Part shown: piece after piece, positions 1 through 64,000 of the stretch
Layout: each line of letters starts with the position of its first letter
Numbering within the stretch: the first letter of the stretch is position 1
Assembly: GCF_000426365.1 (NCBI RefSeq)
Contig: NZ_AUFF01000002.1
Coordinates: forward strand, 371,836 to 435,835
Length of the DNA stretch: 64,000 nt
Source: Arenimonas composti TR7-09 = DSM 18010
GTDB taxonomy: Bacteria; Pseudomonadota; Gammaproteobacteria; Xanthomonadales; Xanthomonadaceae
Direction: 5' to 3'
Made by a program: the position numbers and the translations under genes
Notes under the pieces: model-generated
What the model was told of the DNA's origin: nothing
What the model saw: only the letters and a program-made list of their open reading frames with translations
Databases searched by the model: none

Positions 1-6
1 CCCCCC

Positions 7-173
7 GTAGGAGCGGCTTCAGCCGCGATGCTCTTCGCCAAACCAATCGCGGCTGAAGCCGCTCCTACGGAAGGGAAGGCATCGCGGCTGAAGCCGCTCC
101 TACGGAAGGGAAGGCATCGCGGCTGAAGCCGCTCCTACGGAAGGAAGGGCATCGCGGCTGAAGCCGCTCCTAC
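7..173. repeat. REP array, five copies (one forward, four inverted)
   Basis: Copies of a short palindromic unit with core GAGCGGCTTCAGCCGC sit at about 7-29 (forward) and 46-68, 81-103, 116-138 and 151-173 (inverted), separated by short purine-rich spacers. Each unit folds on itself (GCGGCT-TC-AGCCGC), and the first forward/inverted pair can form a larger hairpin. The last copy overlaps the 3' end of the M15 peptidase gene and supplies its stop codon. The units resemble REP elements of Xanthomonadales and Pseudomonas. No transposase of the RAYT family is seen in the window. Confidence 0.9.
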
Positions 174-931
174 GGGGGTGGGGGGAGGTAGTCGTAGTGC
201 CAGGGCTCGTCGGGGGACACCAGCGGCCCCGCGAACGCGTCGCTGATGCGCACCGCCTCGGCGAGCTTCTCCGCCCAGCCGCCGTCGCGCCAGTCGGCCT
301 GGATGCGGCGGGAGTCGGTGCCGGCGACGAGGCGTTCGCCGCGGAACACCTGGAAGTCGAAGGCGCGGCCCTGGCCGTGCGGCGACAGGCCGGGCACCGC
401 GAGGTTCGGCGGCACCGCGAGTTCGCTGCCGCGCAGCCAGGCGACGAAGCCCTCGGCGCCTTCGCCGAGACAGGCGCGGCGCGCCTGCGGCGCCAGCGCC
501 GCGGCGGCGCGAGCGACCGAGCGGTTGTCGTTCCAGCGCAGCACCTGGGTGTCGACGCTACGCACCTCGGTGTTCACGTGCAGGCGGTAGCCGGGATTGA
601 GCGTCGCGAAGCGCTCCTGCACGCGGGCGATCTCCCGCAGCGCCCGCGCGTGGTCCGGCGAGTGCCGCCAGTCGGCGACCTGCTGCGCGCTCCAGGTCCA
701 GCGGCCCGCGAGGTCGGGCGAGCGCAGGTAACCGCGCAGCGCCAGCAGGCGGCGCTCCTGGCCGGTGATCCGGCGCAGGGTCGCGCGTGCCTCCGCGGTC
801 AGCGCCGCTTCGGCGCGCTGCAGGCAGGCGCGCTGCTCGACGTCGCCGGGGCGGGCGACCGCCGCTGCCGGCGCGCGGGCCTGGCCCGTCGCGGCGAGCG
901 CGCCCGCGAGCGCGAGCGCGCACGCCGACAT
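170..931 (-). CDS. Secreted M15-family D-Ala-D-Ala carboxypeptidase-like protein
   Basis: The predicted protein has 253 residues. The start at 931 was chosen because it opens directly into a signal peptide (MSACALALAGALAATGQARA). A longer in-frame reading exists but runs through a repeat at 968-995. The C-terminal half carries the zinc-peptidase pattern SPHGQGRAFDF (His and Asp ligands) and EPWHYDY (catalytic Glu/Asp region and third His ligand), typical of the VanY/D-alanyl-D-alanine carboxypeptidase M15 fold. It probably acts in the periplasm on peptidoglycan stem peptides, although the family also includes endolysins and the exact bond cut cannot be read from sequence. The protein ends in a run of prolines, and its TAG stop lies inside a REP copy. 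It lies downstream of, and in the same direction as, the LpxR-like gene. Confidence 0.75.
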   Translation of the reverse strand: MSACALALAGALAATGQARAPAAAVARPGDVEQRACLQRAEAALTAEARATLRRITGQERRLLALRGYLRSPDLAGRWTWSAQQVADWRHSPDHARALREIARVQERFATLNPGYRLHVNTEVRSVDTQVLRWNDNRSVARAAAALAPQARRACLGEGAEGFVAWLRGSELAVPPNLAVPGLSPHGQGRAFDFQVFRGERLVAGTDSRRIQADWRDGGWAEKLAEAVRISDAFAGPLVSPDEPWHYDYLPPPP

Positions 932-967
932 CGCCGCCGCACGTCCGCGACTCCGGCACCGGGCGCC

Positions 968-995
968 GGAAAAGTACTCCGACCCCGGTTTTTCC
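968..995. repeat. Family-B intergenic repeat (ACTCCGACCCCGG type)
   Basis: One arm of a repeat with core GTACTCCGACCCCGG flanked by A-run and T-run ends (GGAAAA...TTTTTCC). The same element occurs twice inverted inside hrpA (6680-6769), with variants at 7751-7946 and in the YoaA-type gene. Here it lies between the M15 peptidase start and the end of the LpxR-like gene. If the peptidase started upstream, it would be translated as part of an unusual N-terminal extension. Confidence 0.75.
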
Positions 996-1014
996 GATCT
1001 CGGTTCTTTCCGGC

Positions 1015-2052
1015 TCACCATGTACGGCTCAGGCTGAAGGTGCCGAACACCGGAGCCTCGGCCTGGCCGGCGAACTCGCGGGTGCGGCGGGTATGGGTCG
1101 CGGCGAAGCGCCACGGCCCACGCGCGAACACGATACCGAGGGTCAGGTCGGCGACGTAGCGGCGGCGGTCGACCGAATGGCTGTCCTTCCAGGTGCTGCC
1201 GTCGAGGGTGATGTCGTGCGCGACCAGGCGGTTGTCGAGGCTGGCGAACACGTGCCAGCGCCAGCCGTCGCCTTCGGACAGCGGCTGCAGCCGCGGCGCC
1301 AGGCCGTCGCCGGCGAGGCGGAACGGCGAACTCACCATGTCGTCGGGCAGGTCGCGGCCGAAGCGGATCTCGCCGCCGAAGTTCGCATACGTCGCCAGAT
1401 TGCCGGCGACGCCACCGGCGTGCAGCGAGCCCTCCCAGTAGCGGCCGCCGTCGTCGCTGGCGAACGTGCGCCGCCAGACCCGCTCGTGGCCGAGCTGGAT
1501 CACCGGCTCGTCGCGCAGCTGGTTGTCCCAGCCGGCGAAGGTGTTGCGGCCGAACAGGCCGTGGATCGCCCCCTGGATCTCCTCGCCGCGCGCCGATGGT
1601 CCGACCAGGCCCAGCCGCAGCTGGGTCGTCGCCAGGCGATCGCCGTCGCGCACGTTGATCGCGAACGCGAACGTGGTGATGCCGGCGTAGGGGCGGTCTT
1701 CGAGGATCACGTCAGTGCGGTCGCGGTCCATCGGCGTGTAGATCGCCTGGGTGACGGCGATCGTCACGTTGCCGGTGCGGCCTTCGCCGACCAGCCAGGG
1801 CAGGGCGCGGCCGGCGAGGCGCGCGGGCGCCGGCAGGCAGTCGTCCTCGGCGAGGTCGCCGGTCGGCGACGACCACGCGAGGTTGGCGCCGGCCGTATAG
1901 CCCTGGTCCTGGTGGGTGCCGCCCCAGACGTCGTTGTCGAGCCGCCCCAGGACCCGGCCGGGCGCGCTGCCCTCGCCGCAATCGGCGAACGCCGGAGATG
2001 ACGCGAGGACCGCCGCGGACAGCAGGGCGGAAGACAACCGGCGATGCGGCAT
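1015..2052 (-). CDS. LpxR-like lipid A deacylase (DUF2219), outer-membrane beta-barrel
   Basis: 345 residues with a clear signal peptide (about residues 1-23, ending SSPAFA). The mature N-terminus carries a Cys and then an LpxR-type block NDVWGGTHQDQGYTAG, followed by DRPYAGI and SARGEEIQGAIHGLFG. These match the positions where LpxR proteins place the catalytic Asn/Asp, Ser/Thr and His/Glu residues. The last residues (TFSLSRTW) end in an aromatic amino acid, as in outer-membrane barrels. LpxR removes the 3'-acyloxyacyl chain of lipid A in the outer membrane in a calcium-dependent way. Whether this protein does the same here is inferred from family membership. It precedes the M15 peptidase on the same strand. 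Confidence 0.8.
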   Translation of the reverse strand: MPHRRLSSALLSAAVLASSPAFADCGEGSAPGRVLGRLDNDVWGGTHQDQGYTAGANLAWSSPTGDLAEDDCLPAPARLAGRALPWLVGEGRTGNVTIAVTQAIYTPMDRDRTDVILEDRPYAGITTFAFAINVRDGDRLATTQLRLGLVGPSARGEEIQGAIHGLFGRNTFAGWDNQLRDEPVIQLGHERVWRRTFASDDGGRYWEGSLHAGGVAGNLATYANFGGEIRFGRDLPDDMVSSPFRLAGDGLAPRLQPLSEGDGWRWHVFASLDNRLVAHDITLDGSTWKDSHSVDRRRYVADLTLGIVFARGPWRFAATHTRRTREFAGQAEAPVFGTFSLSRTW

Positions 2053-2094
2053 GGCGTACGGATCCTCGAGTGGTCGGCCCTGAAGGCTGACGGG

Positions 2095-3915
<1,821 letters not shown>

Positions 3916-3921
3916 CGCGCC

Positions 3922-3927
3922 ATTCTA
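3922..3927 (-). promoter_or_regulatory. Putative -10 box (TAGAAT) of recQ
   Basis: On the minus strand TAGAAT ends 6 nt before the recQ ATG at 3915, which puts a typical transcription start on or next to the start codon. No convincing -35 hexamer was found at 17 nt spacing. The call rests on the hexamer and its position alone. Confidence 0.4.
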
Positions 3928-4020
3928 GTTTCCGCGCCGGCGTACGGGCGAAACCGGCCATGAGCGGATACACTCGCCCCGCGTTGCACCTTCACCTCAC
4001 CTAGACATCAGGAAACCGCC

Positions 4021-4413
4021 ATGAAGAAACTTCGTCTGACTGCCCTCGCGGCCGTGACCTTCGCCCTGGCCGCCTGCGGCGGCGGCAACGGCCCCGGCGA
4101 CGTGATCATCAGGATGAACGCCGAGCTGTGCAGCAGCGGCGATCCGAGCACGATCGCCAAGTACGCCAGCGCGTCCTCGCAGCCCGTCGTCGGCATGATC
4201 ACCGCGGTGATGTCGGAGCCGGCGAAGGCCGAGGAAATGAAGAAGCAGGTCAAGGAAGGCTGCGAGAGCGCCAAGCCGATCGAGATCCTCGAAGAGAAGA
4301 TCGACGGCGACAAGGCGACGGTCCGCTTCCGCAATCCGGAAGGCGAGGAAGAGACCCAGCAGCTGGTGAAGGAAGACGGCCAGTGGAAGCTGGTGCTCGC
4401 CCCGGACAAGTGA
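4021..4413 (+). CDS. Small lipoprotein with DUF4878-like fold
   Basis: 130 residues. A lipoprotein signal peptide ends in a lipobox (LAAC, Cys19), followed by a glycine-rich linker and a small soluble domain with one further Cys pair (Cys38 and about Cys81). The tail LVKEDGQWKLVLAPDK resembles the end of DUF4878/NTF2-like lipoproteins. An AGGAA Shine-Dalgarno precedes the ATG. It is followed after 4 nt by the YiiX-like hydrolase, so the two are probably co-transcribed. The protein probably sits in the inner leaflet of the outer membrane. Its function is unknown. Confidence 0.75.
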   Translation: MKKLRLTALAAVTFALAACGGGNGPGDVIIRMNAELCSSGDPSTIAKYASASSQPVVGMITAVMSEPAKAEEMKKQVKEGCESAKPIEILEEKIDGDKATVRFRNPEGEEETQQLVKEDGQWKLVLAPDK

Positions 4414-4417
4414 GCCG

Positions 4418-5071
4418 ATGCGCAAAGGCCTGCTGCTCGCCGGCGTCGCGGCACTGACGCTGGCGGGTGCCGCCGGCACGTGGTGGTGGGCGTCCGCGCC
4501 CGCCACCCCGCCGCCGGGTTACACCATCCTCACCCAGGTCGACCTGTCCCGGCTGTCACTCGCGCTGCACGACGGCGACCTGGTGTTCCGCCGCGGCACC
4601 GGCCGCGTCAGCCGCTATGCCGCGAATGCCGGCGGCGGCTATTTCAGCCACGTGGGCTTGCTGCTGCCGGGTGACGGCGGCTGGCGGGTGATGCACACCG
4701 AGGCCGACGAACACACCGGCGTCGGCGGCGTGCGCAACGACACCCTCGAACATTTCCTCGCCGAAGCCCAGGGCGTCGCGGTCGTGCGCCTGCGCATGAG
4801 CGACGAGCAGCTGCAGGCGATCGCCGCCCTCGCCGCCGACGCACACTGGCAGTCGATCCCGTTCGACGCGGCCTTCACCCTCGACGACGATGGCGCCGCG
4901 ATGTACTGCACCGAGTGGGTGCAGGCGCTGGTGCTGGCGGCGACCGGCGAGGACATCGCGCGTCCGCGCAGCCTCTGGTTCGGCCGCGAAGTCATCAGCA
5001 TCGAAGACCTGCTGCAGAGTCCGCGCGTGCAGCCGGTCCTGGAACATCGCCTCCCCGGCGACCCCTACTGA
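4418..5071 (+). CDS. YiiX/YebB-like NlpC/P60-superfamily cysteine hydrolase
   Basis: 217 residues with an N-terminal membrane anchor or uncleaved signal (about 5-27). The order of motifs is that of permuted papain-fold hydrolases: HDGDLVFRRG, then FSHVGLL (candidate catalytic His), then FDAAFTLDD and YCTEWV (candidate nucleophile Cys). In this family the His block comes before the Cys block. Relatives hydrolyse amide or ester bonds in peptidoglycan or lipids. The substrate here cannot be told. It starts 4 nt after the lipoprotein gene and probably shares its transcript. Confidence is good for the fold and low for the substrate. Confidence 0.75.
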   Translation: MRKGLLLAGVAALTLAGAAGTWWWASAPATPPPGYTILTQVDLSRLSLALHDGDLVFRRGTGRVSRYAANAGGGYFSHVGLLLPGDGGWRVMHTEADEHTGVGGVRNDTLEHFLAEAQGVAVVRLRMSDEQLQAIAALAADAHWQSIPFDAAFTLDDDGAAMYCTEWVQALVLAATGEDIARPRSLWFGREVISIEDLLQSPRVQPVLEHRLPGDPY

Positions 5072-5093
5072 TCCACCGCCCCGCCCGCTCCCC

Positions 5094-5117
5094 GTAGGAG
5101 CGCCTTCAGGCGCGATC
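5094..5117. repeat. Single REP unit (CGCCTTCAGGCG subtype)
   Basis: A lone forward copy with core GAGCGCCTTCAGGCGC between the convergent YiiX-like gene and dps. It can form a short hairpin, but no T-run follows, so a role as terminator is uncertain. Confidence 0.85.
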
Positions 5118-5205
5118 CGGGCGGAACTCCAACAGGCACGAAAAGCAGCGCCGCGCACTTCCGCACGCGGCGCCGTCCTCGCCCGCACTCATCCTTCCCG
5201 GGTCG

Positions 5206-5826
5206 TCACTCGAGCAGGGAGCGCAGCATCCACGCGTACTTCTCGTGGATCTGCAGGCGCTGGGTCATCAGGTCCTCGGTCGGATCGTCGTCGCCTTCGT
5301 CGGCGAGTTCGGCGACCTGGCGGGCGGTGCGGCACACGGCTTCGTTACCCGCGACCAGCTGGCGGACCATGTCCTCCCAGCGCGGCGCCCCGTCGGCACC
5401 GGTTTCCTCGCGGATCGAGGTCAGGCGGTCGAACTCGGCGTAGGAGCCCGGGGCGTTGAAGCCGAGTGCACGGATGCGCTCGGCGATCTCGTCGAGCGCG
5501 GTCCACTCCTCGGTGTACTGGTCCATGAACATCGCGTGCAGCGAATTGAACATCGGGCCGGTCACGTTCCAGTGGAAGTTGTGCGTCTTCAGGTACAGCG
5601 TGTAGCTGTCGGCGAGGAAATGCGACAGGCCTTCGGCGATCTTCTGCCGGTGCTCGGTGTCGATGCCGATGTCCATGCCGCGGCTGGTCTGGGCCGGGGT
5701 GATCGGGCGCGGCGTCTTGGCGCCGCCGTCGGTGCCGGGCTTCTTCGGCTTCGTGGTCTTCGCCTGCGGGGTGGAAGTCGCGTTCGCGCGCTTGGCGGAA
5801 GCGTCCGGTGTCTTCTTCGCGGCCAT
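5206..5826 (-). CDS. dps: Dps-family ferritin-like DNA-binding protein
   Basis: 206 residues. The ATG at 5826 opens a Lys/Ala/Thr/Pro-rich tail of about 40 residues ([18 protein letters not shown]...), like the DNA-binding tails of Dps. The ferritin-like four-helix core follows, with the ferroxidase ligands in [10 protein letters not shown] (His) and in [22 protein letters not shown], where His-x3-Asp and a downstream Asp/Glu are conserved. Dps dodecamers oxidise Fe2+ with hydrogen peroxide and protect DNA. The gene is divergent from hrpA across 85 bp. A longer upstream reading in the same frame runs antisense into hrpA and is not supported. Confidence 0.92.
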
Positions 5827-5911
5827 CGGGATTCTCCAGTCGGTTCGGCGCGGCGCGGTCCGGCCGCGCGTTCGGGGGTCGGTCACGGCGCGATTGTTAC
5901 CATAACCGGCG

Positions 5912-8900
5912 ATGCGATCCCGTAAACACGAATCCGACGCGCTCGCCGACGTCGCGCTGAGCCGCGACCGCGGCCGCCTGCTGCGCCTGCAGGCGGCGGC
6001 CCGGCGTGCGCCCGACGACGCCGCGGCCCGGGACGCCTTCGTGCGCGCCCTCGCGGCCTCGCGCACCGCCCGCGAAGCACGCGCCGCGGCGGCGCCGGTG
6101 CCGACCTTTCCGGACGACCTGCCGGTCGCGCGCGAGGCCGAACGCATCGTCGAACTGATCCGCGCGCACCCGGTGCTGGTGGTCGCCGGCGAGACCGGTT
6201 CCGGCAAGACCACCCAGCTGCCGAAGCTGTGCCTGGCGGCCGGCCGCGGCGCCGCCGGCCTGATCGGCTGCACGCAGCCGCGGCGCATCGCCGCGCGCGC
6301 GGTCGCGCGCCGGGTCGCCGAGGAACTGCAGACCGAGCTCGGCGGCGCGGTCGGTTACCAGGTGCGCTTCACCGAACAGGTCGGCGACGGCACCTACGTC
6401 AAGTTCATGACCGACGGCATCCTGCTGGCCGAGATCCAGTCCGACCGCTGGCTGTCGAAATACGACACGATCATCGTCGACGAGGCACACGAGCGCAGCC
6501 TCAACATCGATTTCCTGCTCGGCTACCTGAAGCAGCTCGTGCAGCGGCGGCCCGACCTGAAGGTCATCGTGACCTCGGCGACGATCGACACCGAGCGCTT
6601 CGCCCGCCACTTCGGTGATGCGCCGGTGGTTTCGGTCGAGGGCCGCAGCCATCCGGTGGAAGTGCGCTGGCGGCCGGTCGAAAACCGGGGTCGGAGTACT
6701 TTTCCTCCCGATGAAACGCCGGCGCCGGCGAAGGCACCGGGGAAAAAGTACTCCGACCCCGGTTTTTCCTCCCCCGACCCCGAGGCGATCGTCGCCGCCA
6801 CCGACGAAATCACCCGCGAGGACCCGCTCGGCGACATCCTGGTGTTCCTCGCCGGCGAGCGCGAGATCCGCGACGCGCATGCGGCCCTGAACCGGCGCAA
6901 GTACCGCAACACCGAGGTGATCCCGCTGTACGCGCGCCTGTCGGCCCGCGACCAGGACCGCGTGTTCCGTCCCGGCCCCGGCCGCCGCATCGTGCTCTCG
7001 ACCAACGTCGCCGAGACGTCGCTGACGGTGCCGCGCATCCGCTACGTGATCGACCCCGGCACCGCGCGCGTGAAGCGCTACAGCCCGCGCGGCAAACTCG
7101 ACCGCCTGCACATCGAGCCGGTCAGCCAGGCCAGCGCCGACCAGCGCAAGGGCCGCTGCGGACGCATCGCCGCCGGCATCTGCTACCGCCTGTACGCCGA
7201 AGCCGACTACGACGCGCGGCCGCGCTACACCGATCCGGAAATCCTGCGCGCCTCGCTGGCCGGGGTGATCCTGCGCATGCTGGTGCTCGGCCTCGGCCGC
7301 ATCGAGGACTTCCCGTTCATCGATCCGCCGGATCCGCGCGCGATCGCCGACGGCTGGCAGACCCTGGCCGAACTCGGGGCGATCGACGAGCGCCGGCAAC
7401 TGACCGCGATCGGCCGGCAGATGGCCGAGCTGCCGGTGGATCCGAAGCTGGCGCGCATGCTGGTCGCCGCGCGCGTGCACGGCGTCGAGGACGAGGTGCT
7501 GACGATCGCCTCCTTCCTCGGCATCCAGGACCCGCGCGAACGCCCGGCCGACGCCCGCCAGAAGGCCGACGAGGCCCACGCCGCCTTCGCCGATCCGAAC
7601 TCGGAATTCGTCGGCATCCTGAAGCTCTGGGCCGCCTATACCGAAGCCGCCGAGGAACTGACCCAGTCGAAACTGCGCGACTGGTGCGAGCGCCGCTTCC
7701 TGAACTTCCTGCGCATGCGCGAGTGGCGCGAGCTGCGCCGGCAGCTGAAATGGGGTCAGACCCCTTTTCCCCCCGACAGCACCCCGCCTGCGACGCCCGT
7801 CCGGGGGGAAAAGGGCTCTGACCCCGGTTCTTCTTCCGCCGAAGGCGGAAGCCCCGCCCTCGGGAAAAACCGGGGTCGGAGTCCTTTTTCCCGTGAAGCT
7901 GCGCCGGCATCCGCTTCCAGGGGCGGGAAAAAGGAGTCCGACCCCTACGCGCCCCTCCACCGCGCCATACTCACCGGCCTGCCGAGCCAGGTCGGCCACC
8001 GCAGCGAGAAGGGCCTCTACGACGCCCCCCGCCAGCGCAAGTTCCAGCTGTTCCCCGCCTCGCCGCTGGCGAAGGCACCGCCGGCCTGGGTGCTGGTCGC
8101 GACCCTGCTCGACACGGCCCGGATCTGGGGCCTGACCGCGGCGAAGATCGAGCCGGAGTGGGTGATCGACGAACTGCCGCACCTGCTCGCGCGCCGCCAT
8201 TTCGATCCGCACTGGTCGCGCAAGCAGGGCAGGGTGATCGGCAGCGAACAGATCAGCCTCTTCGGGCTCGTGCTGGCGCCGCGGAAGCCGGTGCATTACG
8301 GCGGCCTCTACCCGGCCGAGGCGCGCGAGATCTTCGTGCGCCAGGGCCTGGTGCCGGGCGAGGCCGATCCACGCGCGCCCTTCCTGAAGCGCAATCTCGC
8401 CACGCTGGAGAAGGCACGCGAGGAGGAGGCCAAGCAGCGCCGCGCCGGCCTCGTCGCCGACGAGGACTGGCAGGCGCGCTGGTACCTCGACCGCCTGCCG
8501 CCGGAGATCAACTCGATTTCCGCGCTCGACGCCTGGTACGCGCGCGCGACCCCGGCGCAGAAGAAGGCGCTGGAGTGGTCGCTGGCCGAACTGCTCCCGG
8601 GCGAGGGCAGCGAGGCCGACCGCTTCCCGAAATACCTGCCGCTCGGCGACAGCCGCCTCGCGCTGCATTACCGCTTCGAACCCGGCCATGCCGAGGACGG
8701 CGTCACCCTCGACCTGCCGCTGCACCTGCTCGGCGCCCTCGATCCGGCGCGCCCCGGCTGGCTGGTGCCCGGCCTGCTGGAGGAGAAGGCGGCGGCGCTG
8801 ATCCGCGGCCTGCCGAAGGCGATCCGCCGCAACTACGTGCCGGCGCCGGATTTCGCGCGCGCGTTCGCCGCGGCGGTTTTCGATCCGGCCGCCGGGAACC

Positions 8901-10030
8901 GCGCGGCCTACCCGCCCGCCGACGCGATCACCGGCAGCCTCGCGCGCTTCCTGACGAAGGTGACGGGTGTCGCGGTCGGCGCCCTCGACTTCGACGAAGC
9001 GGCGCTGGAACCGCATCTGCGCATGAACCTGCGCCTGGCCGAACGCGACGGCCGCATGCTGGCGATGTCGCGCGACCTCGAGGAACTGCGCGCGCGCTTC
9101 GGCGCCGCCGCCGAGCGCGCCTTCGCCGAACGCGCCGGCGAGCGCCTCGCCCGCGAGGGCCTGACCAGCTTCCCGGCGGAGCCGATCCCGCGACAGATCC
9201 CCGGTGCCGCCGGCGTGCCTGCGTTCCCGGCCCTGGTCGACCGCGGCGACGCCGTCGCCCTCAGCGTGTTCGCCGACGCCGGCGAGGCCGTGCGCGAACA
9301 CGCCGCCGGCGTCCGCCGCCTCGCGGGCCTGGCCCTCGCCGAACGCGCCCGCCGCATCCGCAAGCAACTGCCGATCCAGCCGAAGCTGGCGCTGCTCTAC
9401 GCGGTGCTGCAGACGGTGCCCGGCGCGACGCCGGCGCGCGAGGGCGGTGCCGCCGGTCTCGCCGAAGACCTCGCGGAAGCCGCGCTCAATGCCGTGCTCG
9501 ACGAAGCGCCGCTGGCCGACATCCGCGACCAGGAAACCTTCGCCGCCCGCGTCGACGCCGCCGGCAAGTCCCTGTTCGCCACCGCGATGCAGCGGCTGCA
9601 GCTGGCCGAAGCCATCCTCGGCACCGTCGCCGAGCTCAAGCCGAAGCTGGAATCGCCGCTGATGGGCTGGGCCGCCGGCAATCTCGACGATCTGCGCGCC
9701 CGCCTGGCCGAACTCGTGCCCGCCGACGTCCTGCGCCGCACCCCGGCGCCGGCGCTGGCCGAGCTGCCGCGCTACCTGAAGGCGCTCGCGCTGCGCGCCG
9801 AACGCGCGCTGCGCGATCCGCAGCGCGACCAGCAGCGCATGCTCGAACTCAAGCCCTTCACCGACGCGCTCGCCCGCGCCCGCGCCGAAGGTCGCGACGG
9901 GCGGCCGGAATGGCAGGAATTCCGCTGGGACCTCGAGGAACTCCGCGTCTCGCTCTTCGCCCAGGAACTCGGCACCCGCGGCCCCGTCTCCGCCAAACGC
10001 CTCGCCCGCCGCCTCGAATCCCTCCGCTGA
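5912..10030 (+). CDS. hrpA: ATP-dependent RNA helicase HrpA with in-frame repeat insertions
   Basis: 1372 residues. This is a DEAH-box helicase with Walker [10 protein letters not shown] at about 93-101, DEAH at about 190-193, SAT ([11 protein letters not shown]), TNVAETSLT and the QRKGRCGR motif VI. The HA2, OB-fold and long DUF3418 C-terminal regions of HrpA follow. E. coli HrpA is near 1300 residues. The extra length is largely explained by two insertions made of repeat DNA: about residues 257-286 (positions 6680-6769, between the two RecA domains) and about 614-679 (7751-7946, in the helical region). Both keep the frame, and the helicase motifs are intact. HrpA resolves stalled ribosomes and processes mRNA. 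Confidence 0.96.
6680..6769. repeat. Inverted pair of family-B repeats inside hrpA
   Basis: Left arm 6680-6705 and right arm 6741-6769 are near-perfect inverted copies of the ACTCCGACCCCGG element, with a 35-nt GC-rich spacer. The stretch is 90 nt, exactly 30 codons, and is translated as a Pro/Ser/Lys-rich linker ([11 protein letters not shown] ... [10 protein letters not shown]). The same element lies outside genes at 968-995. Confidence 0.9.
7751..7946. repeat. Two inverted pairs of family-B repeats inside hrpA
   Basis: Arms at about 7751-7770 (GGGGTCAGACCCC variant), 7803-7829 (GGCTCTGACCCC variant), 7863-7892 and 7923-7946 form two inverted pairs separated by a small palindrome (TTCCGCCGAAGGCGGAA). 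About 196 nt are read through in frame as a low-complexity Pro/Gly/Ser-rich linker ([10 protein letters not shown] ... [10 protein letters not shown]), after which normal HrpA sequence resumes ([10 protein letters not shown]). Confidence 0.9.
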
Positions 10031-10126
10031 CCGCCCGGCGGGCGATTGGCGCGACTGCGGCCGGGCGGGTACGTCGCAGCGCGGCGGCGCGGCGACGTAA
10101 CCAGCCGCGGCCGCACGCGCTTCGGC

Positions 10127-10146
10127 GCGCGCCGGAACGGCGCGCG
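10127..10146. terminator. GC-rich hairpin between convergent genes
   Basis: CGCGCGCCG (10127-10135) and CGGCGCGCG (10138-10146) form a tight stem between the end of hrpA and the end of the secreted-protein gene. A second inverted repeat (TACGTCGC at 10070-10077 and GCGACGTA at 10092-10099) lies just upstream. There is no U-run, so intrinsic termination is only likely. Confidence 0.4.
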
Positions 10147-10152
10147 TGGGGC

Positions 10153-10632
10153 TTACTTGATGCGGACGACCTTGGCGCGGGTGTTGTAGCCGTCGATGCG
10201 CAGGTACCAGGCCCCGAGCATGCCCGGCTCGATGATCACGGTCGGGTTCTGCACCCGCACGACCAGCCGGCTGGTCGACTCGGTGACTTCCCAGATCTGG
10301 CCGTTGGCGAGGACGATGCGGTCGCCCTTCTCGCGCCAGCCGCGGAACTCGCCGTCGATGCTCGAGACGATCGCGTCGCCCGGGCCGGCGGAGGAGGCCA
10401 GGAAGCCGCGACGGTCCTCGCCGGCCGGCGCCGCGGTGGCCGGGGCGGTGGCGACCTTCTGCGCGATCCAGGCGTTCAGCGCCGCCAGTTCCTCCGGGCT
10501 CAGCTTGTCGAGGCCGGCCGCGGTGAATTCGGCGTGGCTCATCTTCTCCTCCAGCGACGAGAACTGCTGCGCGGAAGCGCCGCCGGCGGCGAAGGCGAAC
10601 AGGAGAACGGACAGCGACAGCAGTGAACGCAT
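10153..10632 (-). CDS. Secreted protein of unknown function
   Basis: 159 residues starting with a signal peptide (MRSLLSLSVLLFAFAAGGASAQ). The middle has a short helical stretch (LSPEELAALNAWIAQKV). The C-terminal half is beta-rich with an SH3-like look: GDRIVLANGQIWEVTES, then VIIEPGMLGAWYLRIDG. It is probably periplasmic. No catalytic motif was seen. Proteins of this type occur as conserved hypotheticals in Xanthomonadales, but the family name is not recognised. It is divergent from relA. A TAGACT hexamer on the minus strand at 10682-10677 could serve as its -10 box. Confidence 0.75.
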   Translation of the reverse strand: MRSLLSLSVLLFAFAAGGASAQQFSSLEEKMSHAEFTAAGLDKLSPEELAALNAWIAQKVATAPATAAPAGEDRRGFLASSAGPGDAIVSSIDGEFRGWREKGDRIVLANGQIWEVTESTSRLVVRVQNPTVIIEPGMLGAWYLRIDGYNTRAKVVRIK

Positions 10633-10707
10633 GGGGAGGGTTCCGGACGGGTTGAATCGACGGTCGATCGCGGGGCAGTCTACCTCCCCGCGGAATGACG
10701 GCGCCAC

Positions 10708-12843
10708 TTGAACACCATCCCCACATCGCCGCCGCGGCTGTCCGACTGGCTCGCCGGCGAAGCGCCGGACACCACGCCGCTGCCGCTGCTGCGTGAACTC
10801 GCCGCCGGGCTGCCGCCCTGCGCCGAGGAGGCCTTCGCGGTGCGCGTCCTGGCGACGCTGGCGCCGTTGCGCGCCGACGCCGAGGTGATCGCCGCCGCCA
10901 GCCTGCATCTGTGGCCGGCCCTGCGTGCGGCCTTGCCGGCCGGCGCGCTCGACGCCGTCCCGCGGGTGCCAGCACTGCTCGACGGCCTGGCCGCCGCGCG
11001 CCAGGTGCATGCGCTGCACCACCAGCGCCAGGGGCGCGGCAGTGCCGAGGGCCTGCGCCGCCTCCTGCTGGCCCTGGTGCGCGACCTGCGCGCGGTGCTG
11101 GTGCTGCTGGCGGAACAGCTCGTGCTGCTGCGCGATGCCGCGGCCCTGCCGGCCGACGAGCGCCTCGCGCTGGCCGAACTCACCGCCGACATCCACGCGC
11201 CGCTGGCAAACCGGCTCGGCATCTGGCAGCTGAAATGGGAACTCGAGGACCTCGCGTTCCGCTGGCGCGAGCCGGAAACCTATGCGCGCATCGCCCGCCT
11301 GCTCGACGAGAAGCGCGGCGATCGCGAGCGCTTCATCGAGGACGCCCGCCGGCGCATCGGCCGCGCGCTGTCCGAGGCCGGCATCGCGGCCGAAGTCACC
11401 GGCCGCGCCAAGCACATCTACAGCATCTGGAAGAAGATGCAGCGCAAGGGCGTGCCCTTCAGCGAGCTCTACGACATCCGCGCGGTGCGCGTGCTGGTCG
11501 ACGACATCCCGGCCTGCTACGCGGCGCTCGGCGTCGTGCACCAGCTCTGGCCGTCGGTGCCGTCGGAGTTCGACGACTACATCGCGCATCCGAAGGGCAA
11601 CGACTACCGCTCGCTGCACACCGCCCTGGTCGGCCCCGGCGGCCGTGTGCTCGAAGTGCAGATCCGCACCCGCGAGATGCACGAGCACGCCGAACTCGGT
11701 GTCGCCGCGCACTGGCGTTACAAGGAGGGCGGCGGCGGCGACGCCGCGTTCGAGCGCAAGGTCGCCTGGATGCGCCAGCTGCTCGAGCAGCGCGGCGACG
11801 ACGACGATGCGCTGCTCGAGGGCTTCAGCACCGAGATCGTCGAGGACCGCGTCTACGTGCTGACGCCGCGCGGCGAGGTGATCGACCTGCGCCGCGGCGC
11901 CACCGTGCTCGACTTCGCCTATGCGATCCACACCGAGGTCGGCCACCGCTGCCGCGGCGCCAAGGTCAACGGCCGCATCGTCCCGCTGGACCACCAGCCG
12001 CAGACCGGCGACCGCATCGAGATCCTGACCGGCAAGCACGCCGAGCCGCGGCGCGACTGGCTGCAGGCCGGCAGCGGCTTCCTGGTCACCTCGCGGGCCC
12101 GTGACAAAGTGCGCGCCTGGTTCCACCGCATCGACCGCGAGCGCAACCTGCAGGCCGGCCGCGAGATCCTCGAGAAGGAACTGCGGCGCATGGGCCTGAT
12201 GCAGGCGGACCTCGCGCCGGTGCTCGCGAAGTTCCGCCTGCCGGGGCTCGACGACCTGCACCTGGCGCTGGCGCTCGGCGACCTCGGCCCGAGCCAGGTC
12301 AGCCGCAGCCTGCACGACCACGCCCAGGCGCAGAAGGCGGAAGCCGCGCCGGCCCCGGCGCCGCCCGCGCCGCGGCGTCCGGCAGGTGCACCGGCGAAGA
12401 CGCCGTTCACCGTCGAGGGCGTCGGCAACCTGCTCAGCCAGATCGCCCGCTGCTGCCAGCCGGTGCCCGGCGACCCGATCGTCGGCTACCTGACCCGCGG
12501 CCGCGGCGTCAGCATCCACCGCGCCGGCTGCGCGGCGGTGCAGCGCCTGCTCGGCGAGCATCCGGACCGGGCGCTGCCGGTCGAATGGGGCCGGCGCGGG
12601 GCGGCCAGCTACGAGGTCGACGTCGTCATCCGCGCCTTCGACCGCAAGTGGCTGCTGAAGGACGTGACGAACGCGGTCGCGCAGCTCGCGGTGAACATCC
12701 TGGCGGTCGATTCGCGGGTCGCCGACGACGGCATCGCGACCCTGCGCTTCCGCGTCCGCGTCGCCGACTACGGACAGCTCAGCGACCTGCTGGGGCGCCT
12801 CGCGGCGATCCCCGGCGTGCGCGAGGCCAGCCGCAGCGGCTGA
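10708..12843 (+). CDS. relA: (p)ppGpp synthetase RelA
   Basis: 711 residues, close to E. coli RelA (744). The N-terminal HD-like domain lacks the His-Asp metal pair, as in synthetase-only RelA proteins. The synthetase domain has GRAKHIYSIWKKMQ, then EFDDYIAHPKGNDYRSLHT. The acidic ExDD form is typical of RelA rather than SpoT. TGS (VYVLTPRGEVIDLRRGAT), a helical region, a Cys-rich zinc-finger-like segment (IARCCQPVPGDP) and a C-terminal ACT domain follow. RelA makes (p)ppGpp on ribosomes carrying uncharged tRNA. The start is TTG at 10708. An ATG at 10695 is in another frame. Confidence 0.95.
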   Translation: MNTIPTSPPRLSDWLAGEAPDTTPLPLLRELAAGLPPCAEEAFAVRVLATLAPLRADAEVIAAASLHLWPALRAALPAGALDAVPRVPALLDGLAAARQVHALHHQRQGRGSAEGLRRLLLALVRDLRAVLVLLAEQLVLLRDAAALPADERLALAELTADIHAPLANRLGIWQLKWELEDLAFRWREPETYARIARLLDEKRGDRERFIEDARRRIGRALSEAGIAAEVTGRAKHIYSIWKKMQRKGVPFSELYDIRAVRVLVDDIPACYAALGVVHQLWPSVPSEFDDYIAHPKGNDYRSLHTALVGPGGRVLEVQIRTREMHEHAELGVAAHWRYKEGGGGDAAFERKVAWMRQLLEQRGDDDDALLEGFSTEIVEDRVYVLTPRGEVIDLRRGATVLDFAYAIHTEVGHRCRGAKVNGRIVPLDHQPQTGDRIEILTGKHAEPRRDWLQAGSGFLVTSRARDKVRAWFHRIDRERNLQAGREILEKELRRMGLMQADLAPVLAKFRLPGLDDLHLALALGDLGPSQVSRSLHDHAQAQKAEAAPAPAPPAPRRPAGAPAKTPFTVEGVGNLLSQIARCCQPVPGDPIVGYLTRGRGVSIHRAGCAAVQRLLGEHPDRALPVEWGRRGAASYEVDVVIRAFDRKWLLKDVTNAVAQLAVNILAVDSRVADDGIATLRFRVRVADYGQLSDLLGRLAAIPGVREASRSG

Positions 12844-12925
12844 ACGCCGGCCGCCCCTGCCGGGTTGCCGGGGCGGAGCCGCGCGGGGCCGCTGCTATCC
12901 TCGCGCCGATGAAGGAAGCGCGCGC

Positions 12926-14512
12926 ATGACGGAACGCCGCCCGCCGCCGGCTGCGACGCCGAGCCTCGGCGCCCTCGACGACCTCGACCTCGATGGTGGC
13001 CGGGACCCGCCGGCCGCGCCGCCGTCGTCGCCGCCCCCGCCGCGCCGGCTCGGCCCGTGGCTGGCGCTGGCGGTCGCGATCCTGGCGCTCGCCGGCCTCG
13101 CGCTCGGACTGGCGCACTGGCGCGAGTCGCTGAGCCGCACCCTGGTGCCACCGTCGGACCTGCACCAGTTGCTGGCGGAGGCGCAATCGGCGCTCGCCCG
13201 CGGCGAGCTGAGCAATCCCGACGGCAGCGGCGCCCGCGAACGCTTCAACGCGGTGCTGGCACGCGATCCCGACCATGCCGGCGCCCGCAGCGGCCTGGTC
13301 GCGGTGCGCGATGCGGCGCTGCTGCAGGCGCGCACCGCGCTGGCCGCGGGCGACGCCACCACCGCCCGCGCCCGGGTCGAACTCGCGCGCAGCCTCGCCG
13401 CCCCGGCCGCCGACCTCGAGGCGATCGACCACGATCTGCAGCAGCTCGAAAGCGCCGAGGCGGATCTCGCCGGTCTGCTGACGCGTGCCGAGGCGGCCCG
13501 CGCCGCCGGCCGCCTCGAGGAGCTGCCCGACGGCGCCCTGGCGCTGTACGCCGAGGCGCTGGCGCGCTGGCCGGAGAATGCCCTCGCGCTGCAGGGCCGG
13601 CGCCAGGCGCTGACCGAACTGCTGCGGCGCGCCGAAGTGGCGCTGGATCACGACGACCTCGCGACCGCGCAGGCCCTGGTCGCGCGGGTCGTCGCCGACG
13701 ATCCCAGCCACCTCGACCTGCCGGCCGTGCGCGCCCGCCTCGGTGAAGCGCAGTCGCGCCAGGCCGGCCGCCGCGAGGCCGCGCTCGCCGCCGCCGCCGC
13801 GGCCCTGCGCCGCGGCCAGCCGGAAACCGCCGGCGCCGCCTACCGCGAACTGCTCGCCGCCGACCCGGAATCGCTCGAGGCCCGCGCCGGCCTGGACGAT
13901 GCCGCCGCCGCGCTCGCGGCCCGTGCCGGCCGCCAGGCCGCCGACTTCGACTTCACCGCGGCCGAGGCCTCGCTCGAGCTCGCCCGCGACTGGTCACCGG
14001 ACCTGCCGGCGATCGCGGTCGCCGAACGCGCGTTGTCCGCCGCCCGCGCCCGCGCCGAGACCTTGCCGGCCCCCAGCGATCCCGACGACTTCGCCCGCCT
14101 GCTGCGCCAGGCCGGCGAGGCGATGCGCCGCGGCGACCTGATCGATCCGCCCGGCGATTCCGCCTGGGACCGCCTGCGCGCCGCCGCCGCGATCGCCCCC
14201 GACGATCCGTCGCTGGCGGCCGCCACCGGCGAATACGACCGTCGCGCCCGCGCCTGCTTCGAGGACGCACTGGCCTCCAACCGTCTCTCCCGCGCCCAGG
14301 CCTGCCTCGATGCGATGGCCGCCCGCGTGCCCGGCGAAGGCCTCGCCGACGAACGCCGCCGCCTCGGCAACCGCTGGCTCGCCTTCGCCGAAGAGCGCCT
14401 CGGCGCCGGCGAACTCGCGCTCGCCCGGCGCGCGCTGGTGTCGGCGGAGCAGGTGGATCCCGGCAATCCCGGACTCGCGTCGATGCGCGAGCGCCTGCGC
14501 AAGGCCCTGTAG
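12926..14512 (+). CDS. Membrane-anchored TPR-rich protein
   Basis: 528 residues. A cytoplasmic Pro/Asp-rich N-terminus (about 1-42) is followed by one transmembrane helix (about 43-62, LGPWLALAVAILALAGLALGL) and a long Ala/Arg-rich helical region made of TPR-like repeats such as AEAALRRGQPETAGAAYREL and LDHDDLATAQALVARVV. The bulk should face the periplasm. Similar anchored TPR proteins in Xanthomonadales are thought to be scaffolds, and no enzyme motif is visible. An AAGGAA Shine-Dalgarno lies 9-10 nt before the ATG, and a TATCCT box (12896-12901) sits in the gap after relA. The TAG stop lies inside a REP. Confidence 0.7.
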   Translation: MTERRPPPAATPSLGALDDLDLDGGRDPPAAPPSSPPPPRRLGPWLALAVAILALAGLALGLAHWRESLSRTLVPPSDLHQLLAEAQSALARGELSNPDGSGARERFNAVLARDPDHAGARSGLVAVRDAALLQARTALAAGDATTARARVELARSLAAPAADLEAIDHDLQQLESAEADLAGLLTRAEAARAAGRLEELPDGALALYAEALARWPENALALQGRRQALTELLRRAEVALDHDDLATAQALVARVVADDPSHLDLPAVRARLGEAQSRQAGRREAALAAAAAALRRGQPETAGAAYRELLAADPESLEARAGLDDAAAALAARAGRQAADFDFTAAEASLELARDWSPDLPAIAVAERALSAARARAETLPAPSDPDDFARLLRQAGEAMRRGDLIDPPGDSAWDRLRAAAAIAPDDPSLAAATGEYDRRARACFEDALASNRLSRAQACLDAMAARVPGEGLADERRRLGNRWLAFAEERLGAGELALARRALVSAEQVDPGNPGLASMRERLRKAL

Positions 14513-14590
14513 GAGCGGCTTCAGCCGCGATGCTTTTCTTTCCGCTCCGGTCAACGCCGGGAAGAGCATCGCGGCTGAAGCCGCTCCCAC
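14509..14590. repeat. Inverted REP pair; probable bidirectional terminator
   Basis: Forward copy 14509-14532 and inverted copy 14567-14590, both of the CGGCTTCAGCCG subtype, can fold into one long hairpin between two convergent genes. The forward copy contains the stop codon of the TPR protein. The inverted copy ends 12 nt before the end of the large glycosyltransferase gene. Confidence 0.9.
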
Positions 14591-14601
14591 AGCGGTGGGG
14601 G

Positions 14602-17600
14602 TTACGGGAACCGCGCCAGCGTGCGCCGCACCGCCTCCCGCGCCGCGTCGACGGAAAAATGCCGCCGCGTGTTCTCCAGTCCGCCCGCCGCCAGCCGGTG
14701 CCACAGGCCGGGGTCGCGGTAGAGGCGGACGACGGCGTCGGCGAAGGTTTCGGCGTCGTCGGCGATCAGCACGTCGTCGCCGTCGTGCAGGTGCATGCCT
14801 TCGACCGCACACGTCGTCGCGACCACCGGCTGGCCGTGGGCGAGGGCGTGGTTGACCTTGCCCTTGACGCCGGCGCCGTAGCGCAGCGGCGCGACGCCGA
14901 CGCGGCAGCCTTCGAGCAGCGGCACGACATCGGGCACGTAGCCGTGGAAGACGATGCCGTCGCGCGTGGCCAGCGCCTGCACCGGCGGCGGCGCGTCGCC
15001 ACCGACCAGGTTCAGCACCACGTCGGGCAGCTGCGCGTGCACCCGCGGCAGGATCTCGTCGGCCAGCCACAGCGCGGCGTCGACGTTCGGCGGGTGCCGG
15101 TAGCTGCCGACGAACAGCAGGCCGCTGCGCGCGTCGTACTTCGCGCCGGCGCCGGCGACGTCGTGGATGTTGGACACGACCTCGACCGGCGCCGCCGGTG
15201 CTTCCTTCGCCAGCAGCGCCTGTTCCGCCGGGCTGACGACCCAGGTGGCATCGCACTGGCTCACCAGCGCCAGCTCGGCGCGGCGGGTGCGGGCGGCGGC
15301 GCGGCGGCGGGCGGGATCGCCGGCCAGTTCGGCCTCGCGCTGTTCGCGCAGGTGGTGCAGGTCGACGGTGTCGAAAACGATGCGCGCGCGCGCTGCGTGC
15401 CGGCGCAGCAGGGGCAGCAGCGGCGCCAGCACGTAGTGGCGGCTGCCGACCACCAGGTCGAAGTCGCCGCCGTGCTGTTCCAGCCAGCGCGGCACGTCGG
15501 CGAGGAAGGGATGCCACCAGACCTCGACGCCGTCGGCCTGCAGCGCGCGGGTATAGCGGCCGTCGTGGGCGCGGTTCTCGGCGAAGAACACGACGCTGCC
15601 GCATTCGTCGTGCAGCAGCTTCAGCAGCGCCGCCATGCGCACCGAGCCGGAATCGCGGTCCGGCGTCGGGGTGCAGGCATCGAGCACCAGCACGCGCCGG
15701 CCGCCGGCGCGGCGGCGGTCGGCGGCGATCGCGGGCGCGGTGCCCGGCGGCTGGTGCGCGCGCGCCAGCACGTCCTTCCAGCGTTCGAGGAATTTGGCCT
15801 GGTTGGTGACCTGGTGCGCCTTCACCCCGCGCGTGGTGTCGGTGCCGGCGGTGACGCCCTCGTGGTGCACGACGACCGAGGCCGGCTGGTAACGCACCTT
15901 CAGGCCGTGGCGGCGCACGCGCATCGCCAGGTCGGTGTCCTCGTAGTAGGCGGGGGCGAACAGGGTGTCGAAGCCGCCGAGTTCGTTGAACAGCGCCCGC
16001 GGCAGCGCGATCGCCGCGCCGGAGCAGTAATCGACCTCGCGCACGAAATTGAAGGCCGGGTGTTCGGGATCGGCGAAGCGCCCGTAATTCCAGCCCGAGC
16101 CGTCGGCGAACACGATGCCGCCGGCTTCCTGCAGGCGGCCGTCGGGGTAGACGAGCTTGCTGCCGGCCAGGCCGGTGTCGGGGAAGTCGGCGAAGGTGCG
16201 CAGCAACGCATCGAGCCAGCCGGGCTGCGGCGTGGTGTCGTTGTTGAGGAAGACGAGGTACTCGCCCTTCGCCAGCGCGGCGCCGGCATTGCAGGCGCCG
16301 ACGAAGCCGAGGTTGCGTTCGTTGCGGTGGTAGCGCAGGCCGGCGATCTTCGGCAGCACCCGTTCGCTGGCGTCGCTGGAGCCGTCGTCGACGACGATCA
16401 CCTCGAAGCCGGCCGTGTCCTTCGCTGCGGCCAGCGCCTGCAGGCAGGCGAGGGTGTAGGGCAGCTGGTCGTAGACCGGGATCACGATGCTGGCGCGCGG
16501 GGCATCGGCGGCCGGCAGTCGCAGCGTGTCGTAGTCGACGATCAGCGTCGGCGGCGTGAGCCGCGGCGGCGAGGTGTCGGTGATGCCGGTGGCGGCGTCG
16601 CCGCGGCGGCGCGACTGCCAGTGCTGCAGGGTGCCGCCGACGCCGCGGGTACGCAGGCTGGCGACGCCGCGGGCGAGCAGGCTGCGCATGCCGCTGGCGC
16701 GGTACTGGCCGTCCAGGGCGCGGTCGCGCAGGGCGCCGCCGAGCCGCGACCACGGGCGCCGGGCGGATTTTCCCTTCAGCGCCGCGAGTTCGGCCTCGAA
16801 GGCATCGCGCTGGGCGATCGCGACGTCGCGCTGGCGGATGAGGTCGGTGGTGTCGGTTTCGTAGTAGCGGTGCGATTCGGCGAGTTCGCGCTCGAGCGTG
16901 CCGATTCGGGCGCTGAGTTCGGCGAGTTCGGCGGCGTCCTCGACGGCGATCTCGTCGGCGGTCTGCAGGCGGCGCTGCAGTTCGTCGACGGCGGCGCTGG
17001 CCTCGGCCTCGGCGGCGGCGAGTTCGCGCACGGCCGCGTCCTGCGCCGCGAGCTGGCGGCGGCATTCCGCGAGTTCGTCGCGCAGGCCGGCGAGGGAGGC
17101 GGCGTCGGCGGCACGCAGCGCCTCGAAGGACGCGACCGCATCCTGCAGGTCGGCGGCCTTGCGGCGCAGCGCCGCCAGCGCCTCGTCGTCGCCACCCTGC
17201 GCGCGCAGCGCTTCGATCTCGCGCTGCAGGGCATGCGCCCAGCCGGTGCGGTCGTCGAGCTCACGCTGGGTGGTCTGCAATTGCGCGACCGCGGCGTCGA
17301 TCTGCCGCTGCAGGTCGTGAGCCCAGTCGGCGCGCGACACCAGCTCGGCGTCGGCGCGCTGCTGCGCGGCGCGGCTTTCCTGGAGCTGGCGCGTGGTTTC
17401 GGCCAGCACCGCCAGCGCCTGCTGCAGGCGCAGCTGGCCGGCGTCGGCCGGCGGCAGCATCAGCGGCACCGGCGCCACCGGCAGCAGCAGGCGCCAGGCT
17501 TCGGCCATCGCCGCGAGGTCGGGCTGCGGCGGCTCGGCGGCACGCAGGTCGGCGAGGGCGCGGCGGTCGGCGGCCAGCCGCTGCAGTTCGATCGCCACCG

Positions 17601-19137
17601 CCCCGGCATCGGTCGCCACCGCCAGGCCGCCGCCGAAGCGCAGGCGTTCGCGTGGCGCGCCGGGCGCCGCGCACAGCACCGGCAGGCCGAGTGCCTGCAT
17701 CTCCGACAGCGTGTAGCTGAAGGTCTCCGGCACGGTGGAAGCGATCAGCGCGAGGTCGGGCTGCAGGCGCGCGATCCACGTCGGCAGGTCGTCGCGGTGG
17801 TAGTCGCGGATCACCCGCACCTGCGGCAGGCCCTCGAAACGCGCGCCGGCGTGGCCGGCGCCGAGCAGCACCAGCTCGACGTCGTCCGGCAGCAGCGGCA
17901 GCAGCGCGGCGATCAGGTGCTCGCCCTTGCCGCCGTGCAGGCGGCCGGGCACCAGCACCCGCAGCGGCGCGCCGGCCGGCCGTGGCCGCACCGGTTCGCG
18001 CGACGGCGGCAGCGGCGCCAGCCCGTGCGGCAGGATCTTCCAGTCGTGCTCGCGCAGCTCCGGCTCGATCGCGCACAGCCGCTCGCAGGCGAAGGCGCTC
18101 GGGGCGACCAGGCGGGCGCCGGCGTGGTCGAGCGCATCGAGCCAGGCGTCGCGCAGGCGGCGCCAGCCGGCGGCGTCGCGGCCGGTGAACAGGTTGCCGG
18201 GGTCGGCCAGGCCGGCGGCGAGGGCGTCGCTGTCGAAGGGCTCGCGGCGGGGGTCGCGCTCGTCGTGCAGCAGCGGCCACACCGGGTAGGCGTCGTGCAC
18301 GCAGAGCGCGGTCGGCAGGCCGGTGCGCAGCACGTCGAGGCTGTGCCCGATCAGCGAGGACACGATCACCGCGCCGATGCCCCATTCCGGCAGCAGCGCC
18401 GCGAGGATCGCCTGCACCTCCGGCGCCTGTTCGGCGGTGTCGACGATCGGCGCCGACAGCGCCCACTCGCGCAGCGGCGCCGCGTCGAGGTCGTGGTACA
18501 GGGCGAGGCGGCGACCGAACGGCGGCTGGTCGCCGTCGTTGTGCGCGACCAGCACCAGGTGCGCGCGTTCGCCGTCGCCGGCGATCAGGTCGCGCACGAA
18601 ACGTTCGGCGCCGCCGCCCCAGCTGTGCAGCACGTGCAGCACGACTTCCTCGCCGGGGCGCAGGACCGGGGTGCCCGAGTCCGCAGGCGCATCGGCGGCG
18701 GCGGCGGGAACGCCGACGCAGGGCAGGCGGCCCAGGCGCAGCGCTCGCCCCGACGCGTTCCCATGCCGCCGCGCCGCGTCGGCGCACCACAGGCTGCAGC
18801 GCGGATTCCAGGCGGTCGCGGCGACGCTCGCGTGTTCGCCGAAGGTCCAGGCCGCGGCGTCGTCGCCGTCGACCGGACTGAGCACGTCCCAGCCGCCGTC
18901 GCGCCATGCCGCTTCCAGTCGCCGCCAGCCGTCGACGTCGAGCGCCGCGTCGGCCTGCATCAGCAGCACATCGCGCCCCGGGTGGGTGGCCACCGCCGCG
19001 GCCAGGGCCGCTTCGGCGTCGGCGGCGACGTCGTCGATCAGCCGCAGCGCCGCCGGGATCCCGCGTGGGCGCAGGGCATCGCCCGTGAAGGCGGTGGGCG
19101 ACCACAGCGTCAGGACCGGAAGGCGGGAAGCATCCAT
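14602..19137 (-). CDS. Giant three-module glycosyltransferase (GT4-like / coiled coil / GT2 / GT4)
   Basis: 1511 residues. Module 1 (about 165-555) is GT-B-like: HSWGGGAERF, then PGRLHGGKGEHLIAALLPLL and a late ETFSYTLSEMQALGLPV block with the donor-binding Glu-x7-Glu spacing. A long predicted coiled coil, rich in Ala/Glu/Gln/Arg, spans about 570-790. Module 2 (about 880-1130) is a GT2 (GT-A) domain with SIVIPVYDQLPYTLACLQ, VVDDGSSD, the DXD-like FLNNDT and later YYEDTDLAMR. Module 3 (about 1148-1510) is a GT4 domain with GSYRHPPNVDA and GAGVKGKVNHALAHGQPVV. It probably builds a surface glycan from the cytoplasmic face. There is no signal peptide or membrane helix. The start at 19137 was chosen by domain content. 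The gene is divergent from mrcB. Confidence 0.85.
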   Translation of the reverse strand: MDASRLPVLTLWSPTAFTGDALRPRGIPAALRLIDDVAADAEAALAAAVATHPGRDVLLMQADAALDVDGWRRLEAAWRDGGWDVLSPVDGDDAAAWTFGEHASVAATAWNPRCSLWCADAARRHGNASGRALRLGRLPCVGVPAAAADAPADSGTPVLRPGEEVVLHVLHSWGGGAERFVRDLIAGDGERAHLVLVAHNDGDQPPFGRRLALYHDLDAAPLREWALSAPIVDTAEQAPEVQAILAALLPEWGIGAVIVSSLIGHSLDVLRTGLPTALCVHDAYPVWPLLHDERDPRREPFDSDALAAGLADPGNLFTGRDAAGWRRLRDAWLDALDHAGARLVAPSAFACERLCAIEPELREHDWKILPHGLAPLPPSREPVRPRPAGAPLRVLVPGRLHGGKGEHLIAALLPLLPDDVELVLLGAGHAGARFEGLPQVRVIRDYHRDDLPTWIARLQPDLALIASTVPETFSYTLSEMQALGLPVLCAAPGAPRERLRFGGGLAVATDAGAVAIELQRLAADRRALADLRAAEPPQPDLAAMAEAWRLLLPVAPVPLMLPPADAGQLRLQQALAVLAETTRQLQESRAAQQRADAELVSRADWAHDLQRQIDAAVAQLQTTQRELDDRTGWAHALQREIEALRAQGGDDEALAALRRKAADLQDAVASFEALRAADAASLAGLRDELAECRRQLAAQDAAVRELAAAEAEASAAVDELQRRLQTADEIAVEDAAELAELSARIGTLERELAESHRYYETDTTDLIRQRDVAIAQRDAFEAELAALKGKSARRPWSRLGGALRDRALDGQYRASGMRSLLARGVASLRTRGVGGTLQHWQSRRRGDAATGITDTSPPRLTPPTLIVDYDTLRLPAADAPRASIVIPVYDQLPYTLACLQALAAAKDTAGFEVIVVDDGSSDASERVLPKIAGLRYHRNERNLGFVGACNAGAALAKGEYLVFLNNDTTPQPGWLDALLRTFADFPDTGLAGSKLVYPDGRLQEAGGIVFADGSGWNYGRFADPEHPAFNFVREVDYCSGAAIALPRALFNELGGFDTLFAPAYYEDTDLAMRVRRHGLKVRYQPASVVVHHEGVTAGTDTTRGVKAHQVTNQAKFLERWKDVLARAHQPPGTAPAIAADRRRAGGRRVLVLDACTPTPDRDSGSVRMAALLKLLHDECGSVVFFAENRAHDGRYTRALQADGVEVWWHPFLADVPRWLEQHGGDFDLVVGSRHYVLAPLLPLLRRHAARARIVFDTVDLHHLREQREAELAGDPARRRAAARTRRAELALVSQCDATWVVSPAEQALLAKEAPAAPVEVVSNIHDVAGAGAKYDARSGLLFVGSYRHPPNVDAALWLADEILPRVHAQLPDVVLNLVGGDAPPPVQALATRDGIVFHGYVPDVVPLLEGCRVGVAPLRYGAGVKGKVNHALAHGQPVVATTCAVEGMHLHDGDDVLIADDAETFADAVVRLYRDPGLWHRLAAGGLENTRRHFSVDAAREAVRRTLARFP

Positions 19138-19184
19138 GCGTCTTTCGTTCAGTCTCGGGGTAGGGGCCCTTCGGAGCGGGCTGC

Positions 19185-19190
19185 TAGACT
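19185..19190 (+). promoter_or_regulatory. Putative -10 box (TAGACT) of mrcB
   Basis: TAGACT lies 27 nt before the GTG start of mrcB, in the 80-bp gap shared with the divergent glycosyltransferase gene. No clear -35 box is seen. The evidence is position and hexamer only. Confidence 0.3.
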
Positions 19191-19217
19191 CGGGCGAATT
19201 CCGGATTATCCACGTCC

Positions 19218-21713
19218 GTGCCGCGCAAGAACGCCTCCCCCGGAAAATCCCGCGACACCTCACGCAACAGTCCCCCGCGCCGGCGCTGGCTGCGCTGGCT
19301 GCTGCGAGGCGCCCTGGTGCTGTTCGCGCTGGCGCTGGTGGTCGGCATCCCGGTCTTCTACGTGCTCGACAAGCAGGTGCGCGCCGAGTTCGAGGCGCTG
19401 CGCTGGCAGGTGCCGACCCGCGTCTATGCGCGGCCGCTGGCGCTGGCGCCGGGCATCCGGCTCGACGCGGCGACGCTGGAGATCGATCTGCTGGCCGCCG
19501 GCTATCGCGACGACGGCGTCGGTGACACCCCGGCGACCTACCAGCGCAATGGCGACCGCTTCCGCATCGCCACCCGTGGCTTCACCGACGTCGACGGGCC
19601 GGTGCCGCGGGCGCGCATCGAGGTCGTGCTCGCCGGCGGTCGCGTGCAGGCCCTGCGCGACCGCGCCGCCGACAAGCCGCTGGCTGCCGCCCGCATCGAC
19701 CCGGCACGTATCGCCACCCTGTACGGCAACGTGCAGGAGGAGCGCCGGCTGGTGCGCATCCGCGACGTGCCCTCGCTGCTGGTCACCGGCCTGCAGGCGG
19801 TCGAGGACCGCAACTTCAAGCACCACCACGGCGTCGACCCCTGGGGCGTGCTGCGCGCGGCCTGGGTGAACCTGCGCGAGGGCGAGATCGAGCAGGGCGC
19901 CAGCACCCTGACCCAGCAGCTGGTGCGCAGCCTGTTCCTGAGCCGCGACGTGAACTGGTCGCGCAAGCTCAAGGAAGCCGCCTACGCGCTGATCATCGAG
20001 TTCCGCTACGACAAGGAGCGGATCCTCGAGACCTATCTCAACCAGGTCTATCTGGGCCAGCAGGGCAACCAGGCCGTGCACGGCGTCGCCGCCGCCAGCG
20101 AGTTCTGGTTCGGCCGCGACCTGTCCAGCCTGCGCACCGAGGACATGGCCCTGCTGGTCGGCATGGTGAAGGGACCGCCGACCTACGACCCACGCCGGCA
20201 TCCGGAACGCGCGAAGGAACGGCGCGACCTGGTGCTGTCGGTGTGGGAGGAACTCGAGCTGATCCCGCCGGAAGAGGCCGCGCGCGCCCGCGCCGCGCCG
20301 CTCGGGGTCAGCGCCCGGCCGGGCCTGGCGCGCAACCGCAATCCGGCCTTCATGGACCTGGTCCGCCGCCAGCTCGCCCGCGACTACCCGGCCGACGCCC
20401 TGCGCGGCGCCGGCCTGACGGTGCTGACGACGCTGGCGCCGTCGGCCCAGTTGCTGTCCGAACAGGCGGTCAGCGACACCCTCGGCAAGGTGCAGCGCGC
20501 CGACGGCCCGCCGCTGCAGGCCGGCCTGGTCGTCACCGATGCCCACGCCGGCGAGGTGCTGGCGATGGTCGGCAACCGCGTGCCCGACCAGCCCGGCTTC
20601 AACCGCGCGCTCGAAGCGCAGCGCCCGGTCGGTTCGCTGCTCAAGCCGATGGTCTACCTGCTGGCGCTGGCGCAGCCCGACCGCTGGTCGCTGGCGACGC
20701 CGGTCGAGGACACGCCGGTCACGGTGACGCTGGCGAACGGCCGCACCTGGTCGCCGGACAATGCCGACGGCCGCAGCCACGGCACCGTCAGCCTGATGGA
20801 CGCGCTGTCGCGCTCCTACAACCAGGCGACGGTGCGCATCGGCATGGACGTCGGCCCCGATCGCCTCGCCGAGCTGCTGAAGGTGCTGGCCGGCCTGCGC
20901 GCGCCGGCGAATCCCTCGCTGATCCTCGGCGCGGTCGACCTCAGCCCGTTCGCGATGGCGCAGAGCTACCAGTTCCTCGCGTCCGGCGGCCGCATCCAGC
21001 CATTGCGTGCGGTGCGGGCGGTGCTCGATCCGCAGGGCGCGGCGATCAACCGCTACGACTTCGATACCCAGCCGGCGCAGGAAGGCGATGCGATCGCCGC
21101 CCGCCTGGTCACCGTCGCGCTGCAGGACGCGGTGCGCAACGGCACCGGCCGCGCGCTGCTCAACGACGGCCTCGGCCGGCTGTCCCCGGCCGGCAAGACC
21201 GGCACCAGCAACGACAGCCGCGACAGCTGGTTCGCCGGCTACACCGGCGACCACCTGGCGGTGGTCTGGGTCGGCAACGACCAGAACGAGCCGACCGGGC
21301 TGTACGGCTCCACCGGCGCGATGAAGGTGTGGTCGGCGCTGTTCACGAAGCTGCCGACGGCGCCGCTCGACGTCGGCGACGCCGGCCTCGAATACGGCTG
21401 GGTCGCCGCCGACCGCTTCGCGACCACCGAAGAGGACTGCGAGGGCGCCCGCCGCTTCCCCTTCGTCGCCGGCTACCTGCCGCCGGACCACGCCAGCTGC
21501 CGCGAGCGCGACTGGCTCGACTGGTTCCGCTTCGGCGGCGGCGACCGCGCCGACGAGCGCGCGGACCGCGACGAGCGCGGCGCCGAGCGCAGCGACGACC
21601 GCCGCGACGCGCCCCGTTCACGCGGGGAAGAAATCGACGCCGAACGCGAGCGGATCCGCGACTTGCGCGACCGCAGCCGCACCCGTGAACGTTGGCGGCA
21701 ACGCCGTCCCTGA
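19218..21713 (+). CDS. mrcB: Bifunctional penicillin-binding protein 1B
   Basis: 831 residues. A basic cytoplasmic tail and one transmembrane helix (about 28-50) are followed by a UB2H-like region (RVYARPLALAPG). The GT51 glycosyltransferase has catalytic Glu196 in VEDRNFKHHHG and GASTLTQQLVRSLFLS. The transpeptidase domain has the serine motif in GSLLKP (Ser about 473), SYN (SRSYNQATVRIG) and KTGTSNDSRDSWFAGY (Lys about 660). It polymerises and cross-links peptidoglycan at the inner membrane. The C-terminus after about 780 is a highly charged Arg/Asp/Glu tail of unknown role. The start codon is GTG. The TPR lipoprotein gene follows after 11 nt. Confidence 0.95.
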   Translation: MPRKNASPGKSRDTSRNSPPRRRWLRWLLRGALVLFALALVVGIPVFYVLDKQVRAEFEALRWQVPTRVYARPLALAPGIRLDAATLEIDLLAAGYRDDGVGDTPATYQRNGDRFRIATRGFTDVDGPVPRARIEVVLAGGRVQALRDRAADKPLAAARIDPARIATLYGNVQEERRLVRIRDVPSLLVTGLQAVEDRNFKHHHGVDPWGVLRAAWVNLREGEIEQGASTLTQQLVRSLFLSRDVNWSRKLKEAAYALIIEFRYDKERILETYLNQVYLGQQGNQAVHGVAAASEFWFGRDLSSLRTEDMALLVGMVKGPPTYDPRRHPERAKERRDLVLSVWEELELIPPEEAARARAAPLGVSARPGLARNRNPAFMDLVRRQLARDYPADALRGAGLTVLTTLAPSAQLLSEQAVSDTLGKVQRADGPPLQAGLVVTDAHAGEVLAMVGNRVPDQPGFNRALEAQRPVGSLLKPMVYLLALAQPDRWSLATPVEDTPVTVTLANGRTWSPDNADGRSHGTVSLMDALSRSYNQATVRIGMDVGPDRLAELLKVLAGLRAPANPSLILGAVDLSPFAMAQSYQFLASGGRIQPLRAVRAVLDPQGAAINRYDFDTQPAQEGDAIAARLVTVALQDAVRNGTGRALLNDGLGRLSPAGKTGTSNDSRDSWFAGYTGDHLAVVWVGNDQNEPTGLYGSTGAMKVWSALFTKLPTAPLDVGDAGLEYGWVAADRFATTEEDCEGARRFPFVAGYLPPDHASCRERDWLDWFRFGGGDRADERADRDERGAERSDDRRDAPRSRGEEIDAERERIRDLRDRSRTRERWRQRRP

Positions 21714-21724
21714 GAAGCCGACGC

Positions 21725-22261
21725 ATGAACCGACCGCTCCCCCGCCTCCTCCTCGCCGTCGCCACGGCGACCGCGCTCGCCGCCTGCAGCAGCGGTCCGT
21801 CCGCGCCGGCACCGGCGCCGCGCCGCGCCGGCCCGGCGCCGCTGGATCCGCCGGCCATGGTCGCGGCGGTGCGCGCCGCCGGCCAGACCGGCGTCGAGCT
21901 GGAAGTGCAACCGCTGCGCGACCCGCAGGTCGAGGACCTGCGTGACGCCGCCGCGGCACAGGAACGCGCCGGCCGCCTGCGCGACGCCGAGGCCGCGCTC
22001 GACCGCGCGCTGGCGATCAGCGTCGACGACCCCGACCTGCTGCAGTGGAAGGCCGAACTGGCGCTGCTGCGCCGCGCCTGGGAACAGGCCGAGCAGCTGG
22101 CGAACAGCTCCTACGAACGCGGCCCGAAGCTCGGCGGCCTGTGCCGGCGCAACTGGGCGACGGTCGAACAGTCGCGGCTCGCCCGCGGCGACGCCGTCGG
22201 TGCCGCGAACGCCGGCGCCCAGATCGCCCGCTGCACGGTCGCGCCGCCGGTCCGGATGTAA
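21725..22261 (+). CDS. TPR-containing lipoprotein
   Basis: 178 residues. The signal peptide ends in a lipobox (LAAC at about 17-20), followed by a Ser/Pro/Ala linker and a helical region with at least two TPR-like units (AAAAQERAGRLRDAEAALDRAL and the next helix pair). Two Cys lie near the end. It sits between mrcB and the YoaA-type helicase with gaps of 11 nt and 0 nt, so the three are probably one transcript. By position it could be a partner of PBP1B, in the way LpoB is in enterobacteria, but no LpoB similarity was recognised and this is only a guess from context. Confidence 0.7.
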   Translation: MNRPLPRLLLAVATATALAACSSGPSAPAPAPRRAGPAPLDPPAMVAAVRAAGQTGVELEVQPLRDPQVEDLRDAAAAQERAGRLRDAEAALDRALAISVDDPDLLQWKAELALLRRAWEQAEQLANSSYERGPKLGGLCRRNWATVEQSRLARGDAVGAANAGAQIARCTVAPPVRM

Positions 22262-24256
22262 GTGGACAGGCTCGCGGACCTGGCCCTGGCGGCGCTCGCC
22301 GCCGACGGGCCGCTGGCGCTCGGCCTCGACGGCTACGTGCCGCGCGAGGCGCAGCGCCATCTCGCCGAGGCGGTGGCCGACGCGATCGACGACGGCGCCA
22401 CCCTCGTCGCCGAGGCCGGCACCGGCACCGGCAAGACCTATGCCTACCTCGTGCCGGCGCTGCTGTCCGGCAAGCGGGTGATCATCTCCACCGGCACCCG
22501 TGCGCTGCAGGACCAGCTCTATCACCGCGACCTGCCGCGCGTGCGCAGCGCCCTCGCCGCCGGCCTGAAGACGGCGCTGCTGAAGGGCCGCGCGAACTAC
22601 CTGTGCCTGTACCGCATGGAGCAGGCGAAGGGCGAGCGTTTCGCCAGCCGCGAGGTCGCGGCGCAGTTCCAGCGCGTCGTCGCCTGGAGCGGTCGGACGC
22701 TGCGCGGCGACCTCGCCGAACTGGCCGACATCGCCGAGGACTCGCCGCTGTGGCCGCAGGTCACCTCGACGGCCGACAACTGCCTCGGCGCCGAATGCCC
22801 GTTCTGGGAAGAGTGCTTCGTCGCGAAGGCGCGGCAGCAGGCCCAGGCCGCCGACGTCGTCGTCGTGAACCACCATCTGCTGCTCGCCGACCTCGCACTG
22901 AAGGCCGAGGGTTTCGGCGAGATCCTGCCCGGCGCCGCCGCCTTCGTGCTCGACGAGGCGCACCAGCTGCCGGAACTCGCGGCGCAGTTCTTCGGCGAGG
23001 CGGTGTCGGCGCGGCAGCTGCTCGACCTCGCCCGCGACAGCCTCGCGGAGTGCCGCAACGTCACCGGCGCACTGGCGACGGTGATGACGCCGGCGCAGGA
23101 CCTCGAGCGCACGATGCGCGACACCCGCCTGGCGATGGAAGGCCTGCCGCAGCGCGGGCCGCAGGCGCGGCTGCTCGCGACGCCGCGGATCGCCGAGGCC
23201 CTGGCCGGGCTCGACCGCGCGCTGGTCCAGCTCGATGCCGCGCTGGCGCCGCTGGCGGAGTCGTCGCCGGGCTTCGCGGCGCTGGCGGCGCGGGCGGGGG
23301 AGCTGCTCAAGCGCCTGCGGGCGTGGGTCGGTGAAAAGCCGGGATACCTTCCCGGGGCCGAGGCTCCGGAACAACCGGGGTCAGAGCCCTTTTCCGTGCT
23401 GTGGTTCGAGCTCACGCAGCGCGGTTTCATGCTGCAGCGCACGCCGCTCGACGTGTCGGCGCCGCTGCGCGCGTATCGCGAGAAGAGCCGGGCCGCGTGG
23501 ATCTTCACCTCGGCGACGCTGGCGGTCGCCGGCGATTTCGAGCACATCGGCCGCCGCCTCGGCCTCGAGGCGCCGCGCACCCTGCTGCAGCCCAGTCCGT
23601 TCGACTGGCCGGACCAGGCTCTGTGCTACCTGCCGCCCGGCCTGCCCGAGCCGAACCAGCGCGATTACGTGCCGGCGATGCTCGACGCGATCTGGCCGGT
23701 GCTGGAGGCCTCGAACGGCCGCGCCTTCCTGCTGTTCACCTCGCACCGCGCGCTGCGCGAGGCCGCCGAGCAGATGCAGGACGCGCCCTGGCCGCTCTTC
23801 GTGCAGGGCACCGCGCCGCGCAACGTGTTGCTCGAACGCTTTCGCGAGTCCGGCAACGGCGTGCTGCTCGGCGCCGCCAGCTTCTGGGAAGGCGTCGACG
23901 TCGCCGGCGAGGCGCTCAGCCTCGTGGTGATCGATCGCCTGCCGTTCGCCTCGCCCGGTGATCCGGTGCTCGAGGCGCGGCTGGAGGCGGTGCGCCGCCG
24001 CGGCGGCCAGCCCTTCCGCGACGAACAGCTGCCGCAGGCGGTCATCGCACTGAAGCAGGGCGTCGGCCGGCTGATCCGCAGCGACCGCGACCGCGGTGTG
24101 CTCGTGCTCTGCGACCCGCGCCTGGTCAGCAAGAGCTACGGCCGCAGCTTCTTCGCCAGCCTGCCGCCGTTCCCGCGCACGCGCGCGCTCGCCGACGTGC
24201 AGGCATTCTTCGCCGGGAGCGCGACGGCGACCGCGGCGCCCGAACCGGAGTTCTGA
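22262..24256 (+). CDS. yoaA: YoaA/DinG-type Fe-S DNA helicase (XPD family)
   Basis: 664 residues. Walker A AGTGTGKT is at about 52-59. Four cysteines of the XPD-type 4Fe-4S cluster lie at about 115, 174, 179 and 185 (NYLCLY, then CLGAECPFWEEC). The DEAH box is at about 231-234. The C-terminal helicase half includes FTSATL, GAASFWEGVDVAGE and the motif VI QGVGRLIRSDRDRG. YoaA works with the clamp-loader subunit chi in replication repair. DinG is the close alternative, but the length and Cys spacing fit YoaA better. The GTG start directly abuts the lipoprotein stop. About residues 357-378 come from a decayed repeat. Confidence 0.88.
   Translation: MDRLADLALAALAADGPLALGLDGYVPREAQRHLAEAVADAIDDGATLVAEAGTGTGKTYAYLVPALLSGKRVIISTGTRALQDQLYHRDLPRVRSALAAGLKTALLKGRANYLCLYRMEQAKGERFASREVAAQFQRVVAWSGRTLRGDLAELADIAEDSPLWPQVTSTADNCLGAECPFWEECFVAKARQQAQAADVVVVNHHLLLADLALKAEGFGEILPGAAAFVLDEAHQLPELAAQFFGEAVSARQLLDLARDSLAECRNVTGALATVMTPAQDLERTMRDTRLAMEGLPQRGPQARLLATPRIAEALAGLDRALVQLDAALAPLAESSPGFAALAARAGELLKRLRAWVGEKPGYLPGAEAPEQPGSEPFSVLWFELTQRGFMLQRTPLDVSAPLRAYREKSRAAWIFTSATLAVAGDFEHIGRRLGLEAPRTLLQPSPFDWPDQALCYLPPGLPEPNQRDYVPAMLDAIWPVLEASNGRAFLLFTSHRALREAAEQMQDAPWPLFVQGTAPRNVLLERFRESGNGVLLGAASFWEGVDVAGEALSLVVIDRLPFASPGDPVLEARLEAVRRRGGQPFRDEQLPQAVIALKQGVGRLIRSDRDRGVLVLCDPRLVSKSYGRSFFASLPPFPRTRALADVQAFFAGSATATAAPEPEF
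23330..23395. repeat. Decayed family-B repeat inside the YoaA-type gene
   Basis: The right arm, CCGGGGTCAGAGCCCTTTTC at about 23375-23394, is a good copy of the variant seen at 7803-7829. The left arm (GTGAAAAGCCGGGA, from about 23330) is degraded. The stretch is read in frame as GEKPGYLPGAEAPEQPGSEP between well conserved helicase segments. Confidence 0.75.
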
Positions 24257-24257
24257 C

Positions 24258-24974
24258 ATGCGTTTGCTGGCGATCGAAACCGCGACCGAAGCCTGCTCCG
24301 TAGCCGTGTACGTCGACGGCGATGTGCGCGAGCGGCACGAACTGGCGCCGCGCATGCACACGAAGCGGGTGCTGCCCTGGGCGGAGCAACTGCTCGCGGA
24401 GGCGGGCATCGGCAAATCGCAGCTCGACGCGATCGCCGTCGGCCGCGGCCCCGGCGCGTTCACCGGCGTCCGCCTCGCGATCGCGCTGGCGCAGGGGCTG
24501 GCGCTCGCCCTCGACCGCCCGGTGCTGCCCGTTTCCACCCTCGCCGTGCTGGCGATGCAGGGCCGCCGCGAGCACATCGTCGCCGCGATCGATGCGCGCA
24601 TGGGCGAGGTCTACCTCGGCGAATTCCAGCGCGGCCCCGATGGCCTCGTCACCGCCGCCGGCCCCGAGATCATCCTGTCCCCGAGCGAAGCCCCGCTGCC
24701 CGCAGCACCGTCGCACGGCATCGGCACCGGCTTCGCCGCCGCCGACGGCGCCCTGGTGATGCGCTTCGGCGACCGGCTGCACGCCGTCGATGCGACAGCA
24801 CTGCCACACGCCGCCGACCTCGCGAAACTCGCCGCGGCGGCCTACGCCCGCGGCGAAGCGATCCCGCCCGATGCCCTGGAGCCCGCGTACCTGCGCGACA
24901 ACGTCGCGCTCACGATCGCCGAGCAGCAGGCGCTGAAAGCGGGAAACGAGAAACGAGGAACGGGAAACGAGTGA
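24258..24974 (+). CDS. tsaB: tRNA t6A37 biosynthesis protein TsaB
   Basis: 238 residues. The ASKHA-type N-terminus (LLAIETATEACSVAVY), the conserved RMHTKRVLPW block and GRGPGAFTGVRLAIALAQGLA identify TsaB. TsaB forms a complex with TsaD and TsaE that attaches threonylcarbamoyl to A37 of tRNAs decoding ANN codons. Only one base separates it from the helicase stop, so it is probably in the same transcript. The last eleven residues (GNEKRGTGNE plus one) and the TGA stop come from one arm of the palindromic element at 24941-25146 and are not part of the conserved fold. Confidence 0.93.
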   Translation: MRLLAIETATEACSVAVYVDGDVRERHELAPRMHTKRVLPWAEQLLAEAGIGKSQLDAIAVGRGPGAFTGVRLAIALAQGLALALDRPVLPVSTLAVLAMQGRREHIVAAIDARMGEVYLGEFQRGPDGLVTAAGPEIILSPSEAPLPAAPSHGIGTGFAAADGALVMRFGDRLHAVDATALPHAADLAKLAAAAYARGEAIPPDALEPAYLRDNVALTIAEQQALKAGNEKRGTGNE

Positions 24975-25146
24975 AGCGCGCGCTGCGCGCGCGGGCTCTC
25001 GCTCTTCGAATGCCGCCGATGAATCCCGCAGAGACCAGCCATGATCGCCGCATCTCGCGTGATCAGATGCGGCATTCCGAAGGCGCGTTACCGGCGAGAG
25101 CCGCGAGCGCTTCACTCGTTTCTCGTTCCTCGTTTCTCGTTTCTCA
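24941..25146. repeat. Large imperfect palindrome joining two convergent genes
   Basis: Arms 24941-24980 and about 25108-25146 are near-identical inverted copies of an AACGAGAAACGAGG element followed by GAGTGAAGCGC. Inner segments (GGCTCTCGC ... GAATGCCGC) are also inverted, and a small hairpin (GCCGCATCT/AGATGCGGC) lies near the centre. The whole 206 bp looks like a non-autonomous mobile element (MITE-like). Each arm encodes the C-terminus and TGA stop of one flanking gene. Confidence 0.88.
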
Positions 25147-25810
25147 CCCGTGCCGCCTGCAACGCCACCAGCCGCGAGATGATCAGCGCGAGATAGAGCA
25201 CGCCGACCATCTGCTCGATCATCACCAGCGAGCGCGCGTGGTTGTTGACCGGCGTGATGTCGCCGAAGCCGACGCTGGTCAGCGCGGTGAAGCTGAAATA
25301 CAGCAGCTCGAACCAGCTCGTCAGCAGCACCGGATCGGTGTCGGAGGCCACCGCGAAGGAACCCGGCGAATAACGCTCGACCAGGGCATAGACATAGGCG
25401 AACACGAAGGCCATCAGCACGTAGCAGCCGGCCGCCGCGAACAGCTCGTCGAGGGTCATCACCTCGTCCCGCAGGATGTAGCGCAGCAGGCAGACGCAGA
25501 CGAAGGCATGGAACATCGCCTGCGTCGCGAAGTTCGCCTGCAGCCAGCCGGGGCCGGGCACGAAGGAGGCGACCACGTGCAACGCGATCGCCGGGATCGC
25601 CAGCAGGTAGCCGATGCGGTGCTCCGGTCCGGTCGCGCTCGCCGCGCGCAGCGCCAGCACCAGGATCAGCAGGTCCCAGATCGCGATCGCCGCGCGCCCT
25701 TCCGGACGCGGTTCGAGGAAGGGGTAGAGCAGGACCAGCGCCAGCAGCGACAGCAGCAGCCCGGCGTTCGGCAGCGCGGCGATCCGGCGCACCGTCTCCG
25801 GGCGGATCAT
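25112..25810 (-). CDS. Potassium-channel-like membrane protein
   Basis: 232 residues with about six hydrophobic helices. The last two flank a pore loop whose selectivity-filter sequence is TSVGFGD, a common bacterial variant of TVGYGD. No voltage-sensor arginines or RCK/cNMP domain are evident. It probably passes K+ across the inner membrane. Its ATG overlaps the mgtE stop by one base (TGATG), so translation is probably coupled to mgtE. The C-terminal RNEKRGTRNE is encoded by the palindromic element and matches the tail of TsaB almost exactly. Confidence 0.82.
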   Translation of the reverse strand: MIRPETVRRIAALPNAGLLLSLLALVLLYPFLEPRPEGRAAIAIWDLLILVLALRAASATGPEHRIGYLLAIPAIALHVVASFVPGPGWLQANFATQAMFHAFVCVCLLRYILRDEVMTLDELFAAAGCYVLMAFVFAYVYALVERYSPGSFAVASDTDPVLLTSWFELLYFSFTALTSVGFGDITPVNNHARSLVMIEQMVGVLYLALIISRLVALQAARVRNEKRGTRNE

Positions 25811-27171
25811 CACCGCAGCAGCACCAGGGTCGCCAGGCCGAGGAACGAGAAGAAGCCCATCACGTCGGTGACCGTGGTCAGCACGACGCCGCCGGCCAGC
25901 GCGGGATCGAGCCGCAGCCGCTTCAGGGTCAGCGGCACCAGCACGCCGGCCAGCGCCGCCGACAGCAGGTTGATGATCATCGCGCCGAAGATCACCAGCG
26001 CCAGTTCGTGGTCGTGGAACCAGGCCCAGGTCGCCAGCCCGACGACGCCGCCGATCAGCAGGCCGTTGAGCAGGGCCACCCGCACTTCCTTCCACACCAG
26101 CGGCCGCACGTTGGAGGCGCCGACCTGGCCGAGCGCGAGGCCGCGCACCATCAGCGCCAGCACCTGGGTGCCGGCATTGCCGCCCATGCCGGCGACGATC
26201 GGCATCAGCACCGCCAGCGCGACGAGCCGGTCGATCGTGCCCTGGAACTGGCCGACCACCGCCGAGGCCAGGAAGGCCGTGCCCAGGTTGACCGCCAGCC
26301 ACACCACGCGGCGGCGGAAGGCGCGCGGCACCGGGCTGAACAGGTCCTCGTCCTCGTCCAGACCGGCGGCGCTCAGCGCCTGGTGCTCGCCCTGCTCGCG
26401 GATGATGTCGACGACGTCGTCGATGGTGATGCGCCCGAGCAGGATGTTGTTGCCGTCGACCACCGGCGCAGAGATCCAGTCGTGGTGCGAGAACTGCGAG
26501 GCGACCTCGTCGGACGAGGTGTCGACCGCGATCGCCGGCTGCTCGTCGTCGATCAGCTCGTTGATCGGGGTCGACACGTCGTGGGTCAGCAGGGCCGCGA
26601 TCGCGACCCGGCCGAGGTACTGGTGGCGGCGGCTGACCACGAACAGGTGGTCGGTGTGCTCGGGGATCTCGCCGCGCAGGCGCAGGTAGCGCAGCACGAC
26701 GTCGACGGTGACGTCGGCGCGCACCGTGATCACGTCCGGGTTCATCAGGCGCCCGGCGGTGTCCTCGCCGTAGCTCAGGACCTGCTCGAGCCGCTCGCGG
26801 TTCTCGCGGTCCATCGACTTCAGGACCTCCTCGATCACCGTGTCCGGCAGGTCCTCGGCGAGCAGCGCGAGGTCGTCGATGTCGAGGTCCTCGACCGCGG
26901 CGACGATCTCGTCCTCGTCCATCTCCGCGAGCAGGCTCTCGCGCACGTCCTCGCCGACGTGCACCAGCACCTCGCCGTCGTCCTCGGGGTCGACCAGGCC
27001 CCAGACGATCGCGCGCTTGGCGACCGGCAGCGATTCGAGCAGGTTGCCGATCTCGGCCGGGGAGAGCGTGTTGACGAGCCGCCGCACCGGGCCGAGACGG
27101 CCGGTGTCCAGCGCGTCGGAAAGCAGACGCAGCTGGCGCGCGGTCTTGTCGTGGCGCACGGCGTCGGCCAT
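25810..27171 (-). CDS. mgtE: Magnesium transporter MgtE
   Basis: 453 residues. The order is an N-terminal superhelical MgtE_N domain (about 1-125, with acidic stretches such as EMDEDEIVAAVEDLDIDD), two CBS domains (about 130-255) with DDVVDIIREQ near their end, then five transmembrane helices. The conserved pore segment PIVAGMGGNAGTQ and the later TTVTDVMGFFSFLG carry the Mg2+-site Asp and Gly residues. The acidic N-domain and CBS pair act as a Mg2+-sensing gate in the family. A GGGAG Shine-Dalgarno precedes the ATG. It is followed by the channel gene with a one-base overlap. Confidence 0.95.
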   Translation of the reverse strand: MADAVRHDKTARQLRLLSDALDTGRLGPVRRLVNTLSPAEIGNLLESLPVAKRAIVWGLVDPEDDGEVLVHVGEDVRESLLAEMDEDEIVAAVEDLDIDDLALLAEDLPDTVIEEVLKSMDRENRERLEQVLSYGEDTAGRLMNPDVITVRADVTVDVVLRYLRLRGEIPEHTDHLFVVSRRHQYLGRVAIAALLTHDVSTPINELIDDEQPAIAVDTSSDEVASQFSHHDWISAPVVDGNNILLGRITIDDVVDIIREQGEHQALSAAGLDEDEDLFSPVPRAFRRRVVWLAVNLGTAFLASAVVGQFQGTIDRLVALAVLMPIVAGMGGNAGTQVLALMVRGLALGQVGASNVRPLVWKEVRVALLNGLLIGGVVGLATWAWFHDHELALVIFGAMIINLLSAALAGVLVPLTLKRLRLDPALAGGVVLTTVTDVMGFFSFLGLATLVLLR

Positions 27172-27224
27172 CGCTCGCTCCCGTTGAGGCGCGCGTATTA
27201 TGCGGGCGCTCCGCCGGTACGCCT

Positions 27225-27498
27225 ATGTCCGTGCACGAACTCGACAATCCCTTCCACACCGCGCTCACGACGATCCCGCGAACTCAGCGCCATCTGCACC
27301 CACCCCGACTTCACCGGCCGCGGCTACGCGCGCCGGCTGACCTGCCTGCTGGCGAATGACATCCTTGCCTCGGGCCGGCTGCCCTTCCTGCACGTCGCCC
27401 ACCACAACACGCATGCGAAAGGGCTGTACGGGCGCATCGGTTTCCGCACCCGCCGCGACATCGCCTTCCATTCCCTGCGCCGGCCGCCGGCCGTGTGA
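27225..27498 (+). pseudogene. GNAT acetyltransferase remnant (internal deletion with frameshift)
   Basis: An ATG at 27225 opens the reading MSVHELDNPFHTALTTIP, which looks like the start of a known FR47-like GNAT protein. The frame then changes, and from about 27285 a second frame gives ELSAICTHPDFTGRGYARRL and HVAHHNTHAKGLYGRIGF, the acetyl-CoA-binding V/RGxGxxRRL-like motif and the end of the fold, with the stop at 27496-27498. The middle third (roughly 130 residues in relatives) is missing. An internal deletion that also broke the frame explains this best, and the gene is very unlikely to be functional. Confidence 0.75.
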
Positions 27499-27554
27499 GC
27501 GGCGCGCGGGCCGTTCCCGCGGACCAGCGCGTACGAACCGCGAACGGCTCCTGC

Positions 27555-27560
27555 TAATGT
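27555..27560 (+). promoter_or_regulatory. Putative -10 box (TAATGT) of the ManX-HPr-EI operon
   Basis: TAATGT ends 6 nt before the ATG of the EIIA gene and no Shine-Dalgarno is visible. A leaderless transcript, as proposed for recQ, is possible. No good -35 box is seen. Confidence 0.3.
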
Positions 27561-27566
27561 TCCGCC

Positions 27567-27959
27567 ATGCCTGTCGGAATCCTCCTCCTCACCCATGAGG
27601 GCGTCGGGACTGCGCTGCTCGCCGCGGCGCGGCGGCTGCTGTCGCCGCTGCCGCTGCCGACCGGGGTGTTCGAGGTGGCCTGGGAGGACGGCGCCGACGA
27701 GCAGCTGCCGGCCGCCAGCGCGGCGCTGCGCCGCGTCGACGGCGGCGACGGCGTGCTGGTGCTGGTCGACCTCTACGGCGCGACGCCGTCGCGGCTGGCC
27801 GCGGCGCTGTCGCGGCTGGGCACCCCGGCGCGGCGGGTCAGCGGCCTGAGCCTGCCGATGCTGCTGCGGGTGCAGAACTATCCCGATCTGGAACTGGACG
27901 AGCTGGCGCGGACGGCGGCCGCCGGCGCCCGCAATGGAGTGATACAGGACGATGCTTGA
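27567..27959 (+). CDS. PTS EIIA component, mannose/fructose (ManX) type
   Basis: 130 residues, a single EIIA-Man domain. The phosphorylatable His is His10 in GILLLTHEGVG. The core LVLVDLYGATPSRLAAAL matches the conserved D-x-GGTPxN-like loop with changes. No IIB or IIC domain is attached or nearby, so the protein probably serves phosphorelay regulation rather than sugar uptake. It is followed by HPr (8-nt overlap) and EI (1-nt overlap). Confidence 0.85.
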   Translation: MPVGILLLTHEGVGTALLAAARRLLSPLPLPTGVFEVAWEDGADEQLPAASAALRRVDGGDGVLVLVDLYGATPSRLAAALSRLGTPARRVSGLSLPMLLRVQNYPDLELDELARTAAAGARNGVIQDDA

Positions 27960-28221
27960 GCGCGAACTGCGGGTGTCCAACCGGCTCGGCCTGCATGCGC
28001 GGGCCGCGGCCAAACTCGTGCAACTGCTGTCGGCCTACAAGGCGCAGGTGACGCTGACCGGCCGCGGCCGCGAGGTGAACGCCAAGAGCATCATGGGCGT
28101 GCTGCTGCTCGCCGCCGCCCCCGGCGCCAGCCTGCTGCTGCGCTGCGACGGCGAGGACGAGGCGGCGGCGGCCGAGGCCGCGGCGGCGCTGTTCGAGCGT
28201 CGTTTCGACGAGGACGGCTGA
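27952..28221 (+). CDS. ptsH: Phosphocarrier protein HPr
   Basis: 89 residues. His15 lies in LGLHARAAAKLV and accepts phosphate from EI. Ser46 lies in AKSIMGVLLLA and is the site used by HPr kinase, which is encoded at 31425-32375. Both sites are intact, so metabolic control by HprK is plausible. It overlaps the EIIA gene by 8 nt and EI by 1 nt (TGATG), a tightly coupled operon. Confidence 0.95.
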   Translation: MLERELRVSNRLGLHARAAAKLVQLLSAYKAQVTLTGRGREVNAKSIMGVLLLAAAPGASLLLRCDGEDEAAAAEAAAALFERRFDEDG

Positions 28222-29936
28222 TGCGGCGGGCGCTGCGCGGCCACGGCGCCTCGAAGGGGATCGCCCTGGGTCGCGTGCGCGTTCGCCACCCGCAGGCGCT
28301 GGTGGTCGACGAGCGCCGGATCGCGGCCGGCGAGGTCGAGGCCGAGATCGCGCGCCTGCACGCCGCGATCGCCCAGACCCGCGACGAACTGCGCGCCCTG
28401 CGCGAACGCCTGCACGGCGCCCTCGCGCACGAGGTCGGCGAGTTCCTCGACCTGCACGCGATGATCCTCGACGACCCGGAACTGCTGCAGGGGCTCGACG
28501 AACTCGTGCGCATCGGCCGCTACGGCGCCGATTACGCCCTTAAGCTGCAGCGCGACCGCCTGGCGGCGGTGTTCGAGGGCATGCAGGACGACTATTTCCG
28601 CAGCCGCCGCGAGGACCTCGACCACGTCGTCGGCCGCATCCACGCCGCCCTGCACCGGCGCGGCGACGACGGCGCCACCGGCCTGTCCGGCGACATCCTG
28701 GTCTGCGAGACGATCGCCCCGCAGGAACTGGCCGACCTGCAGGCCCAGGGCGTGGTCGCGGTGGTGACCGCCACCGGCAGCCCGCTGTCGCACAGCGCGA
28801 TCCTCGCGCGCAGCCTGCATCTGCCGCTGGTGGTCGGCGCCGGCGACGTCCTCGCGGTGGCCAACGACGGCGACGCCCTGATCGTCGACGGCGGCAGCGG
28901 CGAACTGCTGCTGGAACCCGACGCCCGCGACCTGCGCGACTACCACCGCCGCGCCGCCCGCGCCGGTCGCGAACAGGCACAGCTGACTCGCCTGCGCCGG
29001 CAGCCGACCCGCACCGTCGACGGTGTCGACGTCCGCCTCTGGGCGAATGCCGAGACCCGCACCGACGTCGCCGAGGCGCATGCCCTCGGCGCCGACGGCG
29101 TCGGCCTGTACCGCACCGAATTCCTGTTCATGCAGCGCCGCGAGCTGCCGACCGAGGAGGAGCAGTTCCTCGCCTACCGCGACCTCGTGCTCGGCATGGC
29201 CGGGCGCCCGGTGACCATCCGCACCCTCGACCTCGGCGCCGACAAGGCCGACCACACCGGCCTGGCCCTGCGCAGCGAGCCGAATCCGGCCCTCGGGCTG
29301 CGCGGCGTGCGCCTGTCGCTGCGGCACTCGGCCCTGTTCGCGACCCAGTTGCGGGCGATCCTGCGCGCCGCCGCCTACGGTCCCGTGCGGATCCTGGTGC
29401 CGATGGTCAGCGGCCGCGAGGAGATGCTGGCGGTGGCGCAGCTGATCGAACAGGTCCGCGCCGGGCTCCGCGCGGACGCGGTGCAGGCCGGCGACCAGGT
29501 CGAACTGGGTGCGATGGTCGAAGTGCCGGCGGCCGCGCTGGCCCTGCCGGACTTCGTCGACCTGGTCGATTTCGTGTCGGTCGGCACCAACGACCTGGTG
29601 CAGTACCTGCTGGCGGTGGACCGCAACCACGAGGCCCTGGCCGACCTGTACACGCCGAGGCACCCGGCCCTGCTGCGGCTGCTGTCGGAACTGTTCGCCT
29701 ATGCCCGCCGCGAGGGCATCGGCGTCACCGTCTGTGGCGAGATGGCCGCCGACCCCGACAACGTGCCGCTGCTGCTGGCCCTGGGCCTGCGCGACCTGAG
29801 CCTGCATCCCGGCAGCCTGCTGGAGGTCCGGCGGGCGGTCCGCGCGGCCGACTTCGGCCGCCTGCGCCGGCGCGCCGCGACCCTGCTGCGGGTCCACGAC
29901 CGGGCCGGGATCGAGGGCTGGCTGGCACGGACCTGA
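28221..29936 (+). CDS. ptsI: PTS enzyme I (PEP-protein phosphotransferase)
   Basis: 571 residues. The HPr-binding helical domain comes first. The phospho-His is His191 in GSPLSHSAILARSL, where the usual GGxTSH is altered to TGSPLSH. The PEP-binding barrel has GLYRTEFLFM, RTLDLGADK and the catalytic Cys in GVTVCGEMAADP. It moves phosphate from PEP to HPr. No membrane sugar-specific EII is in the window. The start ATG shares a base with the ptsH stop. The end of the gene is 100 nt from the FecR-like gene. Confidence 0.96.
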   Translation: MRRALRGHGASKGIALGRVRVRHPQALVVDERRIAAGEVEAEIARLHAAIAQTRDELRALRERLHGALAHEVGEFLDLHAMILDDPELLQGLDELVRIGRYGADYALKLQRDRLAAVFEGMQDDYFRSRREDLDHVVGRIHAALHRRGDDGATGLSGDILVCETIAPQELADLQAQGVVAVVTATGSPLSHSAILARSLHLPLVVGAGDVLAVANDGDALIVDGGSGELLLEPDARDLRDYHRRAARAGREQAQLTRLRRQPTRTVDGVDVRLWANAETRTDVAEAHALGADGVGLYRTEFLFMQRRELPTEEEQFLAYRDLVLGMAGRPVTIRTLDLGADKADHTGLALRSEPNPALGLRGVRLSLRHSALFATQLRAILRAAAYGPVRILVPMVSGREEMLAVAQLIEQVRAGLRADAVQAGDQVELGAMVEVPAAALALPDFVDLVDFVSVGTNDLVQYLLAVDRNHEALADLYTPRHPALLRLLSELFAYARREGIGVTVCGEMAADPDNVPLLLALGLRDLSLHPGSLLEVRRAVRAADFGRLRRRAATLLRVHDRAGIEGWLART

Positions 29937-30036
29937 CAGCGCGTCCGGTCCCTCGTTTGCACCGCGTTGACACCCGGAGTAGAAGGATGGCCAAACCGAC
30001 CGTCCCTCCGCCAACCCCCGTCACGGAGATGTCCAG

Positions 30037-30480
30037 ATGAAGCGCCGACTGCTCGCCCTCGCTCTTTCCCTCAGCGCAGCCTCGGTGGCCTTCGCCGCCG
30101 AACCGGTCGCGACCCTGTCCGCCCAGGACGGCGTCGTGATGGTCAATGCGGGGGACGAATTCGTCACCGCCGCCGACGGCCAGGCCCTGCAGCCCGGCGA
30201 GCGCGTGCTCGTGATGGAAGGCGGTACCGCCCAGCTGACCTTCGCGGACGGCTGCCCGCTCGTGGTCGAGGCCGGCTCGATGGTCGTGGTTCCGGAAATG
30301 TCCCCCTGCGCCGGTGCCGTCGCCGCGGTGCAGCCGGTGCCGCGCCAGTACGCCCAGGCCGTCGGCAGCGCCGGTGGCAGTGCCGGCGCCACCGGCCTGG
30401 TCGTCGCCGGCGTCATGGGCGTGACCATCCTGCTGATTTCGGAGAAGGACGCCGAGTTCGACGTGCCGGTCAGCCCCTGA
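30037..30480 (+). CDS. Secreted FecR-like protein with C-terminal membrane helix
   Basis: 147 residues with a signal peptide (about 1-21, ending AFAA). The middle (about 28-90) has the pattern of FecR domains: GVVMVNAGDEFVTA, then LQPGERVLVMEGGTAQLTF, DGCPLVVEAGSMVVV. Two Cys may form a disulfide. A Gly/Ala-rich stretch leads into a hydrophobic helix (about 118-135) and a short acidic tail. It may be a periplasmic protein held in the membrane. No sigma factor or receptor lies nearby, so a FecR-type signalling role is not supported. A hairpin terminator follows. Confidence 0.65.
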   Translation: MKRRLLALALSLSAASVAFAAEPVATLSAQDGVVMVNAGDEFVTAADGQALQPGERVLVMEGGTAQLTFADGCPLVVEAGSMVVVPEMSPCAGAVAAVQPVPRQYAQAVGSAGGSAGATGLVVAGVMGVTILLISEKDAEFDVPVSP

Positions 30481-30504
30481 TCCGATGCACTCGCGTGCTT
30501 CCCG

Positions 30505-30530
30505 ACGGGCCGGCGACAACGCCGGCCCGT
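30505..30530. terminator. Strong bidirectional hairpin terminator
   Basis: An 11-bp perfect stem, ACGGGCCGGCG (30505-30515) and CGCCGGCCCGT (30520-30530) with loop ACAA, is followed by TTCATTT on the plus strand. It separates the FecR-like gene from the convergent end of rapZ. Confidence 0.75.
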
Positions 30531-30552
30531 TTCATTTCCGGGTCCGGTCGCG

Positions 30553-31428
30553 TTATTCGAGTTCGCGGTGGAAGGTCAGCACCGCGTCGCGACCGGCATC
30601 GCGGAAATGCCGGGCCATCGTCTCGGCCAGGTAGACCGAGCGGTGGCGTCCGCCGGTGCAGCCGAAGGCCACCGTGAAGTAGCTGCGGGTGCCGGACTCG
30701 AAACGCGGCACCCAGTCGTCGAGGAAGGCGGTGACCTGCGCGACGAAGGCCTGCGTCGCGGGGTCGGCATCCAGGAAGTCGCGCACCCCCGCGTCACGCC
30801 CGGACAGCGGCCGCAGCCGCGTGTCCCAGTGCGGGTTCGGCAGCGCGCGCGCGTCGAACACGAAATCGGCGTCGGCCGGCAGCCCGCGCTTGTAGGCGAA
30901 GGACTCGAACAGCAGCGACATGCCCTGCTGCGCCTCGATGCCGAGTTCGGTCAGCACCAGCCGGCGCATCTGGTGCACGTTGAGCTCGGAGGTGTCCATC
31001 ACCAGGTCGGCGATCGCCAGCAGCGGCCGCATCGCCTGCCGCTCGAGACGGATCGCATCGGCCAGCGACAGCCCGTCGTGGCTCAGCGGATGCCGCCGGC
31101 GGGTGTCGGAATACCGCTTCAGCAGGACCTCGTCGCGGGTGTCGAAGAACACCAGCTTGTAGTCGATGCCGAGGTCGCCGACCGCCGACAGCCACTCCGG
31201 AATCCGCGCCAGGTCGATCGTGCCGCTGCGCACGTCGATGCCGACGGCGAGCCGCTGGCGGGCGCTGTCGGCGCCGCCGATCGCGGTGACGAAGCGCGGC
31301 AGCAGCTCGGCCGGCAGGTTGTCGGTGCAGAAGAAGTCGAGGTCCTCGAGCGTGTGCAGGGCCACCGACTTGCCGCTGCCGGACATGCCGCTGACGACGA
31401 TCAGCAGGGGCCGCACGGGTTCGTTCAT
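30553..31428 (-). CDS. rapZ: RNase adapter protein RapZ
   Basis: 291 residues. Walker A is GMSGSGKS (14-21). The middle block [22 protein letters not shown] and the C-terminal [10 protein letters not shown] are hallmarks of RapZ. In enterobacteria RapZ guides RNase E to the sRNA GlmZ to tune GlmS. In Xanthomonadales the gene lies in this PTS/rpoN cluster and its target is less certain. The ATG overlaps the hprK stop by 4 nt (ATGA). It is the last gene of a long minus-strand cluster. Confidence 0.95.
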
Positions 31429-32375
31429 GAGGGTTCGTTCTGCTGCAGGAATTCGCTGTGGCGGGCGAGGAAGGCGACGGCCGGGTCGGCGCCCTTCAGG
31501 CGCAGCAGGTGCACGCGCACCGCCGCCTCGGCGAGCACCGCGAGGTTGCGGCCGGCGGCGACCGGCAGCTCGACCACCGGCACGTCGAGGTCGAGCACGC
31601 GGCGGCTGCGGGACTCGCCGGTGATGCGCGCCATCGCCTCGGCGCTCGGTTCCTGCGCGCGCACCAGGTGCACGATCAGGCGCAGGTACTTGTTCCGCTT
31701 CACCGCGGTGTCGCCGAACATCTGCCGGATGTTCATGATGCCGAGGCCGCGCACCTCGAGCAGGTCCTGCAGCAGCTCCGGGCAGGTGCCGTCGAGCACG
31801 TCGGGGGCGATCTGGGTGAATTCGGGCGCGTCGTCGGCGACCAGGCGATGGCCACGGCTGATCAGCTCGAGCGCGAGTTCGCTCTTGCCCAGGCCGGAGT
31901 CGCCGGTGATCAGCACGCCGATCGAATAGATCTCCATGAACACGCCGTGCAGCGTCAGCCGCGGTGCCAGCGCGCGCGCCAGGTGGTATTGCAGCAGGTT
32001 CAGCAGCTCGAAGCCGCGCCGTGGCGACACCCAGATCGCGGTGTCGGTTTCCTCGGCGAGCTCGCGCAGGTCGCTCGGGCAGCTCTGGTCCTGGGTGATG
32101 ACCAGGGCCAGTGGCCGCGCGTCCATGATCTTCTGCAGCGTCTCCCAGCGCTGGCGGGCGTCGAGGCCGTCGAGCCAGGCCAGTTCCGCCGAACCGACGA
32201 CCTGCACCTTGTTCGGGTGGATCACGTTGAGGTAGCCGGCGAGCGAGGGCCGCCGCGACAGGTGCTCGCCGCGTTCGATCAGCCGCTCGCTGCCACGCTG
32301 GCCGGCGAGCCAGCGCAGCGCGAGGCGTTCGCGCAGTTCCTCGAAGAGTTCGCGGGCCCGCAGGCGGTCGGTCAT
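31425..32375 (-). CDS. hprK: HPr kinase/phosphorylase
   Basis: 316 residues. An N-terminal substrate-like domain is followed by the kinase with Walker A GDSGLGKS (about 158-165), an acidic DD of the catalytic segment after it ([10 protein letters not shown]) and the signature [15 protein letters not shown]. It phosphorylates and dephosphorylates Ser46 of HPr, which is present in the ptsH product about 3.5 kb away. The gene directly abuts ptsN and overlaps rapZ by 4 nt. Confidence 0.95.
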
Positions 32376-32849
32376 TCAGCCCACCGGCTCGTGGGTGGCC
32401 TGCCAGTCGGCGAGCAGGGCGAGCAGGGCGGCCGGGTCCGGCGCCTTGCGCAGGCGGTCGCGGAAGCCGGCGTCGCCGAACATCTCGGCGAGGCCGGCGA
32501 GCAGCAGCAGGTGCTGCTGCGCGAAGTGTTCGGGCACCACCAGGGCGAAGACCAGGTCGACCGGTTCGCCGTCGGGGGCGCCGAAGTCCACCGCCTCGGC
32601 CAGGCGCACGAAGGCGCCGGTGGCGACCTTCGCACGCGCACTGCGCGCGTGCGGGATCGCCACGCCGTGGCCGAGGCCGGTGCTGCCGAGCCGCTCGCGG
32701 CTGCACAGGGTGTCGTAGATGCCGGCCTCGCTGTCGCCGCCGGCACCGTCGGCGAGCACGCGCGCGAGCACCTCCAGCAACCGCTTCTTGCCGCTGACCG
32801 GGACCTCCGTGCGCACCCGCGCCGGACTCAGCAGATCCAGCAGATGCAT
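32376..32849 (-). CDS. ptsN: Nitrogen-regulatory PTS EIIA (PtsN)
   Basis: 157 residues, a single EIIA-Ntr domain. The phosphorylated His is about His67 in HGVAIPHAR, preceded by [10 protein letters not shown]. PtsN relays PTS phosphorylation to regulation of K+ transport, stress and sigma-54 related genes in proteobacteria. It lies 4 nt after hpf and directly before hprK, and is probably co-transcribed with rpoN-hpf. Confidence 0.93.
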
Positions 32850-32853
32850 GACG

Positions 32854-33180
32854 TCAGCCGAAGGTGTCCGTGCGGGCCGGGGATTCGCCGCGGCGATGGT
32901 CGGTCATCTTCTCCTTCTGCTTCAGCACCAGGCGGTCGAGCTTGTCGGCCAGCAGGTCGATCGCGGCGTACATGTCCGGGGCGATCGCGTCGGCATGCAT
33001 GGTCTTGCCGGTGGTCGTGAGCGTCGCCTCGGCCTTCTGCTCGAGTTTGTCGACCGCGAGCACCACGCGCGCCTCGAGGTGATGGTCGAAATGGCGGGCG
33101 ACGCGCGCGAGCTTGTCCTGGACGTAGTCGCGCAGGGCCGGGGTCACGTCGATCTGGTGGCCGCTGATCTCGATCCGCAT
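32854..33180 (-). CDS. hpf: Ribosome hibernation-promoting factor HPF
   Basis: 108 residues, the short HPF/YfiA form. The N-terminus MRIEISGHQIDVTPALRDYV and the DMYAAIDLLADKLDRLVLKQKEK motif are diagnostic. It binds the 30S decoding centre and promotes 100S dimers in stationary phase. It is the gene downstream of rpoN, as in many proteobacteria, but a REP pair sits in the intergenic region and could separate or stabilise the transcripts. Confidence 0.95.
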   Translation of the reverse strand: MRIEISGHQIDVTPALRDYVQDKLARVARHFDHHLEARVVLAVDKLEQKAEATLTTTGKTMHADAIAPDMYAAIDLLADKLDRLVLKQKEKMTDHRRGESPARTDTFG

Positions 33181-33297
33181 GTCGCTTTCCTCCTGTCGCG
33201 CCGCAGGGGCGCCTCTTGATGGGATGTGTCGCGCTTGCGCGTCACGAATACTGAGATGGGGTCGCGGGCTGAAGGTTCCAGCCGTCCTCCATCCCCC

Positions 33298-33374
33298 GTA
33301 GGAGCGCCTTCAGGCGCGATGCTCTTATCGAGAACCCTCCACGCACGAAGCATCGCGCCTGAAGGCGCTCCTAC
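33298..33374. repeat. Inverted REP pair in the rpoN-hpf gap
   Basis: Forward copy 33298-33321 and inverted copy 33351-33374 of the CGCCTTCAGGCG subtype form a long hairpin starting 8 nt after the rpoN stop. A role in transcript end formation or mRNA stability is possible, since the downstream hpf-ptsN-hprK-rapZ genes would otherwise share the rpoN transcript. Confidence 0.9.
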
Positions 33375-33381
33375 GGGAGGG

Positions 33382-34824
33382 CTAGAGGCGCTGGCGTTCG
33401 TTGGAGGCGGGGATGTTCATCGCTTCCCGGTACTTTGCCACGGTTCGTCGCGCCACGGGGATGCCCTCACCCTTGAGGAATTCCGCCAGCCGCTGGTCGG
33501 ACAAGGGCTGGCGCGGGTTCTCGGCCTCGATCAGCTTGCGCAGCATCGCCTGGATCGCCGTCGCCGAGGCGGCACCGCCATGTTCGGTGGCGATGCCGGA
33601 ACTGAAGAAATGCTTGAACTCGAAGGTGCCGCGCGGCGTGCGCAGGAACTTGCGGGTGGTGGCCCGGGAAATGGTCGACTCGTGCAGGCCCAGTTCCTCG
33701 GCGACCTCGCGCAGGGTCAGCGGCCGCATCGCCTCGCTGCCGTGGTCGAGGAAACCGCTCTGCTGGCGCACGATCGCCCGCGCCACCCGCAACAGGGTGT
33801 CGGCGCGGGTCTCCAGGCTCTTGATCAGCCAGCGCGCTTCCTGCAGCTGGCCGCGCAGGTAGCTGTCGTCCTCGCGGCTGGCCTTGCCGATCAGGCGTTC
33901 GTAATGGCGGTTGATCGCCAGCCGCGGCTGGCTGTGCGCCGACAGCTGCACCTTCCAGACGCCGCCGTGGCGGTAGGCGATCGCGTCCGGGGCGATGTAT
34001 TCGGCGCTGCCGCCACCGATGCGCGCGCCGGGCTTGGGGTCGAGCGACTTCAGCAGCGCCACCGCCGCCTGCATTTCCGCGCCGTCGCGGCCGAGCTGGG
34101 CCGCCAGCCGCTCGGCGCCGAGGCGGGCGAGGGCATCCAGGTGCTGCCGCGCCAGTTCCCGCGCCAGCCCCAGGCCGGCGGTGTCGTCGCTGAGCAGGCT
34201 CAGCTGCACGGTCAGGCATTCGGACAGGCTGCGGGCGCCGCTGCCGACCGGGTCGAAGTGCTGGACGATGCGCAGGACGGTCTCGATCTCGGCAGGGTCG
34301 GCACTGATTTCCGGCAGCAGCGTCGCCTCGATGTCGGCCATCGGCGATGCCAGGTAGCCGTCATCGTTGATCGCCTCGATCAGGGCCTGGCCGATCGCGA
34401 TGTCGCGCGCCGACAGGTGGCTGAGGCTCAGCTGCCACAGCAGGTGGTCGTGCAGGTCGATCGGCGCGGCGGCGGTCAGCTCTTCCGGATCGTCCTCGCC
34501 GTTGCCGCGACGCTCGCCGGCGCCATGGCTGGATTCGTACCACTCGCCGTCCATTTCCGGCGGCTCCGGGCCGTCGTCGGACGGGGCGGGGTCGGGGGCG
34601 CTGTCGGACGTCGGGGCCTCGCCGCCGCCTTCGGACGGTGGCGTATCGCTCCGGCCGTAGTCCTCGAGATCCTCGGCGCGCTCGAGCAGCGGGTTGGACT
34701 CGACCGCGGTGGTCAGCTCCGCCTCCAGCTCCAGCGTCGACAGCTGCAGCAGCCGGATCGCCTGACGCAACTGGGGCGTCAGGGTCAGCTGCTGGCCTAG
34801 CCGGGTCTGCAGGGTCGGTTTCAT
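33382..34824 (-). CDS. rpoN: RNA polymerase sigma-54 factor RpoN
   Basis: 480 residues. The Gln/Leu-rich region I is at the start (MKPTLQTRLGQQLTLTPQLRQ), followed by an acidic, Ser/Pro/Gly-rich region II (about 50-115), the core-binding domain, a helix-turn-helix (LREVAEELGLHESTISRATTRKFL) and the RpoN box VARRTVAKYREAM near the end. It directs transcription from -24/-12 promoters with enhancer-binding proteins. It lies between lptB and hpf, the usual proteobacterial context. Confidence 0.97.
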   Translation of the reverse strand: MKPTLQTRLGQQLTLTPQLRQAIRLLQLSTLELEAELTTAVESNPLLERAEDLEDYGRSDTPPSEGGGEAPTSDSAPDPAPSDDGPEPPEMDGEWYESSHGAGERRGNGEDDPEELTAAAPIDLHDHLLWQLSLSHLSARDIAIGQALIEAINDDGYLASPMADIEATLLPEISADPAEIETVLRIVQHFDPVGSGARSLSECLTVQLSLLSDDTAGLGLARELARQHLDALARLGAERLAAQLGRDGAEMQAAVALLKSLDPKPGARIGGGSAEYIAPDAIAYRHGGVWKVQLSAHSQPRLAINRHYERLIGKASREDDSYLRGQLQEARWLIKSLETRADTLLRVARAIVRQQSGFLDHGSEAMRPLTLREVAEELGLHESTISRATTRKFLRTPRGTFEFKHFFSSGIATEHGGAASATAIQAMLRKLIEAENPRQPLSDQRLAEFLKGEGIPVARRTVAKYREAMNIPASNERQRL

Positions 34825-34856
34825 GGCGCTCCGCGGGGGACGGGACCAGCGGCCTG

Positions 34857-35576
34857 CTAGAGGCGGAAGGATTCGCCGAGGTAGACCCGGCGGACGTCCG
34901 GGTTCTCCAGCAGGTCCTCCGGCGCCCCCTGGGCGAGGACACTGCCGGCATTGAGGATATACGCGCGGTCGCAGATCCCCAAGGTTTCGCGGACGTTGTG
35001 GTCGGTGATCAGCACGCCGATGCCGCGCTGCTTGAGGTGGCGGACGATCTTCTGGATCTCGCCGACCGAAATCGGGTCGACGCCGGCGAAGGGCTCGTCG
35101 AGCAGCATGAAGCGCGGCGCCGCGGCGAGGGCGCGGGCGATCTCGACGCGGCGGCGCTCGCCGCCCGACAGGCTGGCGCCGGCCTGGTCGGCGACGTGGG
35201 TGACCTGCAGTTCTTCCATCAGCGCCGACAGCTCGTGCAGGCGGCCGGCCTCGTCGAGGTCGTTGCGCAGCTCGAGCACCGCCGAGATGTTGTCGGCGAC
35301 GCTGAGTTTGCGGAACACCGACGCTTCCTGCGGCAGGTAGCCGAGGCCGCGGCGGGCGCGCTCGTGCATCGGCAGCGCGGTGATGTCCTTGCCGTCGAGC
35401 AGGATCTGCCCGGCGTCGGCCGACACCAGGCCGACGATCATGTAGAAGCAGGTGGTCTTGCCGGCGCCGTTCGGGCCGAGCAGGCCGACGACCTCACCCG
35501 GCCGCAGGCTCAGGCCGAAGTCGGTGACGACCCGCCGCGAGCGGTAACTCTTGGCCAGCCCGGTCGCGGTGAGCAT
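34857..35576 (-). CDS. lptB: LPS export ABC transporter ATPase LptB
   Basis: 239 residues. Walker [10 protein letters not shown] is at about 33-41. The family-specific [20 protein letters not shown] follows, then the signature [15 protein letters not shown], Walker [14 protein letters not shown] and the switch His (ITDHNVRE). It powers LPS extraction from the inner membrane with LptFG and LptC. The ATG shares one base with the lptA stop (TGATG). LptF/LptG are not in the window. Confidence 0.97.
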
Positions 35577-36136
35577 CAGTCTTCGGTCGGCGGCGCGGCG
35601 GGTTCGGCCGGCGTGTCCGTGGCTGGGGCCGGGGCCGCGGCGCGGTTCGTGCGCGGCAGGATCGTCATCGACACCCGGCGGCCGTCGCCACCGCCGGTCA
35701 GGCGGCCGGAATTGATGTCGTAGGTCACCGTGTCGCCGCGCAGGTCGCCGCGCGGCTGGCGGATCACCGCGTCGCCACTGAGCAGCATGCGTTCGTCGGC
35801 GAGCACGTAGGTGATGCGCTGGGCACTGGCGTTGGTCGGCTGGCCGTCGTCGCCGACCTGCATGAGGGTCGCCGGCGAACCGGCGAGCACGACGCGTTCG
35901 ATGTCGCCGCGCACCTTGTGGATGTCGGCGGTGGCGGCGCGGATCTCCAGCGTGCCCTGGCGGATGATCACGTCGCGCAGATGCGACACGCAGTCGTCCT
36001 GCAGGCAGAAATCGCCGCTGCCGGCGTCGACCTGCATCGGCTGGTCGCGATCGGTGGAACGTGCGGAAGCGGCCGGCGCGCAGACCAGCGCGGCGAGGGC
36101 GAGCAGCAGCAGGAAACGGGATTCAACGTGGGACAT
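35576..36136 (-). CDS. lptA: LPS transport periplasmic protein LptA
   Basis: 186 residues from the ATG at 36136. An AGGTG ribosome site is 10 nt upstream of it, while an earlier ATG at 36145 is too close. A signal peptide ends near ASA, followed by an OstA-like jellyroll (DNVSHL-type repeats such as [23 protein letters not shown] and [21 protein letters not shown]) and a Pro/Ala-rich tail. LptA bridges LptC and LptD across the periplasm. The start overlaps the end of lptC. Confidence 0.93.
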
Positions 36137-36680
36137 AACGGGCATTCACCTGATCCAGAAGCTCGAAGCGCTTGGCCTTCATGTCCCCGCGCAGGCCGGT
36201 GCCGGCGAGTATAGAGTCGCCCTGCGTGATGGTCACCCGATGATCCGAACGCAGCGCGTCCTCGTCGGGCAGCACGAGCAGGCGCTCGGTGTCGACGCGC
36301 AGCGGCGTGCCGGAGGAGCCGGCGGGACCGACGATGCTGACGTCGTGCAGCAGGTGCACCTCGGTCGCGCCGGGCGACACCCAGGCATTGTCGGCGCGCG
36401 CGTTCCAGCTGCCGTTGCCGCCGGCCGCGGGGAAAGTGAAGCGCGGCTGCACCATGCTCAGGCTCTCGCCGCCGACGTCGCGCTGCAGGTAGGGCCCCTG
36501 CGCGGTGAAGGATTCGGCGCCTTCCTCGTCGAGGGCGATCAGCTCGAAGTCGCGCAGCACGTAATCGGAGCGCTGCACCGGCGTCGCGACGACCTCCTCG
36601 TCGCCGCGCAGCCGCCACAGCAGCCAGACGCCGGCGACGAAGGCGACCATCAGCACGAGGTTGAGCGCGGTGCGGTTCAT
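36123..36680 (-). CDS. lptC: LPS export protein LptC
   Basis: 185 residues. One N-terminal membrane helix (LNLVLMVAFVAGVWLLWRL, about 6-24) is followed by a periplasmic beta-jellyroll with the conserved LLHDVSIVGPAGS and LLVLPDEDALRSD blocks. It receives LPS from LptB2FG and passes it to LptA. Its ATG overlaps the kdsC stop by 4 nt. Confidence 0.93.
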   Translation of the reverse strand: MNRTALNLVLMVAFVAGVWLLWRLRGDEEVVATPVQRSDYVLRDFELIALDEEGAESFTAQGPYLQRDVGGESLSMVQPRFTFPAAGGNGSWNARADNAWVSPGATEVHLLHDVSIVGPAGSSGTPLRVDTERLLVLPDEDALRSDHRVTITQGDSILAGTGLRGDMKAKRFELLDQVNARYVPR

Positions 36681-37231
36681 CGCGGCGCGCCGACGCCGAC
36701 GCCGACGCCGTAGCGGGCGAGGATCGCCTCCTTCAGCCCGCGCGCCTGCAGCAGCAGGTCGCAGAACTCGCGCACGGCGCCGTGGCCGCCGCGGGCGCGG
36801 GCGATCCAGTGCACGCGCTCGGCGACCCAGGGATGCGCGTTCGCCGGCGCCGCCGCGAGGCCGGCGATCGCCATCGCCGGCAGGTCGTTGAGGTCGTCGC
36901 CCATGTGCGCGGCTTCCGCGGGATCGATGCCGAGCCGGCCGGCGATCTCGCGCAGGCTCGCCGCCTTGTCATGGCTGGCGATCACCACGTGCTCGACGCC
37001 GAGGTCCTTCGCGCGGGCCGCGACGATCTCGCCGCGGCGGGCGGTGATGAAGGCGATGTGGATGCCGTGTTCCTGCAGCAGCTTCAGGCCGAAGCCGTCG
37101 GCGACGTCGAAGACCTTCGCCTCGCCGAGCACGTGGTAGACGAGGCCGCCGTCGGTCAGTGTGCCGTCGACGTCGAAACAGGCGAGCCGGATGCGCGCGG
37201 CGCGCTGCAGCAGTTCGGGATCGAGGGACAT
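36677..37231 (-). CDS. kdsC: Kdo-8-phosphate phosphatase KdsC
   Basis: 184 residues from the ATG at 37231, giving MSLDPELLQRAARIRL. The HAD nucleophile motif is FDVDGTLTDG, with ITAR, the conserved Lys (HDKAASLREI) and GDDLNDLPAM. It releases phosphate from Kdo-8-P. The C-terminus GVGVGVGAPR is encoded by three GACGCC-type hexanucleotide repeats at about 36690-36710. A longer start at 37267 would overlap kdsD and is less likely. Confidence 0.95.
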   Translation of the reverse strand: MSLDPELLQRAARIRLACFDVDGTLTDGGLVYHVLGEAKVFDVADGFGLKLLQEHGIHIAFITARRGEIVAARAKDLGVEHVVIASHDKAASLREIAGRLGIDPAEAAHMGDDLNDLPAMAIAGLAAAPANAHPWVAERVHWIARARGGHGAVREFCDLLLQARGLKEAILARYGVGVGVGAPR

Positions 37232-37238
37232 GGCCGGA

Positions 37239-38240
37239 TCACACCACCCGTGCGCGCAACAGGTCATGAATGTTCAGGGCGCCGACGACGCGGCGTTCGC
37301 CGTCGACCACGACCAGCGCGCTGATCTTGTGTTCTTCCATCAGGTGCGCGGCCTCGACGGCCAGCGCATCGGCACCGATCGTCTTCGGGTTGCGGCCCAT
37401 CAGCGCCGACACCGGGGTGCCGTGCAGATCGGTGTCCTCGTCGTCGAGGCAGCGGCGCAGGTCGCCGTCAGTGAACACGCCCTGCAGCACGCCGTCGGCG
37501 TCGACCACCGCGGTCATGCCGAGGCGCTTGCGGGTCATCTCCAGCAGCGCGGCGCTGGCCATCGCGTCGGCGCGCACCACCGGGCAGTCGTCGCCGGTGT
37601 GCATCACGTCGCGGATGTGCAGCAGCAGGCGGCGGCCGAGCGCGCCGGCCGGGTGCGAGCGGGCGAAGTCCTCGGCGGTGAAGCCGCGGGCCTCGAGCAG
37701 GGCCACGGCCAGCGCGTCGCCGAGGGCCAGCGCCGCGGTCGTGCTCGAGGTCGGGGCCAGGCCGAGCGGGCAGGCTTCCAGCGGCACCCCGGCATCGAGG
37801 TGGACGTCGGCGAGCCGGGCCATGCTCGAGGCCGGGCGGCCGGTCATCGCGATCAGCGCATTGCCCTGGCGCTTGAGCGCCGGGACGATCTGCAGGATCT
37901 CCTCGGATTCGCCGGAGTTCGACAGCGCCAGCACGACATCGGCGTCGGTGACCATGCCGAGGTCGCCGTGGCTGGCCTCCCCGGGGTGCATGAAGAAGGC
38001 CGGGGTGCCGGTCGAGGCCAGGGTCGCGGCGATCTTGCGGGCGATGTGCCCGGACTTGCCCATGCCGGTGCAGACGACCCGGCCCTCGCAGGCCAGGATG
38101 CGCCGGCAGGCGGCGGCGAAATCGGTGCCGAGGCGGGCGCCGAGGGCCTCCAGCGCCTGCATTTCGATCGCCACGACCTGGCGGCCGCTGGCGATCAGGG
38201 CGTCGTCGGTGAGGTCCGGGAGCGGGCGCGGAGCGGTCAT
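37239..38240 (-). CDS. kdsD: Arabinose-5-phosphate isomerase KdsD
   Basis: 333 residues from the ATG at 38240. The SIS domain has CTGMGKSGHIARKIAATLAS and LALSNSGESEEI, followed by the catalytic-site region PTSSTTAALALGDALAVAL and two CBS domains (about 205-330). It makes arabinose-5-phosphate, the first step to Kdo. kdsC follows after 7 nt. Minus-strand TACAAT at 38277-38272 is a candidate -10 box for the whole LPS/rpoN cluster. Confidence 0.95.
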   Translation of the reverse strand: MTAPRPLPDLTDDALIASGRQVVAIEMQALEALGARLGTDFAAACRRILACEGRVVCTGMGKSGHIARKIAATLASTGTPAFFMHPGEASHGDLGMVTDADVVLALSNSGESEEILQIVPALKRQGNALIAMTGRPASSMARLADVHLDAGVPLEACPLGLAPTSSTTAALALGDALAVALLEARGFTAEDFARSHPAGALGRRLLLHIRDVMHTGDDCPVVRADAMASAALLEMTRKRLGMTAVVDADGVLQGVFTDGDLRRCLDDEDTDLHGTPVSALMGRNPKTIGADALAVEAAHLMEEHKISALVVVDGERRVVGALNIHDLLRARVV

Positions 38241-38305
38241 GCCGGGCTCTTGGAGTATCATGCGGGGCCGCATTGTAAGGCCTGGGCGCCGACCGCGCCG
38301 TCGCC

Positions 38306-38535
38306 ATGAATCCCGAAGCCATCCGCGAACTGATCGAAGCCGGCCTCCCCGGCGCCACCGCCGACGTCCAGGGTGACGACGGCGTCCACTTCGAAGCCAC
38401 CGTCGTCGCCGAACAGTTCCGCGGCAAGCTGCCGCTGGCCCGGCACCGGCTGGTCTACGCGACCCTGGGCGAGCGCATGGGCCGGGAGATCCATGCGCTG
38501 GCGCTGCGGACGCTCACGCCCGAAGAAGCCTCCCT

Positions 38536-38539
<4 letters not shown>
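38306..38539 (+). CDS. ibaG: BolA-family protein IbaG
   Basis: 77 residues. The helix-loop core VHFEATVVAEQFRGKLPLARHRLVYATLG and the end LALRTLTPEEA match IbaG/YrbA rather than BolA. IbaG proteins bind monothiol glutaredoxin and share an Fe-S cluster. Location next to murA is typical. Its TAG stop is part of the first REP of the array that follows. Confidence 0.92.
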
Positions 38540-39984
<1,445 letters not shown>

Positions 39985-39987
39985 GCC

Positions 39988-40704
39988 TCAGAGCACCCGT
40001 ACGATCCGCAGGTCGAGGGTGTCGCCGTCGCCTTCGTACTGCTTGATGCGCAGCGGCAGCCAGCCGCGTTCGCGGGCGAACCAGATCTTGGTGACGCGGC
40101 CGCTGCCGTCGCCGCGCACGCGCTCGACGCGGATCGCGCGCTCGGTGCCGATCGCGGTGCGCAGGCGCACCGCGGCGGCGGTGCGGTAGACCTGCGCATC
40201 GACGTCGCGGCGTTCGGCGACGGAGAACGTGCGCTCGCCGCGCCAGCCGGCGGCCAGTTCCGACATCATCACCGCGGTCAGGCCGTGCTTGTCGATCAGC
40301 GCCGGGCTCCACTGCAGGCGATAGGTGTCGTCGCGGTAGCGGCTGACGGCGGTGCGCGCGGCGGCGTCGATGTCGATCTCGTGCGTGCGCCGGCTGAACG
40401 CCGCGCGCTGCTCCATCCGGTAGCTGACGCCGGCCGGCTGCGCGCCGCGCCAGTCGATCACGCTGCGTTCGTCGCGGCGGATGCCGGCGGCGCCGTACAT
40501 GCCCTGGGTCGCCTCGGTGTGGGTGACCAGCTCGTAGCGGCCGTCGGCGAGCACGCGCAGCGTGATCGTGCCGACGCCGAGCTTCTTGTCGTTCTGGAAC
40601 ACCTCGTATTCGGCGCTGAATCCGGCCGGCGGCGGCGCCGCGAGGGCGGAGGCGGCCGGCAGCACGAAGGCGGCGGCCAGGACGGTGCTGCGGAGAAGGT
40701 TCAT
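39988..40704 (-). CDS. DUF3108 periplasmic protein
   Basis: 238 residues with a signal peptide (about 1-22). The beta-rich body starts with [19 protein letters not shown] and ends with [19 protein letters not shown], the recognisable DUF3108 ends. The function is unknown. Its start overlaps the purN stop by 4 nt (ATGA), an arrangement known from Xanthomonadales. It is convergent with murA with only 3 nt between them. Confidence 0.85.
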
Positions 40705-41363
40705 GCGGTGGCTCCCGTGAGGCGGTCGTCGGCGTCGAGCTGCAGCGGCTGCTGCAGGCGTTCGCCGTCGAGAAGCAGGTGGTCGTCGCGCAGCCGCATC
40801 CGCCCTTCCGCCACCAGCGCCACGCTCGCGACGAGCAGGGCGTGCTCGCGCGGCAGCAGCCGCTCCGCCAGCGCGTCCGGGTCGTCGCCGGGCCGCACCG
40901 GAATGCGTGCCTGTGCGAGCACCGGGCCGGCGTCGAGCGCCGGGATGACGCTGTGCACGCTGGCGCCGTGCTCGGCATCGCCGGCGGCGAGCGCCTTGGC
41001 ATGCGTGTGCAGGCCCGGATATTTCGGCAGCAGGGAAGGGTGGATGTTGAGCATGCGGTTCTCGAAACGCATCAGCGCGGCGGCGCCGATGATGCGCAGG
41101 TATCCCGCACAGACGATGAGGTCGGGCTGAACGCGGGCGATTTCCGTGAACAGCGCGTCGTCGTGCGCGTCGCGGTCCGCGTAATCCTTCGGTGCCCGCG
41201 CGAGCGCCGGAATGCCGGCCTCACGCGCGAACGCCAGCGCCGCACAGGCCGGCTTGTCCGAGAACACCCCGACGACCTCCGCCGGCACCCGCCCGTCCCG
41301 CGTCGCCGCGACCAGCGCGCGCAGATTGCTGCCCCTCCCCGAAACCAGCACTGCGATCTTCAT
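40701..41363 (-). CDS. purN: Phosphoribosylglycinamide formyltransferase PurN
   Basis: 220 residues. GRGSNLRALVAA binds the phosphate of GAR. The catalytic trio lies in MLNIHPSLLP (Asn and His) and in SVHSVIPALDAGPVL (His and Asp). It transfers formyl from 10-formyl-THF in purine synthesis. The C-terminal 30 residues exceed the E. coli protein slightly. It lies downstream of purM on the same strand, separated by an inverted-repeat element. Confidence 0.96.
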   Translation of the reverse strand: MKIAVLVSGRGSNLRALVAATRDGRVPAEVVGVFSDKPACAALAFAREAGIPALARAPKDYADRDAHDDALFTEIARVQPDLIVCAGYLRIIGAAALMRFENRMLNIHPSLLPKYPGLHTHAKALAAGDAEHGASVHSVIPALDAGPVLAQARIPVRPGDDPDALAERLLPREHALLVASVALVAEGRMRLRDDHLLLDGERLQQPLQLDADDRLTGATA

Positions 41364-41391
41364 TCGTCCGAAACCTTGGAGGTCATGGCAA

Positions 41392-41530
41392 GGGAACGCA
41401 GATTTCGCAGATCCACGCGGATAAGGGCGGATCGATCAACAGGGTTGGGCCAGGACTCACGATTTCCGAGGGCCCGAACAGTGGAACGAACCGCCTTCAT
41501 CCGCCTTGATCTGCGGAATCTGCGTTCCTT
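41392..41530. repeat. Inverted-repeat element between purM and purN
   Basis: The left arm (41392-41430, beginning GGGAACGCAGATTTCGCAGA) and the right arm (about 41497-41530, whose complement begins AAAGGAACGCAGATTCCGCA) are inverted imperfect copies joined by a centre of about 65 nt. It looks like a small non-autonomous element. It lies between purM and purN, so it is transcribed in the purM-purN mRNA and could form a large hairpin. Confidence 0.75.
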
Positions 41531-41551
41531 TCGCTCGACTCGACCGGGCGC

Positions 41552-42586
41552 TCAGCCGATGCGGACGCGGTCGGGGCCGGTGGCGGGGATCACTTCGCCG
41601 ATGCGCCAGCTCGGGAGCTCGAGCGCGGCCAGCGCCGCTTCGAGGGCCGGCAGCGCCGCCGGCGGGGCGACGAAGACGAAGCCGATGCCGCAGTTGAAGG
41701 TGCGCCACATCTCTTCCTTCGGCACCGCGCCCTCGCGCATCAGCCAGTCGAACACCGGCGGCAGTGGCCAGGACGCGGCATCGATGGACAGCCCGAGGCC
41801 GTCCGGGATCACCCGGATGATGTTCTCGGTCAGGCCGCCGCCGGTGATGTGCGCCATCGCGTGGATCTCGTGCGCCGGCAGCAGCTGCAGCACCGGCTTC
41901 ACATAGATGCGCGTCGGCGCCATCAGCGCGTCGATCAGGCGCACGCCGCCGACCTCGGTGTCGGCCGGGCGGCCGGCGCGCTCGTAGATCTTGCGGACCA
42001 GCGAATAGCCGTTCGAATGCGGGCCGCTGGAGGAGACGCCGAGCAGCACGTCGCCGGCGCGTACCGCCGCGCCGTCGACGATCGCCGACTTCTCGACCGC
42101 GGCGACGCAGAAGCCGGCCAGGTCGTATTCGCCCGGCGGGTACATGTCCGGCATCTCGGCGGTCTCGCCGCCGATCAGGGCGCAGCCGGCGAGTTCGCAG
42201 CCCTTGGCGATGCCGCCGACGACGGCCACCGTGGTGTCGACCTGCAGCTTGCCGGTGGCGAAATAGTCGAGGAAGAACAGCGGTTCGGCGCCCTGCACCA
42301 GCACGTCGTTGACGCACATCGCCACCAGGTCGATGCCGATCGAGTCGTGGCGGTTCAGCTGCTGGGCGAGCTTGAGCTTGGTGCCGACGCCGTCGGTGCC
42401 CGAGACCAGCACCGGCTCCCTGTACTTGTTCGACAGGTCGAACAGCGCGCCGAAACCACCGAGGCCGCCCATCACTTCCGGGCGGAAGGTGCGCTTGACC
42501 AGCGGCTTGATCCGATCGACGACCTGGTTGCCCGCGTCGATGTCGACGCCGGCGTCACGGTAGGTGAGGGGAGTGGGCGTGGTCAC
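41552..42586 (-). CDS. purM: Phosphoribosylformylglycinamidine cyclo-ligase PurM
   Basis: 344 residues from a GTG at 42586 (E. coli 345). Key blocks are [38 protein letters not shown] and [11 protein letters not shown]. It closes the imidazole ring to give AIR. A longer in-frame reading exists up to 42721, but the ATG at 42616 in it overlaps a TAGAAT hexamer that is a good -10 box, so the GTG start is favoured. purN follows after the inverted-repeat element. Confidence 0.95.
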
Positions 42587-42614
42587 GGCGGTTCCGGCGC
42601 GGGGGAAGGCGCGC

Positions 42615-42620
42615 ATTCTA
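42615..42620 (-). promoter_or_regulatory. Putative -10 box (TAGAAT) of purM
   Basis: TAGAAT on the minus strand lies 28 nt before the GTG start. The gene is divergent from the DUF2066 gene at 42720. No clear -35 box is visible. Confidence 0.45.
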
Positions 42621-42719
42621 GCAGCGGCGCCGCGACCGGCCGGCCGGCGCGGCGCGCGTCGTGGACGGCTGCCGGCCGCTTGCGGCACCATGCCGGCAGT
42701 CTCGATTCCGGTTCCGTCC

Positions 42720-43859
42720 ATGTCCCCGTTTCCACGAAGGCTCGCCGCGCTGCTGCTGACGACGCTGCTGGCGCCCGCGCTGGCCGCCGCACAGGACGCC
42801 GCATCCCCGCAGCCCGAAACCGGCGGCGACGCCGACAGTGCCGTGGCCGCCCCGGAAGCGACCCGCGACCCCGAGCTCTACCGCGCCGAGGTCGAACTGC
42901 TGTCGCAGGGCGCCGCCGAGCGCCGCGCCGCCGCCGCGCGCGCGCTGGCGCAGGTGATGGTGAAGATCACCGGCGACCCGCAGGCCGCCGCGCATCCGGT
43001 GGTGCGCCGGGCGCTGCCGCAGGCCGAGAGCTTCGTCGTCACCAGCGACACCAGCGAGGCCAGCGACGCCGGCGGCAACACCGCGATCGGCGGCGTGCCG
43101 ATCCTGAAGACGAACATGAGCTTCGCCTTCGATCCGGGCAGCGTCGACGCCCTGGTCGCCGGCGCCGGCCTCGGTTACTGGACCAGCCCGCGGCCGCGGC
43201 CGCTGCTGTGGCTGGCGATCGACGACGGCCGCGGCGCCCGCCTGGTCAACGCCCAGCAGCTCAATGTCGTGAAGCCGCTGGCCAGCCGCGGCGTCGAGCG
43301 CGGCCTGCGTTTCGGCATGCCCTCCGGCAGCTCGGTCGAGCAGGCGGCGGTGAACACGATCTGGTCGCTCGACCCGGGCCCGATGCAGGCGCTGACCTCG
43401 CGCTACGGCGGCGAGACCCAGCTGATCGGCAAGCTCTACCGCGCCGGCGCCGGCTGGACCGCCGACTGGGTGCTCAGCGACGGCGGCACGGTGCTGTCGC
43501 GCTGGTCCTTCAGCGACCCGAGCCCGCAGCGGGCGCTGGCCTCCGGTGCCGACGGCGCCGCCGATGCGCTGGCCCGCCGCGATGCGGTCACCGTCGCCGC
43601 CGGCGAACCCGGCCCGCTCGTGATCGAGGTCGTGCGCGTGCACGGCGCCGCCGACTTCGCCCGGGCGATGGGCTATCTGCAGAAGCTCGCCGTGGTGCGC
43701 GAGCTGCGCGTGCTCGAGGCCGGCCCGGACTCGCTGCGCCTGCACCTGGAACTGGCCGTCGGCCCCGAGGGCTTCGACCGCTTCCTGGCCTCCGGCGACG
43801 TGCTGCAGGCCGATCCGCTGGCTCCTCCGGAGGCACGCCGCTACCAGCTGCGGCCATGA
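42720..43859 (+). CDS. DUF2066 exported protein
   Basis: 379 residues from the ATG at 42720, chosen because it begins a signal peptide ([25 protein letters not shown]). The body has DUF2066 features such as [20 protein letters not shown] and [18 protein letters not shown]. The function is unknown, and the family is found next to phosphatidyltransferase and Hda genes in many gammaproteobacteria. The stop overlaps the start of the next gene (ATGA). Confidence 0.82.
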
Positions 43860-44431
43860 ACCTGCGCCACCTGCCCAACGCCATCACCGGCCTGCGCCTG
43901 GCGATGGCGCCGGTGCTGCCGTGGCTGATGCTGCAGGGGCACTGGCGGGCGGCGTTCTGGCTGGCCGTCGCCGCCGCGCTCAGCGACCTCGCCGACGGCT
44001 GGCTGGCGCGCCGGCACGGCTGGCAGAGCCGCCTCGGCGGCGCCCTCGACCCGATCGCCGACAAGCTGCTGGCGGCGGCCGCCTTCCTCGGCCTGTGGTG
44101 GGCGCTGAAACTGCCGGGCTGGGTGCCGGCGCTGGTGCTCGGGCGCGATCTGGTGATCGTCGCCGGCGCCGCCGCCTGGTGGCGGCTCAGGCGCGGCTTC
44201 GAGGCGGCGCCGAGCTGGCTCGGCAAGGCCAGCACCCTGCTGCAGCTGGCGCTGGTGCTGTTCTGCCTCGGCGATGCGGCCGGTCTGTGGGGCCTGGACC
44301 GCGGCGAGTACCTGGCGGTGATGCGCCAGCTGCTGGTCGGCGTCGCGCTCGTGACCCTGCTCAGCGGCCTCGACTACGTCTTCCGTTATGGTGCGAAGGC
44401 ATGGCAGGCCTCCGGGAAACGCCCACGATGA
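43856..44431 (+). CDS. CDP-alcohol phosphatidyltransferase family protein
   Basis: 191 residues with about five or six membrane helices. The catalytic motif D-x2-DG-x2-AR-x8-G-x3-D-x3-D is complete (from SDLADGWLARRHG to GALDPIADK). The family includes PgsA, and the product is probably phosphatidylglycerol phosphate or a related lipid. A second, canonical PgsA elsewhere in the genome cannot be excluded. It overlaps the DUF2066 and AI-2E-family genes by 4 nt at each end. Confidence 0.88.
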   Translation: MNLRHLPNAITGLRLAMAPVLPWLMLQGHWRAAFWLAVAAALSDLADGWLARRHGWQSRLGGALDPIADKLLAAAAFLGLWWALKLPGWVPALVLGRDLVIVAGAAAWWRLRRGFEAAPSWLGKASTLLQLALVLFCLGDAAGLWGLDRGEYLAVMRQLLVGVALVTLLSGLDYVFRYGAKAWQASGKRPR

Positions 44432-45687
44432 ACCGACCCCTCCCCGATCCCTTCAGCGACCGTCGCCGCTGGCAGTGGCTGGCGCTGGCCGTCGGCGTCG
44501 GCGTGCTGATCTGGCTGCTGGCGCCGATCCTCACGCCGTTCGTGGTCGCCGCCCTGCTGGCCTGGATCGGCGAGCCGCTGGTGCGCCGGGTCGAGCAGGC
44601 CGGGCGTTCGCGCACCACCGCGGTGGTGCTGGTGTTCTGCCTGATGACGCTGGTGATCGTGCTGGCGGTGCTGCTGCTGATCCCGCTGATCGAACGGCAG
44701 ATCTCGAAGCTGATCGACTGGCTGCCGCGGCTCGGCGCGTGGATCACCTTCACCGCGGTGCCGTGGGCGGAGGAGCGCTTCAACCTCGAGCTGCGCGGCT
44801 ACTTCGACCCCAGCAACGTGATCATGCTGCTGCGCCAGCACTGGCAGGAGGCCGGCGGCATCGCCGCGACGGTGTTCGGCGGGGTGTCGCGCTCGGGGCT
44901 GGCGATCATCGGCTGGATCGTCAACCTGGCGCTGGTGCCGGTGGTGACCTTCTATTTCATGCGCGACGGCCAGGCGATGGGGCGGATGCTGCGCGACCTG
45001 CTGCCGCGGCCGGTGGAGCCGGTGGTCGTGCGGCTGGCGCACGAGTCCGACCAGGTGCTCGGCGGCTTCCTGCGCGGCCAGCTGAGCGTGATGATCGCGC
45101 TCGGCGCGGTCTATGCGACCGGGCTGAGTCTGGTCGGGGTCGACCTCGGCATCCTGATCGGCTTCATCGCCGGGCTGGTGAGCTTCGTGCCCTATCTCGG
45201 CGCCGCGATCGGCGTCGGCCTGGCGGTGATCGCGACCCTGGTCCAGCACGGCGACCTGATGCATCTGGCGCTGGTGCTCGGGGTGTTCGGCGTCGGCCAG
45301 CTGCTCGAGAGCTTCTTCCTGACGCCGTGGCTGGTCGGCGACAAGATCGGCCTGCATCCGGTGGCGGTGATCTTCGCGATCATGGCCGGCGGGCAGCTGT
45401 TCGGCTTCCTCGGCGTGCTGCTGGCGCTGCCGGTCGCGGCGGTGGTGGTCGTGGTCGGCCGCTACCTGCACCAGCGCTACACCGAGAGCCAGCTCTACGG
45501 CGCCGACGAAACCCCTGGTTCTGTTGTAGGAGCGCCTTCAGGCGCGATCCCGCCCGCCCCCGTAGGAGCGGCTTCAGCCGCGATGGAAGAAATCGCGCCT
45601 GAAGGCGTTCCTACAGGTGCGATCGCGGCTGAAGCCGCTCCTACAGGTGAGGTCGCGCCTGAAGGCGCTCCTACAGGGCAGCCGTGA
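44428..45687 (+). CDS. AI-2E family transporter (PerM-like) with a repeat-encoded C-terminal tail
   Basis: 419 residues. About eight hydrophobic helices and the family motifs PVVTFYFMRD, GLVSFVPYLGAAIG and LTPWLVGDKIGLHPV place it in the AI-2E/PerM family, which includes H+-coupled exporters and uptake proteins. The natural protein would end near residue 366. Residues 367-419 are encoded by five REP copies read in frame (units [45 protein letters not shown]). The stop overlaps the hda GTG by 4 nt, so the insertion kept the junction with hda. Confidence 0.9.
   Translation: MNRPLPDPFSDRRRWQWLALAVGVGVLIWLLAPILTPFVVAALLAWIGEPLVRRVEQAGRSRTTAVVLVFCLMTLVIVLAVLLLIPLIERQISKLIDWLPRLGAWITFTAVPWAEERFNLELRGYFDPSNVIMLLRQHWQEAGGIAATVFGGVSRSGLAIIGWIVNLALVPVVTFYFMRDGQAMGRMLRDLLPRPVEPVVVRLAHESDQVLGGFLRGQLSVMIALGAVYATGLSLVGVDLGILIGFIAGLVSFVPYLGAAIGVGLAVIATLVQHGDLMHLALVLGVFGVGQLLESFFLTPWLVGDKIGLHPVAVIFAIMAGGQLFGFLGVLLALPVAAVVVVVGRYLHQRYTESQLYGADETPGSVVGAPSGAIPPAPVGAASAAMEEIAPEGVPTGAIAAEAAPTGEVAPEGAPTGQP
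45526..45674. repeat. REP array read in frame at the end of the AI-2E-family gene
   Basis: Forward copies at 45526-45549 and 45562-45585, inverted copies at about 45592-45614, 45621-45644 and 45652-45674. Both subtypes (CGCCTTCAGGCG and CGGCTTCAGCCG) are mixed, unlike the other arrays. All five are translated. Confidence 0.92.
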
Positions 45688-46382
45688 TCACGCCGCAGTT
45701 GCCGCTCGGCCTGCGGGCGCCGCCGGACCAGCGTCTCGACACCTTCCACGGCCAGCCCGAAGCCGTCGCCGCGCTCGCCGCGGCCGCGACCGCGGGCGGC
45801 GACTGGCTGTATCTGGCCGGGCCGGCGGGAAGCGGCAAGACCCACCTGCTGCTCGCCGCCTGCGCCGCCGCGGCCGAAACCGGCCGGCGCGCCGCCTACC
45901 TGCCGCTGGCCGGGTTCTCCGGGCATCTGGCCGACATGCTGCCGGCGCAGGAAGGCGCCGACCTCGTGTGCCTGGACGGGCTCGATGCGGTCGCCGGGCA
46001 CGGCGGCGACGAAGAGGCGCTGTTCCATTTCCACAACCGCGCCCGCGCCGGCGGCGCCACCGTCGTGTACGCGGCGCGGCAGGCGCCGGCGGCGCTGGGC
46101 CTGGCGCTGCCCGACCTCGTGACCCGGCTGGGCCAGTGCACCCGCGTGAACCTGGCGCTGCTCGACGACACCGGCCGCCGCGACGTGCTGCGCGCCCGCG
46201 CCGCCCGCCGCGGCCTCGACCTCGACGACGCCGTGCTGGACTGGCTGGAACGCCGCGTCGACCGCGACCTCGGCTCCCTGACCGCACTGCTCGACCGCGC
46301 CGACCGCGCCAGCCTCGCCGCGCAGCGCCGACTCACCGTCCCCTTCCTCCGCCGACTCCTGAACGGGGACGTACCCCGTTAA
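45684..46382 (+). CDS. hda: DnaA regulatory inactivator Hda
   Basis: 232 residues. The N-terminal clamp-binding motif is QLPLGL (about 5-10). It has Walker A GPAGSGKTHLL, an AAA+ fold related to DnaA domain III, and an Arg-finger region near the end. Hda with the sliding clamp stimulates ATP hydrolysis by DnaA. It starts with GTG overlapping the AI-2E-family stop (GTGA). Its last residues GDVPR and its TAA stop are encoded by a palindromic repeat shared with murU. Confidence 0.93.
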   Translation: MITPQLPLGLRAPPDQRLDTFHGQPEAVAALAAAATAGGDWLYLAGPAGSGKTHLLLAACAAAAETGRRAAYLPLAGFSGHLADMLPAQEGADLVCLDGLDAVAGHGGDEEALFHFHNRARAGGATVVYAARQAPAALGLALPDLVTRLGQCTRVNLALLDDTGRRDVLRARAARRGLDLDDAVLDWLERRVDRDLGSLTALLDRADRASLAAQRRLTVPFLRRLLNGDVPR

Positions 46383-46397
46383 GCGGGGTACGTCCCC
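46365..46397. repeat. Perfect 14-bp palindrome holding the stops of hda and murU
   Basis: GGGGACGTACCCCG (46365-46378) and its complement (46384-46397) enclose a TTAAG loop. The TAA stop of hda (46380-46382) and the TAA of murU on the other strand (46381-46379) share two bases in the loop. The hairpin could terminate both transcripts. The GGGGACGTACCCC core is a repeat common in related genomes. Confidence 0.9.
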
Positions 46398-47077
46398 AAC
46401 TGGCGCAGGCGCTCGATGGTGCCGACGTCGGTCCACTCGCCCGCGTGCCGCTGCCCGGTCACCAGGCCGCGCGCCATCGCCGCACGCAGCACCGGCGCCA
46501 GCTTGAAGCGCGGCGGATCCAGCGCGACCCCCGGCGCATCGCCCACCGCCGAACACCACCCGTCCAGCAACGCCGCCCGGTACACGCCCACGCCGGCGAA
46601 GGTCAGCCGCGGCGCGCCCTCGGCGGCAACCCGCCCGTCCGCCCCGAGCACGAAATCCCCGCCCGGGTGGTGCCCGGGGTTGTCGACCAGCAGCAGATGC
46701 GCCAGCCCCGGCGGATCGCGGGGCAGGGCGGCGAGGTCGGCGTCGCACCAGACGTCGCCGTTCAGCCCGAGGAAGGGCCCCTCGCCGAGCCGCGGCAGCG
46801 CCGCGAGCATGCCGCCGCCGGTCTCCAGCGGCTCCGGCCCCTCGTACGACCAGTGCAGGCGCAGCCCCCAGCGCGCGCCGTCGCCGAGCGCCGGTTCGAA
46901 GCACTCCGCCAGCCAGCTCGTATTGACCACGACCTCGCGCACCCCGATCGCCGCCAGCCGCTCCAGGTGCCAGACGATCAGCGGCTTGCCGCGCACCGGC
47001 AGCAGCGGCTTCGGCGTGGTGTCGGTCAGCGGCCGCATGCGCTCGCCGCGCCCGGCGGCGAAGATCAGCGCCTTCAC
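46379..47077 (-). CDS. murU: N-acetylmuramate alpha-1-phosphate uridylyltransferase MurU
   Basis: 232 residues. The nucleotidyltransferase motif FAAGRGERMRPLTDTTPKPLLPV, ETGGGMLAALPRL and GLNGDVWCDADL (metal-binding Asp) are present. The end WTDVGTIERLRQL is typical. It converts MurNAc-1-P to UDP-MurNAc. It lies downstream of amgK on the same strand with 47 nt between, so the two steps of the salvage route are probably co-expressed. The C-terminal GTYPA is repeat-encoded. Confidence 0.92.
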   Translation of the reverse strand: MKALIFAAGRGERMRPLTDTTPKPLLPVRGKPLIVWHLERLAAIGVREVVVNTSWLAECFEPALGDGARWGLRLHWSYEGPEPLETGGGMLAALPRLGEGPFLGLNGDVWCDADLAALPRDPPGLAHLLLVDNPGHHPGGDFVLGADGRVAAEGAPRLTFAGVGVYRAALLDGWCSAVGDAPGVALDPPRFKLAPVLRAAMARGLVTGQRHAGEWTDVGTIERLRQLGTYPA

Positions 47078-47124
47078 GGGTCAGCGTCCTGCATTGCGGT
47101 CCGTGTCCCTCATTGCGGCCCGCG

Positions 47125-48123
47125 TCACTGCGGCATCGTCAGGTCGCGGTCGCCGATCGCCCCGGCGATCAGCCCCACCAGTGGCGCGATCTCCGGATAG
47201 CGCCCGCCGACCTCGCGCACGTACTTCCACACCAGCGGCAGGTCGCCGAGGTAGCCGGCCTTGCCGTCGCGGTACCAGAGCCGGCAGAAGATGCCGAGCA
47301 CCTTGATGTGCCGCTGCAGCCCCATCAGGTCGAAGGCGCGCAGGAAGGCCTCGCGGCCCGGCACCGGCACGCCGGCGTTCGCCAGCATCTGCCGGTAATC
47401 CCCGGCCCAGGCCTCGACCCGCTCGCGCGGCCATTCGATGTAGCAGTCGCGCAGCAGCGACACCAGGTCGTAGGTGACCGGCCCGCGCACCGCGTCCTGG
47501 AAATCGACGATGCCGGGATTGTCGCGGTCGGTGATCAGCAGGTTGCGCGAGTGGAAGTCGCGGTGCACGAACACCTGCGGCTGCGCCAGCGCGCTGTCGA
47601 CCAGTACCCGGAAGGCCGATTCGATGACGTCCCACTGCTCGCAGCCGATCTCCCGGCCGAGGTGGCGGCGCAGCAGCCACTCCGGCATCAGCTCCATCTC
47701 GGCGACCAGGCGCGGTTCGTCGTAGACCGGCAGGCCGGCGGTGTCGGCCTTCAGCTGCATCGCCAGCAGGGCGGCGAGGGCGTCGCCGTAGTGGCGGTCG
47801 ACCGTGGCCAACGACAGCTCGGGGAGCAGGGTGCGGTCGCCGAGGTCTTCCATCAGCACGAAGCCGCGCTCGGGGTCGGCGGCCTGGATCTCCGGCACGT
47901 GCAGGCCGGCGCGGGCCAGGCGGTCGGCGACGTCGAGCCAGGGGCGGATGTCCTCGCGGTCCGGCGGCGCGTCCATGACGATCCAGCTGCGCCCGGCCGA
48001 TTCCGCCCGCCAGTAGCTGCGGAAGCTGGCGTCGTTGGACGCCCGCCGCAGCGGCGCATCGGGATCGGCGAGGGCCTGGCGGGTCCATTCCAGGCGGAGT
48101 TCTTCGCGGGTGGGCAGGGCCAT
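47125..48123 (-). CDS. amgK: Anomeric MurNAc/GlcNAc kinase AmgK
   Basis: 332 residues with an aminoglycoside-phosphotransferase-like kinase fold. Catalytic VHRDFHSRNLL and metal-binding IVDFQDAVRGP are present, and the N-terminus has ASNDASFRSYWR of the AmgK family. It phosphorylates MurNAc at C1 for MurU. The end of the gene and the gap to murU hold a degenerate repeat (CATTGCGG-type units, 47091-47132). A TACTAT box at 48169-48164 may serve as -10. Confidence 0.92.
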   Translation of the reverse strand: MALPTREELRLEWTRQALADPDAPLRRASNDASFRSYWRAESAGRSWIVMDAPPDREDIRPWLDVADRLARAGLHVPEIQAADPERGFVLMEDLGDRTLLPELSLATVDRHYGDALAALLAMQLKADTAGLPVYDEPRLVAEMELMPEWLLRRHLGREIGCEQWDVIESAFRVLVDSALAQPQVFVHRDFHSRNLLITDRDNPGIVDFQDAVRGPVTYDLVSLLRDCYIEWPRERVEAWAGDYRQMLANAGVPVPGREAFLRAFDLMGLQRHIKVLGIFCRLWYRDGKAGYLGDLPLVWKYVREVGGRYPEIAPLVGLIAGAIGDRDLTMPQ

Positions 48124-48163
48124 GAAATCGCTTGCGCCGGCGGCTCGGGGTACGAAAGACCGG

Positions 48164-48190
48164 ATAGTAGCCGCTCGGGCCGGCTATCCT
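48164..48190. promoter_or_regulatory. Divergent promoter region of amgK and xanB
   Basis: On the minus strand TACTAT (48169-48164) precedes amgK by 41 nt. On the plus strand TATCCT (48185-48190) precedes the guanylyltransferase gene by 27 nt. The two boxes are 15 nt apart, so initiation in the two directions may compete. Hexamers were judged by eye, and -35 boxes are weak. Confidence 0.35.
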
Positions 48191-48217
48191 GCGCCGGTCC
48201 GAACACGAAAGACCGCG

Positions 48218-49672
48218 ATGGCCAGCAAGACCCCTCTCGTTCCCGTACTGCTTTCCGGCGGCTCCGGCACCCGGCTCTGGCCGCTGTCGCGGGAAACCCA
48301 CCCGAAGCAGTTCCAGCCCCTGGTCGGCGACGCGTCGATGCTGCAGGCCACCTGGCGCCGGGTCGCCGGCCTGGCCGGGGTGGCGGCGCCGATCGTCGTC
48401 GCCAACGAGGAACACCGCTTCATGGTCGCCGAACAGCTGCGCCGGGTCGGCGTGAAGCCGTCGGCGCTGCTGCTCGAACCGGTCGGCCGCAACACCGCCC
48501 CGGCGATCGCCGTCGCCGCCCTGCAGGCGCGCGCCGGTGGCGCCGACCCGCTGCTGCTGGTGCTGCCCTCCGACCACGTGATCGCCGACGCCGCCGGCTT
48601 CCGCGCCGCGGTCGAGCGCGCGCTGCCGGCCGCCGCCGCCGGCGCCCTGGTCACCTTCGGCGTGGTGCCGGACGCCCCGGAAACCGGCTACGGCTACATC
48701 CGCGCCGGCGCCGGCAGCGTCGCCGGGGATCCCGAAGGCGCCGTGCGCCCGGTCGCCCGCTTCGTCGAGAAACCCGACCGCGCCACCGCCGAGGCCTACG
48801 TCGCCAGCGGCGACCACTATTGGAACTCGGGCATGTTCCTGTTCCGCGCCTCGCGCTATCTCGCCGAGCTGCAGGCCTTCGCCCCGGGGATCGCCGCCGC
48901 CGCCGAGGCCGCCCTGGCCGGGGCCGCTCAGGATGCCGATTTCACGCGCCTTCAACACGCGGCCTTCGCGGCCTGCCCCTCAGATTCCATCGACTACGCG
49001 GTGATGGAACGGACGCGAAGCGCCGCCGTTCTGCCGGTCGACGTGGGCTGGAACGACGTCGGCTCGTGGTCGGCGCTGTGGCAGGTGGCCGACCAGGATG
49101 CGGACGGCAATGCCCACCACGGCGACGTGATCGCACTGGATTGCCGCAACACCCTGGCCTGGGGCGGAAGGCGGCTGGTGAGCCTGCTCGGGCTCGAGGA
49201 CGTGATCGTCGTCGACACCGACGACGCCCTGCTGGTCGCGGCGAAGGAGAAGGTGCAGCAGGTGAAGGACATCGTCGCCCGGCTGAAGGCCGAAGGCCGC
49301 CCGCAGGCCAGCGTGCACCGCAAGGTGTACCGGCCCTGGGGCAGCTACGACGGCATCGACAGCGGCGACCGCTTCCAGGTCAAGCGCATCGTCGTCAATC
49401 CCGGCGCCGCGCTCAGCCTGCAGATGCACCACCACCGCGCCGAACACTGGATCGTCGTCAGCGGCAGCGCCCGCGTCACCTGCGACGACCGCGAGTTTCT
49501 GCTCAGCGAGAACCAGAGTACCTATATCCCGCTGGGCAGCCGCCACCGTCTGGAGAACCCCGGCAAGGTGCCGCTCGAGCTCATCGAAGTGCAGTCGGGC
49601 AGCTATCTGGGTGAAGACGACATCGTCCGTTTCGAGGATGCCTATGGCCGCCACTCCCCCCCCGACCTGTAG
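48218..49672 (+). CDS. xanB: Bifunctional mannose-1-phosphate guanylyltransferase / mannose-6-phosphate isomerase
   Basis: 484 residues. The pyrophosphorylase signature LLSGGSGTRLWPLSRETHPKQF, LEPVGRNTAPAIAVAAL and FVEKPD are in the N-terminal part. The C-terminal type-II PMI cupin has YRPWGSYDGI, QMHHHRAEHWIVVSG (His metal ligands) and STYIPLGSRHRLENPG. It makes GDP-mannose from fructose-6-phosphate via two of the three steps, with a separate phosphomannomutase needed. It probably serves the downstream polysaccharide locus. The TAG stop belongs to the following REP. Confidence 0.95.
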   Translation: MASKTPLVPVLLSGGSGTRLWPLSRETHPKQFQPLVGDASMLQATWRRVAGLAGVAAPIVVANEEHRFMVAEQLRRVGVKPSALLLEPVGRNTAPAIAVAALQARAGGADPLLLVLPSDHVIADAAGFRAAVERALPAAAAGALVTFGVVPDAPETGYGYIRAGAGSVAGDPEGAVRPVARFVEKPDRATAEAYVASGDHYWNSGMFLFRASRYLAELQAFAPGIAAAAEAALAGAAQDADFTRLQHAAFAACPSDSIDYAVMERTRSAAVLPVDVGWNDVGSWSALWQVADQDADGNAHHGDVIALDCRNTLAWGGRRLVSLLGLEDVIVVDTDDALLVAAKEKVQQVKDIVARLKAEGRPQASVHRKVYRPWGSYDGIDSGDRFQVKRIVVNPGAALSLQMHHHRAEHWIVVSGSARVTCDDREFLLSENQSTYIPLGSRHRLENPGKVPLELIEVQSGSYLGEDDIVRFEDAYGRHSPPDL

Positions 49673-49725
49673 GAGCGCCTTCAGGCGCGATCCCCCCACC
49701 CGTAGGAGCGCGTTCAGGCGCGATC
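49669..49725. repeat. Two forward REP units after xanB
   Basis: Copies at 49669-49692 and 49702-49725, both of the CGCCTTCAGGCG subtype and in the same orientation. The second has a stem mismatch (GCGCGTTCAGGCGC). This direct rather than inverted arrangement is unusual among the arrays here. Confidence 0.88.
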
Positions 49726-49741
49726 CCCTGCCGTTACCGGT

Positions 49742-49747
49742 TAGAAT
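49742..49747 (+). promoter_or_regulatory. Putative -10 box (TAGAAT) before wecA
   Basis: TTAGAATCCCCG lies just after the REP pair and gives a leader of about 65 nt to the wecA ATG. A very similar TAGAATCCCG occurs before the Wza-like gene. No ops/JUMPstart sequence was found in the leader. Confidence 0.4.
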
Positions 49748-49819
49748 CCCCGTTCCCGGCATGAACACGCGCCCAAGATCGCGTTTCTCGCCGTCAAAAA
49801 CGGGGACAGGGGGTCCTTG

Positions 49820-50980
49820 ATGCAGTATCTGGCCTTGATCGAGAAGATCGAGCTTGCACAATGGCTGCGCGCGGGCATCTGCCTGCTGACCTGCGCGGTG
49901 CTGATCCGGGCGCTGGTGCCAGTGGCGCTGCGCTTCGGAATGGTCGACAAGCCCGGCGGCCGCAAGGACCACGGGGCGCCGATCCCGGTGGTCGGTGGGC
50001 TCGGCATCCTGGTCAGCCTGATCCTGGTCACCCTGTTCACCGAGACGCCGATCGACATCCGTTTGGTCACCTTCGCCGCCTGCGCGATCGGCCTGGTGCT
50101 GGTCGGCCAGCTCGACGACCGCTTCGACATCAGCGCCCGCTGGCGCATCGGCGCCCAGGCCCTGGCCGGCACCGCGATGATGCTCTTGGCCGGCGTCACC
50201 GCCACCAACCTGCAGGACGTGTTCGGCTTCGCCGGCTCCAACATCGGCCTGTTCGCCTTCCCGTTCACGATCTTCATCGTCGTCGGCGTCATCAACGCCC
50301 TGAACATGGCCGACGGCGTCGACGGCCTCGCCGGCTCGCTGTCGCTGGTGTCGGTGGCGCTGTTCACCTGCTTCGCCCTGTATTCCGGCGACTTCCGCAT
50401 CGCCGGCCACCTGCTGGCGGTGGCGGCGGCGCTGGTCGGCTTCCTGCTGTGGAATTTCCGCTTCCCGTGGCAGCCGCGGGCGCGGGTGTTCCTCGGCAAC
50501 GGCGGCAGCATGCTGCTCGGCTTCGTCATCGCCTGGTGCAGCGTGCAGCTGACCCAGAACGAACAGCACCCGGTGTCGCCGGTGCTGGGGCCGTGGACGA
50601 TCGCGCTGCCGCTGATCGACTGCATCGTGCTGATCTTCCGCCGGCTGATGCAGGGCAAGTCGCCGTTCTCGGCCGACCGCCAGCACATGCACCACCTGCT
50701 GCTCGATGCCGGCTTCAAGCCGGTGGCGGTGGTGCTGCTGATGGCCGGGGTGTCGCTGGCGCTGGGCCTGTTCGCCGCCTTCGCGGTGAAGCTGGACATC
50801 TGGCGGCCGCTGCTGGTCGTGCTGTTCGGCGTGCTGCTGGTCGGCTGGTTCGTGTTCACCCGTGACCACGAACTGGCGGTCGAGCGGCTCAAGCGCCTGC
50901 GTGGCGCCTTCGTCAGCCGCCAGGCCGTGGACGACGGCGACGACGACGAGGCCGTGCCCGCCGACGGTCCCGCCCGATGA
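49820..50980 (+). CDS. wecA: Undecaprenyl-phosphate GlcNAc-1-phosphate transferase (WecA-like)
   Basis: 386 residues with about eleven membrane helices. LVGQLDDRFDIS (Asp99/Asp100), NALNMADGVDGLAGSLS and the late RQHMHHLLLD (HIHH-like) motifs define the GT4 polyprenyl-phosphate sugar-1-phosphate transferases. It starts glycan assembly on undecaprenyl phosphate at the inner membrane. The ATG at 49820 follows a GGGGG purine run within an ACGGGGACAGGGGG repeat arm, which may serve as its ribosome site. It overlaps the next gene by 4 nt. Confidence 0.9.
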   Translation: MQYLALIEKIELAQWLRAGICLLTCAVLIRALVPVALRFGMVDKPGGRKDHGAPIPVVGGLGILVSLILVTLFTETPIDIRLVTFAACAIGLVLVGQLDDRFDISARWRIGAQALAGTAMMLLAGVTATNLQDVFGFAGSNIGLFAFPFTIFIVVGVINALNMADGVDGLAGSLSLVSVALFTCFALYSGDFRIAGHLLAVAAALVGFLLWNFRFPWQPRARVFLGNGGSMLLGFVIAWCSVQLTQNEQHPVSPVLGPWTIALPLIDCIVLIFRRLMQGKSPFSADRQHMHHLLLDAGFKPVAVVLLMAGVSLALGLFAAFAVKLDIWRPLLVVLFGVLLVGWFVFTRDHELAVERLKRLRGAFVSRQAVDDGDDDEAVPADGPAR

Positions 50981-51768
50981 TCGACCTGCACTGCCACATG
51001 CTGCCGGCCATCGACGACGGCCCGACGGCACTGGACGTGTCGCTGGCGATGGCCCGCTGCGCGGTCGCGGACGGCATCACCTTCACCGCCTGCACCCCGC
51101 ACATCTACCCGGGCCTGTACGAGAACTCGAAGGACGGCATCGCCGCCGCGGTCGACGCCTTCCGCGCCGAGCTCGCGAAGGCCGGCATCCCGCTGCAGCT
51201 CGGCTTCGGCGCCGACACCCACCTGGCCCCCGACCTGGTCGGCGGCATCAAGGGTGGCCGGGTGCCGACGATCTGCGGAAGCCGCTACCTGCTGCTCGAG
51301 CCGCCGCACCACGTGGCGCCGCCGCGCTTCGCCGAATCGGTGTTCGGGCTGATGACCGCCGGCATCGTGCCGGTGATCACCCACCCGGAACGGCTCAGCT
51401 GGATCGAAAGCCACTACCAGGTGTTCCCGGACCTGGTGCACCAGGGCTGCTGGATGCAGCTGACCTCGGGCAGCCTCACCGGCCGCTTCGGCCGCCGCCC
51501 GCAGTACTGGGCCGAGCGGATGCTCGACGAAGGGCTGGTACACATCCTCGCCACCGACTCCCACCACATCGACAAGCGGCCGCCGCTGCTCGCCGAAGGA
51601 CGGGAAGCGGCGGCCCGCCGGGTCGGCGCCGAGGAAGCGACTCACCTGGTCGTCACGCGTCCGCAGGGGATCCTCGACGACCGTCCGCCGTCCGAATTGC
51701 CGCCGCTGCCGGCGCCCAGACCCAGCGCGAAGGGGAAGGGCGGCTTCTGGCGGCGCCTGTTCCAGTAG
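50977..51768 (+). CDS. CpsB/CapC-type PHP tyrosine-protein phosphatase
   Basis: 263 residues. The PHP metal-binding motifs are in order: DLHCHMLPAIDDGP (His5, His7), FTACTPHIYPG, GADTHLAP, LEPPHH, VITHPERLSW and ATDSHHIDKRPP. This manganese-dependent phosphatase family, known from CpsB of Gram-positive bacteria, removes phosphate from the tyrosine-rich tails of BY-kinases. It is adjacent to Wza and Wzc and is the probable partner of Wzc. A low-molecular-weight Wzb phosphatase is not in view. Confidence 0.87.
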   Translation: MIDLHCHMLPAIDDGPTALDVSLAMARCAVADGITFTACTPHIYPGLYENSKDGIAAAVDAFRAELAKAGIPLQLGFGADTHLAPDLVGGIKGGRVPTICGSRYLLLEPPHHVAPPRFAESVFGLMTAGIVPVITHPERLSWIESHYQVFPDLVHQGCWMQLTSGSLTGRFGRRPQYWAERMLDEGLVHILATDSHHIDKRPPLLAEGREAAARRVGAEEATHLVVTRPQGILDDRPPSELPPLPAPRPSAKGKGGFWRRLFQ

Positions 51769-51771
51769 AAT
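51766..51771 (+). promoter_or_regulatory. Putative -10 box (TAGAAT) before the Wza-like gene
   Basis: TAGAATCCCGAGCCC overlaps the TAG stop of the phosphatase gene and lies 20 nt before the Wza-like ATG. It closely matches the sequence before wecA and could give a second transcript of the export genes. Confidence 0.4.
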
Positions 51772-51791
51772 CCCGAGCCCTTCCGTAGGAA

Positions 51792-52523
51792 ATGACGATG
51801 ACCCGCGCTTACTTCCGGTTCCTGCTGCTGCTCTGCGTGCTGCTGCTGACGGCCTGCGTCACCAGCAACACCGGCAACCTGCGGGCCGGCAATGCGCGCG
51901 CCGTGGTCGTGGCCAACGAAGCGCTGCCGGCCCCGGACTCCACCGGCGCCAGCGGCGCCTACACCGGCGTACCCGACTACCGCGTCGGCGCCCTCGACCT
52001 GCTGCAGATCAGCGTGTTCCAGCTCGACGCGATGAACCGCGAGGTCCGCGTCAACTCATCGGGCATGATCTCGCTGCCGCTGATCGGCGCCGTGGCCGCC
52101 GGCGGCAAGACGGTGCCGGAGCTCGAGCAGGAAATCGCCCGCCGGCTGTCCGAGGAATTCCTGCAGAACCCGCAGGTCAGCGTGTTCGTGAAGGAATACA
52201 CCAGCCAGCGCATCACCGTGGAAGGCGCCGTCAACAAGCCCGGCATCTTCCCGATCACCGGCCGCACCAGCCTGCTGCAGGCGGTGGCGATGAGCGAAGG
52301 CCTGACCCCGCTGGCGGACCCGTCGGCGGTGGTCGTGTTCCGCACCATCGACGGCCAGCGGATGGCGGCGCTGTTCGACCTGCGCGAGATCCGCGCCGGC
52401 AACGCCGAAGACCCGCAGGTCTACGGCGACGACATCATCGTCATCGACCAGTCCGGCCCGCGGACTGCCCTGAAAACGATCACCGAGAGCCTGCGCGGCA
52501 TCGTTGGTTTCCGCACATTCTGA
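51792..52523 (+). CDS. Short polysaccharide export lipoprotein (Wza/GumB-like)
   Basis: 243 residues. The signal peptide ends in a lipobox (LLTAC). The polysaccharide-export (PES) domain starts with DYRVGALDLLQISVFQ and contains GMISLPLIGAVAAGGKTVPELEQEIA. One SLBB domain follows (ITVEGAVNKPGIFPITGRTSLLQAVAMSEGL). E. coli Wza is 379 residues and ends in a membrane helix that forms the outer-membrane pore. That end is missing here, as in GumB, so another protein may form the pore. Co-directional with wzc. Confidence 0.88.
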   Translation: MTMTRAYFRFLLLLCVLLLTACVTSNTGNLRAGNARAVVVANEALPAPDSTGASGAYTGVPDYRVGALDLLQISVFQLDAMNREVRVNSSGMISLPLIGAVAAGGKTVPELEQEIARRLSEEFLQNPQVSVFVKEYTSQRITVEGAVNKPGIFPITGRTSLLQAVAMSEGLTPLADPSAVVVFRTIDGQRMAALFDLREIRAGNAEDPQVYGDDIIVIDQSGPRTALKTITESLRGIVGFRTF

Positions 52524-52538
52524 TCCAGGACTCTCGTG

Positions 52539-54815
52539 ATGAACCAGGAATTCGACCCCCAGGAGGCCGGTTTGCCGGCGCCGGCTCCAAAACCACAGCC
52601 GCGGCATATGCTTGCGTCGCGCGAACGGCTTCTCAGTGCGGAGCTGGCTGAGCCAGCCGAACCCGAAAGAAAGGGCGAAATCGATCTTCTTGATTACTGG
52701 CGAGTAATCGTAAAGCGTCGCTGGACGGTAATCGCCGCAACGCTGATCATTTCGATCGCTGCATTGGTCGGGACTCTGCTGCTGACTCCCATCTATCGCG
52801 CAACTGCAACGCTTCAGATCGAGCGCGACACGATGCAGGTGGTTCAGGTGGAAGGGTTCAATCCGGCAGAGTCCCCTGCGGATCGAGATTTCTTTCAAAC
52901 TCAATATGAGCTGCTAAAGAGCCGGTCGCTCGCTCAACGAGTCATTAGTGAGCTTGATCTAGAAAACGACACGGCATACCAAGCCATGACGGCGCCTGCG
53001 CCGTGGAAACTCTTGCTAGGCCTGGCCGGAGAAACTGACGACGAGGAACTCGATGCGGCTCATCTCGCCGCCACAGAATCCGTCAGACAGACATTGCGCA
53101 TCAACAGCTTTCTCGCAAGCCTCAGCATTGAGCCGGTGCGTAACTCGCGTCTAGTTCGAGTTCACTTTGACAGTCCGGACGCAGCTTTTTCGCAGCGCGT
53201 CGTCAATGCCGTCGCTGAGGCCTATATCGCGAGCAATCTGGAGCGCCGCTTCGACGCATCTTCATACGCCAAAACCTTCCTGGAGGAGAGGCTAGAGCAG
53301 CTTCGAATTCAATTGGAGGATTCTGAATCGCGGCTGGTCGAGTTCGCCCAGCGCGAGCGAATTGTTGATGCAATCGACGGATCGTCCCTCTCGACGCAGA
53401 GTCTTTCCGAGCTGAACTCAACGTTGGCAGCCGCCCAAGACCAACGCATTCGTGCGGAAGCGCGCTGGAAGCATGCGGAGTCAGCGTCGGGCATGGGCCT
53501 TAGCGCCGTCCTCGGCAGTGAAATCGTCCAAGCGCTGCAAGAACGCCGTGCCGACTTGCAGGCTCAGTATCAGGACAAGCTCAGCATCTTCAAGCCTGCC
53601 TTTCCGGAGATGCAGCAGCTGCAGGCCCAGATTGATGAGCTTGACCGACAGATTCAGACCGAAGTTGGAAACATCAAGGCGGCGATCAGGGGCGAGTACG
53701 AGTCTGCGCTTGCACAGGAACAGATGCTTCGTGCTCAGATCGATGCCTTGAAAGATGAAGTGCTCGACCTGCGCAACCGAAGCATTGAGTACAACATCCT
53801 GCGTCGGGAAGTCGACACCAACCGGCAGCAATATGACGCGCTGCTTCAGCGATACAAGGAGATCGGCGTTGCCGGGGGTGTTGGCACTAACAACATCTCA
53901 ATCGTCGATCCTGCCGAGCTTCCGATTTCAAAGTACAAACCGCGGCTTTCGATGAACTTGGCGATTGGTCTGCTATTGGGACTCGTCGTCGGATTGCTCC
54001 TCGCTCTGCTGTTTGAAGTGATCGACGACAGCGTCAAGCACCCGGAGGACGTCGAAAGGTTGCTTGGGCAGGCCGTGCTTGGGGTGATCCCTCTCTTGAA
54101 GTCGCCGATGACCCCGGCAAGGGCCATCGCCGATCCCCGGTCGGCCTTCGCAGAAGCATACCGCTCACTTCGGACTGCGCTTCAGTTTGCAACTGAAAGT
54201 GGCGTGCCCCGAAGCTTGCTAATCACTAGCGCTTCCCCGTCTGAGGGGAAATCAACGACGGCCTTCATGTTGGCCCAGAACTTTGCCCAGCTCGGGAAAA
54301 GGGTTCTGATCATTGACGCCGATCTTCGAAACCCTTCACTCCATAGGGCAGTGGGGAGCGATAACAGCGCAGGATTGAGCAACTACCTTTCGGGAGCCGC
54401 GAAGGCGATGGATGTAATCAAACAAACTGAACTGTCAAATTTCAGTTTCCTTTCTTCCGGCCCACTCCCGCCGAACCCCGCAGAACTGCTCGCTGGACCC
54501 AAGATGATCGCTCTCGTCAAGGTCGCGAGCGACAAGTACGACCATGTGATTATCGACGGGCCGCCGGTCATGGGCCTCGCTGATGCGCCCACGCTCGCAA
54601 ACATGACGAGCGGCACGCTTCTGGTGATCGAGGCAGGTGGGACGCGCGTTGCACACGCCAAAAATGCGCTTAAACGACTCCAGGCTGCTCGTGCTCGCGT
54701 AATCGGTGCTCTGTTGACGAAGTTTGATGCGAAAGTGTCCGGCTATCACTACGGCGGCTACAACTACTACTCTTATGGTGCTGGGGAATCGACTAAGAAG
54801 CTCACGGCGAGTTAG
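52539..54815 (+). CDS. wzc: Wzc-type polysaccharide co-polymerase and BY-kinase
   Basis: 758 residues from the ATG at 52539 (GTG at 52536 also possible). The N-terminal Wzz domain has IDLLDYWRVIVKRRWTVIAA and the first membrane helix. A long coiled coil (about 215-450) and the second membrane helix (LGLVVGLLLALLFEV) follow. The kinase domain has Walker A SASPSEGKST, Walker A' VLIIDADLR and Walker B HVIIDGPP. The tail YHYGGYNYYSYG is Tyr-rich, the autophosphorylation site. It controls chain length and export with the Wza-like protein. The lower-GC region begins within its first codons. Confidence 0.95.
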   Translation: MNQEFDPQEAGLPAPAPKPQPRHMLASRERLLSAELAEPAEPERKGEIDLLDYWRVIVKRRWTVIAATLIISIAALVGTLLLTPIYRATATLQIERDTMQVVQVEGFNPAESPADRDFFQTQYELLKSRSLAQRVISELDLENDTAYQAMTAPAPWKLLLGLAGETDDEELDAAHLAATESVRQTLRINSFLASLSIEPVRNSRLVRVHFDSPDAAFSQRVVNAVAEAYIASNLERRFDASSYAKTFLEERLEQLRIQLEDSESRLVEFAQRERIVDAIDGSSLSTQSLSELNSTLAAAQDQRIRAEARWKHAESASGMGLSAVLGSEIVQALQERRADLQAQYQDKLSIFKPAFPEMQQLQAQIDELDRQIQTEVGNIKAAIRGEYESALAQEQMLRAQIDALKDEVLDLRNRSIEYNILRREVDTNRQQYDALLQRYKEIGVAGGVGTNNISIVDPAELPISKYKPRLSMNLAIGLLLGLVVGLLLALLFEVIDDSVKHPEDVERLLGQAVLGVIPLLKSPMTPARAIADPRSAFAEAYRSLRTALQFATESGVPRSLLITSASPSEGKSTTAFMLAQNFAQLGKRVLIIDADLRNPSLHRAVGSDNSAGLSNYLSGAAKAMDVIKQTELSNFSFLSSGPLPPNPAELLAGPKMIALVKVASDKYDHVIIDGPPVMGLADAPTLANMTSGTLLVIEAGGTRVAHAKNALKRLQAARARVIGALLTKFDAKVSGYHYGGYNYYSYGAGESTKKLTAS

Positions 54816-55245
54816 TGAGCGGATACCTTCCTTTCCGTTAGGAACAATTAAATCCCCCTGCCGGATTGGAATGCAGTCGAGTAACGCCGTCTATCCCAAG
54901 CTGCGTTGCCAAGGCAAGTAGGGCGTTTTCTCGAACGCTCCGTTGGGAGACACGATCAACGCTCCGGAATGAATGCTTCGGCGCCGCTGCCTTGGGGCGA
55001 ATTCCCTCCTCTGATGCGATTGATATTCCGGGTGACTGCGATGTGCGCCCCTGAACTTTAACTATGGCCATTTGGGCGGAGCTAAGTCCGTGACGCGCTT
55101 CCAAACAAAGACCAGCGTGCAGCTTGGCCAGCATAGGATTCGGGGCGGAGTCAGGTGCATCGCCATCGCGCTTTGCTATCGACAGGGAAGATGGGTGGGG
55201 CGTCATTAGAATGCAGGTCTCCCGAAGCCGCGGGCGCTCCTAAGC
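54816..55245. other. 430-bp gap with an unrecognised minus-strand reading frame
   Basis: No convincing gene was recognised. An open frame of 122 codons on the minus strand (54838-55206) fills most of the gap and would encode a Ser/Ala-rich soluble protein with no known motif (contains SVRENALLALATQLGID). On the plus strand only short frames occur. Composition is like that of the surrounding low-GC region. It could be a remnant of a lost gene of the polysaccharide locus. The final 40 nt probably hold the leader of the acyltransferase gene. Confidence 0.35.
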
Positions 55246-56310
55246 ATGAGCGAAACTTCCGATATGCATAGCCAAACTCAAACGAGGCAACTTCCGCTCG
55301 ACATGATGAGAGGTGTGGCTGCCCTTATGGTGGTTGCGTATCACTACACCTCAAGGCTCGGCGAGCTGTATCCTCAATATGGCTCAGCATTCACCTTCGG
55401 CATCGGCCATGTTGGCGTGCACGTGTTCTTCGTCATAAGTGGGTACGTAATATTTATGACGCTTAACAAGCTCCGCGCTGCTGGGCTTGGTGTGGTTGAC
55501 TTTGCGAAGGCCAGATTCTATCGCCTGTACCCGATATTCTGGGTTGCTGTTGGTGTCACTTTTGCCTTGGTTTCACAGCTCACGCTTCCCGGCAGAGAGG
55601 CGTCTTGGTCAGATGCGCTCCTCAATCTAACGATGATTCCTCGTCTCTTGGGGGCGAACTTCGTGGATGGAGTCTATTGGAGCCTTGAGGTAGAGCTCAT
55701 CTTCTACTTCTGGATAGCAGCGATCTACTTCCTGGTACCCCCACGCTTGTTCCCAATCGCCTTGTTCGTCTGGGTGCTACTGGGCAAGGCGGTCGCAGTA
55801 CTGGCGCCGCAGCTTAGCCTTTTCACTGCGATACGGGTCCTGATAATCGGAGACTGGGTTCCGCTGTTTGCATTGGGGATCTCGATCTATCTGTTTCACA
55901 ACCGGCGAGTTGGGCCACGCACGCTCTTCTTGTTCGCGCTGGTCTTTTGCGTCGACGCTTTCACGACACTGGAGCCTTTGGAGTCAGTGGTCGTGATTAT
56001 CTGTGCCGGGCTGATCTATTTGTTTACCTCGAGGTGGTATTCCAATTTCGGCGCGCCGTCATTTCGGCCGCTGGTTTGGTTTGGGGCAATCTCGTATCCG
56101 CTCTATCTGGTGCACCAGAACATCGGCTATGCACTGATACTGCGACTCCGGGACGCAGGTGTGCATGCACCGATAGCGCTTTTGACCGTGATTTCCGTAG
56201 TGATTGCGCTTTCGTCCGCCCTCACCTATGGCGTCGAAAAGCCCATCATGAGGTGGACTCGCCGCGATGCGTCTCGGGGTCCGGCCGTTGAACCGGCGAA
56301 TGGAGTGTGA
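55246..56310 (+). CDS. Acyltransferase-3 family membrane O-acyltransferase
   Basis: 354 residues with about ten membrane helices. The family start LDMMRGVAALMVVAYHYTSR has the conserved Arg and His, followed by HVGVHVFFVISGYVIF and RFYRLYPIFW. These proteins move acyl groups (often acetyl) onto surface glycans. The product probably decorates the exopolysaccharide of this locus. There is no SGNH domain. Base composition is clearly lower in GC than the housekeeping genes. Confidence 0.9.
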   Translation: MSETSDMHSQTQTRQLPLDMMRGVAALMVVAYHYTSRLGELYPQYGSAFTFGIGHVGVHVFFVISGYVIFMTLNKLRAAGLGVVDFAKARFYRLYPIFWVAVGVTFALVSQLTLPGREASWSDALLNLTMIPRLLGANFVDGVYWSLEVELIFYFWIAAIYFLVPPRLFPIALFVWVLLGKAVAVLAPQLSLFTAIRVLIIGDWVPLFALGISIYLFHNRRVGPRTLFLFALVFCVDAFTTLEPLESVVVIICAGLIYLFTSRWYSNFGAPSFRPLVWFGAISYPLYLVHQNIGYALILRLRDAGVHAPIALLTVISVVIALSSALTYGVEKPIMRWTRRDASRGPAVEPANGV

Positions 56311-56311
56311 C

Positions 56312-56869
56312 GTGGGAACTTCTCGCTCGTTAGTTCGGATTCGGAAGTACGGCAAGTTCGTCTTCGACTCGATCGCGATCCGATTGGACCCGGAGGCATG
56401 GCTAAGGAGAGTTGGCGCAAGAGTTGGTGAGGGTTGCCGATTCTATGGCGTTAAGCCTGGAACTTTTGGCTCGGAGCCATTCCTCATCTCGATTGGCGAC
56501 CACGTCACCATCACCGATGGAGTCAAGCTGATTACACATGACGGTGGGCTTTGGATCTTCCGAAAGGCGACTCCGAAGATCGAGCTTTTTGCACCGATCG
56601 AGATCGGCAGTCGGGTCTTCATCGGTGTGAATGCGATCATCCTGCCTGGATCCGTAATCTCGGACGATTCCATCGTGGCAGCTGGCGCAGTCGTAAGAGG
56701 CAGTTTTCCCCCTCGGAGCGTAATTGGGGGGGTCCCTGCCAAGGTCCTCGGTACCGTTGACGACTATTTTGCAAAGAACGAATCATCAATAACAACCGAG
56801 TTCTTTGGGCTGACTGGAGGAGCGCGCAGAGAGGCGCTCACGAGAAAGTACCTGGGAAGGCAAGCGTGA
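56312..56869 (+). CDS. Hexapeptide-repeat acyltransferase (WcaF/maltose-acetyltransferase type)
   Basis: 185 residues from a GTG at 56312, which has GGAG 6 nt upstream. An ATG at 56300 is the alternative. Left-handed beta-helix repeats run from ISIGDHVTITDGVKLITHDGG through IEIGSRVFIGVNAIILPGSVI to GAVVRGSFPPRSVIGGVPAKVLG, with the catalytic-type His in LITHDGG. It probably acetylates a sugar of the repeat unit. It lies between the membrane acyltransferase and the flippase, with which it overlaps by 4 nt. Confidence 0.85.
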   Translation: MGTSRSLVRIRKYGKFVFDSIAIRLDPEAWLRRVGARVGEGCRFYGVKPGTFGSEPFLISIGDHVTITDGVKLITHDGGLWIFRKATPKIELFAPIEIGSRVFIGVNAIILPGSVISDDSIVAAGAVVRGSFPPRSVIGGVPAKVLGTVDDYFAKNESSITTEFFGLTGGARREALTRKYLGRQA

Positions 56870-58122
56870 TCCGGAGGATTGCGTCGATATCGCTTGCGAC
56901 AGCTGCAGGCCAAATCGTCCAAGTGGCTGTCTTCGTTGTACTAGCGAGATTGCTAGCGCCGGAGCATTTCGGGTTGTATGGCGCATTCATGGCTGTACTT
57001 GCTCTATCGACTGCGCTCGGCGCGTTTCGGTTCGAGCTTTCTTTCAGCCTGGTCGATGACGATTTCGAGTTGGCCTCCGTGCTCGTATTAGTTTTATGCG
57101 CGGCGATCGTGGTCGGAGTTTTGGCTGGAGTGGCAACGGGCGCTGTGGTCACTTTCGGTGGCGCCCTTCTTGGCCAAGACGCTACGACAATCGGTCGGCT
57201 TGAAGCTTGTTTCGCTGTGGGATTCGGGACAGTCACGCTCGTTCTAGGTGAGGTTCTTGCATTTCTCGCTCTGCGATTGGCTCGACATCAAGTCGTGGCG
57301 GGCTACTCCCTGCTTCGTCCGGTCCTGATCGGGAGTATTCAGCTCGGGGGCGTTGTACTTGACCCGGATCGGCCTGCTGCCGCTCTGGTTCTCGGCGCGG
57401 TGGCGGGCCAAGCCTTGTCGCTGGTCGTGTACGGCCCTGTAGTCCTTCAGACATTGCGCACCCGCCGGAAGCACGTAATTGAAGAAGCCTGGTCGACTGC
57501 CCGTCGATATGCATACTTGATGCGGACGCAGGCGGTCCAGCAGGTCCTGTCGCGGATAGGGCTGAACGCCCTGCCGATTGCATTGCCAGGTTTCTTTGGT
57601 GCTTCGGTGGGTGGCTGGTACGTGGTTTCCAACCGGATCCTATGTACGCCAAGTCAAGTTTTTGGGAAGGTTCTACGTGGTGTGTACTTCGCGGAGGCCG
57701 CGTCTAGGACGAGGGCGCGTCGGGAGGTGCAGACGCTCCACCTGTCGGCTACCGTTGGCGTTGCGTCAGCCGCGCTTCTGTTCTTCGCTCCAATTTCGAT
57801 CTTTAGCTCTGAGGTCCTTGCTTTAGCGTTCGGGCCCCAATGGGTAGAAGCGGCGCCACTCATGTCTCTGTTGGCGATCTTCTGGTGGAGCGCCATCTCG
57901 AACATTCCAAGTTCAGCGCTTATTTCGCCGCTTCGGCTCGATTCTTGGTACGTCAGATATGAAGCTGGACTCCTCACAACGCGTATTGGTTCAGTTCTTA
58001 TCGGCTTTCTGACTCAGGACCCCATTGTTCTAGTTGGAATATTCTCGATATCGGGCTTCGCGATGAACGTGCTCCTGATTGCCAAGGTTCGCAGAGAAGT
58101 CTTTCGTCAGGACCTGCGATGA
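56866..58122 (+). CDS. Wzx-type oligosaccharide flippase
   Basis: 418 residues with about twelve membrane helices and the polysaccharide-biosynthesis start ISLATAAGQIVQVAVFVVLARLLAPEHFGLYG. The fold is that of MOP/Wzx exporters, which turn lipid-linked repeat units to the periplasmic side. The GTG start overlaps the preceding stop by 4 nt, and its own stop overlaps the polymerase start by 4 nt. Confidence 0.88.
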   Translation: MIRRIASISLATAAGQIVQVAVFVVLARLLAPEHFGLYGAFMAVLALSTALGAFRFELSFSLVDDDFELASVLVLVLCAAIVVGVLAGVATGAVVTFGGALLGQDATTIGRLEACFAVGFGTVTLVLGEVLAFLALRLARHQVVAGYSLLRPVLIGSIQLGGVVLDPDRPAAALVLGAVAGQALSLVVYGPVVLQTLRTRRKHVIEEAWSTARRYAYLMRTQAVQQVLSRIGLNALPIALPGFFGASVGGWYVVSNRILCTPSQVFGKVLRGVYFAEAASRTRARREVQTLHLSATVGVASAALLFFAPISIFSSEVLALAFGPQWVEAAPLMSLLAIFWWSAISNIPSSALISPLRLDSWYVRYEAGLLTTRIGSVLIGFLTQDPIVLVGIFSISGFAMNVLLIAKVRREVFRQDLR

Positions 58123-59333
58123 AGATAAGTCAACGGGCTCTCGGCGCAAGCAGCTTATTCATCTACGCCGTTGCAGTGTGCGTGGCCGGCGGCAATGAGA
58201 GCTTAGTTTCCCTCGTAGCGGTCGCGGCTGGACTTCTCGCAGCCGCGTACTTGCTGACGATGCTCTCCGGGGCGCCTGAAAGCAGGCCCCAGTGGTTCTG
58301 GCTTCCGTACATCCTGCTCATCTCATGGGCAGCGTTGAGCCTAACTTGGTCGTCAGAGCCCCAAACGGGCCGTCTCATCACACTAATTCAGGTGATCGTG
58401 GTTGGGCTTATGTGCGCGCAGCTACTTAGCCAAGCCGGCGTGGTCGTGGTAGTTGAGTTAGCCTTCTACATTGGAGTTTTTGCCTCGCTGCTCCTCTCAG
58501 CAAACCACCATAGTGATGACGCCGAACGCCTTGGTGGTGCGCTAGGTCATGCAAACGATCTCGCCACCGTAATTGTTGGTGCGTCGCTCTTCGCTACTCG
58601 GCGGACGGTCTTGTTACTTCGTTCCGCACGAATCAGCTTCGTCGCGGCGACTGGGATATTTGGAGTCTTCGCTTGTTGCTTCTATCTCGCGTTCTACTCG
58701 GCCGGGTCTCGAAGGGCGATCATTGGGATGGCCATATGCGCTTGCTACATTTCCGTTCAATGGGCGTTCTCGGCAAGGACAACAATGCGAAAGGTGGGGG
58801 CGTTCGCCTGCGCAGCCGCTCTTGCGACCTTCGCGGCCCCATTGATCGTTGAGAGTACGTTCTACTTCCGCTTAGAAAGCCTGTTCTCCTACCTCGGCGG
58901 TGGTGAACTCATACGCGAGCAGAGCCTCGGCGTCAGGTCGGCTATGGCTGAGGAAGCCACTAGACTTTGGGCTGAACACCCCGTTGGAGGGGTTGGGCTA
59001 GACAGCTTTCGAGTGGTGGCCTCCTTCGGAACGTATTCTCACAACAACTTTCTAGAGGTTCTCTGTACGTTGGGTTTCGTTGGTCTGCTGTTGGTCTACT
59101 TTGCACCTCTCATGACGACAGCTCGTGCCTTTAAACTCCGGAGAAAGTCTAGCTCTCAGGAGGCGCTGGCCGAACGATCTTGGTTGCTTTTCTTTTCGGT
59201 TGTCTTGCTTGTTTCGGATCTGTTCTCAGTCTCTTACTATGACAAGATCAACTGGCTACTAACTAGCGTCCTGTTGGGCCATGGTGTTTTGGTGGTTCGT
59301 CAGGCGAGCCTCAGGTCAGCCGTAAGACGCTGA
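58119..59333 (+). CDS. Wzy-type O-antigen/exopolysaccharide polymerase
   Basis: 404 residues with about eleven hydrophobic helices. The Wzy_C motif is near the end: AEHPVGGVGLDSFRVV, then YSHNNFLEVLCTLGFVGLLL. A long periplasmic loop lies between. It links repeat units into polymer under Wzc control. It could instead be an O-antigen ligase, but the flippase beside it favours polymerase. The ATGA overlap with wzx supports one operon. Confidence 0.85.
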   Translation: MKISQRALGASSLFIYAVAVCVAGGNESLVSLVAVAAGLLAAAYLLTMLSGAPESRPQWFWLPYILLISWAALSLTWSSEPQTGRLITLIQVIVVGLMCAQLLSQAGVVVVVELAFYIGVFASLLLSANHHSDDAERLGGALGHANDLATVIVGASLFATRRTVLLLRSARISFVAATGIFGVFACCFYLAFYSAGSRRAIIGMAICACYISVQWAFSARTTMRKVGAFACAAALATFAAPLIVESTFYFRLESLFSYLGGGELIREQSLGVRSAMAEEATRLWAEHPVGGVGLDSFRVVASFGTYSHNNFLEVLCTLGFVGLLLVYFAPLMTTARAFKLRRKSSSQEALAERSWLLFFSVVLLVSDLFSVSYYDKINWLLTSVLLGHGVLVVRQASLRSAVRR

Positions 59334-59431
59334 GTGACGGAAACAGACCAGGCATTGGTGCGGCGACACTAGACTGCGACGTGTGAACAAGCGCACTTAT
59401 GTCGCGCCTCAGTTAGCACAAGTGAGTAAGA

Positions 59432-60505
59432 ATGAAGAGCGCGACATCTTTCTACCTCCATGAGTTCAATTTTGGAGGGGCGGAACTCGTGTTGGCGAGT
59501 GTTGCCAATCTTCTTGCCGCACACGGGGTGGAGGTTGAGGTAGTAGTTAGCCGTCGCGGCGCGGCACATCACTTCTTGAGTTCGGCCATTCCGGCCATAG
59601 AAACGGGCACTACGAGAACGCTTAAGGATCTTCCATTTCTAGTGCAGTACCTCAAGCGAGAGCGCCCGGCGAGAATCGTCAGCACGCTGTTTCGCTGCAA
59701 TGTCATCGTAGTGTTGGCGTCGATCATTGCGGGCTATCGCGGCGAAGTTGTGCTTCGAGAGACGACATGCCTCTACGAGCGTCTTGCCGGGGGAGCACGC
59801 TATAGGGTCCTTTACACGCGGATGCTCTACTGGCTGATGTCGCTTAGAGCAGATCGCGTGCTGGTGCCCTCTCGGAGCGTGTTGCCTGGACTTTCAATGC
59901 TCTCGAAGCGCTACGCGGCGAAGGCCAGTTTGGCGCCTAACCCACTTCGCGTTCGCCCCTGCGCAGTGAAGTCGTTTGACTTCGGTCTGAGGGTGGTGGT
60001 GCTATCCAGACTGGATCCGGTGAAGTCGATTGACTTGACGATTAGTGCGGTGGGGATGCTGGGCGGAGAGGTCGTTCTGGAGGTTTACGGAGATGGACCG
60101 ATGCGTCCCCACCTAGAGGCGCAGGCGTCCATGCAGTTGCAAAGCGGGTCCTATCATTTCCATGGCTTTGTTAGTGATGTGGAATCTGCATACGAGCGCG
60201 GCGGTGTGTTCGTAATCTGTTCGATCCACGAAGGTTTCCCAAATGCAGCTCTCGAAGCGGTTATAGCTGGAATGTGCATAGTGGTCGTTGGAAGGCGGGA
60301 AACATTCGAAGATCTGGCTCTTCTGTTTCAGCTTGATGAGAAGTGCTTTGTAGAGTCACGCGATCCGGGTGCGCTTGCTGGTCGTCTGAGAGACGTGCGA
60401 AGGGACCCTTCACGATATCGCGCAAGCCGTGAGGCAATTGATGCTTACGTTAGCGGGGTCAATGAAAGGGTGTTGGCGGCTTACGGGCATACGGTCCTGA
60501 AATGA
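59432..60505 (+). CDS. GT4-family glycosyltransferase
   Basis: 357 residues, GT-B fold. The N-terminal EFNFGGAELVLASVANLLAAHG is the acceptor-side glycine loop. The C-terminal half has LSRLDPVKSIDLTISAV and VICSIHEGFPNAALEAV, the donor-binding E-x7-E of GT4. It probably adds one sugar of the repeat unit in the cytoplasm. The donor sugar is unknown. It is followed by a second GT4 with 4 nt overlap. A 98-nt gap separates it from wzy. Confidence 0.88.
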   Translation: MKSATSFYLHEFNFGGAELVLASVANLLAAHGVEVEVVVSRRGAAHHFLSSAIPAIETGTTRTLKDLPFLVQYLKRERPARIVSTLFRCNVIVVLASIIAGYRGEVVLRETTCLYERLAGGARYRVLYTRMLYWLMSLRADRVLVPSRSVLPGLSMLSKRYAAKASLAPNPLRVRPCAVKSFDFGLRVVVLSRLDPVKSIDLTISAVGMLGGEVVLEVYGDGPMRPHLEAQASMQLQSGSYHFHGFVSDVESAYERGGVFVICSIHEGFPNAALEAVIAGMCIVVVGRRETFEDLALLFQLDEKCFVESRDPGALAGRLRDVRRDPSRYRASREAIDAYVSGVNERVLAAYGHTVLK

Positions 60506-61602
60506 GCAAGGTCCATTCGGTAGTTCTTGTCGGGGCGCTTCGCGCATCGCTGAGTGACCACAGGTCAGGTGGGCAAACGTTTGCCTGCACAAGTTTGGCC
60601 AAGGCGCTTGCTGCCCGGGGCTGGGTCGTTCATGGGATCGATTCATCAATCGAGTCCATCCGCGCACGAAGCGGCTTTCATCGCCTTCCGGCCGCGTGCG
60701 CTCGCCTAGTGAGGTTTGTTTGGGCCTGTGTCGTGCACAGACCTGACGCGGCCCTTGTGTTCTCAAGCAGCGGACTAAGCTTCGTGGAGAAGGGCGTAAT
60801 GGTGGTAATTGCCAGACTTCTCGGCGTCAGAGGAATTCTGATGCCAAGGTCGGGCCCTCTTCGTGAGAACCTTGAATCGTCGCGAATCATGCGCCTGTTC
60901 GCGCGAATGGTATTTCTTTGTGCGTACAGAGTTGTTTGTCAATCGGAGGGATGGCGCTCCTACTTCCTGAGCCTTGGGTCAAACGAATCTAAGCTCGAGG
61001 TAGTGGAAAATTGGATTCCGGGCTCGTCTTTCGCCTCTTCGAGCGCAGCTGTGGCAAAGAGTGAGCAGGAAACCTTTGTTGTTGGCTTCTTTAGCAGAGT
61101 TGAGATTGAGAAGGGAATTTTTGACTACCTTGAGGCTATAAGGCGTGCTCACATCCGGGAGCCTCACATCCGGGGACTTATATACGGTGACGGCTCGGCA
61201 ATGCCTGCTGTAGAAGCTTGGATACGCGAGAACGATATGGGGGGCGTGATTCTTTGCGGGGGCTGGCTATCTGCAGATATGAAGTTCGAACGGTTGCGAA
61301 GGTTGGACGCTCTTCTGTTCGCTTCTCATTCGGAAGGGTTCCCGAATTCAGTGCTGGAGGCCGTTGCGATGAAGGTTCCCATAATCTCCGTGCGTGTCGG
61401 CGCGGTGGAGGATTTTCTAGTTCACCAAGAGTCTAGTCTTCTGGCGACAATCGGTGATGTTGAGGATTTGGCCTCGCATGTTCTTACATTGGCGACAGAG
61501 GAATCTTTCCGGATCCGTTACGCATGTGCCGCATACGAGAGGGCGGTTCGACAGAACACGGAGCGTTGTGCTGTGGAACGTATTGCAGAGGTCTTGTCAT
61601 GA
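60502..61602 (+). CDS. GT4-family glycosyltransferase
   Basis: 366 residues. The N-terminus has SGGQTFACTSLAKALAARG, and the C-terminal half has VGFFSRVEIEKGIFDYLEAI and FASHSEGFPNSVLEAVAM with the E-x7-E motif. The middle segment is hydrophobic (VEKGVMVVIARLLGVRGILM) but not clearly a membrane helix. It acts next to the preceding GT4 on the same lipid-linked unit. Specificity is unknown. It overlaps both neighbours by 4 nt. Confidence 0.87.
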   Translation: MSKVHSVVLVGALRASLSDHRSGGQTFACTSLAKALAARGWVVHGIDSSIESIRARSGFHRLPAACARLVRFVWACVVHRPDAALVFSSSGLSFVEKGVMVVIARLLGVRGILMPRSGPLRENLESSRIMRLFARMVFLCAYRVVCQSEGWRSYFLSLGSNESKLEVVENWIPGSSFASSSAAVAKSEQETFVVGFFSRVEIEKGIFDYLEAIRRAHIREPHIRGLIYGDGSAMPAVEAWIRENDMGGVILCGGWLSADMKFERLRRLDALLFASHSEGFPNSVLEAVAMKVPIISVRVGAVEDFLVHQESSLLATIGDVEDLASHVLTLATEESFRIRYACAAYERAVRQNTERCAVERIAEVLS

Positions 61603-62021
61603 ATCCGGCCGTCTCGGTCTACAGAGTTGCCAATCGTTTCCATCGGGCGGGCTTTAGTAGGGTTTCGTGGGCACTTTCATGGCTCAACCGGCTCATTTTT
61701 TCCGCATGGATTCCGGGCTCTGCTTCGATCGGTAGAAATTTTGTTTGTGGATATTGGGGTCTTGGGGTTGTGATCCATCAAGAGGCAGTCATAGGGGACG
61801 ATTGCATAATCTCCCAGAATGTGACCATCGGGAGAAATGGCACAAAGGATGGAATTCCGCGGCTCGGGAACCGTGTTTATGTTGGGTCGGGGGCTGTGAT
61901 TGTTGGAGGGGTTTTCGTTGGAGACGGCGCGAAGATCGGTGCCAACAGTGTTGTTCTCCACGACGTCGAGCCCGGGTGCGTCGTCGTCGGTGCGCCCGCC
62001 AAGCCGGTGTCACGGGTCTAG
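61599..62021 (+). CDS. Serine-acetyltransferase-like hexapeptide transferase (CysE/WcaB type)
   Basis: 140 residues. The beta-helix has GLGVVIHQEAVIGDDCIISQNVTIG, RLGNRVYVGSGAVIVGG and VGDGAKIGANSVVLHDVEPG, ending GAPAKPVSRV. The catalytic His is probably in VIHQEA. It lacks the long N-terminal helical domain of CysE, so it fits the WcaB-like group that acetylates sugars in polysaccharide loci. It is the last gene of the low-GC block. Confidence 0.85.
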   Translation: MNPAVSVYRVANRFHRAGFSRVSWALSWLNRLIFSAWIPGSASIGRNFVCGYWGLGVVIHQEAVIGDDCIISQNVTIGRNGTKDGIPRLGNRVYVGSGAVIVGGVFVGDGAKIGANSVVLHDVEPGCVVVGAPAKPVSRV

Positions 62022-62182
62022 GTGAGGTACGAACTGATTCGCTTGCTTATGTGTGATGCGTGCAATCCACCTGGATAGCTGAAAGATTGACAATCACGTA
62101 GCCAAGCGGAAGTGAGAACCGGTGCTCCCTGGCGCGCCGGTCTGGCAGAGAGGCAGATTCCGCTGAACTCATTGGGGAAGTC

Positions 62183-63289
62183 GTGAGCACACGTTCCAGA
62201 TTGATCGACATCATCGCCGGCGCGCGCCCGAATTTCATGAAGGTCGCGCCGCTCATCAAGGCATTGCAGGCGCGTGAGGCCGAAGGCGGCCCGCTGCGCT
62301 ACCGGCTGGTCCATACCGGCCAGCATTACGACCCGCGCATGTCGGGCGAGTTCTTCGCCCAGCTCGGTATCCCGGAACCGGACGTCAACCTCGAGGTCGG
62401 CTCCGGCACCCAGGCCGAGCAGGCCGCCGGGATCATGGTCGGCTACGAGAAGCTGCTGCTCGCCGCGCCCAGCCAACTCTGCCTGGTGGTCGGCGACGTC
62501 ACCTCGACGATGGCCTGCGCGATCGCCGCGCAGAAGCTGCACGTGCCGGTGGCGCACGTCGAGGCCGGCATCCGCTCCGGCGACTGGGGCATGCCGGAGG
62601 AGATCAACCGGATGGTGACCGACGCGATCACCAACTGGTTCTTCACCACCAGCGAAGTCGCCAACGCCAACCTGCGCGCCGCCGGCATCCCCGACGAGCG
62701 CATCTTCTTCGTCGGCAACACGATGATCGACACGCTGCTGGCGAACATCGACCGGCTGCGCCCGCCGGCCTTCGTCGACGAGCTCGGCCTGCAGGCCGGC
62801 GGCTATTTCGTGCTGACCCTGCACCGGCCGTCGAACGTCGACACCGCCGGCCACTTCGCCAACCTGCTGCAGGCCATCGCCGAGGCCACCCGCGGCCTGC
62901 CGGTGGTGTTCCCGGTGCATCCGCGTACCGCGAAGACCCTGCGCGAACTCGACGGCTTCCCACCGTCGATCCACCTGGTCGACCCGCAGCCCTATCTGGA
63001 GTTCAACTGGCTGGTGAAGCACGCCAAGGGCGTGATCACCGACTCCGGCGGCGTCACCGAGGAGACCACGGTGACCGGCGTGCCCTGCATGACCCTGCGC
63101 ACGACCACCGAACGCCCGGAGACGGTGACGATCGGCACCAACGAACTGCTCGGCACCGACCCGGCGGCGCTGAAGCCGGCGCTGGACCGGCTGTTCGCCG
63201 GTGAGTGGAAGGGCGGCGCGATCCCGGAGCTGTGGGACGGCAAGACGGCGCCGCGCATCGTCGCCGCGCTGGAGAAGCTCCTTGCCTGA
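62183..63289 (+). CDS. wecB: UDP-N-acetylglucosamine 2-epimerase (non-hydrolysing)
   Basis: 368 residues. IIAGARPNFMKVAPLIKAL, LVHTGQHYDPRMS, HVEAGIRSGDWGMPEEINR, LTLHRPSNVD and DSGGVTEETTVTGVPCMTLR are all WecB hallmarks. It makes UDP-ManNAc from UDP-GlcNAc. GTG start with GGGGAAG upstream. Base composition returns to the high GC of the chromosome from this gene on. The 161-nt gap before it holds a TTGACA (62087-62092) with no clear -10. Confidence 0.95.
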   Translation: MSTRSRLIDIIAGARPNFMKVAPLIKALQAREAEGGPLRYRLVHTGQHYDPRMSGEFFAQLGIPEPDVNLEVGSGTQAEQAAGIMVGYEKLLLAAPSQLCLVVGDVTSTMACAIAAQKLHVPVAHVEAGIRSGDWGMPEEINRMVTDAITNWFFTTSEVANANLRAAGIPDERIFFVGNTMIDTLLANIDRLRPPAFVDELGLQAGGYFVLTLHRPSNVDTAGHFANLLQAIAEATRGLPVVFPVHPRTAKTLRELDGFPPSIHLVDPQPYLEFNWLVKHAKGVITDSGGVTEETTVTGVPCMTLRTTTERPETVTIGTNELLGTDPAALKPALDRLFAGEWKGGAIPELWDGKTAPRIVAALEKLLA

Positions 63290-64000
63290 TGCGACGCAGC
63301 CCGAGGCGGCCGCTTCCGGCGCCTTGTCCCGCTACTGGCACACCCTGCGCTGGCTGAAGCCGGTGCAGATCTACGGCCGCGCCTGGTTCCGGCTGGCGCG
63401 GCCGCGCCCGGACCAGTCGCCGCCGCCGGCGCTGCGCATACCGGCGACGCATTGGCAGCGCTGCGCCCGCGCGGCGTCGATGACCGGGCCGCGCAGGCTG
63501 CGCTTCCTCGGGGTCGAACGCGAACTCGCAGGGCCCGGCGACTGGAACCGCGCCGACTGGCCGAAGCTGTGGCTGTACAACGCGCACTACTTCGACGACC
63601 TCGCCGCCGACGACGCCGACGCGCGTGCCGGCTGGCATCGCGAGCTGATGCGGCGCTGGATCGCCGAGAATCCGCCGCCGGCCGGCAACGGCTGGGAGCC
63701 GTATCCGGCTTCGCTGCGGATCGTCAACTGGATCAAGTGGGCGCTGGCCGTCGAAGCGCTGGCGCCGGAAGCGGTGCACAGCCTCGCCGTGCAGGCGCGC
63801 TTCCTGCGCCGCCGCCTCGAGATCCACCTGCTCGGCAATCACCTGTGGGCGAACGCCAAGGGCCTGCTGTTCGCCGGCGCCTTCTTCAGCGGTGACGAGG
63901 CCGCCGGCTGGCTGCGCAAGGGCGCGGCGATCCTGCGCCACGAACTCGACGAGCAGATCCTCGCCGACGGTGGCCACTTCGAGCGCAGCCCGATGTACCA
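63282..64000 (+). CDS. Heparinase II/III-like protein (5' part; cut by the window end)
   Basis: At least 239 residues. A TTG start at 63282 has GGAG 7 nt upstream and overlaps the wecB stop by 8 nt. The sequence WLKPVQIYGRAWFRL, then LWLYNAHYFDD, EPYPASLRIVNWIKWAL and IHLLGNHLWANAKGLLFAG is typical of the alpha-barrel N-terminal domain of the heparinase II/III-like family found in polysaccharide loci, where it is proposed to trim or cleave the polymer. The catalytic C-terminal half is outside the window. Confidence 0.82.
   Translation, partial: MPDATQPEAAASGALSRYWHTLRWLKPVQIYGRAWFRLARPRPDQSPPPALRIPATHWQRCARAASMTGPRRLRFLGVERELAGPGDWNRADWPKLWLYNAHYFDDLAADDADARAGWHRELMRRWIAENPPPAGNGWEPYPASLRIVNWIKWALAVEALAPEAVHSLAVQARFLRRRLEIHLLGNHLWANAKGLLFAGAFFSGDEAAGWLRKGAAILRHELDEQILADGGHFERSPMY

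Follow-up and report, generated by a model that had tools for sequence, protein, structure and literature searches.

In the genome of Arenimonas composti (3.16 Mb), two convergent genes code for proteins of different Pfam families that end in almost the same ten residues, followed by the same stop codon. By what process could two such genes have come to share one end? The junction lies in a stretch of 64,000 nucleotides, positions 371,836-435,835 of an A. composti contig, which is hereafter named the window and to which coordinates refer unless another locus is given.

Two convergent genes end in the arms of one palindrome

The + strand gene codes for a protein matching PF00814 (TsaD family), which we take to be TsaB, the name also given in the initial annotation. 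The gene facing it on the - strand codes for a channel protein (PF07885, Ion_trans_2). The junction is laid out as follows.

24258..24974, + strand: tsaB gene, ending in 10 codons and a TGA of repeat sequence
24926..25160, no strand: full imperfect palindrome, with outer GCAGGCG / CGCCTGC
24941..24968, + strand: left arm array, four heptamers GGGAAAC GAGAAAC GAGGAAC GGGAAAC
24969..24974, + strand: left inner edge GAGTGA, which codes for Glu and supplies the tsaB stop codon
24975..25111, no strand: element interior
24976..24991, no strand: small GC-rich palindrome GCGCGCGCTGCGCGCG, just inside the left array
25112..25117, - strand: right inner edge GAGTGA, which codes for Glu and supplies the channel gene stop codon
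25118..25145, - strand: right arm array, four heptamers GAGAAAC GAGAAAC GAGGAAC GAGAAAC
25112..25810, - strand: ion channel gene (Ion_trans_2), ending in 10 codons and a TGA of repeat sequence

TsaB ends in QALKA-GNEKRGTGNE-TGA and the channel protein in QAARV-RNEKRGTRNE-TGA. Coordinates and translation confirm what the initial annotation had proposed, namely that both near-identical 10-residue tails and both TGA codons are encoded by the arms of an imperfect palindrome. Of the extent it had given, 24941..25146, the start of the arrays at 24941 is correct and the end is one base too far, the last array base being 25145. The outer GCAGGCG / CGCCTGC motifs lie within the reading frames of both genes, upstream of the arrays.

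The inverted-repeat arms, 24926-24995 and 25091-25160, are 70 nt long, 80% complementary and 95 nt apart. Taken as single-stranded RNA, the region 24926-25160 has a predicted folding energy of -145.9 kcal/mol; 200 shuffled sequences averaged -94.4, which places it at z -11. A terminator scan gave one weak site, for 0.5 expected. The heptamer pair pattern, with at most 2 mismatches, occurs 6 times in the window, all 6 in the element, when 0.16 occurrences would be expected.

The arms belong to a dispersed repeat family

When compared with its own genome, the palindrome region gave 111 matches, at some 40 sites as grouped by hand; the middle of the element interior had no second match among the matches listed. 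A census of the repeat gave 257 matches (32 for the reversed control), at no fewer than 100 places. In the window and 60 fetched stretches, selected by similarity, our own scripts called at least 103 arrays, present in 59 of these 61 loci. That the palindrome is a single special insertion is not supported: its arms are members of a repeat family.

The arms follow a common plan. About four ordered heptamers of the form GAGNAAC, in type B often with GAGTGGA as the second unit, lead to GAGTGANGGC, which is the inner edge in the consensus, and in many cases a short GC hairpin comes after it. Two types were distinguished among the 103 arrays: 53 of type A, with GAGAAAC or GAGGAAC units, and 50 of type B, with GAGTAAC or GAGTGGA units. 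Their consensus sequences are given below, lower case marking weaker positions.

Type A: GAGaAAC GAGaAAC GAGGAAC GAGaAAC GAGTGa
Type B: GAGTAAC GAGTGGA GAGTAAC GAGTAAC GAGTGa

Many arrays are preceded by a weak outer edge resembling GAARGC. Unit order was marked in the first scan: counting outwards from the inside, GAGGAAC was second in 42 of 52 arrays and GAGAAAC third in 33 of 51. Four-unit arrays were the case for 30 of 52, the number of units ranging from 2 to 7 in that scan and reaching 9 or 10 elsewhere. Of the 103 arrays, 56 had a hairpin of at least 6 bp after the inner edge; the controls gave 212 of 2060 for random positions and 119 of 2060 for shuffles.

We found 63 clusters with clear neighbouring genes. 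Two arrays made up 39 of them, all in the facing +- arrangement and none in the -+ one. Terminal inverted repeats, one of the marks of a MITE, are present, yet the other 24 of the 63 clusters were single-armed by the detection rule used. Flanking genes were convergent in 27 cases, co-oriented in 33 and divergent in 3, one further cluster being ambiguous. Because convergent and divergent junctions are equally frequent on a circular chromosome, 27 against 3 is a strong bias (binomial p 8e-6). The left and right arms of one site were not more alike than arms taken across sites (19.6 versus 19.4 of 21 bases, 19 pairs, p 0.13). With likeness within sites not above that between sites, there is no sign of copying or compensation from arm to arm, nor any signal of co-evolution of the two arms.

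Stop codons are supplied by the arrays

Gene ends were assigned by codon-bias scoring rather than from annotation, and 70 of them faced an array. With a loose array boundary, the stop lay inside the array for 34 ends and 0-7 nt before it for 20, so that 54 of 70 were in the array or within 7 nt of it; 5 others were 8-30 nt before and 11 more than 30 nt. On a strict count, 25 of the 70 ends use a GAG-stop of the array: 16 GAGTAA, 8 GAGTGA and 1 GAGTAG. The last residue was Glu in 26 of the 34 in-array ends and in 0 of the 36 others, which is not independent proof, since the array letters dictate Glu. Among the 8 loosely in-array ends that lack a terminal Glu, some correspond to over-extended array starts.

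The two types differ in the frames that they close. Counted with a loosely extended array start, 27 of the 50 type B arrays closed all three frames, against 0 of the 53 of type A; type A arms have a single TGA, at the inner edge, and their sense frames are otherwise open. Four gene ends use this TGA, at +34 of a type A arm. Besides TsaB and the channel, these are Eda, a KDPG aldolase by Pfam whose predicted end is ...GNEKRGTGNE as in TsaB, and a long ORF at locus L200. Repeat-coded ends are therefore present in other genes too. The C-terminal part of the L200 ORF resembles, we presume, a Kdo transferase.

Seven and three have no common factor; whichever frame is read, a uniform heptamer array therefore yields one and the same cycle of residues. 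Since type A units are free of stops and the inner TGA is read in one frame, genes that enter and end in two type A arms share tail and stop. Both genes of the window enter their type A arms in the same frame, and by deduction from the arm sequence the identical tail and stop of TsaB and the channel would be a consequence of it.

Both stops lie in the arms, by the loose boundary, in 4 of 17 convergent pairs: tsaB-channel, L198, L201 and L043, the last being doubtful. At L198 (1985-2056), a gene that we take to be rsmB (protein end ...RVTRGE) and its convergent neighbour (...GKGE) both end inside the arms of a type B pair. This is a second double rewrite of facing gene ends.

The tails are absent in relatives

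We examined whether these ends are found outside A. composti. The closest TsaB in a named genome is that of Arenimonas daejeonensis (73% identity). A full TsaB was obtained from 22 of the 26 other congeners searched, and none of these 22 loci has the NEKRGT tail. Among 43 other TsaB loci, 41 are without the tail and two end before the gene does; the two sets overlap, as A. daejeonensis and one congener have the same junction. For the channel, 3 loci out of 3 are without it; these are the loci where the channel was in the fetched tsaB flank, in one case about 0.8 kb away, and two of them, whose junctions are identical, probably belong to the same species, which makes probably 2 species in all. 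The channel proteins of relatives end in LQARRRGGDA or MQARRRNGTPGQ. Conservation of NEKRGT in distant TsaB or channel proteins, which the initial annotation named as the finding that would refute its reading, was not observed (0/22 congeneric, 0/41 other TsaB, 0/3 channel loci).

The same holds for other proteins of the genome. Eda is without the tail in 13 of 13 loci of relatives, one being a distant paralogue. The L199 protein, presumably XerC, ends here in AHPRAKRK-RVTSGE; RVTSGE is absent from 26 of 26 congeneric loci, most of these proteins ending in AHPRA[RK]RK plus 0-9 residues. The presumed RsmB of L198 ends in FYYALLVK-RVTRGE, a tail absent from 23 of 23 congeneric loci. For the empty sites of these two genes, no ordered neighbour pair was matched in 5 XerC and 6 RsmB relatives. 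Judged from these loci, the C-terminal tails are new in this lineage.

The tsaB-channel pair was found side by side and free of the element in A. daejeonensis / G002 only; the genomes searched gave no closer site lacking it. In A. daejeonensis, 27 bp lie between the two stop codons, and this gap forms a small hairpin. This hairpin, GGAACGTCC-ATCC-GGACGTTCC (L048 / L095), abuts both stops, making a very compact two-way gene end. In A. composti, the old stops of both genes are lost, and the arms start about 5 residues past a conserved EQ in TsaB and 3 past LQA in the channel. An outer CAGGCG, 8 nt before the array, is common to TsaB, channel and Eda and might hint at a shared origin; CAGGC, however, is found in the A. 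daejeonensis channel gene already.

This comparison bears on the claim that one insertion changed both C-termini at once. Both proteins do carry a repeat tail, both arms are of type A and entered in the same frame, and both stops lie in the arms in 4 of 17 convergent pairs as counted above. A plain insertion between convergent genes leaves both old stops in its flanks, so that their loss needs replacement, two events or an ancestral overlap; with stops 27 bp apart, as in A. daejeonensis, a simple insertion cannot remove both. The absence of the tails in relatives does not refute the initial annotation. The 27-bp gap speaks against one simple insertion, and we regard a single event at the origin of both tails as rather unlikely. 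Both ends would instead have been replaced.

Distribution in other genomes is patchy

The type A pattern was found in 19 of 395 genomes of the family, from 13 of 54 genera, whereas the reversed control matched 2 of 395 genomes. The A. composti genome contains 55 matches, and three species that belong to a single other genus contain 36, 42 and 54. In many of the remaining genomes there are one to three matches, single ones being weak evidence given the control. A 27-base template (25 fixed positions) was present in 17 of 395 genomes of the family, from 7 of 54 genera, with no match for its reversed control. Neither type A pattern nor template was detected in any of the 26 congeners. In a class-wide sample, only the A. 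composti genome had the template (1 of 369), three other members of the family in this sample being without it. Such a patchy distribution suggests horizontal spread or repeated loss. A viral vehicle was rejected, with 0 exact template matches in viral contigs.

Loci from the other genera had 46 sense gene ends, of which 27 were in arrays or within 7 nt of them: 16 abutted the array, and the 11 in-array stops were all in its first 13 nt. Deep repeat-coded tails were therefore seen in the A. composti genome only. Two further observations were made in these searches. At G179:C22:43857, 43980 and 44103, three heptamer templates follow one another in the same orientation at a spacing of exactly 123 bp, which hints at a longer unit repeated in tandem. 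At L156, L160, L163 and L177, from other genera, GAGNAAC arrays are extended by GAGGAGT/GAGAAGT heptamer runs.

Origin of the element

Most likely, the two arms of the palindrome form one inverted pair belonging to a dispersed element that sits at gene ends in Lysobacteraceae, and that spread in the species and displaced gene ends. The element would consist, per arm, of the ordered array and its inner edge, often with a GC hairpin, two arms usually facing each other. In the course of its spread, it would, at several sites, have taken the place of the final codons and stop codon of a neighbouring gene, translation then entering the array and ending at an array GAG-stop. In type A, the inner TGA at +34 would offer a stop deep in the arm, hence the same tail and stop for both genes here. 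Facing arms and inner hairpins may act as a two-way transcription end. The family, its inverted pairing, its 3'-end placement, the repeat-coded C-termini and their absence in relatives are observed; we infer mobility from copies at unrelated loci together with absence in relatives. The agent that mobilised the element would lie outside what was found here.

A stronger version is that the element is a mobile gene-end cassette that targets stop-codon regions and carries a replacement end, is perhaps spread horizontally, is independent of frame in type B, and does little harm. The 7-bp period, coprime to the codon, would rotate stops through the frames, beside a two-way hairpin. Neither target duplication nor mobilising gene was identified, the gene search covering Y1 transposases and the element-free site being that of A. 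daejeonensis / G002. We put this version forward tentatively and hold it to be distinctly unlikely. If it were true, many C-termini (strictly 25 of 70 sampled ends) would have been rewritten with little harm.

That the element is a REP or BIME mobilised by a RAYT transposase, with the heptamers as a tail, appears very unlikely. GC hairpins do follow many inner edges, and REPs too occur at 3' ends, supplying stop codons, according to passages of Di Nocera et al. (2013, PMC3733652). GTAG REPs (GTAGGAGCGGCTTCAGCCGCGATC) were present at, or a few bases from, the inner edge in 6 cases (L010, L023, L028, L037, L043, L046), as if REPs inserted preferentially there. The arm, however, has no GTAG (or CGTC) head, and the heptamer pattern was near none of 5 Y1_Tnp genes (about 1.5 kb searched on each side). 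At one of these loci, L220 (G000:C2:479978-480241), the Y1 transposase gene is flanked left and right by GTAG REPs and is likely their RAYT. The repeats surrounding it are GTAGGAGCGGC, without heptamers. Given the 5 Y1 loci, a RAYT/REP origin is unsupported.

Local slippage of the polymerase, making heptamers at each gene end with the palindrome as an incidental outcome, is highly improbable. Unit numbers do vary from array to array, and heptamer repeats are abundant in bacteria, as stated in parts of Rehm et al. (2015, PMC4692102). Slippage alone, however, would yield uniform arrays and no inverted pairs, whereas the order of unit variants is common to different sites, and the template, with GAGTGGA as second unit, is exactly common to 7 genera; this shared order disfavours a local origin. 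That the arrays are G-quadruplex elements of the kind known from Xanthomonas (GGGAATC repeats) is scarcely credible and was rejected: unit length, about four units per array, inverted pairing and closeness to stop codons are as in passages of that study, but four GGG runs were found in 0 of 103 arrays, and any GGG run in 17.

Comparison with known systems

Under the preferred reading, of a dispersed element that displaces gene ends, one repeat family repeatedly rewrites the C-termini and stops of housekeeping proteins: TsaB, XerC, RsmB, Eda and a channel. Such elements offer a natural experiment on the tolerance of proteins to altered C-termini, and on gene ends that work both ways.

Three known systems come close, as described in passages of the respective articles. 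The Xanthomonas GGGAATC heptamers are mostly four per array and form 70-75 inverted pairs per genome; many are less than 50 bp from stops on the coding strand, few lie between divergent genes and some overlap stops, and oligonucleotides of these G-rich repeats were shown to form G-quadruplexes (Rehm et al. 2015, PMC4692102). The family described here resembles them by its 7-bp units, its preference for four and its inverted pairs near stops. Compared with these passages, it differs in having GAGNAAC units without G-tracts, ordered variants, a fixed GAGTGA inner edge, often a hairpin, and array-coded tails traced in named proteins. The heptamer, inverted-pair and gene-end architecture thus occurs without G-quadruplex capacity, and it may be this architecture, rather than G-quadruplexes, that matters.

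GTAG- and CGTC-tagged REPs are dispersed palindromes found between convergent or co-oriented genes, most of those between convergent genes being less than 20 bp from the 3' ends; GTAG REP ends often supply a TAG stop, and REPs sometimes encode residues at ORF ends (passages of Di Nocera et al. 2013, PMC3733652). Our elements are likewise dispersed palindromes at 3' ends that supply stops, but set against these descriptions their arms are without a GTAG or CGTC tag and have heptamer arrays instead, and no cognate RAYT was seen at 5 Y1 loci. The TAACTGA repeats of marine Beggiatoaceae are also heptamers giving stop codons, in all three frames, and some overlap gene ends (MacGregor 2015, PMC4679880, in part); unlike the present element, they lie for the most part upstream of start codons, are repeated in direct and not in inverted orientation, and have an unrelated sequence.

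Literature searches, including one with the repeat letters (of which part of the matches was considered, by title), gave no description of the GAGNAAC heptamer. The gene-end behaviour is already known from REPs and Xanthomonas heptamers; as far as these searches show, the sequence family and the double rewrite of facing gene ends are new.
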